Assembly: GCA_019636235.1 (NCBI GenBank)
Contig: JAHBXW010000007.1
Span: forward strand, 62,001 to 126,000
Direction: 5' to 3'
Source: Planctomyces sp.
Lineage (GTDB): Bacteria; Planctomycetota; Planctomycetia; Planctomycetales; Planctomycetaceae
Length of the DNA stretch: 64,000 nt
Numbering within the stretch: position 1 is the stretch's first letter; the number at the start of each line of letters is the position of its first letter. Under the pieces are notes generated by a model. It saw only the letters and a program-made list of their open reading frames with translations. It was not told the origin of the DNA and searched no databases. Below are positions 1 to 64,000 of the stretch, one piece after another. Both the position numbers and the translations under genes were made by a program.

Positions 1-214
1 GTTCGGGAGCGACCCTATCCCCGGTCACACTGTACGAACGCACAGGAGGCCCGTGCAAGCGTTCCGACGCCCCGGGGCGGGGATTCCCTTGGCCGGTGTC
101 TGGAGGCCGTCTGAGGCGACGCTGGAGGCCAGAGCGGCAAGTTCTTGCTGGGCATCCGAAGAACTTGATGGCTTGCTGATGCCGATATTGAACGTGCGTT
201 CCCCGGCAATCACG

Positions 215-472
215 GCGACTGTCCAGCATGGACAGTCGCATCTGATCGGCCTGCAACTCACCGTTCAGGCAAATTTGCCTGAACGGGCGAAACATTGGGA
301 AAACTGCGATTTTGTGCCAGTTCCGACTTCTTCCGCTGGTCTGCTCTGGCCTGTTCGATCCGCTTCAGTTCCCGGAACTCCCGGGCCTTCTGCTCGACGG
401 TCCGCGAGGTGTCCAGCGTGGGCACCTGTCGCCGGCGACATGTCGGAATTTTCCGACATGTGATCGGTCACA
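215..472. repeat. Cluster of perfect palindromes in a gene-free stretch (cluster 1)
   Basis: Six inverted repeats lie within 260 bp: 215-239 (10-bp arms, 5-nt loop), 261-286 (26-bp perfect palindrome centred on AAATTT), 407-427 (9-bp arms, one mismatch), 427-440 (TGTCGCCGGCGACA), 438-461 (11-bp arms, 2-nt loop) and 459-472 (TGTGA-TCGG-TCACA). No convincing gene covers 1-558. None is followed by a T-tract, so they are not ordinary terminators. The last motif recurs at 2313 in the same element. Possible roles are protein-binding sites, folded single-stranded DNA or RNA processing sites; I cannot choose between them. Confidence 0.7.
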
Positions 473-558
473 GGTTGCGCCGAACACGCATCCCCCGGGC
501 CACGCCGCAGAAGCCCCGCGGGCCAGCAGGCTCAACCGCGGCGGGCCGCAGGGGGTCG

Positions 559-1695
559 TCAAAGGCCCGTCAACTCGTTCCAGAACCGCCCCAGCCACCC
601 CTGATCCACGGGGAGCCGCCGCGGCTCGTACCGTTCCGGGACGGCGCCGGGAGCCGGCCGAAACTTGGGCTTCGGGACGTTCGTTCGCGACCGAATAATG
701 TCCCCGATCGCCCGGCGGCCTTGCTCGTCCGCAGCCCCCATCGCCTCGATCAGGTCCGCGTCGGAAAAGGCTTCCGCCAGCTTCCGGACAGCATCCGGAT
801 TCAATCCGCTGGACGCGATGCCCGACGCGAAGTTCGCCACGTAGGCTCGACGCTCGGTCGGGTCTTTCGGCAACTGCATGCCCTGATTTTGCTGCCGCTG
901 ACCGGCCAGGATCGACTTGGCCAGTCTGGCTCCGGGACCGCCCATCGCCGCCATCCGCTGCAGCCGGAAGTCCTGCCGCTGCCCCTGTACCGCCGCGTTC
1001 CGTTCCTGCCCCGCGCGATAGCGCTCCATCGCCTGCCCGCTCAGCGGCGTCGGCGTCGGATTGGCCTGCAGCGACGCCTGAATGGCCGCAGTCGGAAACC
1101 GGGGCGGTGCGGGCGGAAGCGGCGCCGGGGCCTGCGCCTGACCCTGCGCCACCAGCGACCGCGCCAGCCTCGTCCCCGGACTATCAAACCCCGACGTGAA
1201 CCGCGAGTCCTGATACCGCGCATCCGTGTGGGCGTTGCGGGCCAGGTAGTGCTGCACGGACGGACGGATGTGCGCCGCCTGTTCAGGCGTCATCGGCAGC
1301 ACCGAGTCCGGACCCCCGATCCGGGGCGTGTACGAATACCCGCCCCTCCCATCCGCCACGCCGCCCAGCACCGGAGTCCCGCCCAACGGCCGATAGTTCA
1401 ACGGTTGCTGCTGCGGAACCTCCGGCGAGTCGTACACGGCCGGATTGGACGCCTGGTATTGGGCTGTTGGAAAGGGACCGGCATAATCCGAGCCCTGCAA
1501 CCCCGCAGGCGGATCGTAGCCCATTTCGCGGTACACGTTCGCGAACCGATTGCGGAATGCGCCGGGCTGGTAAGGCTGCATCGCCAGACGCACGTTCGCG
1601 TACCGATCGCCGGACGCTGGCTGGGACTGGTGGGCGGATGCGGTCGGCTGACGGAGACTCTGAGCCAGGCGGCCCAACGCGGCTTGATCGTACAT
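559..1695 (-). CDS. Phage virion-like glutamine/alanine/proline-rich protein
   Basis: A 378-residue soluble protein with no signal peptide or membrane segment. It is rich in Q, A, P and R and holds two loosely similar segments (SPGTRLARSLVAQGQ near residue 185 and GPGARLAKSILAGQR near 262), suggesting an internal duplication. A helical segment (LNPDAVRKLAEAFSDADLIEAM) and a basic, W-containing C-terminus (GWLGRFWNELTGL) follow. The composition resembles internal or minor virion proteins of tailed phages. I do not recognise a named family, so the phage reading rests on composition and on its place inside the element. The ATG at 1695 is preferred over an upstream in-frame ATG at 1806 because the added residues look like non-coding translation. 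Confidence 0.6.
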   Translation of the reverse strand: MYDQAALGRLAQSLRQPTASAHQSQPASGDRYANVRLAMQPYQPGAFRNRFANVYREMGYDPPAGLQGSDYAGPFPTAQYQASNPAVYDSPEVPQQQPLNYRPLGGTPVLGGVADGRGGYSYTPRIGGPDSVLPMTPEQAAHIRPSVQHYLARNAHTDARYQDSRFTSGFDSPGTRLARSLVAQGQAQAPAPLPPAPPRFPTAAIQASLQANPTPTPLSGQAMERYRAGQERNAAVQGQRQDFRLQRMAAMGGPGARLAKSILAGQRQQNQGMQLPKDPTERRAYVANFASGIASSGLNPDAVRKLAEAFSDADLIEAMGAADEQGRRAIGDIIRSRTNVPKPKFRPAPGAVPERYEPRRLPVDQGWLGRFWNELTGL

Positions 1696-2173
1696 TGCAA
1701 CCCCGAAAAGGCGACCGAGAGAAGCGGCCGGTCGCATGTCCCCGCTGGCCTGAAGACACTGTGAAGCTGATCGGGCAGAGTTGCCCCGCCGCGCGATGCC
1801 AATCACCCCGGTTCCGAGAGATTCTCCGGATTCGGCCCCGGACGGATCTCAGGGAAAAAAGTGCGAGGGGGACGTACCACACTACGACGGCGGGTCTGGG
1901 GGGACGCCCCGGGGCTGGGGCCGGCGAATTGCACCGGACTTGCACCGGGGATCGCACCGCCGGAGTTACTTCGCCACACGAGCCATCGTCGCAACCTGCC
2001 TGTCAGGAATCACTTTGAGGAATATGTCGGCATTCCGTTCGGTTCTGCACCGGACTCGAAAGCCCCGACTGCCGTGCCTCGCCGCCAGCTGACGCGGCGG
2101 GAACGCCGGTGGGGGCCTTGCTGATTCAGCGGAAACCATGTCACCCCCGGCCGCGATCAGTTTCGCCGCAGGG

Positions 2174-2507
2174 TGAGATCGGTCTCAGGTGCGGCGGGAA
2201 GCTCCGGACCGGGCGGCATGTCTTCGCAGTATTGGAAGCTCACGCATCCCGTGGGGCTTCACAGGACGATGCGTCGATGGCTCGCGTGCTGTCGCTCTGC
2301 CGCTCCCTCGCCTGTGATCGGTCACAGGTTGCCTTCCGGGGATTGATAGCTCTCTCGGTGGTTCGCTCGTCTTCCATGTCCATCGCACGGCCCCCGCCGG
2401 CAGGTGTCCACGGTGGACACCTGAGCGAATCCCCCGAAGGCTCTGTCCGTGCCTGTCGTGCGCACAGGCCGGCAGGCTCTTCTCAGGGTGTCGCCGACGA
2501 CACCCTG
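2174..2507. repeat. Cluster of perfect palindromes (cluster 2) in the 1696-2608 gene-free stretch
   Basis: Four inverted repeats: 2174-2187 (TGAGA-TCGG-TCTCA), 2311-2328 (CCTGTGA-TCGG-TCACAGG), 2401-2423 (CAGGTGTCCA-CGG-TGGACACCTG) and 2484-2507 (10-bp arms, 4-nt loop). The second contains TGTGATCGGTCACAGGTTGC, identical over 20 nt to positions 459-478. Two of the four share the TCGG centre. I see no credible gene anywhere in 1696-2608, about 900 bp between two minus-strand genes, so this is probably a regulatory or structural region of the element. Confidence 0.7.
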
Positions 2508-2608
2508 CCTCTCAATTGCCCAGGAGCCGGCCGCGCGGGGCGAGAAGAAATGGCGGCGCCGGCCACAATCGACCAGCGCCGCCCGAACTGCGTGGCGCGG
2601 GAAGTCGT

Positions 2609-3202
2609 TCAGTCAAGCGGCGTCAGTTGCCGCACCGGGACGGCCCACGGGAACGAGCCCCTGCGGCGTTCTCCAGGCACCGCCAGGCCCATCGCCAGCA
2701 CTTGCCGGTTGAATCGTTTGCAGACCTGCATGGCGGGGACGTTGGCCGTCGTCCGCTCCGACGTGCCCGGCGGAAAGTCGATCGCGGATGCCGCCTGCCA
2801 GGCCGGCGAGACGTCAACCCGCAGCACGGCGAACCCCGAATCGAACGTCCTCGCGACCACGTACCAGCGGGCCTTGATCCGCCCGGACAGGACGTTCTCG
2901 TTGAGCGTCACTGCCAGTTGGTTCGCGTGCCGCAGCGGCATCGCGAAGCTGGCGAGTCTCCGCGGGAACGTTGCCGCCGACCGCGGACTCCAGGCGCTTC
3001 GGGGGATGTCGAAGATCAGCACCCGCATTGCCGGCGGGCTCCACTCCTCCCCGGGCGGCAGTCCGGCGGGTCGGATTGCCTCGCCCAGGTGGCCGGCCTC
3101 CATTGCCTCTTGGCGCGCCTGCCAGAGCTGCCATTCCACGTCCTCCCGCGGCTGCGGGACCAACAGGGCCTCCTCACGCTGCACGTCCGTTGTCGTCGCC
3201 AT
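2609..3202 (-). CDS. Hypothetical protein of the integrated element
   Basis: A 197-residue soluble protein, family not recognised. The ATG at 3202 has a GGAG about 12 nt upstream on the minus strand, and the upstream extension to 3361 reads as arginine-rich non-coding sequence, so the shorter start is used. The N-terminus is acidic (EEALLVPQPREDVEWQLW). The middle has alternating hydrophobic residues consistent with beta strands (MRVLIFDIP, RIKARWYVVARTF, GFAVLRVDVSP). It lies 86 bp downstream of the integrase tail in the same orientation and could be co-transcribed with it in the circular form of the element. Confidence 0.55.
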   Translation of the reverse strand: MATTTDVQREEALLVPQPREDVEWQLWQARQEAMEAGHLGEAIRPAGLPPGEEWSPPAMRVLIFDIPRSAWSPRSAATFPRRLASFAMPLRHANQLAVTLNENVLSGRIKARWYVVARTFDSGFAVLRVDVSPAWQAASAIDFPPGTSERTTANVPAMQVCKRFNRQVLAMGLAVPGERRRGSFPWAVPVRQLTPLD

Positions 3203-3288
3203 TTGTGGCTTTCTCCATGCGTCGTCCGGGGAAGACGGCCCCCGAACAGGATGAGAGGATCGCGCCGGCTCGCGAGAGAATCGCAAGC

Positions 3289-3512
3289 TCAGTCGACGCC
3301 CAGCGCGGCCCGCACTTCGACGTCGATGGCCGCCCGGGCGGACTCCGGAAGTTCCCCCCACCGCTCGACGATCAGTGCCAGGCGTGGATCAGCGTGTGCT
3401 GCTGCCAGGGCGGCAGTCCGTTCAACGATTGCACCGGATTCCGCACCGCGGGATTCCGGAATGCCGTCGAAACGTTGAGATTTCTGAGGTTCTTCGAATC
3501 CTGTCCCCGCCA
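3289..3512 (-). pseudogene. Integrase C-terminal tail, severed at the attachment site
   Basis: The minus-strand frame enters from the tRNA fragment as VAGTGFEE, the antisense translation of a tRNA T-arm and acceptor, and continues for about 65 codons. The end is a helical tail: AALAAAHADPRLALIVERW, then GELPESARAAIDVEVRAALGVD, then stop. There is no plausible start codon inside; reading further upstream leaves the element and enters chromosomal DNA. I infer that it is the 3' part of a tyrosine recombinase gene whose reading frame crosses attP, with the catalytic part now at the other end of the element. Alternative: a small remnant ORF unrelated to integrase. Confidence 0.5.
3493..3512 (+). 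other. attR-like tRNA 3'-end fragment
   Basis: TTCGAATCCTGTCCCCGCCA has the layout of a tRNA 3' end: T-loop TTCGAAT, T-stem 3' strand CCTGT, acceptor strand CCCCGCC and discriminator A. The matching T-stem 5' strand (ACAGG) and the rest of the cloverleaf are absent to the left; GAGGTTC is found instead. It is therefore a duplicated 3' tail rather than a gene, as left by integrases that recombine at tRNA 3' ends. The tRNA identity cannot be told from the fragment; its acceptor should begin GGCGGGG. Confidence 0.7.
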
Positions 3513-3518
3513 CTGAAG

Positions 3519-3547
3519 AGGCCCAGCGGAATTCGCTGGGCCTTTTT
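3519..3547 (+). terminator. Rho-independent terminator, probably of the original tRNA gene
   Basis: A perfect 10-bp stem, AGGCCCAGCG / CGCTGGGCCT, with a 5-nt loop is followed on the plus strand by TTTTT. It starts 7 nt after the tRNA fragment on the same strand, as expected if it terminates the tRNA that served as attB. No plus-strand protein gene ends here. Confidence 0.75.
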
Positions 3548-3686
3548 GTTTGCGCCGACCGCAACCTGGCGTCGCGTTCCGGGCCCGCGAGCGAAGGCGG
3601 TTTTCCGCAACTGCTTGCGACAGCGTTCCGGGTCATCGAAAATCGGCAGTCCAGAGTTCGGCTCAACTCGGAGTAGACTCGCCGCC

Positions 3687-4247
3687 ATGGGACTCTTGAC
3701 CTTCAGCATCAACGTTACCCTCGACGGTTGCGTCGACCACCGGGAGGGGATCGCCGACGACGAGACACACGCGTTCTTCACACGCCTCATGGACGAGGGA
3801 GGGGCGATGCTGTGGGGTCGGGTCACCTACGAGATGATGGAAAGTTACTGGCCGGCGGTCGCCCGCGGCGAGGTGGAGGCGCCGCCGGCGATGCGCGAGT
3901 GGGCAGTCAAACTGGAGGCCAAGCCCAAGTACGTCGTGTCGTCGACGCGAACGAACTTCCCGTGGACCAACAGCCACCACATCGTCGGCGACTTGCGCAC
4001 GGGCGTGCAGACGCTCAAGGATGCGACCCCTGCCGGCGTGCTCGTCGGCAGCGGCAAGCTCGCGACCGAACTGGACCGGCTGGATCTGATCGACGAGTAC
4101 AAGTTCCTCGTCCACCCCAGAATCGTCGGACACGGCCCTGCGTTGTATCAGAGCGGGCTGCCCGTCACGCGACAGCTCGAGCTGGTCTCGGCGACGCCGT
4201 TCCGCAATGGCGCGGTCGCCATGCACTACCGGCGCCCGCGCGGCTGA
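3687..4247 (+). CDS. Dihydrofolate reductase-like (RibD C-terminal domain) protein
   Basis: A 186-residue single-domain protein of the RibD_C/DHFR-like superfamily, which uses NADPH to reduce pterin- or pyrimidine-like substrates; the substrate of stand-alone members is usually unknown. Seen: N-terminal beta strand SINVTLDG (residues 7-14), the loop GRVTYE (about 44-49) and LVGSGKLATELDRLDLIDEY with LVHPRIVGHGPALY, typical of the C-terminal half. The ATG at 3687 begins directly at the fold; the upstream in-frame extension crosses the attachment site and is not coding. It is the first chromosomal gene beyond the integrated element and has no operon partner. Confidence 0.85.
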   Translation: MGLLTFSINVTLDGCVDHREGIADDETHAFFTRLMDEGGAMLWGRVTYEMMESYWPAVARGEVEAPPAMREWAVKLEAKPKYVVSSTRTNFPWTNSHHIVGDLRTGVQTLKDATPAGVLVGSGKLATELDRLDLIDEYKFLVHPRIVGHGPALYQSGLPVTRQLELVSATPFRNGAVAMHYRRPRG

Positions 4248-4352
4248 CAACCGGTCGCAATCGACGGCCGGCCGCGCGGCCCGCGGTGGAACTCGACCCG
4301 GATTCGGGAGAGGGTGCGCATCACGTCGCGCGAAGCTGGCCGTATGGACGAA

Positions 4353-4844
4353 CTACGGCGAACGCAATGACGACTCCCAGCTCAGCGCGTCGCCTTCCGG
4401 AAGGTTCTCGACCCCCAGTCGTCGCAGCATGAACAGCAACTGCGCTCGATGATGCATGCCGTGAGTGGCGAGATGGACGATGACGCCGCCCAGCGACTTC
4501 GCCCGGGGCGGGTCGTCAAGCGTGTCCAGAAAGGTTTCGTCGAGCCGGTGCTGGTCCACGATGTCCCGGGCGAGCTGGAACAACTCCGACGAGGCCGTGG
4601 CGTGGCGTTCTCGCAGCATGGCGAGCGACGGGTTCGACGCCGGGCGGGGCCGGACTGGCTGGCTCCGCATCAAGTCGGTCCAGCACTCGACATTCCAGAG
4701 GATGTGCTCAAAGGTGCGCCTGACGGTGCGGTGGCCGATGTCGAACTCCTGATCGAACTGGTCATCGCCCAGCGAGGCTGCCAGATCGAGCAACCGGCCG
4801 GTCGTCCAGGAGTCATGCCCCAACAGGCGATCGAGCAGGTCCAT
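4353..4844 (-). CDS. DinB-like four-helix protein
   Basis: A 163-residue all-helical protein of the DinB/YfiT-like superfamily, a four-helix bundle with a three-histidine metal site. Candidate ligands are His47 (FEHILW), His128 and His132 (HLATHGMHHRAQ). Characterised relatives include thiol-S-transferases such as bacillithiol and mycothiol transferases; the thiol used here is unknown. The ATG at 4844 has GAGGA 5 nt upstream; longer starts at 4901 and 5015 add arginine-rich sequence and are less likely. It is convergent with the RibD-like gene. Confidence 0.8.
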   Translation of the reverse strand: MDLLDRLLGHDSWTTGRLLDLAASLGDDQFDQEFDIGHRTVRRTFEHILWNVECWTDLMRSQPVRPRPASNPSLAMLRERHATASSELFQLARDIVDQHRLDETFLDTLDDPPRAKSLGGVIVHLATHGMHHRAQLLFMLRRLGVENLPEGDALSWESSLRSP

Positions 4845-5079
4845 TCCGGTCCTCTGAAATGCCGGTTGCGTCGGGTCGACGTGCTTGTCGCCGATCAGCA
4901 TACGGCGCAGCACAGAATTCTTCCGTCGATGGCACACGGCAATCCTCCGGGTTCCCTCGGCCGATCGACCACTCGAAGTTCGTCGACATCGTCTCAGCGC
5001 CGCCCCAGCCGACAATCAGGCAGGCCGCGGACGAGAGACGCCGCCGCGGGCGACTTCGGAGTCGGAACCGACCAATGGT

Positions 5080-6603
5080 TCACTCCCCCAGTTTCTTCAG
5101 CGGAGACTCCGCCGGGCCGGCGATCACCTCCCCCCGGGGATTGAACCGCGAGCCGTGGCAGGGGCAGTCCCAGGTCGACTCAGCGTCGTTCCATCGGACG
5201 ACGCAACCCATGTGCGTGCAGATCGCCGAGCAGATCGAGACGTTCCCCTGCTCATCGCGATACACGGCGCAGCGCTGGCCGTCGATCCGCGCGATCCGCC
5301 CCGATCCCGCCGGAACCTCGTCCGCCGTGTCGACGTCGCTGGGCGACAGCAGACCCTTCAACAGGTGCGCCGGAAAATCGACGTTCTCCTTCACATACTC
5401 CCAGGTCCCGCCCCGGACCTTCGTCCGCCCCAGGCTGAACAGGTCGCGCCAGGGGCTCTCCCGCCCCAGCGCCCAGTCGCTGGCCATAATGCCGGCGATC
5501 GTCCCGAACGTCAGCCCGTTGCCGGCGAATCCCGTCGCCGCGAACTGTCCCTCCGCCGCCTCGCCGATGAACGGCAGTCCGTCGTTCGTCTCGATGACCT
5601 GGCCGGACCAGCGGTGCTCAATCGCCGCCTCGGGCGCAAGGGCCGCCAGCCGCGCTTCCAGCCGCGCGTAGCACTCGCGGGTCCGGTCCTCCTGCCCCGT
5701 CTTGTGGTCCTCGCCCCCCAGCACCAGCAGTTCCCCCTCCTCATCGCGGTGGACGCGGAGGTAGTTGTACGGATCCGCCGTGTCCCAGAACGCGGCTTCC
5801 GGAAATGTGCCGGACGGAGCCCGCGCGCTGATCGCGTATGAGGAGTATGCGTACAGCTTCGTCTGCAGAAACGTGCTGCTGACCAACCCGGCCTTGCCCA
5901 TCAGCGGCACGTGCGTGGCTACGATCACGCGGTCGCAGGTCAGCGTCTGTCCGTTCGCTTCGACCGCCAGCGGCGACCCATGCACGTCGACGGCTTCCGT
6001 CTGCTCGAACACATCGCTGCCCCCGCCGGCCACCACGCGGGCCAGACCCGCCGCATACCGGATCGGATGGATCAGCGCCTGATTTGCGAACCGGATCCCC
6101 GGCCGATGAACGACCGGGGCGTCCCGCACGAACGTGGCGTCGAAGCCCAGCTCGCGGGCCAGCTCCGCCTCCTGCTCGAAGTCCGATTGCTCATCCGCTT
6201 CGGCGTCGAGCGGCGCCGTCAGGAACCCCGGGACGATCCGAAAGCCGCACTCGATCGATTCCTGCTGGGCGATCCGTTCGATCAGGCTGATGGCGACAGC
6301 GCCCGCCTGCCAGGCCAGCCTTGCGGAGTCCTTGCCGAACGTCCGGACCAGTTCTTTGAGCCGCGTGTCGGTGACGATCGTCAGATGCGCCGTCGTATGA
6401 CCGGTCTCGCCGCCGCCGATCCGCCCCTTCTCCAGGACGGCGACCCGCTGACCCGCCCGCTTCAGCAGCCAGGCGGCCGTCAGTCCGGTGATGCCGCCGC
6501 CGATGATCACGGCGTCATACGCGCCGGAACGAGACAGAGACGGATATTCGGGCCGCTCGACGTCCAGCCAGACCGGACGCGTATCGATCGATGAAGTCTG
6601 CAT
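5080..6603 (-). CDS. FAD-dependent oxidoreductase with C-terminal Rieske [2Fe-2S] domain
   Basis: A 507-residue fusion. The N-terminal half is a DAO-type flavoprotein with the dinucleotide-binding motif [16 protein letters not shown] (about 31-46) and an [19 protein letters not shown] FAD segment. The C-terminal 50 residues form a Rieske site: C462-T-H464 and C480-P-C-H483, flanked by Cys467 and Cys482, as in Rieske domains with a disulfide. Such fusions move electrons between a flavin-bound substrate and an iron-sulfur acceptor; the substrate is not known. The start at 6603 is preceded by GAGG; the in-frame ATG at 6660 is less likely. No signal peptide, so presumably cytoplasmic. Confidence 0.88.
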
Positions 6604-6705
6604 GACGCCGCCTCGCGAAGGGCCGAGGACCCGCGGTTCGCGAAAGGCTGCAAAGGCCATACCGCCGCCCGGCCCGGCGGGCGACCGTTCGTCGCAGTCC
6701 GCCGG

Positions 6706-8190
6706 TCAGCCCGTCAAACCGCGGAAAGCCCCGTACGCCGTATTCCAGGCGTCGCGGTTCATTGGCGAATACGTCCGCAATTCGCTGGACTCCTTCACGA
6801 TCGTCCGAATGTCGCGCAGCGTGCCGACGTCGCCCGACGCCCGGGCCTGCAAGAGCACGTTGCCCAGCGCCGTCGCCTCCGTCGGACCCGTGATGACCGG
6901 AATCCCGCAGGCGTCCGCCGTGAACTGGTTCAGCAACTCGTTCTTCGAGCCGCCGCCCACGACGTGCAGCACCTCCACCTTCTCGCCCGTCAGCGATTCG
7001 ATCCCTTCCAGCACCTGCCGGTACTTGAGCGCCAGGCTTTCCAGCGCGCAGCGGATGAGGCTCCCCTCGTCGTCCGGGAAGGGCTGCCGCGTGCGCCTGC
7101 AGAAATCCTGAATCGCGACCGCCATGTCCTCCGGGCTGAGGAACAGCGGATCGTTGGGATCCACAAGAGATTGGAACGGCGTGGCCTGGGCGGCCATGTG
7201 CGTCAACGCCGCGTAATCCAGCGTCTTGCCCCGGCGCTCGAACGAACGGCGGCATTCCTGGACCAGCCACAGCCCCATGACGTTCTTGAGCAGCCGGTAC
7301 GTGCCGTCGACGCCCCCCTCATTGGTGACGTTCAGCGCCAGGGCCTGGTCGCTGAGGATGGCCTGATCGACCTCCACGCCGATCAGCGACCATGTGCCCG
7401 AGCTGATGTAGGCCCAGTTGGGACGGCCGGTGTTCTCGGTCGGCACGGCGGCGACGGCGGCGCCGGTGTCATGCGTGGCGGGGGCGATGACGCCGACCCG
7501 CGGCAGGCCCGTGCGCTGCGCCACTTCGTCGCGGAGGTCGCCCAGCCGCGTGCCGGGCGTGACGACCTGCGGGAAGATCGACTGCGGCAGGTCGAACCGG
7601 CTCAACAGGTCGAACGCCCAGTCCCGCTCTGTGGGATGAAAGAACTGCGTCGTCGTCGCGTTGGTGAACTCCACGACCTTGCTGCCGCACAACAGCCAGT
7701 GGAAGAAGTCCGGCATCATCAGGAACTTGTCGGCCATCGCCAGCAGGTCCGGATCCTGGAGCTGCATGGCGATCAACTGGTACAGCGTGTTGATCTCCAT
7801 GAACTGCAGGCCGGTGTCGCGGAAGATGTCCCGCTGCGGCACGCGGGTGAAGGCGTGCTTCATGACGCCCTGGGTGCGGGGGTCGCGGTAGTTGTAGGGC
7901 TGGCCGAGGATCTCGTCCCGGCGGCTGAGGAGGACGTAATCGACGCCCCAGGTGTCGACGCCGATGGAGGCGGCGTCGCGGCCATAGCTGTGCGCGGATT
8001 TGGCGAGGCCGTCGAGAATGTCGCTCCACAGACGGAGGACGTCCCAGCGGCGAGTCCCGGCGACGGGGACGGCGCCGTTGCCGAAGCGGTGCACTTCATC
8101 GAGCCGGACGTGCCGTCCGTCAAACAGTCCGGCGATGACGCGGCCGCTTTCCGCGCCAAGGTCCACCGCCAGATACACCCGTTCCGCCAT
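6706..8190 (-). CDS. rhaB: L-rhamnulokinase
   Basis: A 494-residue FGGY-family sugar kinase that phosphorylates L-rhamnulose to L-rhamnulose 1-phosphate. It follows the E. coli RhaB pattern closely: [11 protein letters not shown] at the N-terminus, [62 protein letters not shown] and [20 protein letters not shown]. The ATG at 8190 has GGGAG 9 nt upstream; ATGs at 8220 and 8223 lack a ribosome binding site. No rhaA, rhaD or transporter lies next to it, so the pathway is scattered or encoded elsewhere. Rhamnose and fucose catabolism is common in planctomycetes. Confidence 0.93.
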
Positions 8191-8453
8191 CGGAATCGTC
8201 TCCCGGTCCTCGAAGTCCATCATGAAGGGCGAATGATACCGCCCGGAGGGTAAGGCGTCAGTTGACGCGCGGACCCGCCGCCGAGGGACGTCGGCTGTGC
8301 GACACGAACTCACGCAGGTCTGGCGTCGCAGGCCGCATCGGTCGTTCAACCACGCCGATGCGCCGTCCTCCCGGACGTGCCGCAACATCGCCGCGCCGCT
8401 CTGCCGGCAGACGGCCAGGAGGGCATTGACGAGCGAATGGCCCTTTCTTGAAA

Positions 8454-8516
8454 CACAGAAACACCGAGGCACAGAGTGCACGGAGAAGGTCTCTCGGCGA
8501 CCTCCGTGTCTCTGTG
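8454..8516. repeat. Intergenic imperfect inverted repeat of the CACAGAG type
   Basis: The 390-bp space between rhaB and ppk holds an imperfect hairpin whose arms are CACAGAAACACCGAGG (8454-8469) and CCTCCGTGTCTCTGTG (8501-8516). Reiterated CACAGAG-like words of this kind recur between genes in many bacterial genomes. I see no gene in 8191-8580; the possible ORFs across it are arginine-rich and lack family resemblance. Confidence 0.5.
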
Positions 8517-8580
8517 ATTTCCCCGTTGTTCAGATTCGAAGACGCCGCCGGGGCCTGGCCCTGCCTGCGACGGCTGACCG

Positions 8581-10683
8581 TCACGCCCCGCGGCGGTGCG
8601 GTTCGAACGTCGTGCGCTGCTGCTGTTGAGCCAGCTGATCTGCCCTGCGGGCCTCTTCGTACAGCCGCTCCTGGGCCCGGAACGGCTCTCGCTTGCCCGA
8701 CGTCAAACGCCGGTGGCGGCCGTCCGAGAGCAGCTTGCGGGACTTCACGTTGTCGTCGAAATACGCGTTCAGGATCCGCATCAGCCTGTCCCGACAGACC
8801 GGATCTTCCACCGGCACGAGCAATTCCACCCGCCGGTCCAGATTGCGGGTCATCCAGTCGGCGCTCGAGATGAACATCCGATGATCGCCCCCATGGTGAA
8901 AATGCAGAATCCGCGCATGCTCCAGGAAGCGGTCAATGACGCTGACGACTTCGATGTTCTCGCTGAGCCCCTTGACCCCCGGCCGCAGGCAGCAGATGCC
9001 GCGCACGTTCAGCCGCACATCCACCCCCGCCTGCGACGCCTCATACAGCGCGTCGATCAGCAGCGGGTCCACAAGTGCGTTCACCTTGACGTCGATTCGT
9101 GCCGGCTGCCCCTGCGACTTGAATTCAATCTCCGCGCGGATCATCTCCAGCAGCTTGTCGCGGAGTCCGATCGGCGCGGCTTCGATCTTCCGGTATCGCG
9201 GCGCGTGCGAGTATCCGGTGATGGCGTTGAAGAACGCCGCGGCGTCCATCCCCAGGTCGCGATCGCAGGTGAGGAGACTCGTGTCGCTGTAGATTCGCGA
9301 CGTGATCTCGTTGTAGTTGCCGGTTCCGAAGTGCATGTACCGCACGATGCCCTGCGGCTCGCGGCGGACCACCAGGCAGACCTTGGCGTGCGTCTTCAGG
9401 CCTTTGACGCCGTACAGCACCTGCGCGCCGGCCTGTTCGAGCTGCCGCGCCCATTCGATGTTCCGGGCCTCGTCGAACCGGGCCTTGAGCTCGACGATGA
9501 CCGTCACGTGCTTGCCGCGCTCCGCGGCACGCAGCAGCGCCGCGACAATCTGGCTGTCCCGCGCGGTGCGGTACAACGTCTGCTTGATCGCCAGCACGTC
9601 CGGATCGTTGGCCGCCTCCTCAACGAACCGCACGACGGGCTCGAATGACTCGTAGGGGTGGTACAGCAGCAGGTCCCCTCCGGCAATGACGTCGAACATC
9701 GCGGAGCCCGCGGGAATGGACGATGACGGCTGCGGCGGCCAGGCCTCGTACTTCAGCACGTCCGCCGCAGGACGGTCCGTCAACCGGAAAAAATCGGACA
9801 GCTCCAGCGGCCCGGGCTGGCGGATGATTTCCGTGTCGGACAGTTCCAGCGTCGATCGCAGAAAGCCTTCCAGGTTGGCGCTGGCCTGTTCGCCCAGCTC
9901 GAGCCGCGCGCAGTCCCCTACCCGGCGCTCGAACAGCAGTTGCTGCATTTCTTCGAGCAGATCCGACGCCGAGTCCTCGCGGAGCTCCATATCGGCGTTG
10001 CGGGTGATCCGGAACGGCACGCATTCGAGGACCGCCTCGCCCGGGAAGAACCGGCCGGCCAGCAGGGCCAGCGCATCCTCCAGCAGGATGAAGGCCTGCG
10101 CGGCCTCCGAGGGCAGCGACAGGAACCGCGTCACCCCCGGGCCGCAGGGCACGATCGCATACCGGTCCGCGTCCCCCTCCTGCCGCGGCTTGATCCGCAC
10201 GCACACGCACAACAGCCCGTTCGACAACAGCGGAAAATCGTCCGCCGACGTCACGGCCATCGGCGACAGAACGGGGTACACCTCCTCATCGAACACCCGC
10301 TGCAGAACCGACCGCTGGGCCTTGGACAGCTCTTCGCTGCGCAGGCGGCGGATGCCATGCGCGGCGAGCTGGGGCTCCAGCTCCGCGTAGATCCGATGTT
10401 GCTCCTGAGTCATCCGCTGAACGCGTTCGTGAATGGCGGCGAGCTGTTCCTCGGGGGTCAGGCCGGAGGAGTCCGGGCGAACAACCCCCTGATTGACGAG
10501 CATCTGCAGACCGCCGACCCGGACGCGAAAGAACTCGTCGAGGTTCGACGCGGAGATCGCCAGGAACTTCAGGCGTTCCAGCAGCGGGATCGTGGCGTCA
10601 GCGGCCTCGTCCAGCACCCGCTGATTGAATTCGAGCCAACTGAGTTCGCGGTTGATGTACCGCGGGGGCGCCGTCCGAGCCAT
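8581..10683 (-). CDS. ppk1: Polyphosphate kinase 1
   Basis: A 700-residue PPK1 that reversibly transfers the ATP gamma-phosphate to polyphosphate. The N domain opens with RYINRELSWLEFNQRVLDEA. The two PLD-like C domains carry the catalytic region YMHFGTGNYNEITSRIYSDTSLLT (His451, equivalent to the autophosphorylated His of E. coli PPK) and ARILHFHHGGDHRMFISSADWMTRNLDRR with a second conserved His (about 589). Length matches the family. The last 45 residues are a charged Q-rich tail. It stands alone, with no ppx neighbour. Confidence 0.95.
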   Translation of the reverse strand: MARTAPPRYINRELSWLEFNQRVLDEAADATIPLLERLKFLAISASNLDEFFRVRVGGLQMLVNQGVVRPDSSGLTPEEQLAAIHERVQRMTQEQHRIYAELEPQLAAHGIRRLRSEELSKAQRSVLQRVFDEEVYPVLSPMAVTSADDFPLLSNGLLCVCVRIKPRQEGDADRYAIVPCGPGVTRFLSLPSEAAQAFILLEDALALLAGRFFPGEAVLECVPFRITRNADMELREDSASDLLEEMQQLLFERRVGDCARLELGEQASANLEGFLRSTLELSDTEIIRQPGPLELSDFFRLTDRPAADVLKYEAWPPQPSSSIPAGSAMFDVIAGGDLLLYHPYESFEPVVRFVEEAANDPDVLAIKQTLYRTARDSQIVAALLRAAERGKHVTVIVELKARFDEARNIEWARQLEQAGAQVLYGVKGLKTHAKVCLVVRREPQGIVRYMHFGTGNYNEITSRIYSDTSLLTCDRDLGMDAAAFFNAITGYSHAPRYRKIEAAPIGLRDKLLEMIRAEIEFKSQGQPARIDVKVNALVDPLLIDALYEASQAGVDVRLNVRGICCLRPGVKGLSENIEVVSVIDRFLEHARILHFHHGGDHRMFISSADWMTRNLDRRVELLVPVEDPVCRDRLMRILNAYFDDNVKSRKLLSDGRHRRLTSGKREPFRAQERLYEEARRADQLAQQQQRTTFEPHRRGA

Positions 10684-10774
10684 TCCGTCCGCCTTCCGTC
10701 GTCGCTGTCACCGGGCGCACTGCCCCTGGGCGGATTATGGCTGCCCGGCGACGGGAGGCAACGCCGCCGGGGCG

Positions 10775-11635
10775 CTACAGCGGGGCCGCCTCCAGGATGC
10801 CCGAACGGATCACGGCCCATGCCGCGTAGCCAGCCGCCGCCAGACCCACCAGCAGCAATCCGACAATCGTCTGGCCCCGCGCTCCCAGCCGTCCCAGCGG
10901 CCCCAGTCCCAACAGCCACAACAGCAGCGGCAGCGCCGGCGGGGCGAGCAGCACGTATGCCGGGCGGGAAGGCTCGACGCAGCTGATAAATGCCCAGCCG
11001 CCAACGACCAGCGCCTGCGTCGCGACCAGCGCGCGGGTCGCTGATTCGGCCGGCGCGAAGCCCAGGCCGAACGCCGCGCCTGTCAGCGCCAGTCCCACCA
11101 GCCCCGCGACCTGCGCCCAGGACAGACTGAATTCCACGGCGATCAGCCCCGCCAGGCACAACGCGCTGATCGCCCAGGCGCCGGTCAGCGCCACGCCGGA
11201 AACCCGCCCGGACAGCGGCTCCTGCAGAGCGGCCAGCAGGAATATGCCGCCGGCCGCCAGCGGAATCCACCACGCCGCCTGCTCCGGTTTCGCCCACCTG
11301 GGAACCAGAAGGCACGCCGCGATGACGGCCCCCGTCGCGTACAACAACCACCGCTCCGATCGAGTTAACCCCGGCGCGGCGGCGATTGGTCCCAGCACCG
11401 CGGCCAGGACGGCCACATGCAGCGTCCATTGCCAGTTCCGGGTCGGCAGCCAGTGCTGCATTCCCGAAGTCAGCGCATCCGCCAACACGAACGCTCCGGC
11501 GACGGCGCAGGGTCCGGCGAAGCGCAGGCCGCGTTCTCCGCACAACCGGCGACAGGCGAGGACGACCACGACGGCGACGACGGGGGCGACCGCCAACGCG
11601 ACCGGCGCCGGGAGTGCGGCGAGCGTCGTGAACAT
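10775..11635 (-). CDS. Polytopic integral membrane protein of unknown function
   Basis: A 286-residue protein made almost entirely of hydrophobic helices; about nine segments are visible, starting LPAPVALAVAPVVAVVVVLA and ending TIVGLLLVGLAAAGYAAWAV. A conserved-looking loop GMQHWLPTRNWQWTLH sits between helices 2 and 3. No signature of a transporter or enzyme is recognisable. It lies 91 bp upstream of ppk1 on the same strand and could share a transcript with it, but nothing in the sequence shows a functional link. Confidence 0.65.
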   Translation of the reverse strand: MFTTLAALPAPVALAVAPVVAVVVVLACRRLCGERGLRFAGPCAVAGAFVLADALTSGMQHWLPTRNWQWTLHVAVLAAVLGPIAAAPGLTRSERWLLYATGAVIAACLLVPRWAKPEQAAWWIPLAAGGIFLLAALQEPLSGRVSGVALTGAWAISALCLAGLIAVEFSLSWAQVAGLVGLALTGAAFGLGFAPAESATRALVATQALVVGGWAFISCVEPSRPAYVLLAPPALPLLLWLLGLGPLGRLGARGQTIVGLLLVGLAAAGYAAWAVIRSGILEAAPL

Positions 11636-11705
11636 TCTCGGTCGCTTTGCGCAACGGTGCGGATGAGACGGCGACGCCGACGAACGAGACGCGGCCGGGT
11701 CGGCC

Positions 11706-12515
11706 TCAAGTGGTGGGCGCTTCGACGAGCCGGTTCTTTTCGCCGACGATCACCGTGATGGCGACCGCGTTCTCGACCTGACCGGCCCCGAAGTCCATCC
11801 CGAACTCCGTGCGGTCGATGGTGAAGTCGGCTCGCAGCGTGCCCCCCTCGGCCGAACGAGTCGTCTGGACGGGGAATGAGATTTCTTTGGTCACGCCGCG
11901 GAGCGTCAGGTTTCCGGTGACGGTGAACTGTCCCTCGCCCCCGCCAGGCGCGACGTTTGTGCTCTCGAACGTGATCGACGGATGCTCGCGGTTGTCGAAG
12001 AAATCCGCGCTCGCGAGATGCGTCGTCAGCCGCTCGAAGTTCGTCTGAATCGACGTCGTGTCAATCTCAATCGTGACTGCGGCCAGTTCGTTCGCGTCGC
12101 CGGAGAATTCAAGTTTGCCGCTGAATGTCTCGAACGTCCCCGTGCGGGGATCGGGCTTGGCGCCCGAGTGCGTGCCCACAAACTCGATGCGGGTGTTTTC
12201 GGGGGAGATGGCGATGGCGTCGCCATCGAGCGGGACCGGTTTTGCGGCGACCGCTCCGGCCGCGGGCGTGACGGCCGGTGCGGCGGCGGAACCGGAGTCG
12301 CCGGAGTTTGCGTCAACGGGCGGCGTGGGGGGCTGTCCGACTTCGGGATCGGCGATGGGCGTGCCCGTTTCCGCCGACGTGCCGGAGGGCGCCACAGGCG
12401 GGCTCTGCGGGGTCGTGTTCGAGGGCGGGGGGGCCGTCTCGGTGGTGGAAGGCTGGCAACCGGTGAAGGCGGCCAGGCCGCAGAAGCAGCTAAGAGACAG
12501 AAACGTTCGTCGCAT
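11706..12515 (-). CDS. YceI-family lipoprotein
   Basis: A 269-residue exported lipoprotein. The signal peptide MRRTFLSLSCFCGLAAFTGC ends in a lipobox (AFTGC, Cys20). A disordered P/T/S/A-rich linker runs to about residue 90. The rest is a YceI beta-barrel: ENTRIEFVGTHSG, GTFETFSGKLEF, VTIEIDTTSIQTNFERLTTHLASADFFDNREHPSITFEST, FTVTGNLTLRGVTKEISFPV and FTIDRTEFGMDFG. YceI lipocalin-like barrels bind polyisoprenoids or other amphiphiles in the periplasm. A divergent asparagine-synthase-like gene starts 124 bp away. Confidence 0.9.
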   Translation of the reverse strand: MRRTFLSLSCFCGLAAFTGCQPSTTETAPPPSNTTPQSPPVAPSGTSAETGTPIADPEVGQPPTPPVDANSGDSGSAAAPAVTPAAGAVAAKPVPLDGDAIAISPENTRIEFVGTHSGAKPDPRTGTFETFSGKLEFSGDANELAAVTIEIDTTSIQTNFERLTTHLASADFFDNREHPSITFESTNVAPGGGEGQFTVTGNLTLRGVTKEISFPVQTTRSAEGGTLRADFTIDRTEFGMDFGAGQVENAVAITVIVGEKNRLVEAPTT

Positions 12516-12639
12516 GGTTTTGGCTCCTGGAGTTGCGGTGAGTGTTGGCTTGGCGTCCGCGTGCGGTCAAGCGCGGCCCTCGCCACCATCCAGAAGAATG
12601 GATACGTTGAAGGCGTTCATTCCTTTCGGGAGTTCTCCC

Positions 12640-13962
12640 ATGCATTCGTCGTACATCGAGCGCGTCGTCAATCTGATGGACCCGGCAGGCGATGTCCTGC
12701 TGAACATGAGCCGGGAGCAGGCGCTGGAGGCCGTCGGCAGCGGCGACGCGGGACGCGTCCGCGCGATCGATGGACAGTTCGCGATCCTGCATCAGCATGG
12801 AAAGACCGTGCGGATGGCGCGATCCATCGGCCGGCCGATGCGGTATTTCCTCGCCAAGCAGACGGCCGGACCCTGCCTGGTCGTCGCCGAGCGGATCTCG
12901 GAACTGGCGGACTGGCTGAAGGCGAACGGAATGGGCGATCAGTTCCATCCCTCGTACACCCGGATGGTCCCCGCCCATCATGTCACCGAACTGTCGCTGC
13001 TGGGCTGTCCTGATCCGAATCCGATTTACACCCGGTTCCTGGCGCCGGAGCGGAACTCGCTGCCTGCGGATCTGGACGAGATCGGCCGCACGTACATCGG
13101 GGCGCTGCAGACGGAACTCGACCGCTGGCTGGAAACGATCGACCGGCAGGCGCCGATCGGCGTGTTGTTCTCCGGAGGGATCGACAGCGGTTCCGTGTTT
13201 CTGGCGCTGTACGACCTGCTGCTGAAGCGCGGGGAATCGCCCGCTCGGCTGAAGGCCTTCACGCTGTCGGTGGCGGGACAGGGGGACGATGTCGCGCAGT
13301 CGCGGGAGTTTCTGGATCGGCTGGGCCTGGGCCTGTTTCTGGAGGTGATCGAAGCGCCGGCCGTGGCCGAACTCGCCGACACGGTCAGGGTCATCGAGGA
13401 CTACAAGCCGCTGGACGTGCAGTCCGGGGCGATGGCGCTGACGCTCTGCCGGGGCATTCGCGAGCGGCATCCCGACTGGACCTGGCTGGTCGACGGCGAT
13501 GGCGGCGATGAGAACCTCAAGGACTACCCGATTGAGGACAACCCGGAACTGACGATTCGCAGCGTGCTCAACAACCTGATGCTGTATCAGGAGGGCTGGG
13601 GCGTGCATGCGGTCAAGCATTCGCTGACGTTCAGCGGCGGCCAAAGTCGGGGTCACGTGCGGTCGTTCGCGCCGGCGAAGTCGCTGGGATTCCGGGGGTT
13701 CAGCCCGTACGCGCTGCCGTCGGTGATCGCGGTCGCGGAGTCGATCCCCTTCATCGAACTGACGGGCTGGGACCATCAGAAGCTGTACGCGCTGAAGGGC
13801 GAGGTCGTGGGCCGGGGCGTCCGGGCCGTCACCGGACTGGAGATGCCGTTGTTCGAGAAGCGACGCTTCCAGCACGGTTCGATGGATCGGGGGTCGTTCG
13901 CGGCCCGGTTCCCCGACGCTGAAGGGGCCTATCGGGCGGAGTTCCTGCGGCAATTCGCCTGA
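12640..13962 (+). CDS. Asparagine-synthetase-like amidotransferase lacking a glutaminase nucleophile
   Basis: A 440-residue protein. The C-terminal two-thirds is an asparagine synthase/beta-lactam synthetase fold with the ATP PP-loop LFSGGIDSG (about residue 172) and the second acidic motif LVDGDGGDENLKDYP. The N-terminal part resembles the Ntn glutaminase domain in outline (RAIDGQFAILHQHGKTVRMARS) but lacks the Cys immediately after Met, so glutamine hydrolysis is not expected. The family activates a carboxylate as an acyl-AMP; the substrate here is unknown. Start at 12640 (GGAG 7 nt upstream) is chosen; an ATG at 12598 would add 14 residues. No recognisable peptide precursor is adjacent. 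Confidence 0.75.
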   Translation: MHSSYIERVVNLMDPAGDVLLNMSREQALEAVGSGDAGRVRAIDGQFAILHQHGKTVRMARSIGRPMRYFLAKQTAGPCLVVAERISELADWLKANGMGDQFHPSYTRMVPAHHVTELSLLGCPDPNPIYTRFLAPERNSLPADLDEIGRTYIGALQTELDRWLETIDRQAPIGVLFSGGIDSGSVFLALYDLLLKRGESPARLKAFTLSVAGQGDDVAQSREFLDRLGLGLFLEVIEAPAVAELADTVRVIEDYKPLDVQSGAMALTLCRGIRERHPDWTWLVDGDGGDENLKDYPIEDNPELTIRSVLNNLMLYQEGWGVHAVKHSLTFSGGQSRGHVRSFAPAKSLGFRGFSPYALPSVIAVAESIPFIELTGWDHQKLYALKGEVVGRGVRAVTGLEMPLFEKRRFQHGSMDRGSFAARFPDAEGAYRAEFLRQFA

Positions 13963-14579
13963 TGGACGCGTAGCCCCTGGCTGACGGCATGCGTGCGTCG
14001 GAAAGTCGGACTCCAGACGGCGGCCCGCTTCCCACACCTGTTTGATGGCGTGATGCCAGCCCAGAACGCCCTGTGCATCCGCGAGATTCTGCTGATGGAT
14101 CGTCCGCCAGGCCTGGAGCAACCGGCCCCCGGCCCAACACCGCTGGCCAGCCTCGAATCGGAAATCCGATACTCCAGATGGGTATCCCACCTCTCCTTCG
14201 CCCCCCGACAACCGCCGAGCCGCGACCAGGTGAGTCTCGTGCAGACAAGTCGCTCGGCAGCGCATGCATCGACGACTGCTCGGCGGGACCCCGCAGCGAC
14301 GCAACGCCGATCTTGGTGGGACGCTGGAGGTCCTGGTCACGCTGGTCGTCGTGCCGGTCCCTTTCGCGGCCGACATGGATCTCAAATTGCCGGCCGCGAT
14401 GCGGGAACCTGCGGGCCATAGTGGCTCAACCGCACCGGGCCGGCGGCGTATTCTATCGACCGGGAGGCGCCGTGGGGACAGTCCACGCGGCCTCGTCGGG
14501 CGGCGAATCCTCAGCCCGAACCGGCTGGGAACGCGATTCCGAAGGCTCCGGTTGAAGCGCGGCAGAATGCTGCGGTAGC
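13963..14579. other. 617-bp stretch without an intact gene
   Basis: No frame gives a convincing start-to-stop protein. On the minus strand between about 13,990 and 14,250 there is a protein-like run (GWHHAIKQVWEAGRRLESDF preceded by LLQAWRTIHQQNLADAQ), without a start codon and flanked by arginine-rich nonsense. It may be a decayed gene of unknown family. Confidence 0.4.
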
Positions 14580-14864
14580 TCACCGGCCGACGAGGCGCTC
14601 GACAATTCCGCCAGCCGCTATCGCGGCGCGGCAAGCCGCCGCCTCGTCGAGCCAGCAGCACCCGGGACCGAGTTCGCTCAGCCAGTCCGAGCCGTTCCAG
14701 AACCCGCCGCCGGGCCGCGTGATCACAAAGCCCACGCTCGGCAGCGAACGCCGATCTTCGGGAGTCAAGGCCCGCCCGGCCGCCAGGATCCGGCTGAGGC
14801 GTTTCAACTGACTCCGGAGATCGCCGGGAGCCGACGTTCCGCTCGATTCCTGTTCGTCGCTCAT
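14580..14864 (-). CDS. Small hypothetical protein
   Basis: A 94-residue protein with a polar N-terminus (MSDEQESSGTS), an amphipathic helix (LRSQLKRLSRILAAGRALTPEDRR) and a compact hydrophobic C-terminal half (SVGFVITRPGGGFWNGSDWLSELG) with a CC pair near residue 69. Amino-acid usage looks like a real protein rather than an antisense frame, but no family is recognised. It stands alone; 14865-15203 to its right holds no gene I can see. Confidence 0.5.
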   Translation of the reverse strand: MSDEQESSGTSAPGDLRSQLKRLSRILAAGRALTPEDRRSLPSVGFVITRPGGGFWNGSDWLSELGPGCCWLDEAAACRAAIAAGGIVERLVGR

Positions 14865-15203
14865 CGTGGCTGGTGCGTCGAAGTCGCCCGCAAGTCAAAG
14901 GTAGCTTCCCGCGTCCGCGCGTGCGGGTCCGATCACGCAGAAAGACGCCACCCCAACTTGGGCTCCGCGAATGGCGTGCCCGACCTGCGGCACTTCGCCA
15001 ACCACGATGGTCCCGGTCAGCCCCTCGGGCGGTCCATTCGCGTCAAGCTCTGACCCACGCTCGTTCTGCTGCCGGACGGCCCGGCCGTCGAGCAGAATGT
15101 CCGGCCCGTTCGCGCCGCGCTCGCTCGTGCCCTTGAACTCGCTTCCCGACAGCGAGTCTCGATTGTGATGGGGGCTGCTCGAAGCGAACAGCGGAGACCC
15201 GGT

Positions 15204-16523
15204 CTACTGGCCCTGAGCGACGCGGACGACGAAATCGAACGCGGGTTTGGGCTCGTTGTTGCCGTCGAACAGCAGGGGGCGGCCGCGGGAGCGCCATGAG
15301 ACGGCATCGTTCACGCCCCAGAATGTGACCACTTCGATCGACTCGTGGTGCTTGACGAACGCTCGAAACAGCCCCTCATAGGCGCGGGCCAGCTGCAGGT
15401 CGGCGTCGCTGACGAGGCCGCCGTCGGTCGCCTGCTGGTTCGCTTCGATATCAGCACCCGTGCCGCGCTGGCCCCATACTGCCGAGTTCACATCGAGCTC
15501 GGTAATGTGGATCGGCAGGCCGAGCGTCGCCATCTCGGCGAGCGCCTGATCCATGTCCTCGAATGTCGTTGAGACATTGCAGTGCGCCTGCGAGCCGATC
15601 GCCATGACGGGGACGTTCTGTTCCTGAAGCGACTTGATCAGCGCGATCAGCTTGCGGCGTTTCGCCGGGTTCTCCAGGCCGTAGTCGTTGTAGCGCAGGA
15701 CGGCGTCGGGGTCGGCCTCATGCGCGTACTCAAACGCCCTGGCGACGAAGTCGGGTCCAATGATGACGGACCAGGGGGATCTGCGGAGCACATCAGGGCC
15801 TTCATCGGCGATCGCTTCGTTGACAACGTCCCAGACCCTGACCTGGCCCTTGTATCGCCCGACGACGGTGTGAATGTGCTCGCGCATCCGCTCCAGCAGT
15901 TCCTCGCGCGAGGCACGCGGACCATTCAGATCAAATCCCCGGAACCCGCCGGGACGGCGCGGCCGGTCGGCTGCGACCGTGAGATTGGGCTGGGCCGGTG
16001 TCGTCGTGTTCGAGGCGTCGTTCCGTTGTGCCGGTTCGGCCTCCGCGTCTGACGTGGGGTCTTTCGGCTCCACAACAGCGACGTGCGTCCCCTCGAAAAC
16101 CCAGTTCGGCGTCTGCGAGTGCCACACGAGCGTATGCCCGGCGATGCTCATGCCGTTCGTGGTTCCAAACTCGACGAAAGCGTCGGCCGGTTCGAAGTCG
16201 TATCCATCCGCTCCCGGGCGAGGGTGGATGAGCTGCCATTTCATGTCGTTCTCGGCAACGACGTGATTGAAGTGTCGCTGCACATTCTGAATGTCCTTCT
16301 CGACGTCTTCGGAACTTCGCCGAAATGCGACGCCGGTCGTCATCGACCGGTTCAAGGCCGTGCCGATCTGGAACTGCTTTTCGAAGGCCTGCTTCAGTGG
16401 AGTTGCCCGTTCGGCCGCGGACATCGGCGGATGTTCCGGAGCCGCGGCCGGGTCCTCGGCGTGCCCGGCACAGACCAGCGCCAGGAGCGCAATCGACGTC
16501 AACAGCCGCTGCCGAACAGTCAT
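15204..16523 (-). CDS. Secreted endo-1,4-beta-xylanase, GH10
   Basis: A 439-residue glycoside hydrolase family 10 enzyme, which cleaves internal beta-1,4 bonds of xylan. A signal peptide (to about residue 22, ending CAGHAED) directs export. Catalytic Glu236 is in WDVVNEAIAD and the nucleophile Glu342 in PIHITELDVNS; IAGHTLVWHSQTPNW (127-141) and NDYGLE (279-284) are classic GH10 motifs. Unusual: residues about 145-205 form a low-complexity T/A/P/D-rich insertion between early barrel strands. It is the last gene of a probable operon behind a tandem esterase (71 bp gap) and a MarR regulator. Start at 16523 gives the signal peptide directly. Confidence 0.93.
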   Translation of the reverse strand: MTVRQRLLTSIALLALVCAGHAEDPAAAPEHPPMSAAERATPLKQAFEKQFQIGTALNRSMTTGVAFRRSSEDVEKDIQNVQRHFNHVVAENDMKWQLIHPRPGADGYDFEPADAFVEFGTTNGMSIAGHTLVWHSQTPNWVFEGTHVAVVEPKDPTSDAEAEPAQRNDASNTTTPAQPNLTVAADRPRRPGGFRGFDLNGPRASREELLERMREHIHTVVGRYKGQVRVWDVVNEAIADEGPDVLRRSPWSVIIGPDFVARAFEYAHEADPDAVLRYNDYGLENPAKRRKLIALIKSLQEQNVPVMAIGSQAHCNVSTTFEDMDQALAEMATLGLPIHITELDVNSAVWGQRGTGADIEANQQATDGGLVSDADLQLARAYEGLFRAFVKHHESIEVVTFWGVNDAVSWRSRGRPLLFDGNNEPKPAFDFVVRVAQGQ

Positions 16524-16594
16524 GGGATTCGAATCGGGATGGAGGAACGGGATGACGAGCGGGAAACCGGCCGCTCGTTGCGACGCACTGGTCC

Positions 16595-19519
<2,925 letters not shown>

Positions 19520-19896
19520 CTACCCGCAAGAAGCGGCGAGGACAACTTCACGGCGACGGTCTCGTCGATGAGGCGAAATCCAGCCTCGGTTCCCGTCTCC
19601 CGGGGGCTGGAGGGCTTGGTGATCGCGGGCCGACCGCGCGGGCCGCGGAATGCCCTCAAATTCGGATGTCGATCGCGGCGATGAGCGGCCGCCATCCTGG
19701 CGCGACGCCGCGATTTGCGGCTGCCAGCCGGCGCGGAATCAGGACTTCGCAAACCTGGCCATTCGCCCCTCTCGACTCGCCGGGCCCGTGACGAACTGAG
19801 GGTTCGCTTCCGGGCCGCCAGGCGACGCTGGCGGTTCGGAATCCGTGACAAGCAATCTCAGGCAGAGAGCTCTTCATCAGCCCCTGTCCTGCAAGG

Positions 19897-19969
19897 TACA
19901 CCCGGAGGGATTCGAACCCCCAACCCTCGGTTCCGAAGACCGATGCTCTATCCGTTGAGCTACAGGTGC
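19897..19969 (-). tRNA. tRNA-Arg(TCG)
   Basis: A complete cloverleaf on the minus strand: acceptor GCACCTG/CGGGTGT (G-T wobble at 1-72) with discriminator A, D-arm with GCTCAACGGATAGAGC, anticodon stem TCGGT/ACCGA with loop CTTCGGA (anticodon TCG) and T-arm GGTTCGAATCC. CCA is not encoded. It decodes CGA and related Arg codons. Confidence 0.95.
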
Positions 19970-20250
19970 ACGCGGCGAAGCGCTGGCCATCCTGCGGACA
20001 ACCGGATGCGCCTCGGCGTTCGGCAGTATTCCCGATGATTCGCGGAACGGCAAGGGGGGCCGCAGCCGTTCCAACCCGCCGGCTCGCGTTCCCGGCCCCC
20101 GGTTCGCCGCCCCGGGGTTTCAGCGGCGCGACTCCAGTTCATCGAAAACGCTCGTCTTGAAATCGCGCCGCGCACACCGCACAGTGCAGGTCGCCCCGCC
20201 GGCGGTCGACCGCGCCGGGGCCACGCCACGCCCCCCTTCCGGACCGGCCC

Positions 20251-22140
20251 ATGCGGCTGTGGTACAACCAGATCCACGACAGCCGACGCTCGCTGCTCGA
20301 GACCGAGCACGACCTCGTCTCGATCGGACGCGACCGCGCCAACACGCTGGTCCTCAACAGCCCGCTGGTCTCCAAGAAACAGGCCCTGATCCGCCGCGTC
20401 GAGGGACGTCTCGTCCTGCACAACCTCGGGCTGAACAGTTGCGTCGTCGGCGATGACGAGGTCCTCGGCGGGCAGTCCCGGGAGTTCACCGCCGGCGAAA
20501 CCGTCCGCATCTGGCCCTACACGATCACCATCGAGACGGCCGACGTCGCCCCCATCGGCCGGCAGGAACTCGAACAACACCTGCGGTCCCTGATGTCGGG
20601 GCTCGAAACCCGCGTCCACCGCACGCTGCTCAGCCGGTTCGAACTCTACGAACTCGAACAAAACCGCCTGGGGGACGAACGCAACATCCTGCAACTGGAG
20701 CAGCACATCGAGGACGTCTGCCGGGAGCTGCAGTTGTTCTCGGACGCCAACGAACCGCTGCTCGAAGAGGTCGTCGGACTGGTGCTTCGCGACTACGTCG
20801 TGAACCAGTTGATCCTGGAAAGCGACGACGACCGCACGCGCACCGCGCGGCTGACCTGGAACGAATTCGATGTCCCGACGACGCTCGTCCCCGAGCGGGA
20901 AACCGAACTCCAGAACCTGCTGAAGATCGCCCGGGAACAACTGCAGCTCGACGCCCAGCCGGACCTCAGCAGCCGCATCCGCCGCGTGGAGTCGCACTTC
21001 ACGCAGGTGTTTCCGCAGCTCCGGACGCAGTTGCATCGGGAGCTGCGGCGGTACCTCGTGCTGCGGACCTTGAAGAAGGACTTGAAGGACACGGTATTCG
21101 GGTACGGGCCGCTGCAGGACCTGCTGCGGGCGCCGACGATCACGGAGATCATGGTCATCCGCAGCGATCAGATCTATGTGGAGCGGGACGGCGTGATCGA
21201 GCTGTCGGGGCGGCGGTTTCTGTCGGACAAGGTGACGGAATCGATCATTGAACGGATCGTGGCGCAGGTCGGACGGCGGATCGACAAGAGTCAGCCGCTG
21301 GTCGACGCCCGGCTGGACGACGGCAGCCGCGTGAACGCCGTCATTCCGCCGCTGGCCGTCCGGGGGCCCTGCCTGACGATCCGCAAGTTTCCGGCGTTCC
21401 GGTTCACGATGGAGGACCTGGTCGACACGGACACGCTGACGGCGTCCGCGGCGGCGTTCCTGCGGGCCTGCGTCGTCGACCAGCGAAACATCCTCGTCAG
21501 CGGCGGCACGGGCGCCGGCAAGACGACGCTGCTGAACGTCCTGTCCGCGTTCATTCCGGTCAAGGAGCGGATCATCACGGTCGAGGACACGCAGGAGCTG
21601 CAGTTGAGGCAGGAGCACGTGGTGTCGCTGGAGTCGAAGCCGGCGAACATCGAGGGGGCCGGGGCCTACACCATTCGCGACCTGGTGCGGAATGCGCTCC
21701 GCATGCGGCCCGACCGGATCATCGTCGGCGAGTGCCGCGGCGCCGAGGCGCTGGATATGCTGCAGGCCATGAACACCGGGCACGACGGCTCGATGACGAC
21801 CGTGCACGCGAACAGCTCCGAGGAAGTCGTGAAACGGCTGGAGCTGCTGGTGCTGATGGGGGCGGAGATCCCGGTGGCGTCGATCCACCGTCAGATCGCC
21901 TCGGCGATCGACGTCATCGTGCAGATCAGCCGGGAGTCAGGGGGCCGGCGGGTCATCACGCAGGTTTCCGAGGCCGCGGGGTACGATGAGCAGACCGGCC
22001 GGCTGATCATCCATGACGTATTCAATCGCCGGAACGGCCAGACGCTGACGCCCACGGGATACCTGCCGACGTTTCTGGGACAACTGTTGGAATCGCGGCT
22101 GTTGCCGATCGAGTTTCTGCTGGACGGGGCGCCGGGGTGA
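20251..22140 (+). CDS. cpaF: FHA-domain CpaF-type secretion ATPase
   Basis: A 629-residue protein: an N-terminal forkhead-associated (phosphothreonine-binding) domain (about 10-95; [23 protein letters not shown]), a helical linker, and a type II/IV secretion ATPase of the CpaF/TadA family. Visible are the N-terminal ATPase domain ([18 protein letters not shown]), Walker [13 protein letters not shown] (417-428), [11 protein letters not shown], Walker [36 protein letters not shown]. CpaF motors drive Tad/Flp pilus assembly. Odd: no other tad genes (tadB, tadC, flp, rcpA) are in the window, and FHA fusion implies control by Ser/Thr phosphorylation. Followed by an overlapping membrane-protein gene. 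Confidence 0.88.
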
Positions 22141-22628
22141 TGTGGTCGAACGTGTGTCTGTGCGCGGCGCGATTGCTGACAGCGGGCTGGGTCGGCGCGG
22201 CGGCCCTGTTCGTTGTGAACGGCGTGCTCGAAGTCACCTCGCCCCAGTTCGATTCGCTGGTGAGAGATCAGCTCGTCCTGATCCGGTTCCCCGCGTATTA
22301 CCTGTTCGGCTTCGTGATGGTGCTGGGCGGTCTGCTGGCGACGGCGTGCGCCGGGCGGATCCTGCCTGGTCGTCGGCGGGTCATCGGCCTCGTGCTGCTG
22401 ACGCTGGCGCTGGCGCTGATGATCTACGACTGGCTGCGGATCTATTCGCCGCTGCAGGCGCTGTTGTCGCCGCCGGGCCAGCCGCGGACACCCGACTTCC
22501 GGGTGCTGCATGTCTGGTCGGAGGTCGTCAATACAATCGACGTGACGCTGGCGCTTGCCGCGGCGGTCGTGCTGTGCTGGCCCACGCGGCCGGGCGGAAC
22601 GCTCCCCTCGGCGTCAGCGCCGCCCTGA
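22140..22628 (+). CDS. Small four-helix membrane protein (DUF4149-like)
   Basis: A 162-residue protein with four hydrophobic helices: LLTAGWVGAAALFVVNGVLE, AYYLFGFVMVLGGLLATA, VIGLVLLTLALALMIYDW and TIDVTLALAAAVVLCW. Layout and size resemble DUF4149 membrane proteins, whose function is unknown. The ATG overlaps the cpaF stop codon (TGATG), so the two are translationally coupled; whether they work together is not known. A GTG at 22137 is an alternative start. It ends about 60 bp before the 3' end of the convergent peptide precursor gene. Confidence 0.6.
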   Translation: MWSNVCLCAARLLTAGWVGAAALFVVNGVLEVTSPQFDSLVRDQLVLIRFPAYYLFGFVMVLGGLLATACAGRILPGRRRVIGLVLLTLALALMIYDWLRIYSPLQALLSPPGQPRTPDFRVLHVWSEVVNTIDVTLALAAAVVLCWPTRPGGTLPSASAPP

Positions 22629-22685
22629 TCGTCGCGCTAGTCGTCGCGCGGCCGACCGGGACGGCGCCGGCGTCGATCGCGCCGC

Positions 22686-23201
22686 TCACCAGCCGCGGCA
22701 GCCCCCTTCTTCGCCGAGCGCCCGCGTCGTGTACTGCGGCTGGCTGACGACCGGCCAGCGCTGCGACGGCCGCGACGCCGCGCCTTCCTCGCCGAGCGCG
22801 AACGTCGTGATCTGGCGGGGCGGGGCGCTGCCCTCCTCGCCGAGCGCGAAAGTCGTGACGGTGTTCCGCGGCGGACGCGGCGAACTGCCTTCCTCCCCCA
22901 GCGCGTACGTCGTCGCCGTGTTTCGCGGCGGACGCGGCGAACTCCCCTCTTCACCAAGTGCGAATGTCGTCATCTGCGGGTTTCGCGGCTGCGGCGCGGG
23001 GCCGGGACGCCCCCCTTCTTCGCCGAGCGCCTGCGTCGTCGCCCGCCCGTTGGCCAGGCTGGATCGGCCGATCATCAGCGCCGCCAGACCCGCGAGGCCT
23101 CCCGCGATCCGTCCGAAAAACGAACGCCGCGTCGCCGGCGCGTCCGTCGCTTCCCGCGTTCCCGTTTCTGCAGGCAGGATGCCTTCGAAGGGATGTTGCA
23201 T
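22686..23201 (-). CDS. Multicore graspetide-type precursor with twin-arginine-like leader
   Basis: A 171-residue protein, predicted ribosomal precursor of an omega-ester-linked peptide. A short leader (MQHPFEGILPAETG) and a twin-arginine segment (RRSFFG, 25-30) with a hydrophobic stretch to about 49 precede six copies of TT-x-ALGEE-G, whose Thr pairs are at 55-56, 78-79, 97-98, 116-117, 132-133 and 158-159. The third residue varies (Q, F, Y, F, F, R). Spacers are P/R/S-rich. TTxxxxEE is the core pattern of plesiocin-type graspetides, in which Thr hydroxyls are esterified to Glu side chains by an ATP-grasp enzyme; such an enzyme is divergently encoded 70 bp away. The ATG has GAGGAG 8 nt upstream. 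Confidence 0.8.
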   Translation of the reverse strand: MQHPFEGILPAETGTREATDAPATRRSFFGRIAGGLAGLAALMIGRSSLANGRATTQALGEEGGRPGPAPQPRNPQMTTFALGEEGSSPRPPRNTATTYALGEEGSSPRPPRNTVTTFALGEEGSAPPRQITTFALGEEGAASRPSQRWPVVSQPQYTTRALGEEGGCRGW

Positions 23202-23271
23202 CGTCCGTCTCCTCAAACTCGCTACGCTGCCGTCAGTCGATTCGTGTTCTCGAAATCCAGGGACGGCGGCG

Positions 23272-24174
23272 ATGACCATTTTGATTCTGGGCGGGGCCGA
23301 CGATGACCACGCCCGGCAGGTCCTCGAACGGTTGACCGCCCGGGGAGCTGACGCGGAACTGCTGGACAGCCGCGACTTCCCGGAGCGGACGCAGGTCGCA
23401 TACCGGCCCGGCCAAAACGACGGCGAATTGAGTCTGCCGCACGGTCGCTCGATTCCGTTCGCCGGAATCCGTTCCGTGTATTGGCGTTCCTACGCGGGGC
23501 CGCGGGCCGCGCCGCTCCCCGACCCCGAGCAGGCCTACATCGCCACCAACGACGCGCGCAGCCTGTTTGAGTCCATACTCATCAACCTGAGGGCGCGCTG
23601 GGTCAACGGCTGGAAGGCGTTTCAGCTGCATCAGACCAAGCCGGTCCAACTGGCGATCGTCGCTCAACTGGGCGTCGATGTGCCCGAAACGCTGCTCGCG
23701 AACCATCCGGATGCGGTGCGGGAGTTCGCCGCCCGCGTGCCCTGCATCTTCAAGCCCGTGCAGGGAGGCGCGCACGCCCGTGAACTCACGCCAGACCTGC
23801 TGACCGACGAGGCGCTGTCCCGACTGCGGCTGGCCCCGGTGACGATTCAGGAGGCGATCCCCGGGACGAACATTCGCGTGTTCGTGGCCGGCAGCGTGGT
23901 GGACGCCTGCGAGATCGAAGCCGCCTCCCTCGATTTTCGGGATGACCCCCGCGCGCGGCTCCGCGTGCACGCCTTGCCCGATGATAGCGCCGAGCAGAGC
24001 CGCAGGATCGCCGAGGCGCTCGACCTGGTGTGGACGGGCATCGACTACCGGCTGACGGCGGATGGGCGATACGTGTTCCTGGAGGCGAACCCCAGCCCGA
24101 TGTTCCTGGGCTTCGAGGCCGCGACCGGACTGCCGCTGACGGAGCGCCTGCTGGCGCTGTTGACGGAGGCGTGA
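23272..24174 (+). CDS. ATP-grasp peptide ligase, MvdC/MvdD-like (graspetide synthetase)
   Basis: A 300-residue ATP-grasp protein. The N-terminal pre-ATP-grasp region reads MTILILGGADDDHARQVLERL, with SVYWRSYAGPRAAPLPD (69-85) matching the YWRR-like segment of microviridin ligases. The grasp fold shows FQLHQTKPVQLAIVAQLGVDVPETL, a nucleotide lysine in CIFKPVQGG (Lys161), TIQEAIPGTNIRVFV, and metal ligands near Asp258, Glu271 and Asn273 (WTGIDYRLTADGRYVFLEANPSP). These enzymes phosphorylate Glu/Asp carboxylates and form esters or amides in a precursor peptide. The adjacent TTxALGEE-repeat precursor is the obvious substrate. A general RimK-like ligase is the alternative. Confidence 0.85.
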   Translation: MTILILGGADDDHARQVLERLTARGADAELLDSRDFPERTQVAYRPGQNDGELSLPHGRSIPFAGIRSVYWRSYAGPRAAPLPDPEQAYIATNDARSLFESILINLRARWVNGWKAFQLHQTKPVQLAIVAQLGVDVPETLLANHPDAVREFAARVPCIFKPVQGGAHARELTPDLLTDEALSRLRLAPVTIQEAIPGTNIRVFVAGSVVDACEIEAASLDFRDDPRARLRVHALPDDSAEQSRRIAEALDLVWTGIDYRLTADGRYVFLEANPSPMFLGFEAATGLPLTERLLALLTEA

Positions 24175-24262
24175 TGGCCGCCCACATCCCCGTTTCCCCG
24201 CCCCGATCCCCGGGCTGCCTGGACGCCGTGGGCGGTTGGTGTGCGCCGGCGGGTTCTGATAT

Positions 24263-27142
24263 ATGGCAATTCTGGGCGTCCGGGTCCTCGGGACGGCGGC
24301 ACGGGCGACCCCTCGTGAAAGCATCGTGGTGACTGAGACGACCGAGACGAAAGCACAACCCGGACGCGAGCGGCTGAACCGCCGCGACAAGGCCGCCCTC
24401 GTCGTCCTCCTCGCCGGGATTCCGCTGATGGCGTTCGCCCTCCGGGGCGTCCGAATTGAGAACGACGTCGAACAGTGGCTGCCCGAAGAAGACAGCGGCT
24501 CGCTGATCCTCGACTGGCATTACGAGCATTTCTCGCCGCAGGAACGGTTTCTTGTCGGCTGGGACAGCAACTCGCTCGACGATCCCCGGGTCGAGCGTCT
24601 GGCGGCGCTGCTCGCCGGCCCGCCCGACCGCGAGGGCTTCCGGGCCGGACATGATCCGCGGATCGAACGCGTCTCGACGCCCCGGGACCTGCTGCAGCGG
24701 ATGCACGAAAACCGCATCCCGCTCGCCGAGTCGATCCGCCGCTGCGTCGGCGTCTCCATCGGCCACGGGGCGCTGAAGATCGAACTGACGGACGACGGGC
24801 GGACCCAGCCCGAGCTGACGTTCCGCAAGATCGCCGACACGCTGGTCGAGCTCGGCGTCGCGCCGATCCTGATGCCGCCGCTGCGCCGCGCCGACGTCCT
24901 CCCCGCGGGCGAGTCGGCCCAGCCGGACGATCCGCTGCACCGGGCGTCGCTGCTGGACATCGCCGAACACGACCTGCAGGTCCGCTGGAAGGGGCTGACG
25001 CCCGACGGGCCGCTGATCGAGGAGATCCGCAACACGCTGCCGATGATCCGCCAGAACGCCCGCCCGCTGGTGAAGAGCGTGTTCTTCGCTCCGGGGGCGC
25101 CGGTGGCGGTGACGATCGTCTTGACGCAGGCGGGATCGGACGACGTCACCGGCAGCGTGGCGGTCGTCCGCGCGGCGGCGGACGAGGTCGGCATCCCGCT
25201 CGACGAGCTGCGGATGGGGGGCGCGCCGATCGGGCGCAGCCGCCTGAACCGCGAGGCCATCCGGGCGCTGTGGAACACCGACTATCCCGCATGGAACCTC
25301 TACAAACGCTCGCCCGTGCTGTTGTCGGCGCTGGTCGGCGCGCTGCTGGCGATGGTCATGCTCAGGGGGGTGCGGCTGACGGCGATCGTACTGTTCGCGG
25401 CGACGTACGTGGCCTGCGCGACGGTCGCGCTGGTGCCCTTGATGGGCGACACGCTGAACATGGTTCTGGTGGTGATGCCCAACCTGATGCTGGTGGTGAC
25501 GATGTCGGGGGCGATCCACATCATCAACTACTGGCGGCATGAGCTGGACGACGACGGCGACGGAGCGGTGAGCCGCGCGGTCCGCACGGGGCTGGCGCCC
25601 TGCACGCTGGCCAGCGTGACGACGGCGATCGGCACGGCGTCGCTGGCGACGAGCACGCTGCTGCCGATCCGTTCCTTCGGACTGTATTCGACGGTCGGCG
25701 TGCTGGGATCGTTGGCGATGGTGCTGTTGGGCGTGCCGGCGCTGCTCAAGCTGGCGGGCCCGGGCTCGCGGGGCCGCCGCGCGCCGTCCTCGCGGAACAG
25801 CGGCTGGCGGACGCTGGGCTGGTTCACCAGCAAGTACCACGTGGCCATCCAGTTTCTGCTGACCGTGGTATTCCTGCAGTCCGTGTGGGGCATGCAGTGG
25901 CTGCGCACGGAAACGAAAGTCATCCGTTACTTCCCGGACCATCTGCGGATCGTCGAGGACTACGATTTCTTCGAACAGCTGCTGGCCGGCGTGGTGAACG
26001 TCGACGTGCTCGTGCACTTCAACGAGTCCGCGATCGCGGAGACCGACATCGTCCGACGGCTGGAGACCGTGCGGGCGATCGAGACAGCGCTGCAGAACCA
26101 GCCGGGCGTGACCGGGACGCTGTCGGTCGCCGACTTCCGGCGGACGCTGGAACCACCCGCCGAGGATGAGCCGCTGCGCGTGAAGTTGTTGTATCGCCAG
26201 GGGCTGCGGCGGATGCGGGCCGGCATTTTCCAACTGCCGTTCGGATCCAGCGCAGCGCCTGATCCGGTCGAGGCCAGCGAGCCGGACGCGGCGCCGTCCG
26301 GCAGCGTGGCGTCCTCCAGCCTGGCGACGCTGGTCCGCCGTCCGCTGCAGCTCGAGCACGACGGCCGGAACGTCGACTTCCGCGAAGGGGATGAGGTCTG
26401 GCGGATCCGCGTGCACTGCAACGTGCTGGGCGACATCAACTACTCGTCCCTGCTCGCGCAGGTCGACCTGCGGGTCCGCGAATCCCTGGGGGATTATCCG
26501 GGGGCGGACTTTGTCATCACCGGCTCGGTGCCGCTGTTCCTGCACGCCCAGCAGGAGCTGCTGCGGAGCCTGATCACGAGCTTCGGGCTGGCGGTGGGAT
26601 TGATCACGCTGATGGTGATGCTGCTGCTGCGGAGCGTGCGGGGCGGGCTGTACGCGATGCTGCCCAACCTGTTTCCGGTGGGCGTTTCGTTTGGCACTCT
26701 GGCCTGGATGAAGGTGCCGATCGACGTCGGCACAATGATGACGGCGTCGATCGCACTGGGGCTGGCGATCGATGCGACGCTGCATCTGATCACCTGGTTC
26801 GAGGACAGTCTGGAGCGGGAACGACATCGCTCGTCTGCGGTCAAGGAATCGCTGTTGCAGTGCGGTCCGGCCGTGTTTCAGACGAGCGTGATCATCGCGT
26901 TCGGGATGTTCATGCTGAGCGGCGCGGACCTGTTGCTGATCTCGCGGTTCGGCTGGCTGATGGCGCTGCTGGCGTTGACGGCGCTGGTGTCGGACATCGT
27001 GCTGCTGCCGGCGCTGCTGGCGTCGCGGATGGGCGAATTGCTGCGGCCCCGAAAGATCATGCGGAAGCCGCGCGGCGCGTCGTCCCGGAAGGCGACCGAG
27101 CTGGCTGGGCAACCCGCCGCGGAGTCGGGCGGAGCGGATTAA
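24263..27142 (+). CDS. RND-superfamily (MMPL/patched-like) exporter
   Basis: A 959-residue inner-membrane protein with the duplicated RND layout: a first helix (ALVVLLAGIPLMAFAL), a large periplasmic domain with NDVEQWLPEEDSG, five helices (about 350-520) including LMLVVTMSGAIHIINYWRHE, a second single helix and periplasmic domain, and a final five-helix bundle with LGLAIDATLHLITWFEDSLERERHR. Such proteins move lipids or hydrophobic molecules using the proton gradient. The true start may be a GTG at 24326 or 24329, giving about 937 residues, because the ATG at 24263 lacks a ribosome binding site. It follows the graspetide ligase on the same strand; a role in product export is possible but speculative. 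Confidence 0.85.
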   Translation: MAILGVRVLGTAARATPRESIVVTETTETKAQPGRERLNRRDKAALVVLLAGIPLMAFALRGVRIENDVEQWLPEEDSGSLILDWHYEHFSPQERFLVGWDSNSLDDPRVERLAALLAGPPDREGFRAGHDPRIERVSTPRDLLQRMHENRIPLAESIRRCVGVSIGHGALKIELTDDGRTQPELTFRKIADTLVELGVAPILMPPLRRADVLPAGESAQPDDPLHRASLLDIAEHDLQVRWKGLTPDGPLIEEIRNTLPMIRQNARPLVKSVFFAPGAPVAVTIVLTQAGSDDVTGSVAVVRAAADEVGIPLDELRMGGAPIGRSRLNREAIRALWNTDYPAWNLYKRSPVLLSALVGALLAMVMLRGVRLTAIVLFAATYVACATVALVPLMGDTLNMVLVVMPNLMLVVTMSGAIHIINYWRHELDDDGDGAVSRAVRTGLAPCTLASVTTAIGTASLATSTLLPIRSFGLYSTVGVLGSLAMVLLGVPALLKLAGPGSRGRRAPSSRNSGWRTLGWFTSKYHVAIQFLLTVVFLQSVWGMQWLRTETKVIRYFPDHLRIVEDYDFFEQLLAGVVNVDVLVHFNESAIAETDIVRRLETVRAIETALQNQPGVTGTLSVADFRRTLEPPAEDEPLRVKLLYRQGLRRMRAGIFQLPFGSSAAPDPVEASEPDAAPSGSVASSSLATLVRRPLQLEHDGRNVDFREGDEVWRIRVHCNVLGDINYSSLLAQVDLRVRESLGDYPGADFVITGSVPLFLHAQQELLRSLITSFGLAVGLITLMVMLLLRSVRGGLYAMLPNLFPVGVSFGTLAWMKVPIDVGTMMTASIALGLAIDATLHLITWFEDSLERERHRSSAVKESLLQCGPAVFQTSVIIAFGMFMLSGADLLLISRFGWLMALLALTALVSDIVLLPALLASRMGELLRPRKIMRKPRGASSRKATELAGQPAAESGGAD

Positions 27143-27173
27143 CGTCCGCGCCGGCAGCGCGTACACTTCTGGC

Positions 27174-28154
27174 ATGCATTCTCATGGCCCGTCCTGCGCC
27201 GGCGACCATCACGCACGGCACGAGCACGCCGGCGGACGCGTGGGCTGGGCGCTGGCCCTGACGCTGGTCCTGATGCTGGGGGAGTTCGCGGGCGGCTGGT
27301 GGACGAACTCGCTGGCGCTGATCGCCGACGCGGGGCACATGCTGTCCGACGCGCTGGCCCTGGCCGCGACCTGGTACGCGCTGCGGCGGATCCGCCGGCC
27401 GCCAACGCCGCGCCGCACGTTCGGCGAACGCCGCGCCGAAACGCTCGCCGCGCTGTTCAATGGCGCGCTGCTGCTGGTCGTGGCCGGCGGCATCCTGCAC
27501 GAAGCCGCCGATCGCATTCGCGACCCGCAGACGATCCTCGCCGGACCGATGCTCCTGATCGCCACCGCCGGCCTCGCCGTCAATCTCGCCGGCCTGTACC
27601 TGCTCCACGACCACCGGCACGACAGCCTGGGGCTGGAGGGCGCCTGGCAGCACGTCGCCTCGGACGCCGCCGGCAGCGTGTGCGCGATGCTGGCGGCGCT
27701 CGGCGCCTGGTGGGGCGGCTGGATGGCGCTGGACGCCGTGGCCTCGCTGGCGGTCGCCGGACTGATCATCGTCGGCGCGGTCCGCTTGCTGCGCCGGACG
27801 ATCGCCGTCCTGATGGAGCACGCCCCTGAGGGGGTCGACGTCGTGCAGGTTCGCGAGGCGCTGCTGTCGACACCCGGCGTCCAGGGCGTGCACTGCCTGC
27901 ACGTCTGGACGATCGCCAGCGGGTTCCGGGCGCTCACGGCGCACGTCGTGCACGCCGAGGGGGAATCGCCGGCCGAGCTGCTGGACCGCCTGCACGCCCG
28001 CCTGGGAGAAGAGTTTCCGGTTGAGCACGTCACGCTGCAGCTCGAAGCGCCGGACTATGCCGGTTGCCCCGGAGCGCAGGGCTGGTGCGAGACCGGTCTG
28101 GATCCGGGCGGCTTCGCCGCCGCGCACGTTCACACCGGAAACGAGGACCATTGA
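27174..28154 (+). CDS. Cation diffusion facilitator (Zn2+/Cd2+/Co2+ efflux)
   Basis: A 326-residue CDF family antiporter. The His-rich N-terminus (MHSHGPSCAGDHHARHEHAGG) is a probable metal-binding tail. Six transmembrane helices carry the metal site: LIADAGHMLSDALALAATW (helix 2, His and Asp) and AWQHVASDAAGSV (helix 5). The cytoplasmic ferredoxin-like domain (VDVVQVREALLSTPGVQGVHCLHVWTI) follows, then a C-terminal Cys/His tail. It resembles ZitB/CzcD; the metal cannot be fixed from sequence. It starts 31 bp after the RND gene and ends just before an aldo/keto reductase, so the three may share a transcript. Confidence 0.92.
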   Translation: MHSHGPSCAGDHHARHEHAGGRVGWALALTLVLMLGEFAGGWWTNSLALIADAGHMLSDALALAATWYALRRIRRPPTPRRTFGERRAETLAALFNGALLLVVAGGILHEAADRIRDPQTILAGPMLLIATAGLAVNLAGLYLLHDHRHDSLGLEGAWQHVASDAAGSVCAMLAALGAWWGGWMALDAVASLAVAGLIIVGAVRLLRRTIAVLMEHAPEGVDVVQVREALLSTPGVQGVHCLHVWTIASGFRALTAHVVHAEGESPAELLDRLHARLGEEFPVEHVTLQLEAPDYAGCPGAQGWCETGLDPGGFAAAHVHTGNEDH

Positions 28155-28162
28155 ACGCCAAC

Positions 28163-29170
28163 ATGCCTGCATCCCCGACAACAGACCCGCACGCCGCCCC
28201 GCCCCTCCGCGAGATCGGCCGCACCGGCATCCGCGTGACGCCCGTCGCCATGGGCTGCTGGCCCATCGCCGGCGTGACGAGCATCAACGTCACCGAGGAA
28301 CACAGTCTGGCGACGCTGGAGGCCGCCGCGGACGCCGGCATCAATTTCTTCGACACCGCCTACATCTACGGCTACGAAGGAGAGAGCGAACGGCTGATCG
28401 GCCGGGCGCTTGGGCATCGCCGCGGCGAACTCGTCATCGCCTCGAAATGCGGGCTGCACTGGGGGCCCGATCGCACGCAGGTCCGCGATGCCCGCCCCGA
28501 GACGATCCGCCGCGAATGCGAGGAAAGTCTGCGGCGGCTGCAGACCGACGTCATCGACCTCTACTACCTGCATGCGCCCGATCCCGCAACGCCGTTGGCC
28601 GAATCGGCCGCCGCGCTGCGGCAGCTGCTCGACGAGGGCAAGGTGCGCGCCGTCGGCGTTTCAAACTTCTCCCGGATCGAACAGTACGAAGAGTTCAACG
28701 CCGTCTGCCCGATCTCCGCCGACCAGCCGCACTACAACATGCTGCAGCGGGAGATCGAAGCGGATCGACTCCCCTGGTGCCGGGCGCACAACGTGTCAGT
28801 GATCCCCTATTGGCCGTTGATGAAGGGGCTGCTCGCCGGCCGGATCACGCGCGACCACACGTTCGATCCCCGGGACGGGCGTCGGAAGTATCCGATCTTC
28901 ATGGGACAGGAATGGGAGCGGAATCAGGACTTCCTGGATCGCATTCGGCCGATCGCGGAGCGCCAGGGACGGACCGTCGCGCAGCTGGCCGTCGCCTGGG
29001 TCGTGCAGCAACCCGGCATCACGGCGGCCTTGTGCGGCGCGAAGCGGCCCGAGCAGATTCGCGAGACCGCGGAGGCGATGAACTGGGAACTGACGGACGC
29101 CGACCTGGCGGAGATCCGGGACGCGATCCGGCTGCGGGGGGAGGTGGCGTCGCGGCCGGCCGTGCAATGA
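28163..29170 (+). CDS. Aldo/keto reductase
   Basis: A 335-residue NADPH-dependent TIM-barrel oxidoreductase. The catalytic tetrad is visible as FFDTAYIYG (Asp, Tyr), VIASKCG (Lys) and DLYYLHAPDP (His). GVSNFSRIEQYEEF and GAKRPEQIRE are family motifs; the latter binds the cofactor phosphate. Substrate is unknown. The ATG at 28163 begins 8 nt after the CDF stop; a TTG at 28151 overlapping that stop is an alternative with a closer GAGGA. Confidence 0.88.
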   Translation: MPASPTTDPHAAPPLREIGRTGIRVTPVAMGCWPIAGVTSINVTEEHSLATLEAAADAGINFFDTAYIYGYEGESERLIGRALGHRRGELVIASKCGLHWGPDRTQVRDARPETIRRECEESLRRLQTDVIDLYYLHAPDPATPLAESAAALRQLLDEGKVRAVGVSNFSRIEQYEEFNAVCPISADQPHYNMLQREIEADRLPWCRAHNVSVIPYWPLMKGLLAGRITRDHTFDPRDGRRKYPIFMGQEWERNQDFLDRIRPIAERQGRTVAQLAVAWVVQQPGITAALCGAKRPEQIRETAEAMNWELTDADLAEIRDAIRLRGEVASRPAVQ

Positions 29171-29209
29171 CTCGCAGCAGCGGACGGGCGCCGCGGTTCA
29201 GACCCAGCT

Positions 29210-30496
29210 TCAGACGGCGCGGAACACCGCGGCGGCGCTCTGTCCCATCGCCGTGCGGCTGACGCTCATGCCCAGCGAGCTGCGGAGCCGCATCGGCTCG
29301 CGGCTGACGCGCAGTCGGCAGAGCGGATCGGGGTGCTCGTAATTGAGCGTGCCCGGCAGTTGTCCGTGACGCAGGGCCAGGATGCTGCCCGCGAGTTTGA
29401 CGGCGCCCGAGCCGGCGTCAAAGTTGCCGAAGTAGCTGGTCAGGGCGGTCAGCGGGATTTTCTCGGCCTCTTCGCCGAAGGCGCGGTGGTAGGCGTTGGC
29501 CTCGACCCAGTCGTCCTTGCGAGTGGCTTTGCCGTGGGCGTTGATGTGGCCCAGTTCCCGCGGCGAGACCTCGGAACGGTCCAGCGCCGCTTCGATGGCG
29601 CGGACCAGCCCGGTCCCGGCCTGATTGGGATTCTCGACGCGGCCGTCGCAACCCGCTCCCACGCCCAGCAGTTCGCAGTAGATGTCCGCGCCCCGGGCGA
29701 CGGCGTGGCCGTAGCGCTCGATGACGAACACGGCCGCGCCCTCGCCGACGACCATGCCGTCGCGTTCGCGGTCGAACGGGCGCGATGCCCGCAACGGATC
29801 GTCGCTGGTGGACAGGTTCTCGTAGACGCTGAGCCGCGCCAGGTCGACCGGATCGATCGTCGACGAACTGGCGCCGACGATCATCACGTCCGCCTGGCCG
29901 CGGTTGATGATCCGCATCGCCTCCTGGATGGCCAGCAGGGCGGAGGCGTCGGCACTGGTGATCGTGTTGTTCGGGCCCCGGGCGTCATGCTCGATCGCCA
30001 CGTGGCAGGCCGGCATGTTCGGCAACTGCCGGAGCAGCCACAGCGGAGCGATCTTGTTGAGGTTCCGCTCGCCCCAGCGCGTGTAGCCTTCGCGGCTCGA
30101 AGGATCGGCGTAATCCCGGGCGGCGTCCGCCAGCTCCTCGGGGGTGAACGAAATGTGCCCCGCGCCGAACTCCACGCCCAGTCGATTCGGGTCCACGTCC
30201 CCCGGGCGGATCCCGGCGTCCTGCATGGCCAGCGATGCGGCCGAGACGCCCAGCTGGATGTCCCGCGACATGACCTTCAGAAACTTCTTCTGGTAGACGT
30301 GGTCCAGCGGATTGAAGTCGCGCACTTCCGCAGCGATTTTCGTGGGCAGGCCGCTGCTCGGAATGGACAAGAGGCGATCGATCCCGGACCGCCCCTCAGA
30401 GAGGCTGCTCCAGAAGCGTTCGTTTCCGATTCCGATTGGTGATATGACGCCCAACCCGGATACGACGATCCGCGTACGGGCTTTCCCAGCCGTCAT
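29210..30496 (-). CDS. Ketoacyl-synthase homologue lacking catalytic Cys
   Basis: A 428-residue thiolase-fold protein aligned over its whole length with FabF (VSGLGVISPIG at the N-terminus; ASRPFDRERDGMVVGEGAAVFVIE; INAHGKAT). The condensing residues are changed: the FabF nucleophile in TACTSG corresponds to Asp183 (SADASA), the conserved Lys of STKSMTGH to Thr353 and its His to Asn358 (ALTSYFGN); only His321 (NAHG) remains. It should not carry out normal Claisen condensation. Comparable Cys-less homologues act as chain-length factors or decarboxylases beside an active synthase. No ACP or second synthase is nearby. Start at 30496 has a G-rich ribosome binding site. Confidence 0.85.
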   Translation of the reverse strand: MTAGKARTRIVVSGLGVISPIGIGNERFWSSLSEGRSGIDRLLSIPSSGLPTKIAAEVRDFNPLDHVYQKKFLKVMSRDIQLGVSAASLAMQDAGIRPGDVDPNRLGVEFGAGHISFTPEELADAARDYADPSSREGYTRWGERNLNKIAPLWLLRQLPNMPACHVAIEHDARGPNNTITSADASALLAIQEAMRIINRGQADVMIVGASSSTIDPVDLARLSVYENLSTSDDPLRASRPFDRERDGMVVGEGAAVFVIERYGHAVARGADIYCELLGVGAGCDGRVENPNQAGTGLVRAIEAALDRSEVSPRELGHINAHGKATRKDDWVEANAYHRAFGEEAEKIPLTALTSYFGNFDAGSGAVKLAGSILALRHGQLPGTLNYEHPDPLCRLRVSREPMRLRSSLGMSVSRTAMGQSAAAVFRAV

Positions 30497-31089
30497 AGCC
30501 AGACCCCATCCTGTGGCGGAGGACATTGCCCCGTAATCTCTATCGGAGCGCAGACCCCTTCCAGGTGAGCCCGACCGGCAATCCTCGCCAGTTTGCTGTC
30601 TCGAACCGATCCTTCAGGAGACGCGAAAGCGGCGATGCCTTCTCAATTCACGAAGCTTCCGAACACTCGCCACCCGACTCCACTCGTGGGCGAATTTCAG
30701 AACCCGTGCGTTGCCGATCGAGACGAATCCCGACCAAATACCCAGTCTTTCCACTCAGGGCGCCATCTCCGGCTCGCGCCGGCAGCCTGACCACAGCGAG
30801 CGCCCAACAAGTCGATTACACCCGTGTTCGTCCAGCAAGTCAAGCTGTCAACCCGGTCGCATCAACGCTTCACGATGCGATTTGACCCCCTTGGAGTTGC
30901 CCCACAACAGAACGGCCAACGAGGCCAAATGCTCCACCCCCTTGGCCAACTCCACTGTTCGTCTTAAGTCGATGCGATTACGCTTGTTGCAGCATCGCCT
31001 GCCAGTACGGCTCCGGCCGGTCCCGCGGCTTGCCCGGACAGTGATGGCCTCGATTCCCATTTGCAGGATTCTCGGAGACGTCCCCTCTG
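30497..31089. other. Intergenic stretch, about 590 bp
   Basis: Divergent promoter space between the ketoacyl-synthase homologue and the membrane protein at 31090. Noticeably less GC-rich than its surroundings. Reading frames across it have no protein-like composition. TTGGAGTTGCC near 30891 and GGCCAACTCCA near 30946 form an imperfect inverted repeat. I see no gene or known RNA motif. Confidence 0.4.
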
Positions 31090-31719
31090 ATGGCCGCCGC
31101 GCCGGATATCCCAAACACGCCGTTATTGCCGGTCGCCGGGTTCACGGCGCTGTACCTGCTGCCCGCCATCGTCGGAGCGGTTCGGACGCGCAATGGCGAG
31201 TTTCTGTTCTACATCGCCGTTCTGTTCTTCCTGATCGGCGCGGTGTTCGTCGTCCACCGCAGAATCGGCCTCAGCCGGGTTGCGCTGTGGGGTCTCAGCC
31301 TGTGGGGCCTGATGCACATGGCGGGCGGTCTGTTGCCGGTTCCCGAGTCCTGGCCGATCCACGGCGACAAGCGGGTGGTGTACAGCTGGTGGCTGATCCC
31401 CGGCACGCTGAAATATGACCAGCTGGTCCACGCGTTCGGGTTCGGCGTGACGACGCTTGTCTGCTGGGAGGGATTGCGGGCGATCCTGAAGTCGCAGGGC
31501 GCCGGTCCGGCCCCGGCGCCGACGCCGGGCATGCTGACGCTGTGCGCCGCGGCGGGCATGGGGTTCGGAGCGCTGAACGAGGTCATCGAGTTCGTGGCGG
31601 TGCTGCTCGTCCCGGAGACCAACGTCGGCGGCTACGAAAACACCGGCTGGGATCTTGTGGCGAACCTGGTCGGGGCAACGGCCGCAGCGGTTCTGATCCG
31701 ACTCCGCTGGCTGGGCTGA
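31090..31719 (+). CDS. Integral membrane protein, YjdF/DUF2238-like
   Basis: A 209-residue protein with about six transmembrane helices. Residues around YDQLVHAFGFG and the C-terminal ENTGWDLVANLVGA resemble the DUF2238 (YjdF) membrane family, with acidic and His residues near membrane interfaces (GALNEVIEFVAVLL). No biochemical function is known for that family. It stands 100 bp before the CoA-disulfide reductase-like gene on the same strand. Confidence 0.65.
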   Translation: MAAAPDIPNTPLLPVAGFTALYLLPAIVGAVRTRNGEFLFYIAVLFFLIGAVFVVHRRIGLSRVALWGLSLWGLMHMAGGLLPVPESWPIHGDKRVVYSWWLIPGTLKYDQLVHAFGFGVTTLVCWEGLRAILKSQGAGPAPAPTPGMLTLCAAAGMGFGALNEVIEFVAVLLVPETNVGGYENTGWDLVANLVGATAAAVLIRLRWLG

Positions 31720-31819
31720 ACGATCCCGGGGCAGCCCGTCCCGGGGGTGCGGTTTCGACGCTGTTCCCTGTCCGCGGGACGCCGCTACAGTTGGCCGTGA
31801 ATCGCGGGGGGGAAGCGCA

Positions 31820-33472
31820 ATGAAACTGGTGATCGTGGGCGGCGTGGCGGGCGGGGCTTCGGCGGCGGCGCGGGCCCGCAGGTTGTCCGAGACGGCCGAA
31901 ATCATTCTGTTTGAGCGCGGCCCCGACGTCTCATTCGCGAACTGCGGACTGCCGTATTACGTCGGCGGGGAGATCGCAAACCGCGACAAGCTGCTGGTGA
32001 CGACGCCCGAGCGCCTGCGAAGCTGGTTTCGGCTGGATGTTCGAACGCGCTCTTCCGTGGAGGCGATTGATCCGGCGGGCCGCACGGTGACGGTTCGCGA
32101 CCTCGAGTCGGGCCGGGAGTACACGGAGACGTACGACCGGCTGATCCTCGCTCCCGGCGCCGCGCCGCTGCGTCCTCCGATTCCCGGCATCGATCTCCCC
32201 GGCGTGATGACGCTGCGGAACCTGCAGGATGTCGACGCGATCAAGGCGGCCGTGGACGGGGGAGCGCGGCGAGTGGTCGTCGTGGGGGCCGGCTTCATCG
32301 GTCTCGAACTGGTCGAGAACCTGGTTCGACGCGAGGTGACGACGACGCTGGTCGAGCTGCAGGATCAGGTCCTCCCGCCGCTTGATCGGGAGCTGACGAC
32401 GCCCATCCTCGAGGCGCTGCGATCCAGGGGGGTGACGGTGCGGCTGTCGCAGTCGGCCGATCGCATCGAAGCCGGTCCCGGCGAGCTGTCCGTCCAGTTG
32501 ACGTCGGGAGAGCGCATCGCCGCGGATCTGGTGATCCTGGGGGTGGGCGTTCGACCGGAGAACGCGCTGGCGAAGAACGCGGGACTCGCGGTGGGGCCAC
32601 GCGGCGGAATTCAGGTCAATGAGCACCTGCAGACGGCCGTGCCGGAGATTTACGCCGTTGGCGATGCGATTGAAGTCCTGGACTTCGTGACGGGCCTGCC
32701 TACGCAGACGCCGCTGGCCGGACCGGCGAATCGCCAGGGGCGAATCGCGGCCGACCACATCTTCGGTCGGGAGGCCCGGTTTCGCGGCACGCAGGGCACG
32801 GCCATCGTCGGCGTGTTCCAGCTCACTGCGGCGATGACTGGCGCCTCGGAGAAGCTGCTGCTTCGAATCGGCAGGCCGTTCCGGAAGGTCTACGTTCACC
32901 CCGCCCATCATGCTGGCTATTACCCGGGCGCGGAGGGCATGACGTTGAAGCTGACGTTCGATCCGGAAACCGGCCGGCTGTTCGGCGCGCAGGGGGTCGG
33001 CGGCGCTGGCGTCGACAAGCGGATCGATGTGCTGGCGACGGCCATCCAGGCCGGCATGACGGTGTTCGACCTTGAGGAACTGGAACTCGCCTACGCGCCG
33101 CAGTACGGATCGGCGAAAGATCCGGTCAACATGGCGGGGTTCGTCGCGAGCGGCGTGCTGCGCGGAGACCACCCGCAATGGGATGTCGAGGCGGTGCTCT
33201 CCGAACCCTTGGCGAGCCGGCCCCTGCTGCTCGATGTCCGCACGCCGCAGGAGTTCAGCCAGGGGCGCTTGCCGGACGCGGTGAACATTCCGATCGCGGA
33301 ACTCCGACAGCGGCTGAACGAACTTCCGCGGGATCGACGGATCGCGGCCTACTGCCAGGTCGGCCAGCGCGGCTACCTGGCGACGCGCGTCCTGCTGCAG
33401 GCCGGCTTCAATGCGGCCAACCTCGGAGGGGGATACCGAACGTATCGGCAGTTCTTCCCCGACGCACGCTGA
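31820..33472 (+). CDS. CoA-disulfide reductase-like flavoprotein with C-terminal rhodanese
   Basis: A 550-residue fusion. Residues 1-450 form a pyridine nucleotide-disulfide oxidoreductase: FAD motif IVGGVAGGASAAAR, single redox Cys42 in SFANCGLPYYVGG, NAD(P)H motif VVGAGFIGLELVE and YAVGDAIEV. The end is a rhodanese (467-550) with LLLDVRTPQEF and Cys512 in the active loop CQVGQRG. This matches CoADR-Rhd enzymes, which reduce CoA disulfides, persulfides or polysulfides, and are relevant to sulfur handling or oxidative stress. Full length, with all key residues present. Confidence 0.93.
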   Translation: MKLVIVGGVAGGASAAARARRLSETAEIILFERGPDVSFANCGLPYYVGGEIANRDKLLVTTPERLRSWFRLDVRTRSSVEAIDPAGRTVTVRDLESGREYTETYDRLILAPGAAPLRPPIPGIDLPGVMTLRNLQDVDAIKAAVDGGARRVVVVGAGFIGLELVENLVRREVTTTLVELQDQVLPPLDRELTTPILEALRSRGVTVRLSQSADRIEAGPGELSVQLTSGERIAADLVILGVGVRPENALAKNAGLAVGPRGGIQVNEHLQTAVPEIYAVGDAIEVLDFVTGLPTQTPLAGPANRQGRIAADHIFGREARFRGTQGTAIVGVFQLTAAMTGASEKLLLRIGRPFRKVYVHPAHHAGYYPGAEGMTLKLTFDPETGRLFGAQGVGGAGVDKRIDVLATAIQAGMTVFDLEELELAYAPQYGSAKDPVNMAGFVASGVLRGDHPQWDVEAVLSEPLASRPLLLDVRTPQEFSQGRLPDAVNIPIAELRQRLNELPRDRRIAAYCQVGQRGYLATRVLLQAGFNAANLGGGYRTYRQFFPDAR

Positions 33473-33606
33473 AGGGCCGCTCCCGCGGGCAGCCGGCCGG
33501 ACCGGAGGGCCGGGTTGAGTCAGGCATCGACCGCGGGTGAATTGTCATTCGGCGGCTGGAGCGCGAGAATCGGCCGAATCTCAAACCGCCACGCCGATCC
33601 TCCGCC

Positions 33607-34620
33607 ATGCCCCACGAAATCCTGCTCAGCGCGTTCGCCGACGAAGCCGCCAACAGCAAGACGGCCATCGAACAGTTCTCGGTGCTCGCCGCGCTGGGCT
33701 TGTCCCACTACAGCCCGCGGTTCGTGGATGTGACGGGCTCCGGCACAGTCAAGCATGTGACGGCGCTGGACGACCTGGAACTGCAGCGGCTGGCCGCGCT
33801 GCAGACAGAATACGGGCTGTCCGTGACGAGCATCGGCTCGCGGATCGGCAAGGTGAAGCTCAGGGACGTCGCGGATGCGTCGCACAACAAGTACGTGGCC
33901 CCGGACGAATATCTGCGGACGGAAGTGGCGGCGACGCTGCGGGCGGCACGGGGACTGGGCGCGAAGATGATCCGCGGCTTCTCGTTCTACCATCCGCAGG
34001 GGGACGATCCCTGGAAGTACGTCGACGAGGCGGTCGAGCGGCTGGGACCGATCGTCGACCTTTGCGCGCGGGAGGGGCTGGTGTATGGCCTGGAGGTCGA
34101 GGCCAATCTGATTGGCCAGAACGGGCGATTGCTGGCCGCGCTGACCGAGCGGACCGGACGGCCGAACATGGTCTGCATCTTCGATGGGGGAAATCTGTCG
34201 TCGCAGAACATGAGCTGGATGCAGGTCTACGATGAGTACCGGGCGATGCGGGACCACATCGGCTGGATTCACATCAAGGACTACAAGGTCGATCCGGGCC
34301 TGGCGTGGACGGGCGTGGTCGACGAGGAGCGGCTGAAGAACTTCGTGCCGGCCGACATGGGCGACTCCGCCCACGAGGCGATTCTGCGCGACTTCCGGAC
34401 CGTGTTGCCGACGCTGACCGGGCGGATGCGGTCGCTGGGCGCTCCGGGCGTGTTTCTGGAGCTGGAACCGCACCTCAAAGGGGGCGGGCAGTTCGGCGGG
34501 TTCAGCGGTCCGGATGGGCTGGGCGTGGCGGTGCGCGCGCTGTGCCGGCTGCTGGATTACACCGGGATCGGTTACCGGCTGCGGACGATGGACGACATCC
34601 GCGCGGCGCGAGGGTTCTAG
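33607..34620 (+). CDS. Sugar phosphate isomerase/epimerase family protein
   Basis: A 337-residue AP-endonuclease-2-like TIM barrel. It begins [24 protein letters not shown] and carries the usual metal-ligand strands: [34 protein letters not shown] and [19 protein letters not shown]. Such enzymes isomerise or epimerise sugars using a divalent metal. Members in planctomycetes are numerous and mostly uncharacterised, so the substrate is left open. Stand-alone gene; convergent with hflX. Confidence 0.85.
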
Positions 34621-34756
34621 ACCAATCGGAACCATGCAGGGGAACGAGACGGCGGCCACGCCAGGGACGGCCGTGTCTCAACCGCTCACGGCGGCGCCGC
34701 GCCGAATGCCGCCGCGCCCTGCCGGGGTTCCCGCTCCAGACGGCCCGCCGCAGAAC

Positions 34757-36133
34757 TCACCCGGGCGTCGAACGACCCTCGCGACCGTTCACCGGCGCAG
34801 CATCCTCATCGTCGTCATCCGCCGACACGCGAAACGCCGACCCGTCCGCGTTCCGCACCTCCGTTTCCGGATCCGACGCCAGCATGCCCGCGAACCGCCG
34901 CGGGATCCGGCACTGCATCTTCACCCGGCTGTCGTGGTACTCCTTCCCCAGCACTTCCGCGTGCTCCGACAGATACGCGAACAGCCGGCCGTTCCCGACC
35001 GACGTCTCCACATCGAGCTGCAGATACCCTTCCCCCAGCCGCTCGGCGACGGCCTGCTCCAGTCGATCCAGACCCATCTTCTGCGCGGCGCTGATCGTCA
35101 CGCTCCCGGGGTGCCGTCCGCGCAGCACGTCCACCAGCGAGCGGTCTTCCACCGCATCCACTTTGTTCAACACCAGCAGCGGCTCCTGGCTGTCGATCCC
35201 CAGGTCCTTCAGCACCGTGTTGACCGTCGCAATCTGCTGCTCAGCGTCCGGATGGCTCGCATCCACCACATGCAGCAGCAGGTCGGCGTGCCGGGCCTCT
35301 TCCAGCGTCGAACGGAACGACGCCACCAGGTGGTGCGGAAGGTTCTTGATGAACCCCACCGTATCGGACAGCAACACGTCCCCCCAATGCGGGATCGCCC
35401 ACTTCCGCGTCCGCGTGTCGAGCGTCGCAAACAACTGATCGGCGACGTACACATCCGCCCCGGTGAGAGCCCGCATCAGCGTGCTCTTGCCGGCGTTCGT
35501 ATAGCCCACCAGCGACACCGTCGTGTGTCCCTTCCGGCCGGCGACGACCCGCTCCCGTCGCTCCTCAACGTCCTTCAGCTTGCGCTGCAGCTCGCTGATC
35601 CGGCGATCCACCAGCCGGCGGTCTGTTTCGAGCTGCTTCTCGCCCGGGCCCTTGCCGCTGCCGATGCCGCCCTCGATGCGTTCCAGGTGCGTCCACATCC
35701 GCGTCAGCCGCGGACGCATGTACAACAGCTGCGCGAGTTCCACCTGCAGCCGGGCCTCGTAGGTGCGGGCGTGCGTGGCGAAGATGTCGAGAATCACTTC
35801 GCTGCGGTCGACGACCTGCGTGCCGGTCTCTTCCTCGATGTTCTTGCCCTGCGACGGGCTGAGGTGGTTGTCGACGACGACCAGGTCGGCGCCGCTTTCC
35901 CGGACCAGGTCCTTGAGTTCCTGCAGCTTGCCCTTGCCGAGATAGGTGGCGGGGTCGGGCTTGTCCTTCATCTGCACCAGCCGACCGACGACTTCGGCGC
36001 CGGCCGTCTCGGCGAGCCCCTGAATTTCCTCGAGCGCCGAGCCGCGGGTCGCGCGGTCGCGCGGGTCGAGGACAGAGGCCAGGACGACCCGCCGGGAATG
36101 GACTTTCAGCTCTTCGCGTTTCGGTTCTGGCAA
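34757..36133 (-). CDS. hflX: GTPase HflX
   Basis: An approximately 458-residue ribosome-associated GTPase that splits stalled or stressed 70S ribosomes. The N-terminal HflX domain is clear (AGAEVVGRLVQMKDKPDPATYLGKGK, DHxLSPxQxxN-like VVVDNHLSPSQGKNIEE, LQVELAQLLYMRPRL, GGIGSGKGPGEKQLETDRR). The G domain shows GYTNAGKST (G1), DTVGF (G3) and NKVD (G4). No ATG lies near the expected N-terminus; a TTG at 36133 is chosen because homology starts right after it and the upstream frame is arginine-rich nonsense. The acidic tail (DDDDEDAAP) is an extension beyond the E. coli protein. Confidence 0.92.
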   Translation of the reverse strand: MPEPKREELKVHSRRVVLASVLDPRDRATRGSALEEIQGLAETAGAEVVGRLVQMKDKPDPATYLGKGKLQELKDLVRESGADLVVVDNHLSPSQGKNIEEETGTQVVDRSEVILDIFATHARTYEARLQVELAQLLYMRPRLTRMWTHLERIEGGIGSGKGPGEKQLETDRRLVDRRISELQRKLKDVEERRERVVAGRKGHTTVSLVGYTNAGKSTLMRALTGADVYVADQLFATLDTRTRKWAIPHWGDVLLSDTVGFIKNLPHHLVASFRSTLEEARHADLLLHVVDASHPDAEQQIATVNTVLKDLGIDSQEPLLVLNKVDAVEDRSLVDVLRGRHPGSVTISAAQKMGLDRLEQAVAERLGEGYLQLDVETSVGNGRLFAYLSEHAEVLGKEYHDSRVKMQCRIPRRFAGMLASDPETEVRNADGSAFRVSADDDDEDAAPVNGREGRSTPG

Positions 36134-36234
36134 GTGCCGGCAACCCCCGAATGTGGACGGAACGTCAGCAGCCGACACCCGCGGGACTCCCGGGGTTCGC
36201 CGGGATTCCGGCCGGATTTTCGGCTGCCTGCATG

Positions 36235-36600
36235 CTAGGGGGGCGCAACGGCCTCGGCAACGGGTTGTTTGACCCGGGGCAGCGGTTGGTTCCAGCCGGC
36301 GTTCCGCGGCCGCAGGTCGCAGCGAAGCGGGACCGCGCCATTCTCTGTGGGCCGTGGCTTTTTGGCTCTGCACTCAGCAGTGCCACTTGCCTGTGGGCAG
36401 GCCGGACAGCGCCGCCGCAGCCGATTCAGAATGCTCTGCCACGTGCCGTCGTCGCGCCAGGCCGCGAAGTGGTCGTACACGGTGCTCTGGGGCGCCAATT
36501 CATGCGGCAACATGTCCCGCTGACAACCGGAGCGGTTGAGATGCAACAGCGGGGCGGGGGACCTGGCTTGGCTCCCGTCGACCAGCACTGTCGGACGCAC
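36235..36600 (-). pseudogene. IS5-family transposase remnant
   Basis: The segment LLHLNRSGCQRDMLPHELAP followed by STVYDHFAAWRDDGTWQSIL matches the N-terminal domain of IS5/IS1031-type transposases (pattern RTGCQWxxLPxxxPPxxTVYxxFxxWRxDGTW). The frame then becomes unrelated, and the DDE catalytic region is missing. It lies between hflX and tRNA-Arg(ACG). No terminal inverted repeats were identified by eye. A decayed insertion; no function expected. Confidence 0.75.
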
Positions 36601-36801
36601 CGACAGCGTCTCCCGGCCAGGGCTGGTGCCGTTCGGTCGCTGATTCGATCTGCCTCATCCTCGGCAGCGGCGGCGCGAATGCGGATCGTGAAGTCGAACC
36701 CGCCTGCCGAAGTGCCCCAAGGGTCCGCATGCGTCAGCGGAAGATGCTGCCGCATCACCAGTTGACGCGGGATGTCCGCCCAGGGCGGCCAGCGAGCAAA
36801 G

Positions 36802-36875
<74 letters not shown>

Positions 36876-37063
36876 GGATCTCGATCCCGCCCGCAGCCGA
36901 CGCCCGTCGCCAACCATGCGACACGCCCCCAGCCGAGTGGGTTCAGCCCGGTAGTCTAGCAGCCGCGCGCAGCGTGGAAAGCCACCACCCGCGAATTCTG
37001 CAGCCGGATCCCGCGGACCCGTCCACGCGGCCGACGCGCCTCGCCGCCGCACTCGCGCCGCGC

Positions 37064-37975
37064 TCAGCGTCGCTTCAACAGCCCCAGCCGACGCGCCGAA
37101 CGAAACGCCGTGAACAGCATCTCGTCCCGCCAGGGACGCGCCCCGATCGGCGGCGGATTCAGCTTCCACGCCCGCAGCCGGCTGTTCATTTCGTACAGCG
37201 CACGCCGGCGGTCGAGATCCGGCGTGCGGAACGTGATGCTGAACGAAATCGACACGTCGTCGCCGTTCTGGACCCAGTGCGGAAACGTCACCGGAAAATG
37301 CAGGCCCTGGCCGGCCGGCAGGTCGAACGTCCAGCTGTGGTCCTCGAACCAGGGCTGGTGTTCCATGTTCCGGCCGCGATCGCAGTAGAAATGCTCCAGC
37401 TGCTGCTCGCTGACCAGGTCGCGGTTGCGGCCGTTGTACATGTGCACGGTTTTCGAGCCCCGGAGCTGCAGCAGGAAGTTGTGCTCGGGGTCGATGTGCA
37501 GGGGCGTGACGGAGCCGGGGGAGGTGATGAACACGAAGGCCTGGGCGTGGCACATGCCGGGCGCGATGCGGTCGGAGTGCGGCCGGACCTCGGCAAGGCA
37601 GGCGTCCAGCAGCTCGCGGTAGGCGGGATCGCGTTCGACGTATTTCAGCACCAGCCACGATTTGCACTCGGCGATGCGGCGGATCGTCTCGTCGGGCGAC
37701 AGCCCGTTCCGCGGCGTCCGGTCGTGCTCGATGCTCACGGGGAGCTTCCCCGCGTTGTATTCGATGCACTCCTCCGGCAGCGTCTGTGCGAGCTTGAGCA
37801 GTCGCTCCAGCGCGAACAGCGGATGGTCGCAGAGCGAATGCCGGATCAGGAACGGCTCCCGGCTGAAACGCTGGGAGAATTCCGCGGCGTCGACGGCCAG
37901 CAGCCCGTCGGCGGGCTTGCGAAGACCGGCATTGGGAGCGGATGGGGCGTCGGCGGGGGCCAGAGTCGCGATCAT
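37064..37975 (-). CDS. Cupin-like (JmjC-fold) Fe(II)/2-oxoglutarate oxygenase
   Basis: A 303-residue Cupin_8/JmjC-related protein. The iron facial triad is visible: HID in TPLHIDPEHNFLLQL and the distal His in FPVTFPHWVQNGDD. FVFITSPGSVTPLHID and KTVHMYNGRNRD are typical of the family. Such enzymes hydroxylate proteins or small molecules using 2-oxoglutarate; the substrate is unknown. It overlaps the stop-start (ATGA, 37972-37975) of the upstream BioF2-like gene, indicating a two-gene operon. Confidence 0.82.
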   Translation of the reverse strand: MIATLAPADAPSAPNAGLRKPADGLLAVDAAEFSQRFSREPFLIRHSLCDHPLFALERLLKLAQTLPEECIEYNAGKLPVSIEHDRTPRNGLSPDETIRRIAECKSWLVLKYVERDPAYRELLDACLAEVRPHSDRIAPGMCHAQAFVFITSPGSVTPLHIDPEHNFLLQLRGSKTVHMYNGRNRDLVSEQQLEHFYCDRGRNMEHQPWFEDHSWTFDLPAGQGLHFPVTFPHWVQNGDDVSISFSITFRTPDLDRRRALYEMNSRLRAWKLNPPPIGARPWRDEMLFTAFRSARRLGLLKRR

Positions 37976-39234
37976 GAGGAGGTCTCGGAAGCGGTGACAC
38001 GGTGAGTTTCAGGGCGTGCGGCGGAGGGACGCCGCCAGCGGCGCCACGCCCGCCTCACGGGCCGCATCCCGACGGCGAAGTTGCCGCGGACGCTGCCCAG
38101 GGACACCAGCAGGTGTTGCACGATCGTCCGCCCGGCCCACAGGCGGTTGATCATGGGATGCTCGGGCGCGGCGCAGGAATCCATCCAGCCAAGTCCGGCA
38201 TCGTGAAGCAGTCGGATGTTCTCGAGTTCGAGCTGCACCCCAGGGGAAAATCGGGCGAACGACTCGTCGTAGGCGATCTTGAAGGCGAACGACCCGCGCC
38301 CGGACAGGAAGTTGACCTTCATGGCGATCGGCCGGCCGCCGCACCACAGGCCCAGCATCTGCAACTGGCCGCGCGCGAAGGCGTCCCCGGCGGCCTGCTG
38401 AAAGAAGTCACGGCTCCAGGTCGATTGGGACAGCGCGGTCTGCGCCTCGCCCTTCCAACCCTGCGCTTCGAGGCACAGGAACGCCTCCAGCCATTCGCTG
38501 AACTCGGACTCGTCCCTCAGCCGCCGGAATTCGACGGCTCCCTGCTCGCCCAGTCTTCGGAACTGACGCTGATACTCATGCCGCTGTTTGCTGGACAGCG
38601 CGCGTTCGATGGCGGCCTCGGCCGATTCGTCGTGTGGGAGGAGCGCCCGGACATGCATGTCGGAGACGAGCGACAGCGCTCGCCGTTCATGCAGCGCCTG
38701 CACGAGCGCCTGGGCCTGGGCGCCTTCGCCCCGGATGGCCGGCAGATCGAGGACATCGAAGGCGGATCGGTCCGCCCAGTCGAGAACCGTCCGCCAGACG
38801 TCCGCCTCGTGGCCGGCGCGGATCAGCGGCGAACGCAGGAAACAGTAGTCGTGGCCGAAGGTCCGCAGGAATCGCGTGCCAAAGCGTCCGCGCACCTGCT
38901 CGCAGGGGAACAACCCGACCAGCCCCGGGGCCACGTCCTTGCGGCGGCTGCCGCGGTGAACGAGCAGAATCGCGAGCGGACGTCCGGTCGGGAAGGCATT
39001 CAGCGCGGGAGCCAGGAACCAGCGTTCGAAGAAGACGTTCGGTTCGGAGGCGGCCCGGGCAAGGTCGTCCCAGTCGTCCGCGCGGCTGGCCAGGTCGGCG
39101 ACCGAGTCGATGACCTCGACTGTCAGTTCGCCGTCGAGCCGGTGCAGCGGCGTGGTCCCCGCGGCGATCAGCCGGGGCTCGCGGCGCGGCGCGGATTCCG
39201 GAGCGAGTACCGTGAGTGGAGGAGCGGCCGCCAT
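37972..39234 (-). CDS. BioF2/CelD-like GNAT acyltransferase
   Basis: A 420-residue protein with a C-terminal GNAT_6 (BioF2-like/FemAB-like) domain: SSKQRHEYQRQFRRLGEQGAVEFRRLRDESEFSEWLEAFLCLEAQGWKG, then FQQAAGDAFARGQLQMLGLWCGGRPIAMKVNFLSGRGSFAFKIAYDESFARFSPGVQLELENIRLLHD. The family includes proteins of exopolysaccharide and cellulose clusters and peptidyl transferases of cell-wall synthesis. The acyl donor is not known. It is translationally coupled to the cupin-like oxygenase downstream. Confidence 0.82.
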   Translation of the reverse strand: MAAAPPLTVLAPESAPRREPRLIAAGTTPLHRLDGELTVEVIDSVADLASRADDWDDLARAASEPNVFFERWFLAPALNAFPTGRPLAILLVHRGSRRKDVAPGLVGLFPCEQVRGRFGTRFLRTFGHDYCFLRSPLIRAGHEADVWRTVLDWADRSAFDVLDLPAIRGEGAQAQALVQALHERRALSLVSDMHVRALLPHDESAEAAIERALSSKQRHEYQRQFRRLGEQGAVEFRRLRDESEFSEWLEAFLCLEAQGWKGEAQTALSQSTWSRDFFQQAAGDAFARGQLQMLGLWCGGRPIAMKVNFLSGRGSFAFKIAYDESFARFSPGVQLELENIRLLHDAGLGWMDSCAAPEHPMINRLWAGRTIVQHLLVSLGSVRGNFAVGMRPVRRAWRRWRRPSAARPETHRVTASETSS

Positions 39235-39423
39235 GGATCGAGATGCTGCTTCGGAGTTTCCGCCGTCGAGTGCGCGTCAGGGCCCGACCGCGGATTCGGA
39301 CCGACACGCCAACTTTAAGGTCTGCTTCAGGCAGCGCGCGGAGGAGCCATTCCGCAACCCGCGGCGCTGCCGTCGAAACCCATCATCGGCCGGAAAAACC
39401 GTCAGAACCGGACGTTCGGCCCG

Positions 39424-40605
39424 TCAGCCCAGCCGCCGCTCGGCCCGCCGCACGCCGACCCGCTCGATCGCCGCCCCGTCGACCGTCACTCCCAGCCCGG
39501 GGCCGGTCAGCCGCGCGCCCCAGCCGCCCCGGCGAAACGTGATGTCTTCGACGATCAGCCGTTCGGCGACCAGGATGCGATCGAAGCTGCCCTCAAGGTA
39601 CGCCAGCCCCGCCACCGAGCAGGCCCAATGCCGCCCCGCGGCCGAGAGCAGGCCCGTTTCGCCCACCTGGCAGCCCAACTGGAAGGCCAGCCCCGCGTCT
39701 CGGGCCAGCCGGGCCAGCCGCAACGAGCGAATCAACCCGCCGCACTTCGACAGCCGGATGTTGAACAGATCGCACAACCCCTGCTCGATTGCCCGCCGCG
39801 CATCGACCTCGCTGCACAGCGATTCGTCCAGCGCGATGGGCACGCCCAGCCCGGGACGCAGCCGCGCGAGCGCGCCGACATGCTCGTGCGGCAGCGGCTG
39901 TTCGATCGCGGAGATGCGGGCCGGCCGCAGTCTGTCGACGTGCCGCGGCAGCGACTGCGGCGTCCAGGCCTCGTTGGCGTCGACGCGCAGGTCCATTCGC
40001 GAACCCGCGGCGAGGCGCACGCATCGCGCCAGCAGTCCGTCCCTTCGCGCCTCGGCCCCCACCTTCAGCTTGCAGAATTCAAAGCCGTAGTGGCGATACA
40101 TCCTCGCGGCGAGCATGGCCTTGGGCAGCGCCGTCGAGGAGATCGCCGCGCTGTACTGGACGCGATCCCGGGGCCCGGCCAGCCCGGACTCGGCCGCGAT
40201 GAGTTCGACGGCGTCGGACAGCGGTCGTTGCAGGCGCCGGCAGACGGCGTCCAGGACCGCCAGTTCCACCGCGCAGCGGAACGCATTGCAGAGCCGGTCG
40301 CGCGGATCATCGGCGGCGGCGGTGGGATGCCAATTCTCCAGCCGGGCGATGACGTCCGGCAGGTCCGCGAACCGGCCTCCCAGCGACGCTTCAAAATCCG
40401 ACTCCGCGAATTGTCGCCAGGCGGAGTCGATCGTCTCGCCGGTGACGTACGGACGCGGCAGGCCCTCGCCCCAGCCCAGCCCGCCGTCGTCAAGTTCGCA
40501 GCGAACGAGCAGCGCGTCGTTCTCGGAGCGGGTGTGCGACGCGTGCCGCACCTGCCGCTTGAGCGGGATGCGGGCATGGATGGCGGTCAGGGTCGAAATC
40601 CGCAC
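39424..40605 (-). CDS. Enolase-superfamily enzyme (muconate-lactonizing/dipeptide-epimerase subgroup)
   Basis: A 393-residue mandelate racemase/muconate lactonizing enzyme family protein. Catalytic set: Lys179 and Lys181 (CKLKVG), metal ligands Asp209 (DANEAW), Glu235 (IEQPL) and Asp260 (DESLC), and Lys287 (RLSKCGG). The KxK plus distal Lys arrangement is that of the MLE subgroup, which covers dipeptide epimerases, o-succinylbenzoate synthases and cycloisomerases. No menaquinone or peptidoglycan genes adjoin, so the reaction stays open; a dipeptide epimerase is my first guess. Confidence 0.85.
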   Translation of the reverse strand: MRISTLTAIHARIPLKRQVRHASHTRSENDALLVRCELDDGGLGWGEGLPRPYVTGETIDSAWRQFAESDFEASLGGRFADLPDVIARLENWHPTAAADDPRDRLCNAFRCAVELAVLDAVCRRLQRPLSDAVELIAAESGLAGPRDRVQYSAAISSTALPKAMLAARMYRHYGFEFCKLKVGAEARRDGLLARCVRLAAGSRMDLRVDANEAWTPQSLPRHVDRLRPARISAIEQPLPHEHVGALARLRPGLGVPIALDESLCSEVDARRAIEQGLCDLFNIRLSKCGGLIRSLRLARLARDAGLAFQLGCQVGETGLLSAAGRHWACSVAGLAYLEGSFDRILVAERLIVEDITFRRGGWGARLTGPGLGVTVDGAAIERVGVRRAERRLG

Positions 40606-40679
40606 GGGTTCGGGCCGCCGATTCGCCGGCGACGCCCCAATGCGGTCCGCCGGATGGTCGCGCTTCGATCACACGGCCG

Positions 40680-42095
40680 CTAGTGCAGGCCGTACTCCTT
40701 GATTTTCCGGTACAGGGTCCGCTCGCCGATGCCCAGCATGTGGGCCGCTTCCTCGCGCTTGCCGCCGGTCAGCACCAGCGCCTGCATGATGTAGTACTTC
40801 TCGACCTCGTCGAGCGGCCGGCCGATGAGCATGTCGGCCCCCGTGGCGCCCGGCAGCTGGCCATCCGTGGGCGCGGCCGCGAACGGGCGCAGCTCCTCCG
40901 GCAGGTCGTCCACGTCCAACCGGCCGTCAGTGTCGAACAGCAGCATGTGCTCGACGACGTTGCGCAGCTGGCGGATGTTGCCCGGCCAGTCGAAGGACAT
41001 CAGCGCCTGTCGGGCCGCGCGCGACAGGCCCTGGACCTCCTTCGAATAACGCTGCGTGAGGTCCTTCAGAAAGTGGTCCGTCAGCAGCGTGATGTCGGCC
41101 CGCCGGTCGCGCAGCGGCGGCAGGGAAATCGACACGACACTCAAGCGGTAATACAGATCGCGGCGGAAGGACCCCTTTTCCATTGCGGCTTTAAGGTCAG
41201 CGTTCGTGGCCGCCACCAGCCGCACGTTGATCGGCCGCTCCTCATTCGAGCCCAGCCGCGAGATCTTCCGGTCCTCAAGCACGCGCAGCAGTTTGATCTG
41301 CGTGTCCATGGGCATCTCGCCGACCTCGTCCAGGAACAGCGTGCCTCCATTGGCATGCTCGATCCGGCCGATCCGCTTGGCCGCCGCCCCCGTGAAGGCT
41401 CCCTGCTCGTGGCCGAACAGCTCGCTCTCCAGAATGCTCTCGGGCAGCGCCGAAATGTTGATCGGCACGAACGGCTTGCTCTTTCGCGGCGAGTTCTGGT
41501 GCAGCGCCCGGGCCACCAGTTCCTTTCCCGTGCCGCTCTCGCCAAGGATCAGCACCGTCGCCTCGGTCGGCGCCAGCGCCTTGAGCTGCTCGATGATCCG
41601 CAGCATCGCCGGACTGTTGCCGATGACCCCCTCGAAACCGAACCGCTCGTCGAGCCGGCTGGCGAGCGCGGCGTTTCTGCGGATCAGGCGGATGCGGCTG
41701 GCCGCTTTTTCGACCGCGGCCCGCAGTTCCTGGATGTCGAGCGGCTTGGTCAGGTAGGTGTAGGCCCCCCCCTGCATGGCCGTCACCGCGGAGTGGATCG
41801 AGCTGTGCCCCGTCAGCACGATGACCTCCGCTTCGGGCAGCTCCTCTTTCGCCCGTCGGAGCACCGTCAGACCGTCCACGTCCTCCATCTTGAGGTCGGT
41901 GACGATGATGTCGTAGTTCTCGGACTCGATCAGTTCGATCCCGCGACGGCCCGAACTGGCCAGCGTGCAGTCGCAGCCGATCCGTTCCAGACTCTCGGCG
42001 ACGGCCTGCGCATGGGCTTCGTCGTCATCGACGATCAGCACGCTGATCGTGATGTTCGGCAGATCGTTGACGCTGGGGTTCTCGGGCGGCGACAC
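40680..42095 (-). CDS. Sigma-54-dependent response regulator, NtrC family
   Basis: A 471-residue transcription activator. The receiver domain has [11 protein letters not shown] and the phosphoacceptor Asp67 ([14 protein letters not shown]). The AAA+ domain has [15 protein letters not shown] (Walker A), the sigma-54 contact loop [19 protein letters not shown] (Walker B) and [21 protein letters not shown]. The C-terminal Fis-like HTH is [27 protein letters not shown]. No in-frame ATG lies near the domain start; a GTG at 42095 is chosen. No histidine kinase adjoins, so its partner is elsewhere. Confidence 0.93.
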
Positions 42096-42414
42096 GGCGA
42101 TCTGGACAGCGGCTGCTGGGATCCGGCACGGCGGCCGGTCGGGACAGGCGTCGATGGGGCGGGCCCGTGCGGCGGACAGCGGCACGGCGGCCTGAGACCG
42201 GTGGGCAGGCCGTGGGAGGAGAATACCAAGGCGTCCCGCGAATGACGATTCACTGGCGAACTGTCCGAGGAGGTCCGCGCCGACGCGCGGGGGAGCGCTT
42301 CGCGCGGCGTAGCGCCAGGCGACCCGATCGAGGCGCGTCGCCCCGCACGCTCGCACCGCGCCGCCCCGCGACTACCATAGCCCCGACAACGTCTTGTCCC
42401 GCATCGGATCGGCC
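42096..42414. other. Divergent promoter region, no gene seen
   Basis: About 320 bp separate the NtrC-type regulator and the MoxR-like ATPase, which are transcribed away from each other. Promoters for both should lie here, but I cannot place a confident -35/-10 or -24/-12 element. Confidence 0.4.
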
Positions 42415-43374
42415 ATGGATCGTTTTATCGAGATCGACGGAGTCCGCCTGCAGCTCGGCCACCCCGACCCCTCCGTCGGGGACTGGATCGGGCAGCGCGA
42501 AATCGTCACGCAGCTGTTGGCCTGCTGGCTGGTTGTCGACAACCGCGACCTCCCGTTGACGCCCCGCCTGGTGGGGCCTCCGGGCATCGGCAAAACAACG
42601 CTGGGCATGGCCGGCGCGCGGATGCGGCAGCAGCCGCTGTTCGTCTACCAGTGCACGGCCGACACCCGCCCCGAAGACCTGCTCGTGACGCCCGTCCTGG
42701 CTGAGAGCGGGAAGATTCAGTACCAGGCGTCGCCGCTGGTCACGGCCATGATCGTCGGCGGCGTCTGCGTCCTCGACGAGGGCAACCGGATGAATGAGAA
42801 GTCCTGGGCCAGTCTGGCCCCGCTGCTGGACCATCGGCGGTATGTGGAATCCATCGTGGCCGGGGTGACGATCCGCGCTCACCGGGATTTCCGCTGTGCC
42901 GTCACGATGAACGACGATGACTCCACGTACGAGATTCCCGATTACATTCTCTCGCGCCTGCAGCCCACGCTCACGCTCAGCTATCCCAACCGGCAGGACG
43001 AGCTCGCGATTTTGCAGTACCACCTGCCGTTCGCCGAGGCGGAGATGCTGAACCTGACCGTCGAGTTCCTGCAGCAGTCGCACGAGCTCAAGGTCGACTT
43101 CTCGACCCGGGACGGAATCAATGTCCTGAGATACGCGCTCAAACGGCTGTCGCAGGACACGCAGCATCCGCTGGGCCGGGACGCGGCGTGGCAAGAGGCG
43201 CTCAAGAACTGCCTGGGAGACGAGGCGCTCGACCTGCAATCGCTGTCGGACCGCAAGCAGCGGTCGCTGGGAGGAAACGCGGTGCCAATGGGGCTGGGAG
43301 ACTTCTTCTTCGATGCGGACGATCCGCTGCACCCGGATCGGGATGACGACGACGAGGACGACGAGGCGGAGTGA
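42415..43374 (+). CDS. MoxR-like AAA+ ATPase
   Basis: A 319-residue AAA+ protein of the MoxR/AAA_5 type. Walker A is GPPGIGKTT (54-62), Walker [16 protein letters not shown], and the sensor region [33 protein letters not shown]. It ends in a highly acidic tail ([12 protein letters not shown]). MoxR ATPases act as chaperones for maturation of enzymes or complexes, usually next to a VWA-domain protein. No VWA gene is adjacent here, so the partner is unknown. Start at 42415 (MDRFIEIDG) rather than an ATG 21 bp upstream. Confidence 0.82.
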
Positions 43375-43585
43375 TCCGGCTGGCGGGCGGCCGGCGCAGT
43401 GGCGTAGGCGCTGGACTTCGGAAAACGGATCGACGCTGCGGGCGCGGCGTCCCTCGCGGCGTGCGCCCCGGAAATCCGGGGAATTCAGGCGGTTTCCCGC
43501 CGGCGGGCAGGGTGCTACGATGACCCTGCAGGCGCCCGCGAGTGCTCTGGGCGCCGTGACTCACCCGGCTGCAGGAACCTGCCAG

Positions 43586-46348
43586 ATGTTCAAGGATCGT
43601 CGGTTGGGGCTGTTTACAGCCGCTGCTTTGATGGGAACGCTCATGACCTCCTCACGCTTGGATGCGGATGGCCCGGAACTGGTGACGTCGGTGGAAGGGA
43701 TCACCGAGTACCGGCTCTCCAATGGACTTCAGGTCCTGCTGTTTCCGGACCCATCCAAGCCGCAGGTGACCGTCAACGTGACGATCCTGGTCGGGTCCCG
43801 TCACGAGGGGTACGGCGAGGCCGGCATGGCCCACCTCCTGGAACACATGGTGTTCAAGGGCACGCCGACATTTCCCGAGATCCCCAAGGTCCTGCAGGAG
43901 CATGGCGCGGACTTCAACGGCTCCACCTGGCTGGATCGCACGAACTACTTCGAGACGATGCCCGCCTCCGATGAGAATCTGCGGTTCGGCATTCAGCTCG
44001 AAGCCGACCGGATGATCAACAGCTACGTCAAAGGGGAGGACCTGGCGAAGGAAATGACGGTCGTCCGCAACGAGTTCGAGCGTGGCGAGAACAGCCCGGC
44101 CCGCGTGCTCGACCAGCGGATGATGGCCGTCGCCTACGAATGGCATAACTACGGCAAGTCGACGATCGGCAACCGCGCGGACATCGAACGCGTCCCGATC
44201 GACCGCCTGCAGCAGTTCTATCGCAAGTATTACCAGCCGGACAACGCGGTGCTGATCGTGGCCGGCCAGTTCGACCCGGACAAGGCGCTGGAGTACGCGC
44301 AGGAGTATTTCGGGTCGATTCCGCGCCCGGAGCGGGTGCTGGAAAACACCTACACCGAAGAGCCGCCGCAGGACGGCGAGCGGATTGTCACGCTGCGGCG
44401 GGTCGGCGATGTGCCGCTCGTCGGCCTGGCGTATCACATCTGCTCGGGACCGCACCCGGATTACCCGGCGGTCGACGTGCTGGAACACATCCTCACGGCG
44501 GCGCCCTCGGGGCGGCTGTACAAGGCGCTGGTCGACACCCGCCTGGCGGCGCGCGTCAGCGGCGCGGCCTACGCGCTGCACGACCCGGGCGTGATGAAAT
44601 TCAACGCGCAGGTCAACGTCGGCAACGACCCGCAGGACATCCTCTCCCGGATGACCGAGATCGTCGAGACGATCGCCGAGGAAGGCGTCGCCCAGGAGGA
44701 GGTCGACCGCGGCATCCGCGCCTGGATGAAGAACTGGGAAATGGCGCTGGCCGACTCCCAGCAGACCGCCATTCAGCTCAGCGAGTGGACGGCCCAGGGA
44801 GACTGGCGGCTGATGTTCCTGTACCGCGATCGCCTCGAACAGGTGACGCCCGAAGCCGTCCAGGAAGTCGCGCAGAAGTATCTGCAGCGGAACAACCGCA
44901 CCGTGGGGCTGTTCATTCCGTCGGAAACGTCGCAGCGGATCAGCATCCCGGAGACCCCGGCGCTGGCGGAGATGATCGGCGATTACCAGGGGCGTGAAGA
45001 GCTGGCCGCGGGCGAGGCGTTCGACGTCTCCCCGGAAAACATCGAGCAGCGGACCGTGCGGGGCGAGCTGCCCGGCGGCGTGAAAACGGCGCTGCTGGCG
45101 AAACAGACGCGCGGCCAGTCCGTCCAGATGCGGCTGACGCTGCGATATGGCTCCGCTGAAACGCTGCAGGGGCTGAACACCGCGGCCGATCTGCTGCCGA
45201 CGCTGATGCTTCGCGGCACCCGGCAGCTTGACCGCCAGAAGATTCAGGACGCGCTGGACAATTTGTCGACGCGGATCACTCCCAGCGGATCGATCGGCGA
45301 GGCGACATTCGTGGTGGAGACGCGGCGGAAGCACCTTCCGGAAGTCCTGGAGCTGCTGCGGCAGGTGCTCCGCGAACCGACGCTGCCCGCGGCCGAACTC
45401 GAAATCCTGCGGAACAGCAACCTGGCCGCGCTGCAGCAGCAGTCGAATGACCCGCAGGCGCTCGCCCAGCGGGCGGTGCAGCGGATTCTCAGCCCTTATC
45501 CCGCGAAGGATGTCCGGTATCAGCCTTCGATCCCCGAATCGATCGAGCGGTGGAACCAGACTTCCCGGGACGACGCCGTCCGGCTGCATCACGACTTTCT
45601 CAACGGGCAGTCGGGCGAGCTGGTGGTCGTCGGCGATTTTGACGCCGAGGAAATCCGCCCGGCGCTCGAGGCCCTGACTGCAGGCTGGACGTCGAAACAA
45701 CCCTATGAGCGGATTTCCCGGACCGGCAATGTGAAGCTCGGGGCGAGCCGCGAGCAGATCGAGACGCCCGACAAGGACAACGCGGTGTACTTTGCCGGGA
45801 CGGTGATTCCGATGAGCGACGGCGACCCGGATTATCCCGGCCTGATGATGGGGAACTTCATCCTGGGTTCGAGCGGCCTGTCGTCCCGGCTGGGCGATCG
45901 CGTTCGCCAGCAGGAGGGGCTGTCCTACGGCGTCGGCTCGAGCCTGCGGGCGAACAGCCTCGACGACCGGGCGATCTTTTACGCGATCGCGATCACCAAT
46001 CCGCTGAACATGGGCAAAGTGGAGACGGCGATCCGCGAAGAGATCGCGAAGCTGCTGAAGGAGGGCGTGACGGAGGTCGAGCTGAAAGCGGCCAAGGAAG
46101 GTTGGCTGGCGAACCAGAACGTGACCCGTGCGGACGACAGCCAGTTGGCGTCGGCCCTGGCGTCGACGCTGGAGACCGGCCGCGACATGTCCTACTACGC
46201 CAAGCTCGAGCGGCACGTCGCGGACCTCACGACGGATGCCGTGCATGCGGCGCTCGATCGCCGGCTGAGCCTGGAGCGGATCGCGGTCGTGGTCGCGGGA
46301 GATTTCGCAAAGGCTTCCGCCCAGACGCCCGCCGCAGACAGCCCGTAA
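43586..46348 (+). CDS. Exported M16 zinc metallopeptidase (insulinase family)
   Basis: A 920-residue two-half M16 peptidase, of similar length to pitrilysin-type single-chain enzymes. A signal-like N-terminus (FTAAALMGTLMTSSRLDADG) suggests export. The N-terminal half carries the inverted zinc motif HLLEH (83-87) and distal Glu in VVRNEFERGENSP; the C-terminal half has no HxxEH, as usual for the non-catalytic half (VVGDFDAEEI, GLSSRLGDRVRQQEGLSYGVGSS). It degrades peptides in the periplasm or an internalised compartment. A bidirectional hairpin separates it from the convergent lipoprotein gene. Confidence 0.92.
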   Translation: MFKDRRLGLFTAAALMGTLMTSSRLDADGPELVTSVEGITEYRLSNGLQVLLFPDPSKPQVTVNVTILVGSRHEGYGEAGMAHLLEHMVFKGTPTFPEIPKVLQEHGADFNGSTWLDRTNYFETMPASDENLRFGIQLEADRMINSYVKGEDLAKEMTVVRNEFERGENSPARVLDQRMMAVAYEWHNYGKSTIGNRADIERVPIDRLQQFYRKYYQPDNAVLIVAGQFDPDKALEYAQEYFGSIPRPERVLENTYTEEPPQDGERIVTLRRVGDVPLVGLAYHICSGPHPDYPAVDVLEHILTAAPSGRLYKALVDTRLAARVSGAAYALHDPGVMKFNAQVNVGNDPQDILSRMTEIVETIAEEGVAQEEVDRGIRAWMKNWEMALADSQQTAIQLSEWTAQGDWRLMFLYRDRLEQVTPEAVQEVAQKYLQRNNRTVGLFIPSETSQRISIPETPALAEMIGDYQGREELAAGEAFDVSPENIEQRTVRGELPGGVKTALLAKQTRGQSVQMRLTLRYGSAETLQGLNTAADLLPTLMLRGTRQLDRQKIQDALDNLSTRITPSGSIGEATFVVETRRKHLPEVLELLRQVLREPTLPAAELEILRNSNLAALQQQSNDPQALAQRAVQRILSPYPAKDVRYQPSIPESIERWNQTSRDDAVRLHHDFLNGQSGELVVVGDFDAEEIRPALEALTAGWTSKQPYERISRTGNVKLGASREQIETPDKDNAVYFAGTVIPMSDGDPDYPGLMMGNFILGSSGLSSRLGDRVRQQEGLSYGVGSSLRANSLDDRAIFYAIAITNPLNMGKVETAIREEIAKLLKEGVTEVELKAAKEGWLANQNVTRADDSQLASALASTLETGRDMSYYAKLERHVADLTTDAVHAALDRRLSLERIAVVVAGDFAKASAQTPAADSP

Positions 46349-46374
46349 CGACCCCGGGCCGTCCCGGAAAACAC

Positions 46375-46414
46375 ACAAGCCCGGCAGAAGACGCGAGTCT
46401 CCTGTCGGGCTTGT
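46375..46414. terminator. Hairpin between convergent genes
   Basis: ACAAGCCCGGCAG (46375-46387) pairs with CTGTCGGGCTTGT (46402-46414), with one mismatch, around a 14-nt loop. It lies between the M16 peptidase stop and the convergent lipoprotein stop. T-richness after the stem is weak on both strands, so bidirectional terminator function is plausible rather than certain. Confidence 0.6.
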
Positions 46415-46439
46415 ATGCAACCTGGAGGATTCTCAGGCC

Positions 46440-47042
46440 TCAGTGGGGCATCTGCATCGTCCCGGACTGCGGCCCCGCACAGCGAATGAGGTGGTCGTGG
46501 TCGATGTACACGACCTCTTCCCGCTGATCGGTGTGGGTGAACGGAATCGGCCAGTGAGACCGCTTGGTCTCCTCGAAGTACACCGTGCACTTGAAGTGGC
46601 AGTGGTGCAGCCGGGCCGGACCGACGGACGGGAAGAACTTGCATTCGTCCAGCCGGTCGACGATCGGCTCGACGACCATGCGGACGTTGTTCCGCTGCGT
46701 CTCGGCGAGGAACGCCACGCCGCCGGAAGTGGTGTCCGGCAGCGCCCGCATGACTTCGTCCGGCGAGGGCGAGTCGAGGCAGATCAGGGGCGCGTTCTCC
46801 CCCTCGACCGGGTCCAGAATCGGCACACGCTTGTACCGTTCCTCTTCCCAGTACGTGGATTCGATCTGCTGGCTGAAGTAGGGCGTCACCGGGATGAGCG
46901 GCGTCGTGCCCCAGAAATTCGCCAGAATGAACGCGTCCTTCAGGCTCCAGTAGAGCAGATTGCATCCGCTCGAAGGCAGCACGGTGATTCCGAGCACGGC
47001 TGCCAGGCAGAGCTTTCTCAAGTGTTTCAACAACGTAGGCAT
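46440..47042 (-). CDS. Conserved planctomycete-type lipoprotein of unknown function
   Basis: A 200-residue protein with a lipoprotein signal: LCLAAVLGITVLPSSGC, lipobox SSGC, Cys about residue 27. The mature part is compact and rich in His/Cys/aromatics: ARLHHCHFKCTVYFEETKRSHWPIPFTH, EEVVYIDHDHLIRCAGP. The HHCHFKC and DHDH clusters could bind metal; that is inference. I recognise no named domain. Start at 47042 gives the signal peptide directly; an ATG at 47105 would mask it. Confidence 0.7.
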   Translation of the reverse strand: MPTLLKHLRKLCLAAVLGITVLPSSGCNLLYWSLKDAFILANFWGTTPLIPVTPYFSQQIESTYWEEERYKRVPILDPVEGENAPLICLDSPSPDEVMRALPDTTSGGVAFLAETQRNNVRMVVEPIVDRLDECKFFPSVGPARLHHCHFKCTVYFEETKRSHWPIPFTHTDQREEVVYIDHDHLIRCAGPQSGTMQMPH

Positions 47043-47232
47043 CCGCGTCGCCTCCAGGTGCTGGGATGTCCGAAGGTCATCGAGCCGCGGCCTGCCTGGC
47101 GACACGGGACAACGATCCTGCCGGTATCTTCTGTATCGACCTGAGGGACCGTGCTCCTTTGCAGAATTGTTCCGGATTTTCGGATTGCGCGGCTGCGGCC
47201 GATGCTGCCGGTCGAGCCGCCGGAACCCCGAA

Positions 47233-48168
47233 TCAGCGGGGCCGCGCCAGCTCCGCCGCGTGCAGATCGACGCATTCCGCCAGCCGCTCGACGTTGTAGC
47301 CCCCCTCCAGCAGGCTCACGATGCGGCCCGAGCAGTGCTGATCCGCGACGGCGCCCACGCTGGCTGTCAGCGCGGTGAAGTCCTCCGATTCCAGCCCCAG
47401 GCTGCCGATCGGGTCCTCTCCGTGCGCGTCGAAGCCGGCGCTGATCAGGATCAGATCGGGGCGGGCTTTCGCGGCGGCGTCCGCCAGCATCGAATCGAAC
47501 GCTTTGCGGTACTCGGCGCGGGACGTCCCGAATTCGACCGGCAGGTTGAAGATGCTGCCCAGCCCCGGTCCCGTCCCCGTTTCGTCCGCGTCCCCGGAAC
47601 CCGGATAGAACGGAAACCGATGCGCCGAAAAGAAATGCACCTGCCCGTCGCCGTAAAAGATGTCCTGGGTTCCGTTTCCGTGATGGACGTCCCAGTCGAC
47701 GATCAGCACCCGATCCATCTGGTGAGCCTGGCGGGCGTGCGCGGCGGCGATCGCGACATTGTTCAGCAGGCAGAATCCCATCGCCTCGGCGGCCAGCGCA
47801 TGATGCCCCGGCGGCCGAACGAGGCACAGCGCCCGGCGAGATCGGCCTGACGCGACTTCATCGACGGCGGCGGTCGCCGCGCCGGCCGCGGCCAGGGCCA
47901 CGTTCAGGCTCTCCGGCGACATGACGGTGTCCGCGTCGAGCCGGCCGCCTCCCATCGCGGCCATCTGCTCCAGGCGCCGGAGGTGCTGCTCGTCGTGAAT
48001 ACGGAGGACGGCCTCGCGTGAGGCGGGCCGAACGTCCCCCGGCTGGCCGAGTTCCCGAATCCGCTCATCGGTGAGACGAGCCCGGATGGCGGCGATGCGG
48101 GCGGGGGACTCGGGGTGGGCGCCCGTGCGATGCAGCTCGAATCGGGGATCCTGGTAGATCGTCAGCAT
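47233..48168 (-). CDS. Histone-deacetylase-family amidohydrolase
   Basis: A 311-residue arginase/deacetylase-fold hydrolase of the HDAC/AcuC/acetylpolyamine amidohydrolase family. Catalytic features: LVRPPGHHA (tandem His), VDWDVHHGNGTQ (zinc-binding Asp and His), SAGFDAH (zinc-binding Asp) and GGYN (stabilising Tyr in EGGYNVERL). Bacterial members deacetylate polyamines, acetyl-CoA synthetase or other acyl-lysines; substrate undetermined. Complete length. Confidence 0.92.
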   Translation of the reverse strand: MLTIYQDPRFELHRTGAHPESPARIAAIRARLTDERIRELGQPGDVRPASREAVLRIHDEQHLRRLEQMAAMGGGRLDADTVMSPESLNVALAAAGAATAAVDEVASGRSRRALCLVRPPGHHALAAEAMGFCLLNNVAIAAAHARQAHQMDRVLIVDWDVHHGNGTQDIFYGDGQVHFFSAHRFPFYPGSGDADETGTGPGLGSIFNLPVEFGTSRAEYRKAFDSMLADAAAKARPDLILISAGFDAHGEDPIGSLGLESEDFTALTASVGAVADQHCSGRIVSLLEGGYNVERLAECVDLHAAELARPR

Positions 48169-48273
48169 CGAGGCGCTCCCCGGCCGCCGCAGGGGGCGGT
48201 CTGCGGGAGCCGTATCAGTCGGGCGTGTTGTCCGGGACAGTCCGTAAAGTAAGACAGCGACGATACAAGCAGC

Positions 48274-48303
48274 TTGACACCCGGAAAAACGCCTTGCTAC
48301 GGT
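48274..48303 (+). promoter_or_regulatory. Candidate sigma-70 promoter for the HEAT-like protein gene
   Basis: TTGACA (48274-48279) and TACGGT (48298-48303) are separated by 18 bp, about 190 bp upstream of the start at 48492. The -35 is perfect; the -10 is weak. It lies in the 323-bp gene-free space between divergent genes. Confidence 0.4.
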
Positions 48304-48491
48304 ACCGACGTCGAGAATTGCGTTGCAAGCCCTTCACATCGGACCGCATGATGGCGGATCGGAGTCTTGCCGTCCGCAAATCCACTGGCGACCGAACTGG
48401 TTCCGTATTCTTGCTTTCCGTTCGCCAGAACGACTCAGGTTCGATTCCTGCAAGACGTTGGCATCTCCCGAGTTCCAGCACCGACCTGCGC

Positions 48492-49907
48492 ATGTTCCGC
48501 GACCAATCGCCGGGTGAAATCAGGGCTGCATCGCGTGGGGGATCGACGCGTCCGCCGTCCTTTTGGCGAGCGCGGTCGTTGTGGCTCGCGGCGGTCACAG
48601 CCACGCTGTGGCTGACGTCCCCGCTCCCGGCCCAGGAAGGTCCCGCGGACACAGAAGCCTCCGCGGAGGAGCCCGAACGCCGCGCGACGAACATCAGCTG
48701 GAACCCGCTGACCACCCAGGACGAAATCCGCGCCCTGCGTCGCACGGAGCTGACGGAATTCGATCCGGCGACGAAGCAAACCGTGCTGTCGGCGCCGAAC
48801 GAACAGATGCTGGCGAAGTACCTGCAGAACGCCGTCAATTCACTGACGGTCGAGCAGGAAGTCGACAACTTTCCGACGATCATCGAGCGGCGGATTCTGG
48901 CGCCGATCGAGCGCGGGTCGACTTCGGACGCGGCACGGGCCTTCATGCTCGACTTCACGATGAAGGCCGCCGAGCAGCTGCTGCAGGACCAGCCGCCGAT
49001 CGTGCAGTACAACGCCGTGTCGTTGATCTCCCAGTTGAACGCCCGTCCCGCGGACAACTCGCGGCGACCTCCGGTTCCAGCCGCGCCCTATCTGCCGACG
49101 ATCCAGCCGCTGTTGCGCGTGCTGTCCGATCAGAGCCTGCCCGTGCACTGCCGGATCATGGCGTGCCGCGGCCTCAGCCGAATCCTGAGGAACGGAGAAC
49201 CGTCCACTCCGCAGCGGGCCGACATTGGCGCGGCGCTGGCCGCTGCGATGCGGCAGCCGGTGCGCAATCCGCTGGCCGCGCAGTGGCTGCGGCTGCGGAT
49301 CATCGAGGCCCTGGGCCTGACCGGCCGGCTGTACGACATCAACGGGGCTCCGGTGATCGTCGACGCGCTGCTCAACACGGTTGCAGCCAAGGACGAGACG
49401 TGGGTCGTGCGGAGCGCGGCGGCGCGGGCGCTGTCGCAACTGCCGTTCGAGGGGACGACGAACGTCGAGCTGATCAATCACGAAATCGCGAAGCTGGCCC
49501 GCGAGCTGGCGGTGGCCTACAACGCGGACCGGAACAAGCGGGCCTCGCAGTGGCGGTGGTCGTTCGCGACGCTGTATCTGTCTTACATGGCGGAGACGGA
49601 AGCCGATCAGAAAGTCCGCAAGTGGGGTCTGCGGTCGCAGAACCAGGCGCGCGGTCGGGCGCAGGTCGACGCCGCGTACCAGGCGCTGCTGCCGATCTTC
49701 AAGCAGATGATCGAGGGGGCCCGGCCGGAGCCGATTCCGGACGCGCGCATCACGGCGCTGAACGCCTGGCTGGATCAGAATAAGCCGGCGGACCGCAAGG
49801 CGACGCCGCGGAGCGAGGAACTCAAGGAGCTGGCGGCGTCGCCCGAAGGGGCGGTGATGTCCGTGCATCCGGTCGCGGCGGAGACGCAGGAAGTTTCGCG
49901 GCTGTGA
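48492..49907 (+). CDS. Exported helical-repeat (HEAT-like) protein
   Basis: A 471-residue protein with a long basic N-region and hydrophobic segment (SLWLAAVTATLWLTSPLPAQEG, a signal peptide ending about residue 47). The remainder is alpha-helical with HEAT-type units, for example YLPTIQPLLRVLSDQSLPVHCRIMACRGLSRIL, AAQWLRLRIIEALGL, VIVDALLNTVAAKDETWVVRSAAARALSQLPF. No catalytic motif. Probably a scaffold in the periplasm; function unknown. Start at 48492 is the last Met before the signal region; upstream residues look non-coding. Confidence 0.7.
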   Translation: MFRDQSPGEIRAASRGGSTRPPSFWRARSLWLAAVTATLWLTSPLPAQEGPADTEASAEEPERRATNISWNPLTTQDEIRALRRTELTEFDPATKQTVLSAPNEQMLAKYLQNAVNSLTVEQEVDNFPTIIERRILAPIERGSTSDAARAFMLDFTMKAAEQLLQDQPPIVQYNAVSLISQLNARPADNSRRPPVPAAPYLPTIQPLLRVLSDQSLPVHCRIMACRGLSRILRNGEPSTPQRADIGAALAAAMRQPVRNPLAAQWLRLRIIEALGLTGRLYDINGAPVIVDALLNTVAAKDETWVVRSAAARALSQLPFEGTTNVELINHEIAKLARELAVAYNADRNKRASQWRWSFATLYLSYMAETEADQKVRKWGLRSQNQARGRAQVDAAYQALLPIFKQMIEGARPEPIPDARITALNAWLDQNKPADRKATPRSEELKELAASPEGAVMSVHPVAAETQEVSRL

Positions 49908-50030
49908 CGGCGGCGCGGCGCACGGCTGTGGGGAACACAACGGAGGGGCGCGTTTGCCCCGGACGAAATCGCGGGCCGCAGCGGAATTCAACGACCCGCG
50001 AGGCGGGTCGCCGGGAAGCAGCAGGTTCCT

Positions 50031-50399
50031 ATGTCGACGGCCACGGACAACGACTTCCGCATCGAATGGCACGGGGACGTGCTGGTCCTCGTCCCGGCGA
50101 CCAACATCGAATCGCTGAACTGGGACGTCATCGAGCAGACGACGCAGCTCGTGCTGCAACCCATTCGCGAGCAGACTGTGCCCCTGCTGGTGGTGGACCT
50201 GACGCAGGTGGGATATTTCGGATCGGTGTTTCTGGCGTTGCTCTTGCGCTGCCACAAGCTGATCAAGAGCCGCGGCGGCGAACTGGTGATCTGCGGCGCG
50301 AAGGGGCCGGTGCGCGAACTGCTGCGGATCACGGCGCTCGACACGTTGTGGGCCATCTATGACACCCGCGGCGAGGCGCTGGACGCGATCAGCGGTTAG
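50031..50399 (+). CDS. STAS-domain protein (anti-anti-sigma-like)
   Basis: A 122-residue single STAS domain (pattern [67 protein letters not shown]). The Ser in FGS occupies the position phosphorylated in SpoIIAA-type antagonists. Such proteins control sigma factors or phosphatase cascades through partner switching. No kinase (RsbW-type) or phosphatase gene is adjacent, so the partner is unknown. Confidence 0.85.
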
Positions 50400-50567
50400 G
50401 ACGCGGGCTGCGGCTTGACAGTCGCCGCGGGCCGGCCTGAAATCACTTTCGGTCCGCAGGAGGTCGGACCCGGTTGATCGCGATCCGCCGGCAGAATCTG
50501 TTCGCTTCGCCAGCCGCCCCCGGCGCTGGCGGCCCGCCGCCTGTCACCTCCCGTTCCCGGTTTCGCG

Positions 50568-51515
50568 ATGTACGACCATCTCACGCTCGTCAGCGGCCGG
50601 GCTCACGTCCGCCTCGCACGCGAAATCTCCGAATACCTCGGCGTGCCGCTCGCCAATGTTGAGCTGGCGGACTTTCCCGACGGCGAAACGTCCGTCCGAC
50701 TGAACCACAACGTCCGCGGCAGGGACGTGTTTCTGATCCAGCCCACCGGGCCGCCCGTCAATCAGAACCTGATGGAGCTGCTGATCCTGATCGACACCTG
50801 CAAGCGCGCGAGCGCCGAGCGGATCACCACGGTGATCCCGTATTTCGGTTACGCGCGGCAGGACCGCAAGGACGCGGGACGCGTGCCGATCACCTCCAAG
50901 CTCGTCGCCAACCTGCTTACCGAGGCGGGCACCGACCGGGTCCTGACCATGGACCTGCACGCCGCGCAGATCCAGGGCTTCTTCGACCTTCCCGTGGACC
51001 ACCTGTACGGCGCGCCGATCCTCGACGAATACTTCCGCTCCCTGGCCCTGCCCCTCGAGGACGTCGTCGTCGTCAGCCCCGATGAGGGCAGCATCAAACG
51101 CGCGATGCAGCACGTCGAGCGGCTCGGCGCCCATCTGGCCATCGTCGACAAGCGCCGCGACAGCGCCACCGTCACCCGCCAGGCCAACCTCATCGGCGCC
51201 CCCCTCGAAGGCCGCACGGCCATCGTGTTCGACGACTTGATCAGCACGGGCGGGTCAATCGTCGGCGCCGTCGAAACCTGCCGCCGGTTCGGCGCCCGCG
51301 ACATCTACGTCGGGGCGACGCATGGCGTGTTCTGCGGACCGGCCATCCCGCGGCTGGCGGGCGCCGACATCCGCGAGGTCGTCGTCACGAATTCCCTGCC
51401 CATGGAGCAGGCGCAGGGGCTGCCCCGGCTCCGCACGGTCAGCATCGCGCCGATGCTGGGCGAGGCGATCCGCAGGATTCACCGCAACGAGTCTGTCAGC
51501 GTGTTGTTCGATTGA
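50568..51515 (+). CDS. prs: Ribose-phosphate pyrophosphokinase
   Basis: A 315-residue PRPP synthetase, making PRPP from ribose 5-phosphate and ATP for nucleotide, His and Trp synthesis. Motifs: FPDGETSVRLNHNVRGRDVFLIQ, PYFGYARQDRKDAGRVPITSKLVANLL (ATP loop), VLTMDLHAAQIQGFF, VVSPDEGSIKRA and the PRPP loop IVFDDLISTGGSI. Length is normal. Its stop overlaps the TTG start of the tsaC gene, so the two are coupled. Confidence 0.96.
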   Translation: MYDHLTLVSGRAHVRLAREISEYLGVPLANVELADFPDGETSVRLNHNVRGRDVFLIQPTGPPVNQNLMELLILIDTCKRASAERITTVIPYFGYARQDRKDAGRVPITSKLVANLLTEAGTDRVLTMDLHAAQIQGFFDLPVDHLYGAPILDEYFRSLALPLEDVVVVSPDEGSIKRAMQHVERLGAHLAIVDKRRDSATVTRQANLIGAPLEGRTAIVFDDLISTGGSIVGAVETCRRFGARDIYVGATHGVFCGPAIPRLAGADIREVVVTNSLPMEQAQGLPRLRTVSIAPMLGEAIRRIHRNESVSVLFD

Positions 51516-52492
51516 GCCCCGCCTCTGAAATCACGCAGGACCTCGACCTGGCCGCGGCCACACTCCGCCGCGGCGGCCTGGTCGCCTTTCCAACCGAGAC
51601 TGTTTACGGGCTGGGCGCCGACGCGCTGAACGCGCAGGCCGTGGCGCGGATCTTCGAGGCCAAAGGGCGCCCGCATTTCGATCCGCTGATCGTGCACATC
51701 GCGGACGAGCAGGGGCTGGCGCGGATCGCCGCGGATTGTCCTGATGTGGCCCGGCGGCTGATCGGCCGGTTCTGGCCCGGACCGCTGACGCTGGTGCTGC
51801 GCAAACGTCCCGAGGTTCCGGACCTGGTCACGGCCGGCCTTGATACTGTGGGTGTGCGGCTTCCGGATCATCCGCTGGCCCGGGAGTTGATCGCGCGCTG
51901 CGGCCGGCCGCTGGCGGCGCCGAGCGCCAATCGGTTCGGCTGCATCAGCCCCACTCGGGCCGAACATGTCGCCGAGCAGTTGGAGGACCGGATCGACCTG
52001 ATTCTGGATGGCGGACCCTGCCGGGTCGGCGTCGAATCGACGGTGCTCGACGTCACCGGATCACGCGCGCGGCTGCTGCGCCCCGGCGGAGTCCCGCAGG
52101 AGGACCTGGAGGCGGAGATCGGTCCGCTCGAGGTGGAGACGCGCATCGCGGCGGGGACGGGCGCGCCGGCGCCGGGAATGCTCGAACGGCACTATGCCCC
52201 GACCACACGGATCGTGCGGTGGACGCCATCGCTGCGAATCCCGGCCGGCCAGCGGGCGGGCGTTCTGGCGTTCCGCGAGCCGCCGGCGGGCATCGATTTT
52301 CAGGCCCGGGCGATCCTGTCGCCGCGTGGGGATCTGGCGGAAGCGGCGGCCGGACTGTTCGCCGCGATGCGCGCGCTCGACGCCGCGGGGCTGGATGTGA
52401 TCGTCGGCTGCGACTTCCCGGACGAGGGGCTGGGGCGGGCGATCAACGATCGGCTCCGTCGCGCCTCCGCGCCGGAACTGCCGACCGCGTAA
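51512..52492 (+). CDS. tsaC: L-threonylcarbamoyladenylate synthase (Sua5-type)
   Basis: A 326-residue protein of the two-domain Sua5 type: YrdC domain (LRRGGLVAFPTETVYGLGADA, KGRPHFDPLIVHI, FWPGPLTLVL, VGVRLPDHPLARELI, PLAAPSANRFG, ILDGGPCRVGVESTVLDV) followed by the Sua5 C-terminal domain (about 215-326; PGMLERHYAPTT). It makes the threonylcarbamoyl-AMP used for t6A37 on ANN-decoding tRNAs. A TTG at 51512 overlapping the prs stop is the only start near the domain boundary. Confidence 0.93.
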   Translation: MSPASEITQDLDLAAATLRRGGLVAFPTETVYGLGADALNAQAVARIFEAKGRPHFDPLIVHIADEQGLARIAADCPDVARRLIGRFWPGPLTLVLRKRPEVPDLVTAGLDTVGVRLPDHPLARELIARCGRPLAAPSANRFGCISPTRAEHVAEQLEDRIDLILDGGPCRVGVESTVLDVTGSRARLLRPGGVPQEDLEAEIGPLEVETRIAAGTGAPAPGMLERHYAPTTRIVRWTPSLRIPAGQRAGVLAFREPPAGIDFQARAILSPRGDLAEAAAGLFAAMRALDAAGLDVIVGCDFPDEGLGRAINDRLRRASAPELPTA

Positions 52493-52681
52493 CGTGAGGA
52501 CGCCGTCGTTGTGAGGCGAATCGCAGGCGGGAACCGGGCCGGGGACGGGCGATTGGTCTGAACTGGGCCGCGCCCTGTGCGTATACTGTCGAAAGCGACG
52601 CGCCGCGCGCCCTCCGGCGGTGCCGTTCGAAATCCCGCACGGATGAGGTTCCTGATGCAGCACGCCCTGGAAGGAAACACG

Positions 52682-53734
52682 ATGCCGCCCATGGGCCGGC
52701 GGGCCTGTCTCGGCCGGCTGATGGGGGCCGGCGTGCTGGCTGTGACGGGTCGGCATTCGTGGGGGGCCAATGTGACGAAGGACCCCAAGGTCCAGGCCGC
52801 GACGGACCGGGCGCTGCAGTACCTGTCCCGCGAACGCAAGCGGCAGGGCTACTGGGAAGCCAATCAGGGAACCTACCGTGCCGCCATGACGGCCCTGGCC
52901 GGCACCGCGCTCCTCTGCGAAGGCTCGACGACGACCCGCGGCAAATACGCCGAGGACATCAGCCTGGCCGTCGACTTCCTGCTCGACGCCTGCCAGCCCA
53001 GCGGTCTGATCGGCTACCCCGACGACTACCACTACACCTACGGCCACGGCTTCTCGATGCTGTTTCTGTCCCAGGTGTTCGGGGAAGAGGAGGACCTCGA
53101 CCGCCGTCGACGCCTGCAGGACAAGCTCGAGAAAGCGGTGCGGTTCAGCGCCGAGGCGCAGACCAGCCGCGGCGGCTGGGGCTATGTCTCGGCGAAAGAG
53201 CAGCAGGACTTCGATGAGGGCTCGACGTGCATCACGCAGGTGCAGGGGCTCCGCGCCTGCCGCAACGCCGGCATCGTCGTGCCCCGCGAGATCATCGACC
53301 GGGCCAAGAAATACATTCAGGACTGCACCACGCCCGAGGGGGGCGTGCAGTACAGCATCCGCGGCGGCGGACCGCGCCCGCCCATCACGGCCGCGGCGCT
53401 GGCGGCGCTGTTCAACGCCGGCGAATACCAGGGGGACCACGTCGACCGGCTGATGTCCTACTGCCGGACGAACGTCTGGCCCGGCGCGGGGGGCATCGCC
53501 CAGGCCCAGCACTTCGGCCATTGGCACTACACGCATTACTACTACTCGCAGGTCATGTACCGCCTCGAGAAGGACTGGGAGAAGTACTTCAAGGAAATCT
53601 CCGCTGAGCTGATGCGGACCCAGTCCACCGCCGGCGGCTGGCAGGACAGTACGATCGGCCCGGTGTACGTGTCGGCGATCAACACGACGATCCTGCAGCT
53701 CGCCAAAGGCTGTCTGCCGATCTACCAGCGGTGA
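52682..53734 (+). CDS. Exported squalene-cyclase-fold (prenyltransferase/squalene oxidase repeat) protein
   Basis: A 350-residue alpha-barrel protein with repeats of the squalene oxidase/terpene cyclase type: QGYWEANQGTYRAAMTALAGTALL, GGWGYVSAKEQQDFDEGSTCITQVQGL, GGVQYSIRGGGPRPPITAAALAALF, GGWQDSTIGPVYVSAINTTILQLA. The N-terminus MGRRACLGRLMGAGVLAVTG is twin-arginine-like. It lacks the DxDD-type catalytic motif of hopene cyclases and is about half their length, so it is probably not a cyclase; function unknown. Start at 52682 has GGAAGGA 7 nt upstream. Confidence 0.8.
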   Translation: MPPMGRRACLGRLMGAGVLAVTGRHSWGANVTKDPKVQAATDRALQYLSRERKRQGYWEANQGTYRAAMTALAGTALLCEGSTTTRGKYAEDISLAVDFLLDACQPSGLIGYPDDYHYTYGHGFSMLFLSQVFGEEEDLDRRRRLQDKLEKAVRFSAEAQTSRGGWGYVSAKEQQDFDEGSTCITQVQGLRACRNAGIVVPREIIDRAKKYIQDCTTPEGGVQYSIRGGGPRPPITAAALAALFNAGEYQGDHVDRLMSYCRTNVWPGAGGIAQAQHFGHWHYTHYYYSQVMYRLEKDWEKYFKEISAELMRTQSTAGGWQDSTIGPVYVSAINTTILQLAKGCLPIYQR

Positions 53735-53964
53735 ATCGCCTTCGTCCGGCGGTCGCCGACTTCTGTCCGGCGACGCATCAACGGCGCTGCATGCGAGGGG
53801 AAGGGCCACGCCCCGCGGCGACGACTCCGCTCGCACTCGCGGGTAAACTTTCCGCGTGAGGATTTTTTCTGATCCGCGCACGCCCGGCCGGCGTTGCTGT
53901 TCGACGTGGGCTCGCCATTTCGGGCCGCCTCCCTTCCCAGTGGAACTCCTCTCACGGTGCTGTC

Positions 53965-54873
53965 ATGCGAAAAGTCGTACTGGCGTTCGCCATCGGACTG
54001 GCGTGGGTCTCGCAGTCGTTTGGCCAGGCGGAACTGGCGTTCAAGGCGCCTCAGCCGGGGACGGAATCCCGAACTCAGGTGGAGACGGAAATCAAGCAGA
54101 CGCTGACGCTGGCCGGCATGCCGATCGAAACGCATGTGACGCAGTTCATCGTCCAGAAGGAGTCGATCCGTGAAGCGGGCGGCGCGCTGGAATCCGTCCG
54201 CTCCTTCGACACGATGTCCATGAACCTGTCGCTGCCGGGCGGGTTGAACTACAGCTTCGATTCCGGCAACCCCGACGCTCCCGTCGCAGTCCCCATGTTG
54301 CAGTCGCTCAGCGACCTGCTGAAGCAGCTTGTGAAGTCGGAGATGACGACCGTGCTCACGCCCGACGGGCACGCGAAAGAGGTCCACTGGCCGGATGGGG
54401 CGTTCGCGAACATTCCGGACGCGTTCAAGAGCGAAATCGATCCGGAGATGCAGAAGAAGGCCTGGAACCAGATAGTCGACCAGCTTCCAGGCAAGCTCGT
54501 CAATCCTGGCGATTCATGGACGCGGATGGAGGAGATCAACCTCGGCGCCGGGCAGATGATGTACTTTGAGCAGAAATACACCTATCAGGGGCCCGCCACC
54601 GAGAACGGCAAGCCCATGCACAAGATCAGCGTTGAGACGGAGTCCGTCAGGCTCACGATGGAGCCCAATGCCACCCAGCCGCTTTCGCTGAAAAAATCCG
54701 ATCTGAAGATCAAGGAGTCCAAGGGGACGCTGACGTACGATCCGGCGATCGGCGCGCTTCGCGCAACCGACACGATGGTGCAGATCGTCGGCGCGTTGAC
54801 CCTGGAGCTGAACGGGATGGAGCTGCCGTCCGAACTGGATCTGACGATGGCGTTCAAGACGACTCTGCAGTGA
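53965..54873 (+). CDS. Exported protein, DUF6263-like
   Basis: A 302-residue protein with a clean signal peptide (MRKVVLAFAIGLAWVSQSFGQ). The mature part is beta-rich: RTQVETEIKQTLTLAGMPIETHVTQFIVQKE, GDSWTRMEEINLGAGQMMYFEQKYTYQGPATENGKPMHKISVETES, LTYDPAIGALRATDTMVQIVGALTLELNGMELPSELDLTMAFKTTL. This pattern resembles DUF6263, a family of exported proteins of unknown role. It is isolated between gene-free flanks. Confidence 0.7.
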   Translation: MRKVVLAFAIGLAWVSQSFGQAELAFKAPQPGTESRTQVETEIKQTLTLAGMPIETHVTQFIVQKESIREAGGALESVRSFDTMSMNLSLPGGLNYSFDSGNPDAPVAVPMLQSLSDLLKQLVKSEMTTVLTPDGHAKEVHWPDGAFANIPDAFKSEIDPEMQKKAWNQIVDQLPGKLVNPGDSWTRMEEINLGAGQMMYFEQKYTYQGPATENGKPMHKISVETESVRLTMEPNATQPLSLKKSDLKIKESKGTLTYDPAIGALRATDTMVQIVGALTLELNGMELPSELDLTMAFKTTLQ

Positions 54874-55046
54874 GTCGCTGACGTCCAAACGATGCGAATC
54901 GGCGCGGCCGTTCCGGAGCGATGTCTCTGGCGCGGCCGGCCTCGCGCGCGGCGCTGGTATTTGACCCCCCCGCCTGAGGGTCGTACGATCGCGGTTCTTC
55001 GGCCAGAACTCGCCGCATCCGACCTGATCCTTCGAGGGGGAGTCCG

Positions 55047-56531
55047 ATGACCTACAACCGCAGGCGCTTCCTGCAGCACGCCGCGTTTTCCGCCGCCGCG
55101 GCGTCTTCGTTGTCCCGGACCGAATGGGTGGTCGCGGAAGAGGAACCTCAGAGCAAGAGTCCCAACGAGAAGATCGGAGTGGCCTGCATCGGCATCGGCG
55201 GCCGCGGCGGCGACCACATCAGCAACTTCATCGGCCGCGACGACGTCGAGCTGCTGTACATCTGCGACGCCGATGAAAAGATCGGCCGCAACCGGCAGCG
55301 GGAAATCGAAGGCCGCACCGGCAAGCAGCCGCAGTTCGTGAAGGACATGCGGGCCGTCTTCGACGATCCCGCCGTGCACGCGATCTCGACCGCCACGCCG
55401 AACCACTGGCATTCGCTGGCATCGATCTGGGCCATGCAGGCCGGCAAGGACGTGTACGTCGAGAAGCCCGTGTCCCACAACGTGTGGGAGGGCCGGCAGT
55501 GCGTCAACGCCGCCCGCTCGCTGGGACGCATCTGCCAGTGCGGCACGCAGAGCCGTTCCAGCCAGAGCCTGCACGAAGCGGCGGGCTGGGTGCAGGAAGG
55601 CCATCTTGGCGCGATCCAGTACGCCATTGGCACCTGCTACAAGCCGCGTCCCGGCATCGGCCGGCTCAACGAGCCGCTGAAGATCCCGGACGAGATCGAC
55701 TACGACCTGTGGTGCGGCCCGGCCGCCATGGTCCCGCTGTATCGGCCCAAGCTGCACTACGACTGGCACTGGGACTTCAACACCGGCAACGGCGATCTCG
55801 GGAATCAGGGCATCCACCAGATGGACATCGCCCGCTGGTTCCTGGGCGAAGCGGCCCTGTCGCCGCGGGTCGTCAGTTTCGGCGGCCGCCTGGGCTACGA
55901 AGACGCGGGCGATACGCCCAACACTCAGATCGTCATGCACGCCTATGACAAGGCCCCGCTGATCTTCGAGGTCCGCGGACTGCCGAAGGCGAAGGAGTTC
56001 CAGCAGCGCGGCTGGGGCGACAACATGGATGCGTTCCGCGGATCGCAGGTGGGCGTCATCGTCCAGTGCGAGCAGGGTTACGTCGTCATTCCCAGCTATT
56101 CGGCCGCGATCGCCTACTCGAACGACGGCGAGCAGATCAAACGCTGGTCCGGCGGCGGCGATCACTACGCCAATTTCCTGAAGGCCTGCCGCAGCCGGAA
56201 CCATGCGGACCTGAACGCGGACATCCTCGACGGCCATCTGTCGAGCGCCCTCTGCCACACCGGCAACATCTCCTACCAGATGGGGCAGAAGGCCACGGCC
56301 CGGGAGATCAGCGACACGCTGTCCGCCATGCCGCTGCTGGCCGAGTCGTTCGACCGGATGGTCGCCCATCTCCGCGCGAACGACGTGCCGGTCGATGAGC
56401 CGGTCCTGACGCAGGGGGCCGCTCTGTCGATGGACCCCGCCAGCGAGACGTTCCCCGGCAACGCCGAGGCCAGCTCGCGGACCACGCGGCAGTACCGGGC
56501 GCCCTTTATCGTCCCGACCATCGAAGTCTGA
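55047..56531 (+). CDS. Tat-exported Gfo/Idh/MocA-family oxidoreductase
   Basis: A 494-residue NAD(P)-dependent oxidoreductase. The N-terminus YNRRRFLQHAAFSAAAASSLSR is a Tat signal. The Rossmann part has VACIGIGGRGGDHISNFIGRD and ISTATPNHWHSLASIWAMQAGKDVYVEKPVSHNVWEG (catalytic-type EKP Lys); the C-terminal domain has GNQGIHQMDIARWFLGEA (His). This Tat-exported type is greatly expanded in planctomycetes and thought to process sugars with a tightly bound cofactor. Substrate unknown. Confidence 0.92.
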   Translation: MTYNRRRFLQHAAFSAAAASSLSRTEWVVAEEEPQSKSPNEKIGVACIGIGGRGGDHISNFIGRDDVELLYICDADEKIGRNRQREIEGRTGKQPQFVKDMRAVFDDPAVHAISTATPNHWHSLASIWAMQAGKDVYVEKPVSHNVWEGRQCVNAARSLGRICQCGTQSRSSQSLHEAAGWVQEGHLGAIQYAIGTCYKPRPGIGRLNEPLKIPDEIDYDLWCGPAAMVPLYRPKLHYDWHWDFNTGNGDLGNQGIHQMDIARWFLGEAALSPRVVSFGGRLGYEDAGDTPNTQIVMHAYDKAPLIFEVRGLPKAKEFQQRGWGDNMDAFRGSQVGVIVQCEQGYVVIPSYSAAIAYSNDGEQIKRWSGGGDHYANFLKACRSRNHADLNADILDGHLSSALCHTGNISYQMGQKATAREISDTLSAMPLLAESFDRMVAHLRANDVPVDEPVLTQGAALSMDPASETFPGNAEASSRTTRQYRAPFIVPTIEV

Positions 56532-56659
56532 ACCGACCGCCGCGCCGGGCGCGGCTTGGAGTGCCCGCCACTGGCGACTACGATTCCGTGAAAGGCCGCA
56601 GCCCCCGCGCGGCGCGATTCCCCTCGCGCCGCGTTTTTTTTGAACTGGAGAGACGGACT

Positions 56660-57955
56660 ATGCCTGTGACGCGTCTGACCCGCTTGCTGCCGCTGGTGGC
56701 CTGCTTCGCCGCCGCCTCCGCCCGCGGCGCCGCGCCCGAACACAACTGGCCGACGTTCCGCGGACCGCACCGCACGGCGGTCTCCACCGAAACCGGCCTG
56801 CTGACCGCCTGGCCCGAAGAGGGTCCGAAACTCCTCCGCTCGATCCCCGGCTCCGGCCGCGGGTATTCGAGTCTGGCCGTCGTCGACGGCCGCATCTACA
56901 CGCTGGGCGACGGGCTGTCGATCGCCCCCGATCGCGATGAATACCTCGTCTGCTTCGACCAGGAGACGGGCCAGCCGCTGTGGATGACGAAGACCGGCCC
57001 GGCCTGGAACGAAGGCAACCCCGGCTGGCAGAGTTCCCGCAGCACGCCGACCGTCGCCGAGGACAACGTCTACGTCATCACGCCCCAGGGCGTGCTGCAC
57101 TGCTGCGCCGTCGCGGACGGCAAGGAGCAGTGGAAGAAAGACCTCCAGCGCGAGTTTCGGGGGACCAAGGCCGACGGCTGGGGCTACAGCGAATCGCCGT
57201 TGGTCGACGGCGACCGGGTGATCGTGACGCCCGGCGCGCCGACGAACACAATGGTCGCGCTGAATCGGGGCACTGGGGAGGTCGTCTGGACGGCGTCCCG
57301 CGAAGGAGACCGCGGCGCGGGACATTCCTCGATCGTCATCTCGGAAGTCGGCGGCGTCCGGGTGTATGTGCAGACGACCGGCAGCGGAGCGCTCGGCGTT
57401 CGTGCCGACGACGGCGAGCTGATGTGGAGCTACGAGATCGACTCGACGACGGCCGTCATTCCCACGCCCATCGTTCGGGACGACCTCGTGTTCTTCACCG
57501 CCGGCTATGGCCGCGGCGGAGCGCTCCTGCGGCAGATCGCCTCGGGCGGCAGCGTGACGATCGACGAGATCTACGGGCTGCAGCAGCGGCTCGCCAACAA
57601 GCACGGCGGCGTGGTCCTCGTCGGCGATCACCTGTATGGCGACTCGGACGACAAAGGCCGTCCGTTCTGCGCCGACCTGCTGACGGGCGAGATCGCCTGG
57701 AACGAGCGGGGTCCGGGGTCCGGTTCGGCGGCCATCGCAGCGGCCGACGGGCATCTGTACATTCGCTGGGCTGACGGCCTCGTCGCGCTCGTCAAAGCCA
57801 ATCCGCAGGCCTACGAGGTCGTCTCGACGTTCACGCCCCCCGGCAGCGGCGACCGTCCGAGCTGGGCGCATCCGGTGATCAGCAACGGACGGCTGTTCCT
57901 CCGCGAGCACAACGCGATCCTGATCTACGACATCTCGGCAGACGCGGCCCGCTGA
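56660..57955 (+). CDS. Exported PQQ-type beta-propeller protein
   Basis: A 431-residue protein: signal peptide (LLPLVACFAAASARGA), then an eight-bladed-type propeller of PQQ-like repeats (WPTFRGPHRTAVSTETGLLTAWPEEGPKLLRSI, GRIYTLG, ETGQPLWM, DNVYVITPQGVLHCCAVADGKEQWKKDL, GTGEVVWT, GELMWSYEIDSTTAVIPTPIV, LTGEIAWNERG). No PQQ ligands or cytochrome domain are recognisable, so it is more likely a structural or sugar-associated propeller than an active dehydrogenase. GGAG precedes the ATG at 56660. It follows the Gfo/Idh/MocA gene by 128 bp. Confidence 0.85.
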   Translation: MPVTRLTRLLPLVACFAAASARGAAPEHNWPTFRGPHRTAVSTETGLLTAWPEEGPKLLRSIPGSGRGYSSLAVVDGRIYTLGDGLSIAPDRDEYLVCFDQETGQPLWMTKTGPAWNEGNPGWQSSRSTPTVAEDNVYVITPQGVLHCCAVADGKEQWKKDLQREFRGTKADGWGYSESPLVDGDRVIVTPGAPTNTMVALNRGTGEVVWTASREGDRGAGHSSIVISEVGGVRVYVQTTGSGALGVRADDGELMWSYEIDSTTAVIPTPIVRDDLVFFTAGYGRGGALLRQIASGGSVTIDEIYGLQQRLANKHGGVVLVGDHLYGDSDDKGRPFCADLLTGEIAWNERGPGSGSAAIAAADGHLYIRWADGLVALVKANPQAYEVVSTFTPPGSGDRPSWAHPVISNGRLFLREHNAILIYDISADAAR

Positions 57956-57990
57956 CCGCCCCCGGCGGAACGTCCGATCCGATTCGCGAA

Positions 57991-58025
57991 CGCCTCGAAG
58001 CGATCCTCACGATCACTTCGAGGCG
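57991..58025 (+). terminator. Rho-independent terminator
   Basis: CGCCTCGAAG (57991-58000) pairs perfectly with CTTCGAGGCG (58016-58025) and is followed by TTTGT on the plus strand, 35 bp after the propeller gene. The convergent coiled-coil gene ends inside the hairpin (stop at 58013), so the stem may also serve that gene. Confidence 0.75.
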
Positions 58026-58807
58026 TTTGTCGTTGTTCGCCCCGTCGCGATCGCCGCGACCTGCGTTTCGGCGGCCTCGATCGCGCTGCGGGCCTCTGCC
58101 ACTCTTCGGGAAGCCGCCTGCACGGAGGGCTGTTCGTCGACGCGGCTGCGAATGTCCCGCCGCAGTTGCGAGACCCGCCCGCTCGCGGCGTTCAGAGTCT
58201 GTCGCGCGACGCGCACCGTGGCGTCGGCCTCGAGCGCCTTCCGTTCCAGCTCGGCGACGATCGCGGCGGTCCGCTGCGCCTCGGACACGTCCGCTCCCCT
58301 GTCGTCGGGAGTTCGCGAGTCGGATGGCTCCCGCAGCCGCGCGGCGGCCGCGTCGGCGCGGCCCTGGGCTTCGATGTGCTCCGGGCTTTCTCGAAGCTGG
58401 GCGAGGATTGGCTGCGAGACTTCATCGTACAGGCCGCGGATTCGCTGCTGATCCGCGAGCGCCTGATCCATCTTCAACGATTTCTGGAGACGCGCCGTTT
58501 CGCGTTCGATGGCGGCCTGCCTGGCTTTCGCGGCCGCGCGGAGCTCCGCTTTCGCCGACTCGACGGCCGCCTGCGCCTCCGCCAGTTCAACCTGCCGCTC
58601 CTGGAGGTCCTCAGCGGCCTTCTCGAACTGCTTGCGCTGCTGGTTGACGCGCGTCTGGTCCTGGCGAATCGCCTTGCGGACGGCGTTTCGCATGGCGCTG
58701 CGGACGCCGGGCGGCGCGGCCTCAAGCGCCGCCCCCGCTCCGACCCACGCCGCGCCCGCCAGCATCACGGCCGAAAGCGCCAGCGCTGTTGTCCTCTGCT
58801 CCGACAT
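58013..58807 (-). CDS. Exported coiled-coil protein
   Basis: A 264-residue protein. An N-terminal hydrophobic segment (ALALSAVMLAGAAWVGAGAALEAAP) acts as signal or anchor. The remainder is almost entirely charged helix with heptad character (RVNQQRKQFEKAAEDLQERQVELAEAQAAVESAKAEL and similar), ending SAIEAAETQVAAIATGRTT. No enzyme motif. Probably a structural or adaptor protein in the periplasm. Start at 58807 chosen over an ATG at 58855 because it sits just before the signal. Confidence 0.65.
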   Translation of the reverse strand: MSEQRTTALALSAVMLAGAAWVGAGAALEAAPPGVRSAMRNAVRKAIRQDQTRVNQQRKQFEKAAEDLQERQVELAEAQAAVESAKAELRAAAKARQAAIERETARLQKSLKMDQALADQQRIRGLYDEVSQPILAQLRESPEHIEAQGRADAAAARLREPSDSRTPDDRGADVSEAQRTAAIVAELERKALEADATVRVARQTLNAASGRVSQLRRDIRSRVDEQPSVQAASRRVAEARSAIEAAETQVAAIATGRTTTNASK

Positions 58808-58959
58808 CGTGGCCCCCCATCGACGTTTCCCCTGTATTGAACCAGCCGCGGCCATGCACCGCCACTCCAGAACGCTTTCAGACGCCGCTTCCCGGCTGCA
58901 TAATCACAGGCCGGTTTCGGCCCCGCCGCGTTCCACCACCCTCAGCCCATCGCACCAGC

Positions 58960-59808
58960 ATGTCCAAGTGGCCCATCGGAGTCTTCACGTCCATCGACGC
59001 CGGTCTGGGAGTGCATCTCGACGTCGTCGAGGAACTCGGCATTCCCACGGTGCAGGTGCATGCTCCGCATGAGAAGACCCGCACGCCCGAGGCGGCCCGC
59101 GCGTTTATCGACCGCTGCCGCAAGGCGGGCGTCACCGTCACCTGCGTGTTCGGCGGCTTCGAAGGGGAAAGCTACGCGGACATCGAGACGACGGCTCGCA
59201 CCGTCGGGCTGGTCCCCGAAGCGACCCGCGCGGAACGCATTCGCGAAATGAAGGAGATCTCCGATTTCGCGAAGCTGCTCGGCTGCGACACGGTTGGCCT
59301 GCACATCGGCTTCGTCCCCGCCGACCGGACCAGCGCAGCCTACAAGAGCCTGATCGACGCGACCCGCGACCTGCTGGACCACGTCGCGAAGAATGGTCAG
59401 CGGCTGCACCTCGAGACGGGTCAGGAAACGGCCGACCACTTGCTGGAGTTCATCCACGATGTCGACCGTCAGAATCTGGCGATCAATTTCGATCCGGCCA
59501 ACATGATCCTGTACGGCACGGGCAACCCCATCGAAGCGCTGATGAAAGTGGGACGCCACGTGAAGAGCGTCCACTGCAAGGATGCGAAGTGGGCCCCCGA
59601 GCGGCAGCGCGGCGAGTCCTGGGGGACGGAGGTCGCGCTGGGCGACGGGGATGTGAACATTGAGCTGTATCTGCGCGTGCTGAAGTCATTCGGTTATGAA
59701 GGTCCGCTGACGATCGAGCGCGAGATCGCGCACGACCGCGCGCGTCAGAAGGCGGACATCGGCCAGGCCGTGGCGCTGCTGGAGAATCTGAAGCGGACGA
59801 TCGGTTGA
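58960..59808 (+). CDS. Sugar phosphate isomerase/epimerase family protein
   Basis: A 282-residue xylose-isomerase-like TIM barrel: MSKWPIGVFTSIDAGLGVHLDVVEELGIPTVQVHAPH, CDTVGLHIGFVPAD, GQRLHLETGQETADHLLEFI, NLAINFDPANMILYGTGNPIEAL, VKSVHCKDAKW, IEREI. Predicted metal ligands are the Glu of HLETGQ, Asp of NFDPAN, His of SVHCKD and Glu of IEREI. Substrate unknown. Its stop codon directly abuts the last codon of the convergent small ORF of the packaging cassette. Confidence 0.88.
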   Translation: MSKWPIGVFTSIDAGLGVHLDVVEELGIPTVQVHAPHEKTRTPEAARAFIDRCRKAGVTVTCVFGGFEGESYADIETTARTVGLVPEATRAERIREMKEISDFAKLLGCDTVGLHIGFVPADRTSAAYKSLIDATRDLLDHVAKNGQRLHLETGQETADHLLEFIHDVDRQNLAINFDPANMILYGTGNPIEALMKVGRHVKSVHCKDAKWAPERQRGESWGTEVALGDGDVNIELYLRVLKSFGYEGPLTIEREIAHDRARQKADIGQAVALLENLKRTIG

Positions 59809-59946
59809 TCACGCGGCGAATTGCTCAATGGTCATCGCGGAATGGTGAATTGCCATCGATTGCCCCGGCCCCAACCCGATGGCCTGCCGCCCGTCCGGCC
59901 CCCGCCACACGTCACTGAAGTCGATGCCGGCCGACCGACTCGCCAT
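59809..59946 (-). CDS. 45-residue ORF coupled to the large terminase gene
   Basis: Starts within the large-terminase stop codon (TGATG overlap) and encodes 45 residues: MASRSAGIDFSDVWRGPDGR, then QAIGLGPGQSMAIHHSAMTI and EQFAA. No known domain. Coupling suggests translation, but it could be the truncated start of a gene that once continued the phage operon (a portal gene is normally next). It ends exactly against the chromosomal isomerase gene. Confidence 0.4.
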   Translation of the reverse strand: MASRSAGIDFSDVWRGPDGRQAIGLGPGQSMAIHHSAMTIEQFAA

Positions 59947-61463
59947 CACCCGCCCCAGCCGGCCCACGCATCCGCCGGGGGCGTGATCTCAAACCGCGGC
60001 GCGTCCCCGTCCGACTTCAACAGCTCCAGACAGGCGACGCCCAGCGCGAACGACCGGTCGTCGTGATGCCGGCCATCGCCGCGATTCAAGAACCGGAAGC
60101 GGCCCGCCTGCTCCCGCACAATCAGACTCGCCAGTTCCGCTTCCAGGTCGTCCGGCGGCACGCGCCCCTCCTCGCCGGGTATCGTCCCGCACCCTGGCGG
60201 CCAGCGGACGCGGCGCGACAGAATCAGTTGCCGCAGCACGGACGCCAGTTCGCAGTTTCCCCGACCGGCCGAGAACGCAAACCGCTGGACGTCATGCTGA
60301 CCGCCCAGCCGCTGGGCCGTTCCAGCGAGCTGATACTCGTCAATGACGAACCGGATGCCGGGGAACCTGGCGGCCATGTCGCGCATCCAGTCCTCGACCC
60401 ACTGCACGGGCGTCGCACGGTCGGGCGCCGGACGGACCACATCCATCCGGTCGACAATCACGACGCCCTGCTCCAGGCGACAAACGCAGCCCACCGTCAG
60501 GTCGCGCTTCTCCGCGTAGTCGATCGCCGCCACGGGCCGCTGTCCGGCCGCCCCGGATTCGCGGACAGCCAGTTGCGGATCGCAGCAGGCCCGGGCCTCG
60601 TCAAGCGTCACGAACTCGCCGTCGGAATGCTGCCACTCGTTCAGCCACAGTCGCGCGAACACGCCGGGCGGCAGCAGTCGCCGCTGTTCGTCAAGCGCCT
60701 CCGCGGTGATCCACGGCGCCTGGGGGCCGGACAGCGACGAGAAGTGCCAGGCCGGATCCGTTCGCGCCGCCTCCCGGACGTCCCACTGCCAGCCCCGCCC
60801 CGTGCCCGCGTTGCTCAGCACCAGCAGCACGCACTCCGGCCGCTTCGCCGCGGACGACAGCAGCGATTCCCACAGTCCGGACGTCCGCCAGTGACACAGT
60901 TCGTCGCAGACGACAAAGTCCGGCAGTTCCCCCCACGAGCTGCGAACATCGGAGGAAATGACCTTGAGCTGGCTGCCGGTGCCGCGATGCCGCACCTGCT
61001 GGTCGAGGATTTCGAGGTCCTCGAGCAGCGGCGCGCTGGCGACGACGATTCGTTCGATGGCCTGCTTCAGGAATCCTGCCTGATCGCGATCGGCGGCCGC
61101 GGCCAGGCCGTGCACCGAATGCCGCGCGGCGAGCAGAACCCAGGCCAGTTGCAGCGCCGTGTCGGTCGTCTTGGAATGCCCGCGCGGCCGCTCGAAATAG
61201 GCGCGGCGGATGAGAGGAACGACCGCGTTCGGAGACGCCCGGCCGGCCAGTGCCCTCCATGCCGGGTCCAGCACGGCGAAGTCCCGCCGCTGCCAGGGCT
61301 GCAGCCGGTCGGCCGCCGGACGACCTTGCCGAGGCTCCAGCAACACGCCCTGCCGGAACATGTCCGGGCTGTCCAGCAGCCGCAGTCGGGCCTCGGGAAG
61401 CCGCCGCCGGATGCGGGCCAGCAGTTCCTCGCGAACGGACGAGAGTTCACGCCCGATGCGCAT
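59946..61463 (-). CDS. terL: Phage terminase large subunit (TerL-like)
   Basis: A 505-residue packaging ATPase-nuclease. The ATPase part shows a Walker A variant RPRGHSKTT (92-100), Walker B FVVCDELCHW (183-192, catalytic Glu188) and a coupling-like SNAGTG. The RNase H-like nuclease follows with AIDYAEKRDLTVGCVC, IRFVIDEYQ and a late Asp in DDRSFALGVACLELL. All expected segments are present, so it looks intact. It overlaps the small terminase gene by 17 bp. No portal, protease or capsid genes follow; the next gene is chromosomal. Confidence 0.85.
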   Translation of the reverse strand: MRIGRELSSVREELLARIRRRLPEARLRLLDSPDMFRQGVLLEPRQGRPAADRLQPWQRRDFAVLDPAWRALAGRASPNAVVPLIRRAYFERPRGHSKTTDTALQLAWVLLAARHSVHGLAAAADRDQAGFLKQAIERIVVASAPLLEDLEILDQQVRHRGTGSQLKVISSDVRSSWGELPDFVVCDELCHWRTSGLWESLLSSAAKRPECVLLVLSNAGTGRGWQWDVREAARTDPAWHFSSLSGPQAPWITAEALDEQRRLLPPGVFARLWLNEWQHSDGEFVTLDEARACCDPQLAVRESGAAGQRPVAAIDYAEKRDLTVGCVCRLEQGVVIVDRMDVVRPAPDRATPVQWVEDWMRDMAARFPGIRFVIDEYQLAGTAQRLGGQHDVQRFAFSAGRGNCELASVLRQLILSRRVRWPPGCGTIPGEEGRVPPDDLEAELASLIVREQAGRFRFLNRGDGRHHDDRSFALGVACLELLKSDGDAPRFEITPPADAWAGWGG

Positions 61464-61906
61464 CGACCGACGCCGTCAACTGCTCGGCCTCCGTCTTCAG
61501 AACCGAGAGCCGCTCGAACAGCGACAGCAACTCGGCGTCGGAGAGATTCTCCAGGTCGTCGCCCGCAGGGCCTGTATCAGCCGCCGCTTCCGGCGCCGCC
61601 TGTTCGAGTCTTATGAACAGCGTCTGTGCGCTCACGTTCCCCTCCATGGCCGAGCGGTACAGCGCCGCCCGGACGTTCTCGTACTGGGTGCGACGGACAT
61701 CCTCCGTCCGCCGACGAAACTCCGAATCCGCCGCCAGCGTCCTGCTCACCTGCTCCAGCTCAAGTCCCAGCTTCTGGCAGACCGCCGCCGGCGAGCCCCC
61801 CAGAGCAGCGAGCTTCAGGAACGCGTTCTGCTGCCTCCGTGTCAGCGGGCCGGGCGGATCCGCCACGGCCTCTGCGCCCGTTCCTGACGACCACGGGTCG
61901 ATCGAG

Positions 61907-63273
<1,367 letters not shown>

Positions 63274-63375
63274 GTTCCCTCCGCCGCAGTGGTCCCTCAC
63301 TGGACCCGGCGGAGTTGCGCACCGCGCTGCGCGAGCCTCGCGGAACAAAGCGCGCCTGCCCCTGGCGAACGCCCC

Positions 63376-63876
63376 TTACGGGTCCGTCCGCGTCTGCAGA
63401 AACAACGCCTTCTTCTCGCCCGGCAGCGTGAAATCGAACCCGCAGGAACGGAAGAACTCCTCGGATGACGTCACCACCATCACCTCGAACACGCGGCGGT
63501 CGGTCGCGAAGTCGACGCAGGCCCGCACCAGCCGTTTGCCCACGCCCTGCCCCTGGTAGCCGTCCGCGACGCACAGGCTGCGCACTTCGGCCATCTTGCG
63601 CGAGTAAATCTCCAGCGCCGCGAAACCGATGATCCGCCCGTCATGCTCGGCCACGAACCCCGTCGGCACCAGGTTCTGCAACTCGTCCCAGGTCCGCGGC
63701 AGCAGCTTGCCCCCTTCCACGAAGGGTTCGATCAGATCCTCGATCCCGTCCAGGTCATCGAATCGCGCCGGCCGAATGCTGATGTCCAGCGCCTCGCCTT
63801 CGCCCGTCGACATCGCCACCGCTCCAGAAATCACGTCGGACCGCAACGGCAGTTCGAACGCAGCCAGATTCGCCAT
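63376..63876 (-). CDS. GNAT N-acetyltransferase, ArgA-like
   Basis: A 166-residue GNAT resembling the short amino-acid N-acetyltransferases (N-acetylglutamate synthase type): SIRPARFDDLDGIEDLIEPFVEGGKLLPRTWDEL, FVAEHDGRIIGFAALEIYSRKMAEVRSLCVADGYQGQGVGKRLV (acetyl-CoA loop QGQGVGK) and a KLLPR segment typical of ArgA. It would acetylate glutamate at the start of arginine synthesis. An ATG at 63813 is an alternative start. It precedes the ABC/GNAT and terminase genes on the same strand after a 100-bp gap; it is probably chromosomal rather than phage-derived. Confidence 0.8.
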   Translation of the reverse strand: MANLAAFELPLRSDVISGAVAMSTGEGEALDISIRPARFDDLDGIEDLIEPFVEGGKLLPRTWDELQNLVPTGFVAEHDGRIIGFAALEIYSRKMAEVRSLCVADGYQGQGVGKRLVRACVDFATDRRVFEVMVVTSSEEFFRSCGFDFTLPGEKKALFLQTRTDP

Positions 63877-63923
63877 TCCAATTCGCCTTCAGTGTGAGCC
63901 CGCGGGGGAGCAGCATTCAAAGG

Positions 63924-63964
63924 AAAAAGCCCGCGGGAGGGGCGTTCTCGCCATTCCCGCGGAC
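63924..63964 (-). terminator. Rho-independent terminator on the minus strand
   Basis: Arms GTCCGCGGGA and TCCCGCGGGC (one mismatch) form a 10-bp GC stem, followed on the minus strand by TTTTTCC. It should end a minus-strand gene located beyond position 64000. The last 36 bases of the window hold nothing recognisable. Confidence 0.7.
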
Positions 63965-64000
63965 TGCGTCAACATCGACCCGGCGGCCGGGCGTTCAATC

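Follow-up and report, generated by a model that had tools for sequence, protein, structure and literature searches.

The closest described relatives of the locus considered here are graspetides of the plesiocin type. Plesiocin is of the hairpin kind and carries two esters in every repeat (PMC12291112). Its core motif is TT....EE and its leader is of the LFIE type. The plesiocin system (PsnA2/PsnB) and the present locus share a repeated TT....EE core, for which two esters per repeat are inferred here, as well as a single ATP-grasp enzyme related to the structure 7drm; they differ in that our precursor has, in place of an LFIE-type leader, an HPF motif (MQHPFEG) and a Tat-like signal, and in that cores are fused to other domains in its relatives. 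HPF-leader TTxALGEE precursors of cyanobacteria and proteobacteria (referred to below as the sister group) have the same start and the same cores but no Tat-like signal, and a C39-ABC-type open reading frame (ORF) accompanies 11 of their 59 loci. Microviridins (MvdD/MvdC) and fuscimiditide (ThfA/ThfB) likewise combine an ATP-grasp macrocyclase with a short PF-type leader motif, which is PFFARFL in the microviridins (PMC8939145) and the recognition tetrapeptide RPFG in ThfA (PMC13003496), the comparison used here for HPF; however, their core topologies are different and no Tat-like signal is described in the sections bearing on them. RiPP-lipoprotein hybrids, which are modified by MNIO enzymes, resemble the locus in that a precursor's N-terminal signal leads to a general export pathway, but that pathway is the lipoprotein one, with lipidation, another modifying enzyme and no Tat (PMC12636315).

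Graspetide groups were reportedly defined by Lee 2020 and Ramesh 2021, and 19 new groups have since been added to 24 earlier ones, some with long repeat precursors (Carter 2026, PMC13097080). The Phhx(1,2)h leader motif and GG sites were described by Makarova 2022 (PMC8939145), in whose survey the leader-cleaving enzyme was still unknown; a 2026 paper, to judge by its title, concerns a protease acting on the leaders of class I microviridins. Engineered passage through Tat has been described for nisin (PMC11048544). No whole-word Tat was found in Makarova 2022 (section 5 plus term searches), no twin-arginine in Carter 2026 (section 7 plus passages), and neither graspetide nor RiPP in a term search of a review of Planctomycetota metabolites (PMC12078418). 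Searches of the open-access literature returned no paper containing both graspetide and twin-arginine, although supplements lay outside these searches and an earlier listing is possible. Tat export of graspetides is thus undescribed in the literature searched, whereas the plesiocin-like core type is already known. The explanation favoured here is that the two genes form a graspetide system in which the precursor has a bipartite leader, an explanation that is likely as a whole but rests on comparison only, the esters, the use of Tat and the activity of the product being untested.

The precursor gene and its ligase

The window, by which is meant the whole stretch of 64,000 nucleotides analysed (Planctomyces sp., contig JAHBXW010000007.1, positions 62,001 to 126,000 of the forward strand), belongs to a genome of 5.6 Mb in 45 contigs. 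Two divergent ORFs, with start codons 70 bp apart, make up the locus, whose features are as follows in window coordinates.

22686..23201, minus strand: precursor gene, 171 aa, with HPF leader, Tat-like signal and six TTxALGEEG cores
23181..23201, minus strand: N-terminal HPF motif MQHPFEG; role in ligase recognition inferred
23052..23132, minus strand: Tat-like signal, with TRRSFFG at residues 24-30, hydrophobic stretch at 32-45 and possible SLA|NG site at 48-50|51
23013..23039, minus strand: core 1, TTQALGEEG
22944..22970, minus strand: core 2, TTFALGEEG
22887..22913, minus strand: core 3, TTYALGEEG
22830..22856, minus strand: core 4, TTFALGEEG
22782..22808, minus strand: core 5, TTFALGEEG
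22704..22730, minus strand: core 6, TTRALGEEG
23202..23271, no strand: divergent intergenic region, 70 bp, between the two start codons
23272..24174, plus strand: graspetide synthetase-like ATP-grasp ligase, 300 aa, with matches to TIGR04187, MvdD and PDB 7drm

The precursor ORF runs from the ATG at 23201 to the stop at 22686 and begins MQHPFEGIL. A second in-frame ATG lies farther upstream at 23279; the start is taken as 23201 because 22 of 23 core-bearing relatives, selected whatever their leader, have HPF, because relatives begin M-x-HPF where they could be read, and because GAGGAG directly precedes this ATG. Its Thr pairs, at residues 55, 78, 97, 116, 132 and 158, each fall within a TTxALGEEG repeat, position 3 being Q, F, Y, F, F and R in order, and with six TTxALGEE repeats the protein meets the plesiocin-like criterion of a repeated TTxxxxEE core. 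As a DNA pattern, TTxALGEEG matches six times in the whole genome, every time inside this ORF, and its reversed control not at all. The precursor matches no NCBIfam family at E 1 or better, and its only Pfam match is below cut-off.

The best NCBIfam match of the ligase is TIGR04187, an ATP-grasp ribosomal peptide maturase (1.3e-43, 149 bits), followed by MvdD (85 bits, 6.7e-24), MvdC (83 bits) and the RimK family (40 bits). All of these scores are below the curated cut-offs, which for TIGR04187 is 350 bits. In Pfam, RimK is matched above cut-off (2e-7) and the MvdD pre-ATP-grasp domain below it. The closest solved structure is PDB 7drm (1.4e-37), which we take to be PsnB, the plesiocin synthetase. 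The enzyme is therefore probably graspetide-like, and nearer to TIGR04187 and 7drm than to MvdC or MvdD, with the reservation that family scores fall short of the cut-offs and no ester has been observed.

The locus had earlier been read without database searches as a probable new graspetide locus. In that sequence-only reading, the 171-residue precursor with six repeats, the positions of its Thr pairs and a divergent ATP-grasp gene 70 bp away have all held, as has the twin-arginine motif with its hydrophobic stretch. The description of the ligase as MvdC/MvdD-like held in part, given the closer matches named above. The claim of a new graspetide failed in part: because the TTxxxxEE core type is already known, what is new is a leader and export variant. 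The conserved N-terminal HPF motif, common to the cyanobacterial relatives, is an addition to that reading.

An MMPL-family protein is encoded downstream of the ligase (24263-27142) and, upstream in the window (20251-22140), an FHA-domain ATPase of the T2SSE family. These two and a small upstream ORF were considered as a third conserved gene, and are regarded as bystanders because none has a tblastn match (1e-5) in 25 related loci.

Distribution of ligases and core arrays

In a sample of 248 genomes of the class, ligase matches at 1e-30 or better occur in ten, nine of which are the window's own genome or carry a ligase 53-64% identical to that of the window. All nine of these genomes also have a gene whose product combines an HPF start with a twin-arginine signal and TTxAxGEE cores, so that the co-occurrence of ligase and repeats, a check proposed by the sequence-only reading, has turned out favourably. 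The nine clade ligases align over their full length, with invariant KPVQGGA, RVF and EANPSPMF blocks. The tenth genome (G478) has a ligase 33% identical and no core array within about 7 kb of it. Clustered core arrays are present in 11 of the 248 genomes, namely the nine clade-ligase genomes and two more (G536 and G603), and in all 11 an ATP-grasp enzyme (of the clade in nine, at 26% identity in two) and a Tat-like leader are found. In G536 and G603 (loci L205, L206 and L207), the Tat-like leader is without HPF, the cores are TTxAxGEE, and the 26%-identical ATP-grasp gene adjoins the array; the G603 gene is divided across two contig ends. Tat and graspetide cores may have been joined independently in these two genomes.

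Two simpler markers proved unsuitable. The HPF pattern alone matches 33 of the 248 genomes, of which eight are real, and misses G437; the matching genomes G034, G307 and G512 have neither a clade ligase nor a core array. Dispersed TT.A.GEE matches, in 13 of 24 matching class genomes, are single or far apart, a pattern produced by the reversed control too, and were left out of the array count.

A profile built from the nine-ligase alignment and scanned against 84,980 species genomes gave 135 relatives, the best 80 of which were used. These comprise 59 cyanobacterial or proteobacterial loci and 21 planctomycete-type loci, one of the latter being labelled as a Rhizobium metagenome-assembled genome but grouping with planctomycetes in the ligase tree. 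An HPF-Tat gene adjoins the ligase in 19 of the 21. Addition of the window, G001 and G043 makes a unique planctomycete-type set of 24 loci, 22 of which have an adjacent gene in the order M-x-HPF, twin-arginine signal, cores; one of these (L135) is cut by a contig end before the cores. Another, from G001, a genome of the same genus (L057, G001:C1:2640859-2641324), has its HPF-Tat leader and six-core array in different frames, and may be frameshifted or reflect an assembly error. The adjacent pairs are divergent in 14 cases, on the same strand in six and convergent in two. No adjacent precursor was found in 11.5 kb at L136, and in the genome of G558 (L200) about 87 kb separate the precursor gene from the ligase. 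Among the carriers are Singulisphaera acidiphila (L125), Isosphaera, Gemmataceae and Phycisphaerae. A quickly built tree of 88 ligases places the 24 Tat-HPF rows and L136 on one branch (SH-aLRT 99); the root of the tree is unsure, some branches are long, and the ligases of L148, L165, L173 and L195 were left out.

In a phylum sample of 392 genomes, the core pattern matches in 19, with at least two matches in 10. Seven multi-match genomes lie outside the class. Five of them (G101, G203, G214, G231 and G244) have the same cores without a Tat-like signal; the leader is of the LFIE type or resembles it (FVEEL in the case of G214), and a ligase of 33-36% identity adjoins one array or more. The other two are G094, with short TT.AIGEE peptides and ligase-like matches near one of two, and G185 (L070 and L071), whose TT.A.GEE proteins have no ATP-grasp ligase match in the sequence stretch examined. 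By script count, the LFIE-leader precursors of G101 (L066 and L067) have 7 and 17 cores, those of L067 being mixed with VTLAIPE[SG]G repeats that resemble single-ring units.

Ligases of the sister group are 40-50% identical to that of the window, and 40 of the 59 loci yielded a precursor by the rule of HPF or SPF plus cores. Near these ligases, clusters of RTX-repeat, PpiC-type and HlyD-type ORFs occur in 14, 12 and 9 of the 59 loci, respectively (one member of each checked in Pfam: L183:855-1805, L185:9464-10264 and L190:1910-3196). A Leptolyngbya precursor (L180:5055-6020) is 320 aa long, with at least six cores, a long N-terminal part and no Tat-like signal.

Paired loss of core residues and the proposed esters

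The core residues on which esterification would depend are conserved in planctomycetes. Among 102 cores anchored on xxxA[hydrophobic]GxxG, position 1 is T or S in 97, position 2 is T in 99, and positions 7 and 8 are E in 99 and 97, while position 3 is occupied by 13 different residues. Covariation was examined in repeats anchored on Thr2 and Glu7 plus Ala4 or Gly6, leaving positions 1 and 8 free. Across 128 repeats from 23 planctomycete precursors, T/S1 and E/D8 are both present in 113, T/S1 only in 1, E/D8 only in 2 and neither in 12, a concordance of 125/128 (Fisher 5e-14). The corresponding counts are 109, 2, 6 and 10 (Fisher 2e-9) for 127 repeats from 40 cyanobacterial and proteobacterial precursors (40 of the 59 sister loci contributing one each), and 66, 0, 0 and 6 (6e-9) for 72 repeats from eight ORFs of the LFIE set, where all six joint losses come from one gene. 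When position 8 was shuffled within precursors, the observed concordance was reached in 0 of 20,000 trials for each set (p 5e-5). Joint loss of Thr1 and Glu8, with Thr2 and Glu7 remaining, is seen in eight different planctomycete and ten sister precursors. These statistics ignore kinship of the genes, and repeats are not independent across related genes. The paired loss probably reflects nested Thr1-Glu8 and Thr2-Glu7 esters, a connectivity inferred from covariation without any ester having been observed. Two further points of the sequence-only reading are met here, since it had called for conserved core Thr and Glu, which are conserved and in relatives are lost in pairs, and had inferred a bicyclic or hairpin ester unit in each repeat, which the T1-E8 covariation supports, the chemistry itself being inferred.

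It could instead be argued that the repeats are not cross-linked at all, and that the locus encodes a Tat-exported repeat protein and a RimK-like ligase that acts otherwise, for example in glutamate addition. In favour of this alternative are the above-threshold RimK match in Pfam and the failure of the ligase to reach the graspetide cut-offs. Against it, TIGR04187, MvdD and MvdC all outscore the RimK family in NCBIfam, 7drm is the top solved match, and paired T1/E8 loss recurs in three sets; we consider it very unlikely. In the preferred model of a two-gene graspetide system, the ligase, acting in the cytoplasm, would bind the precursor at its N-terminal HPF motif and would form nested Thr1-Glu8 and Thr2-Glu7 side-chain esters in each TT-x-A-L-G-E-E unit, which would thereby become a bicyclic hairpin. 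The window precursor would receive up to 12 esters, with the pairing taken from covariation and the chemistry not shown.

The proposed bipartite leader, fused domains and inferred export

A twin-arginine motif followed by a hydrophobic stretch satisfies, in the window leader, the sequence criterion of a Tat substrate. Of the precursor sets available, the pooled set of 23 planctomycete precursors had been collected with HPF and RR as conditions, giving an initial Tat count of 23/23; the Tat count was for this reason taken from a cores-only selection of ORFs with at least two T[TS]xAxGE[ED] cores, leader disregarded. Among its planctomycete ORFs, HPF is present in 22 of 23, and RR with a hydrophobic 14-mer upstream of the cores also in 22 of 23 (L058 and L138 being the same gene), the sole exception being the frameshifted G001. 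Among its sister ORFs, HPF or SPF is present in 28 of 29 (the exception begins at the end of its locus) and a Tat-like signal in none of 29; nor was one found in 40 sister precursors by a wider rule or in six LFIE-type leaders. Profile support is weak: TIGR02811, a Tat-target model, is matched below cut-off by three of four Tat-type precursors (L132, L144 and L205) and by none of six others, and the Pfam Tat model, also below cut-off, by one of ten precursors scanned (L143), with no match in three further Tat-type precursors.

Cleavage sites were sought in the pooled set, from which L058 (duplicate of L138) and G001 (out of frame) were dropped and in which L135 was kept though cut. By a strict rule, 19 of 23 have an AxA/AxG-polar site against a shuffled mean of 11.2, and 11 of 23 have an [AL]x[AG]Q site against 3.3; in neither case did any of 2000 shuffles reach as high. 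A lenient AxA rule was dropped as uninformative, its shuffled mean being 22.4 of 23. These counts bear on an alternative in which the modification is the same but the RR-hydrophobic segment stays uncleaved as a signal anchor, so that the hairpins remain tethered on the outer face of the cytoplasmic membrane. The hydrophobic stretch could by itself span the membrane, the window's own putative site, SLA|NG, is not strong, and the lenient test gives no information; however, the enrichment of both stricter sites speaks against an anchor, which is unlikely. On the preferred reading of a cleaved Tat-like signal, carried by the same leader as HPF, the cross-linked product would cross the membrane via Tat, a step inferred from a signal recognised only at the sequence level, and signal peptidase would remove leader and signal together near A50|N51. 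The product would be approximately residues 51-171, an exported string of six stapled hairpins.

A C39-ABC-type ORF cluster, one member of which was confirmed by Pfam, is found in none of the 21 planctomycete-type loci (flanks up to 6 kb), compared with 11 of the 59 sister loci. The window genome encodes TatC (4.8e-61) and has one C39 domain (1.2e-8), on another contig, and no C39 domain match was found anywhere in five of nine carrier genomes. Another alternative holds that this is an ordinary plesiocin-type graspetide with an arginine-rich helix in its leader, exported and relieved of that leader by an unlinked transporter, C39-type or other. The single C39 domain of the window genome and the C39-ABC-type ORFs of the sister loci would favour it, and so would GG or GA before the core in 33 of 40 sister precursors, but this occurs also in 19 of 23 planctomycete ones, and the loose GG/GA rule was dropped as non-discriminating. 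It is opposed by the Tat-like signal of 22/23 planctomycete against 0/29 sister ORFs, by the five carrier genomes without a C39 match, and by G536 and G603, in which a Tat-like signal without HPF is combined with a distantly related ligase, and is very unlikely. Because a Tat-like signal is present, C39-ABC ORFs are absent from the 21 loci and five of nine genomes lack C39, the dedicated transporter-protease has apparently been replaced, and the general Tat system and signal peptidase would stand in for the C39-type enzyme. This replacement is likely, but is inferred from sequence alone, with Tat use and export untested.

By our reading, eight of the pooled 23 precursors are core-only and 15 have another domain (L135 being cut before its cores); in the proposed model such relatives would present the same cores on exported proteins that hold further domains. 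In L139 (L139:32-1195), a 3-keto-disaccharide hydrolase domain (PF06439, 3.8e-47) has cores on either side of it and a Tat-like signal ahead of them. Five others (L138 and L141-L144) have a helical domain, modelled for L144 (pLDDT 88), to which L138 and L141 align at just 23-25%; the structural matches of the model are weak TPR-like ones, none of which reaches E 0.001. Three (L103, L124 and L127) have a C-terminal domain of no assigned family, without a Pfam match in L124 and L127. A tandem ferredoxin-like domain is found in six (L059, L128, L130, L134, L135 and L137). The AlphaFold model of the L134 domain (pLDDT 82) shows two ferredoxin-like modules, for which Foldseek returned nothing at E 0.001 or better. 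VIA-align ranked a PCSK9 prodomain chain first (Z 8.0), with unrelated Mesd/Boca chains at 7-8 and subtilisin propeptides at 6-7, and Pfam I9 is matched below cut-off in three of four scanned proteins with this domain. That the predicted fold is propeptide-like is merely suggested, since Mesd/Boca score similarly and the I9 matches are below cut-off, but it remains possible.

Plesiocin inhibits serine proteases, and inhibition rises with the number of cyclised motifs (PMC13097080). By analogy, the product may act as a multi-headed inhibitor of serine proteases, with the variable core residue 3 determining its specificity, a proposal that has as much chance of being wrong as right and rests on the plesiocin literature and weak domain evidence. 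A bolder reading, towards which we are slightly more sceptical than favourable, is that ester stapling serves as a folding step for the Tat cargo of Planctomycetota, rendering a disordered repeat tail export-competent, and that the system likewise staples tails on folded proteins that are exported, with 3-keto-disaccharide hydrolase, tandem ferredoxin-like and perhaps propeptide-like, or helical domains, and so modifies secreted proteins in general.

For the removal of the leader, the leader itself suggests a likely answer in Tat and signal peptidase, as inferred from sequence. The paired loss of Thr1 and Glu8 provides a way of testing ester connectivity from sequence alone, to which other graspetide groups are open as well. 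If the proposed system is true, it would provide a natural example of a repeat protein that is stapled and then exported in folded form, linking ring chemistry to the folding check of Tat, and would widen the reach of graspetide chemistry to precursors at least 300 residues long. Were the bolder reading also true, graspetide chemistry would modify secreted proteins generally, beyond small peptides.
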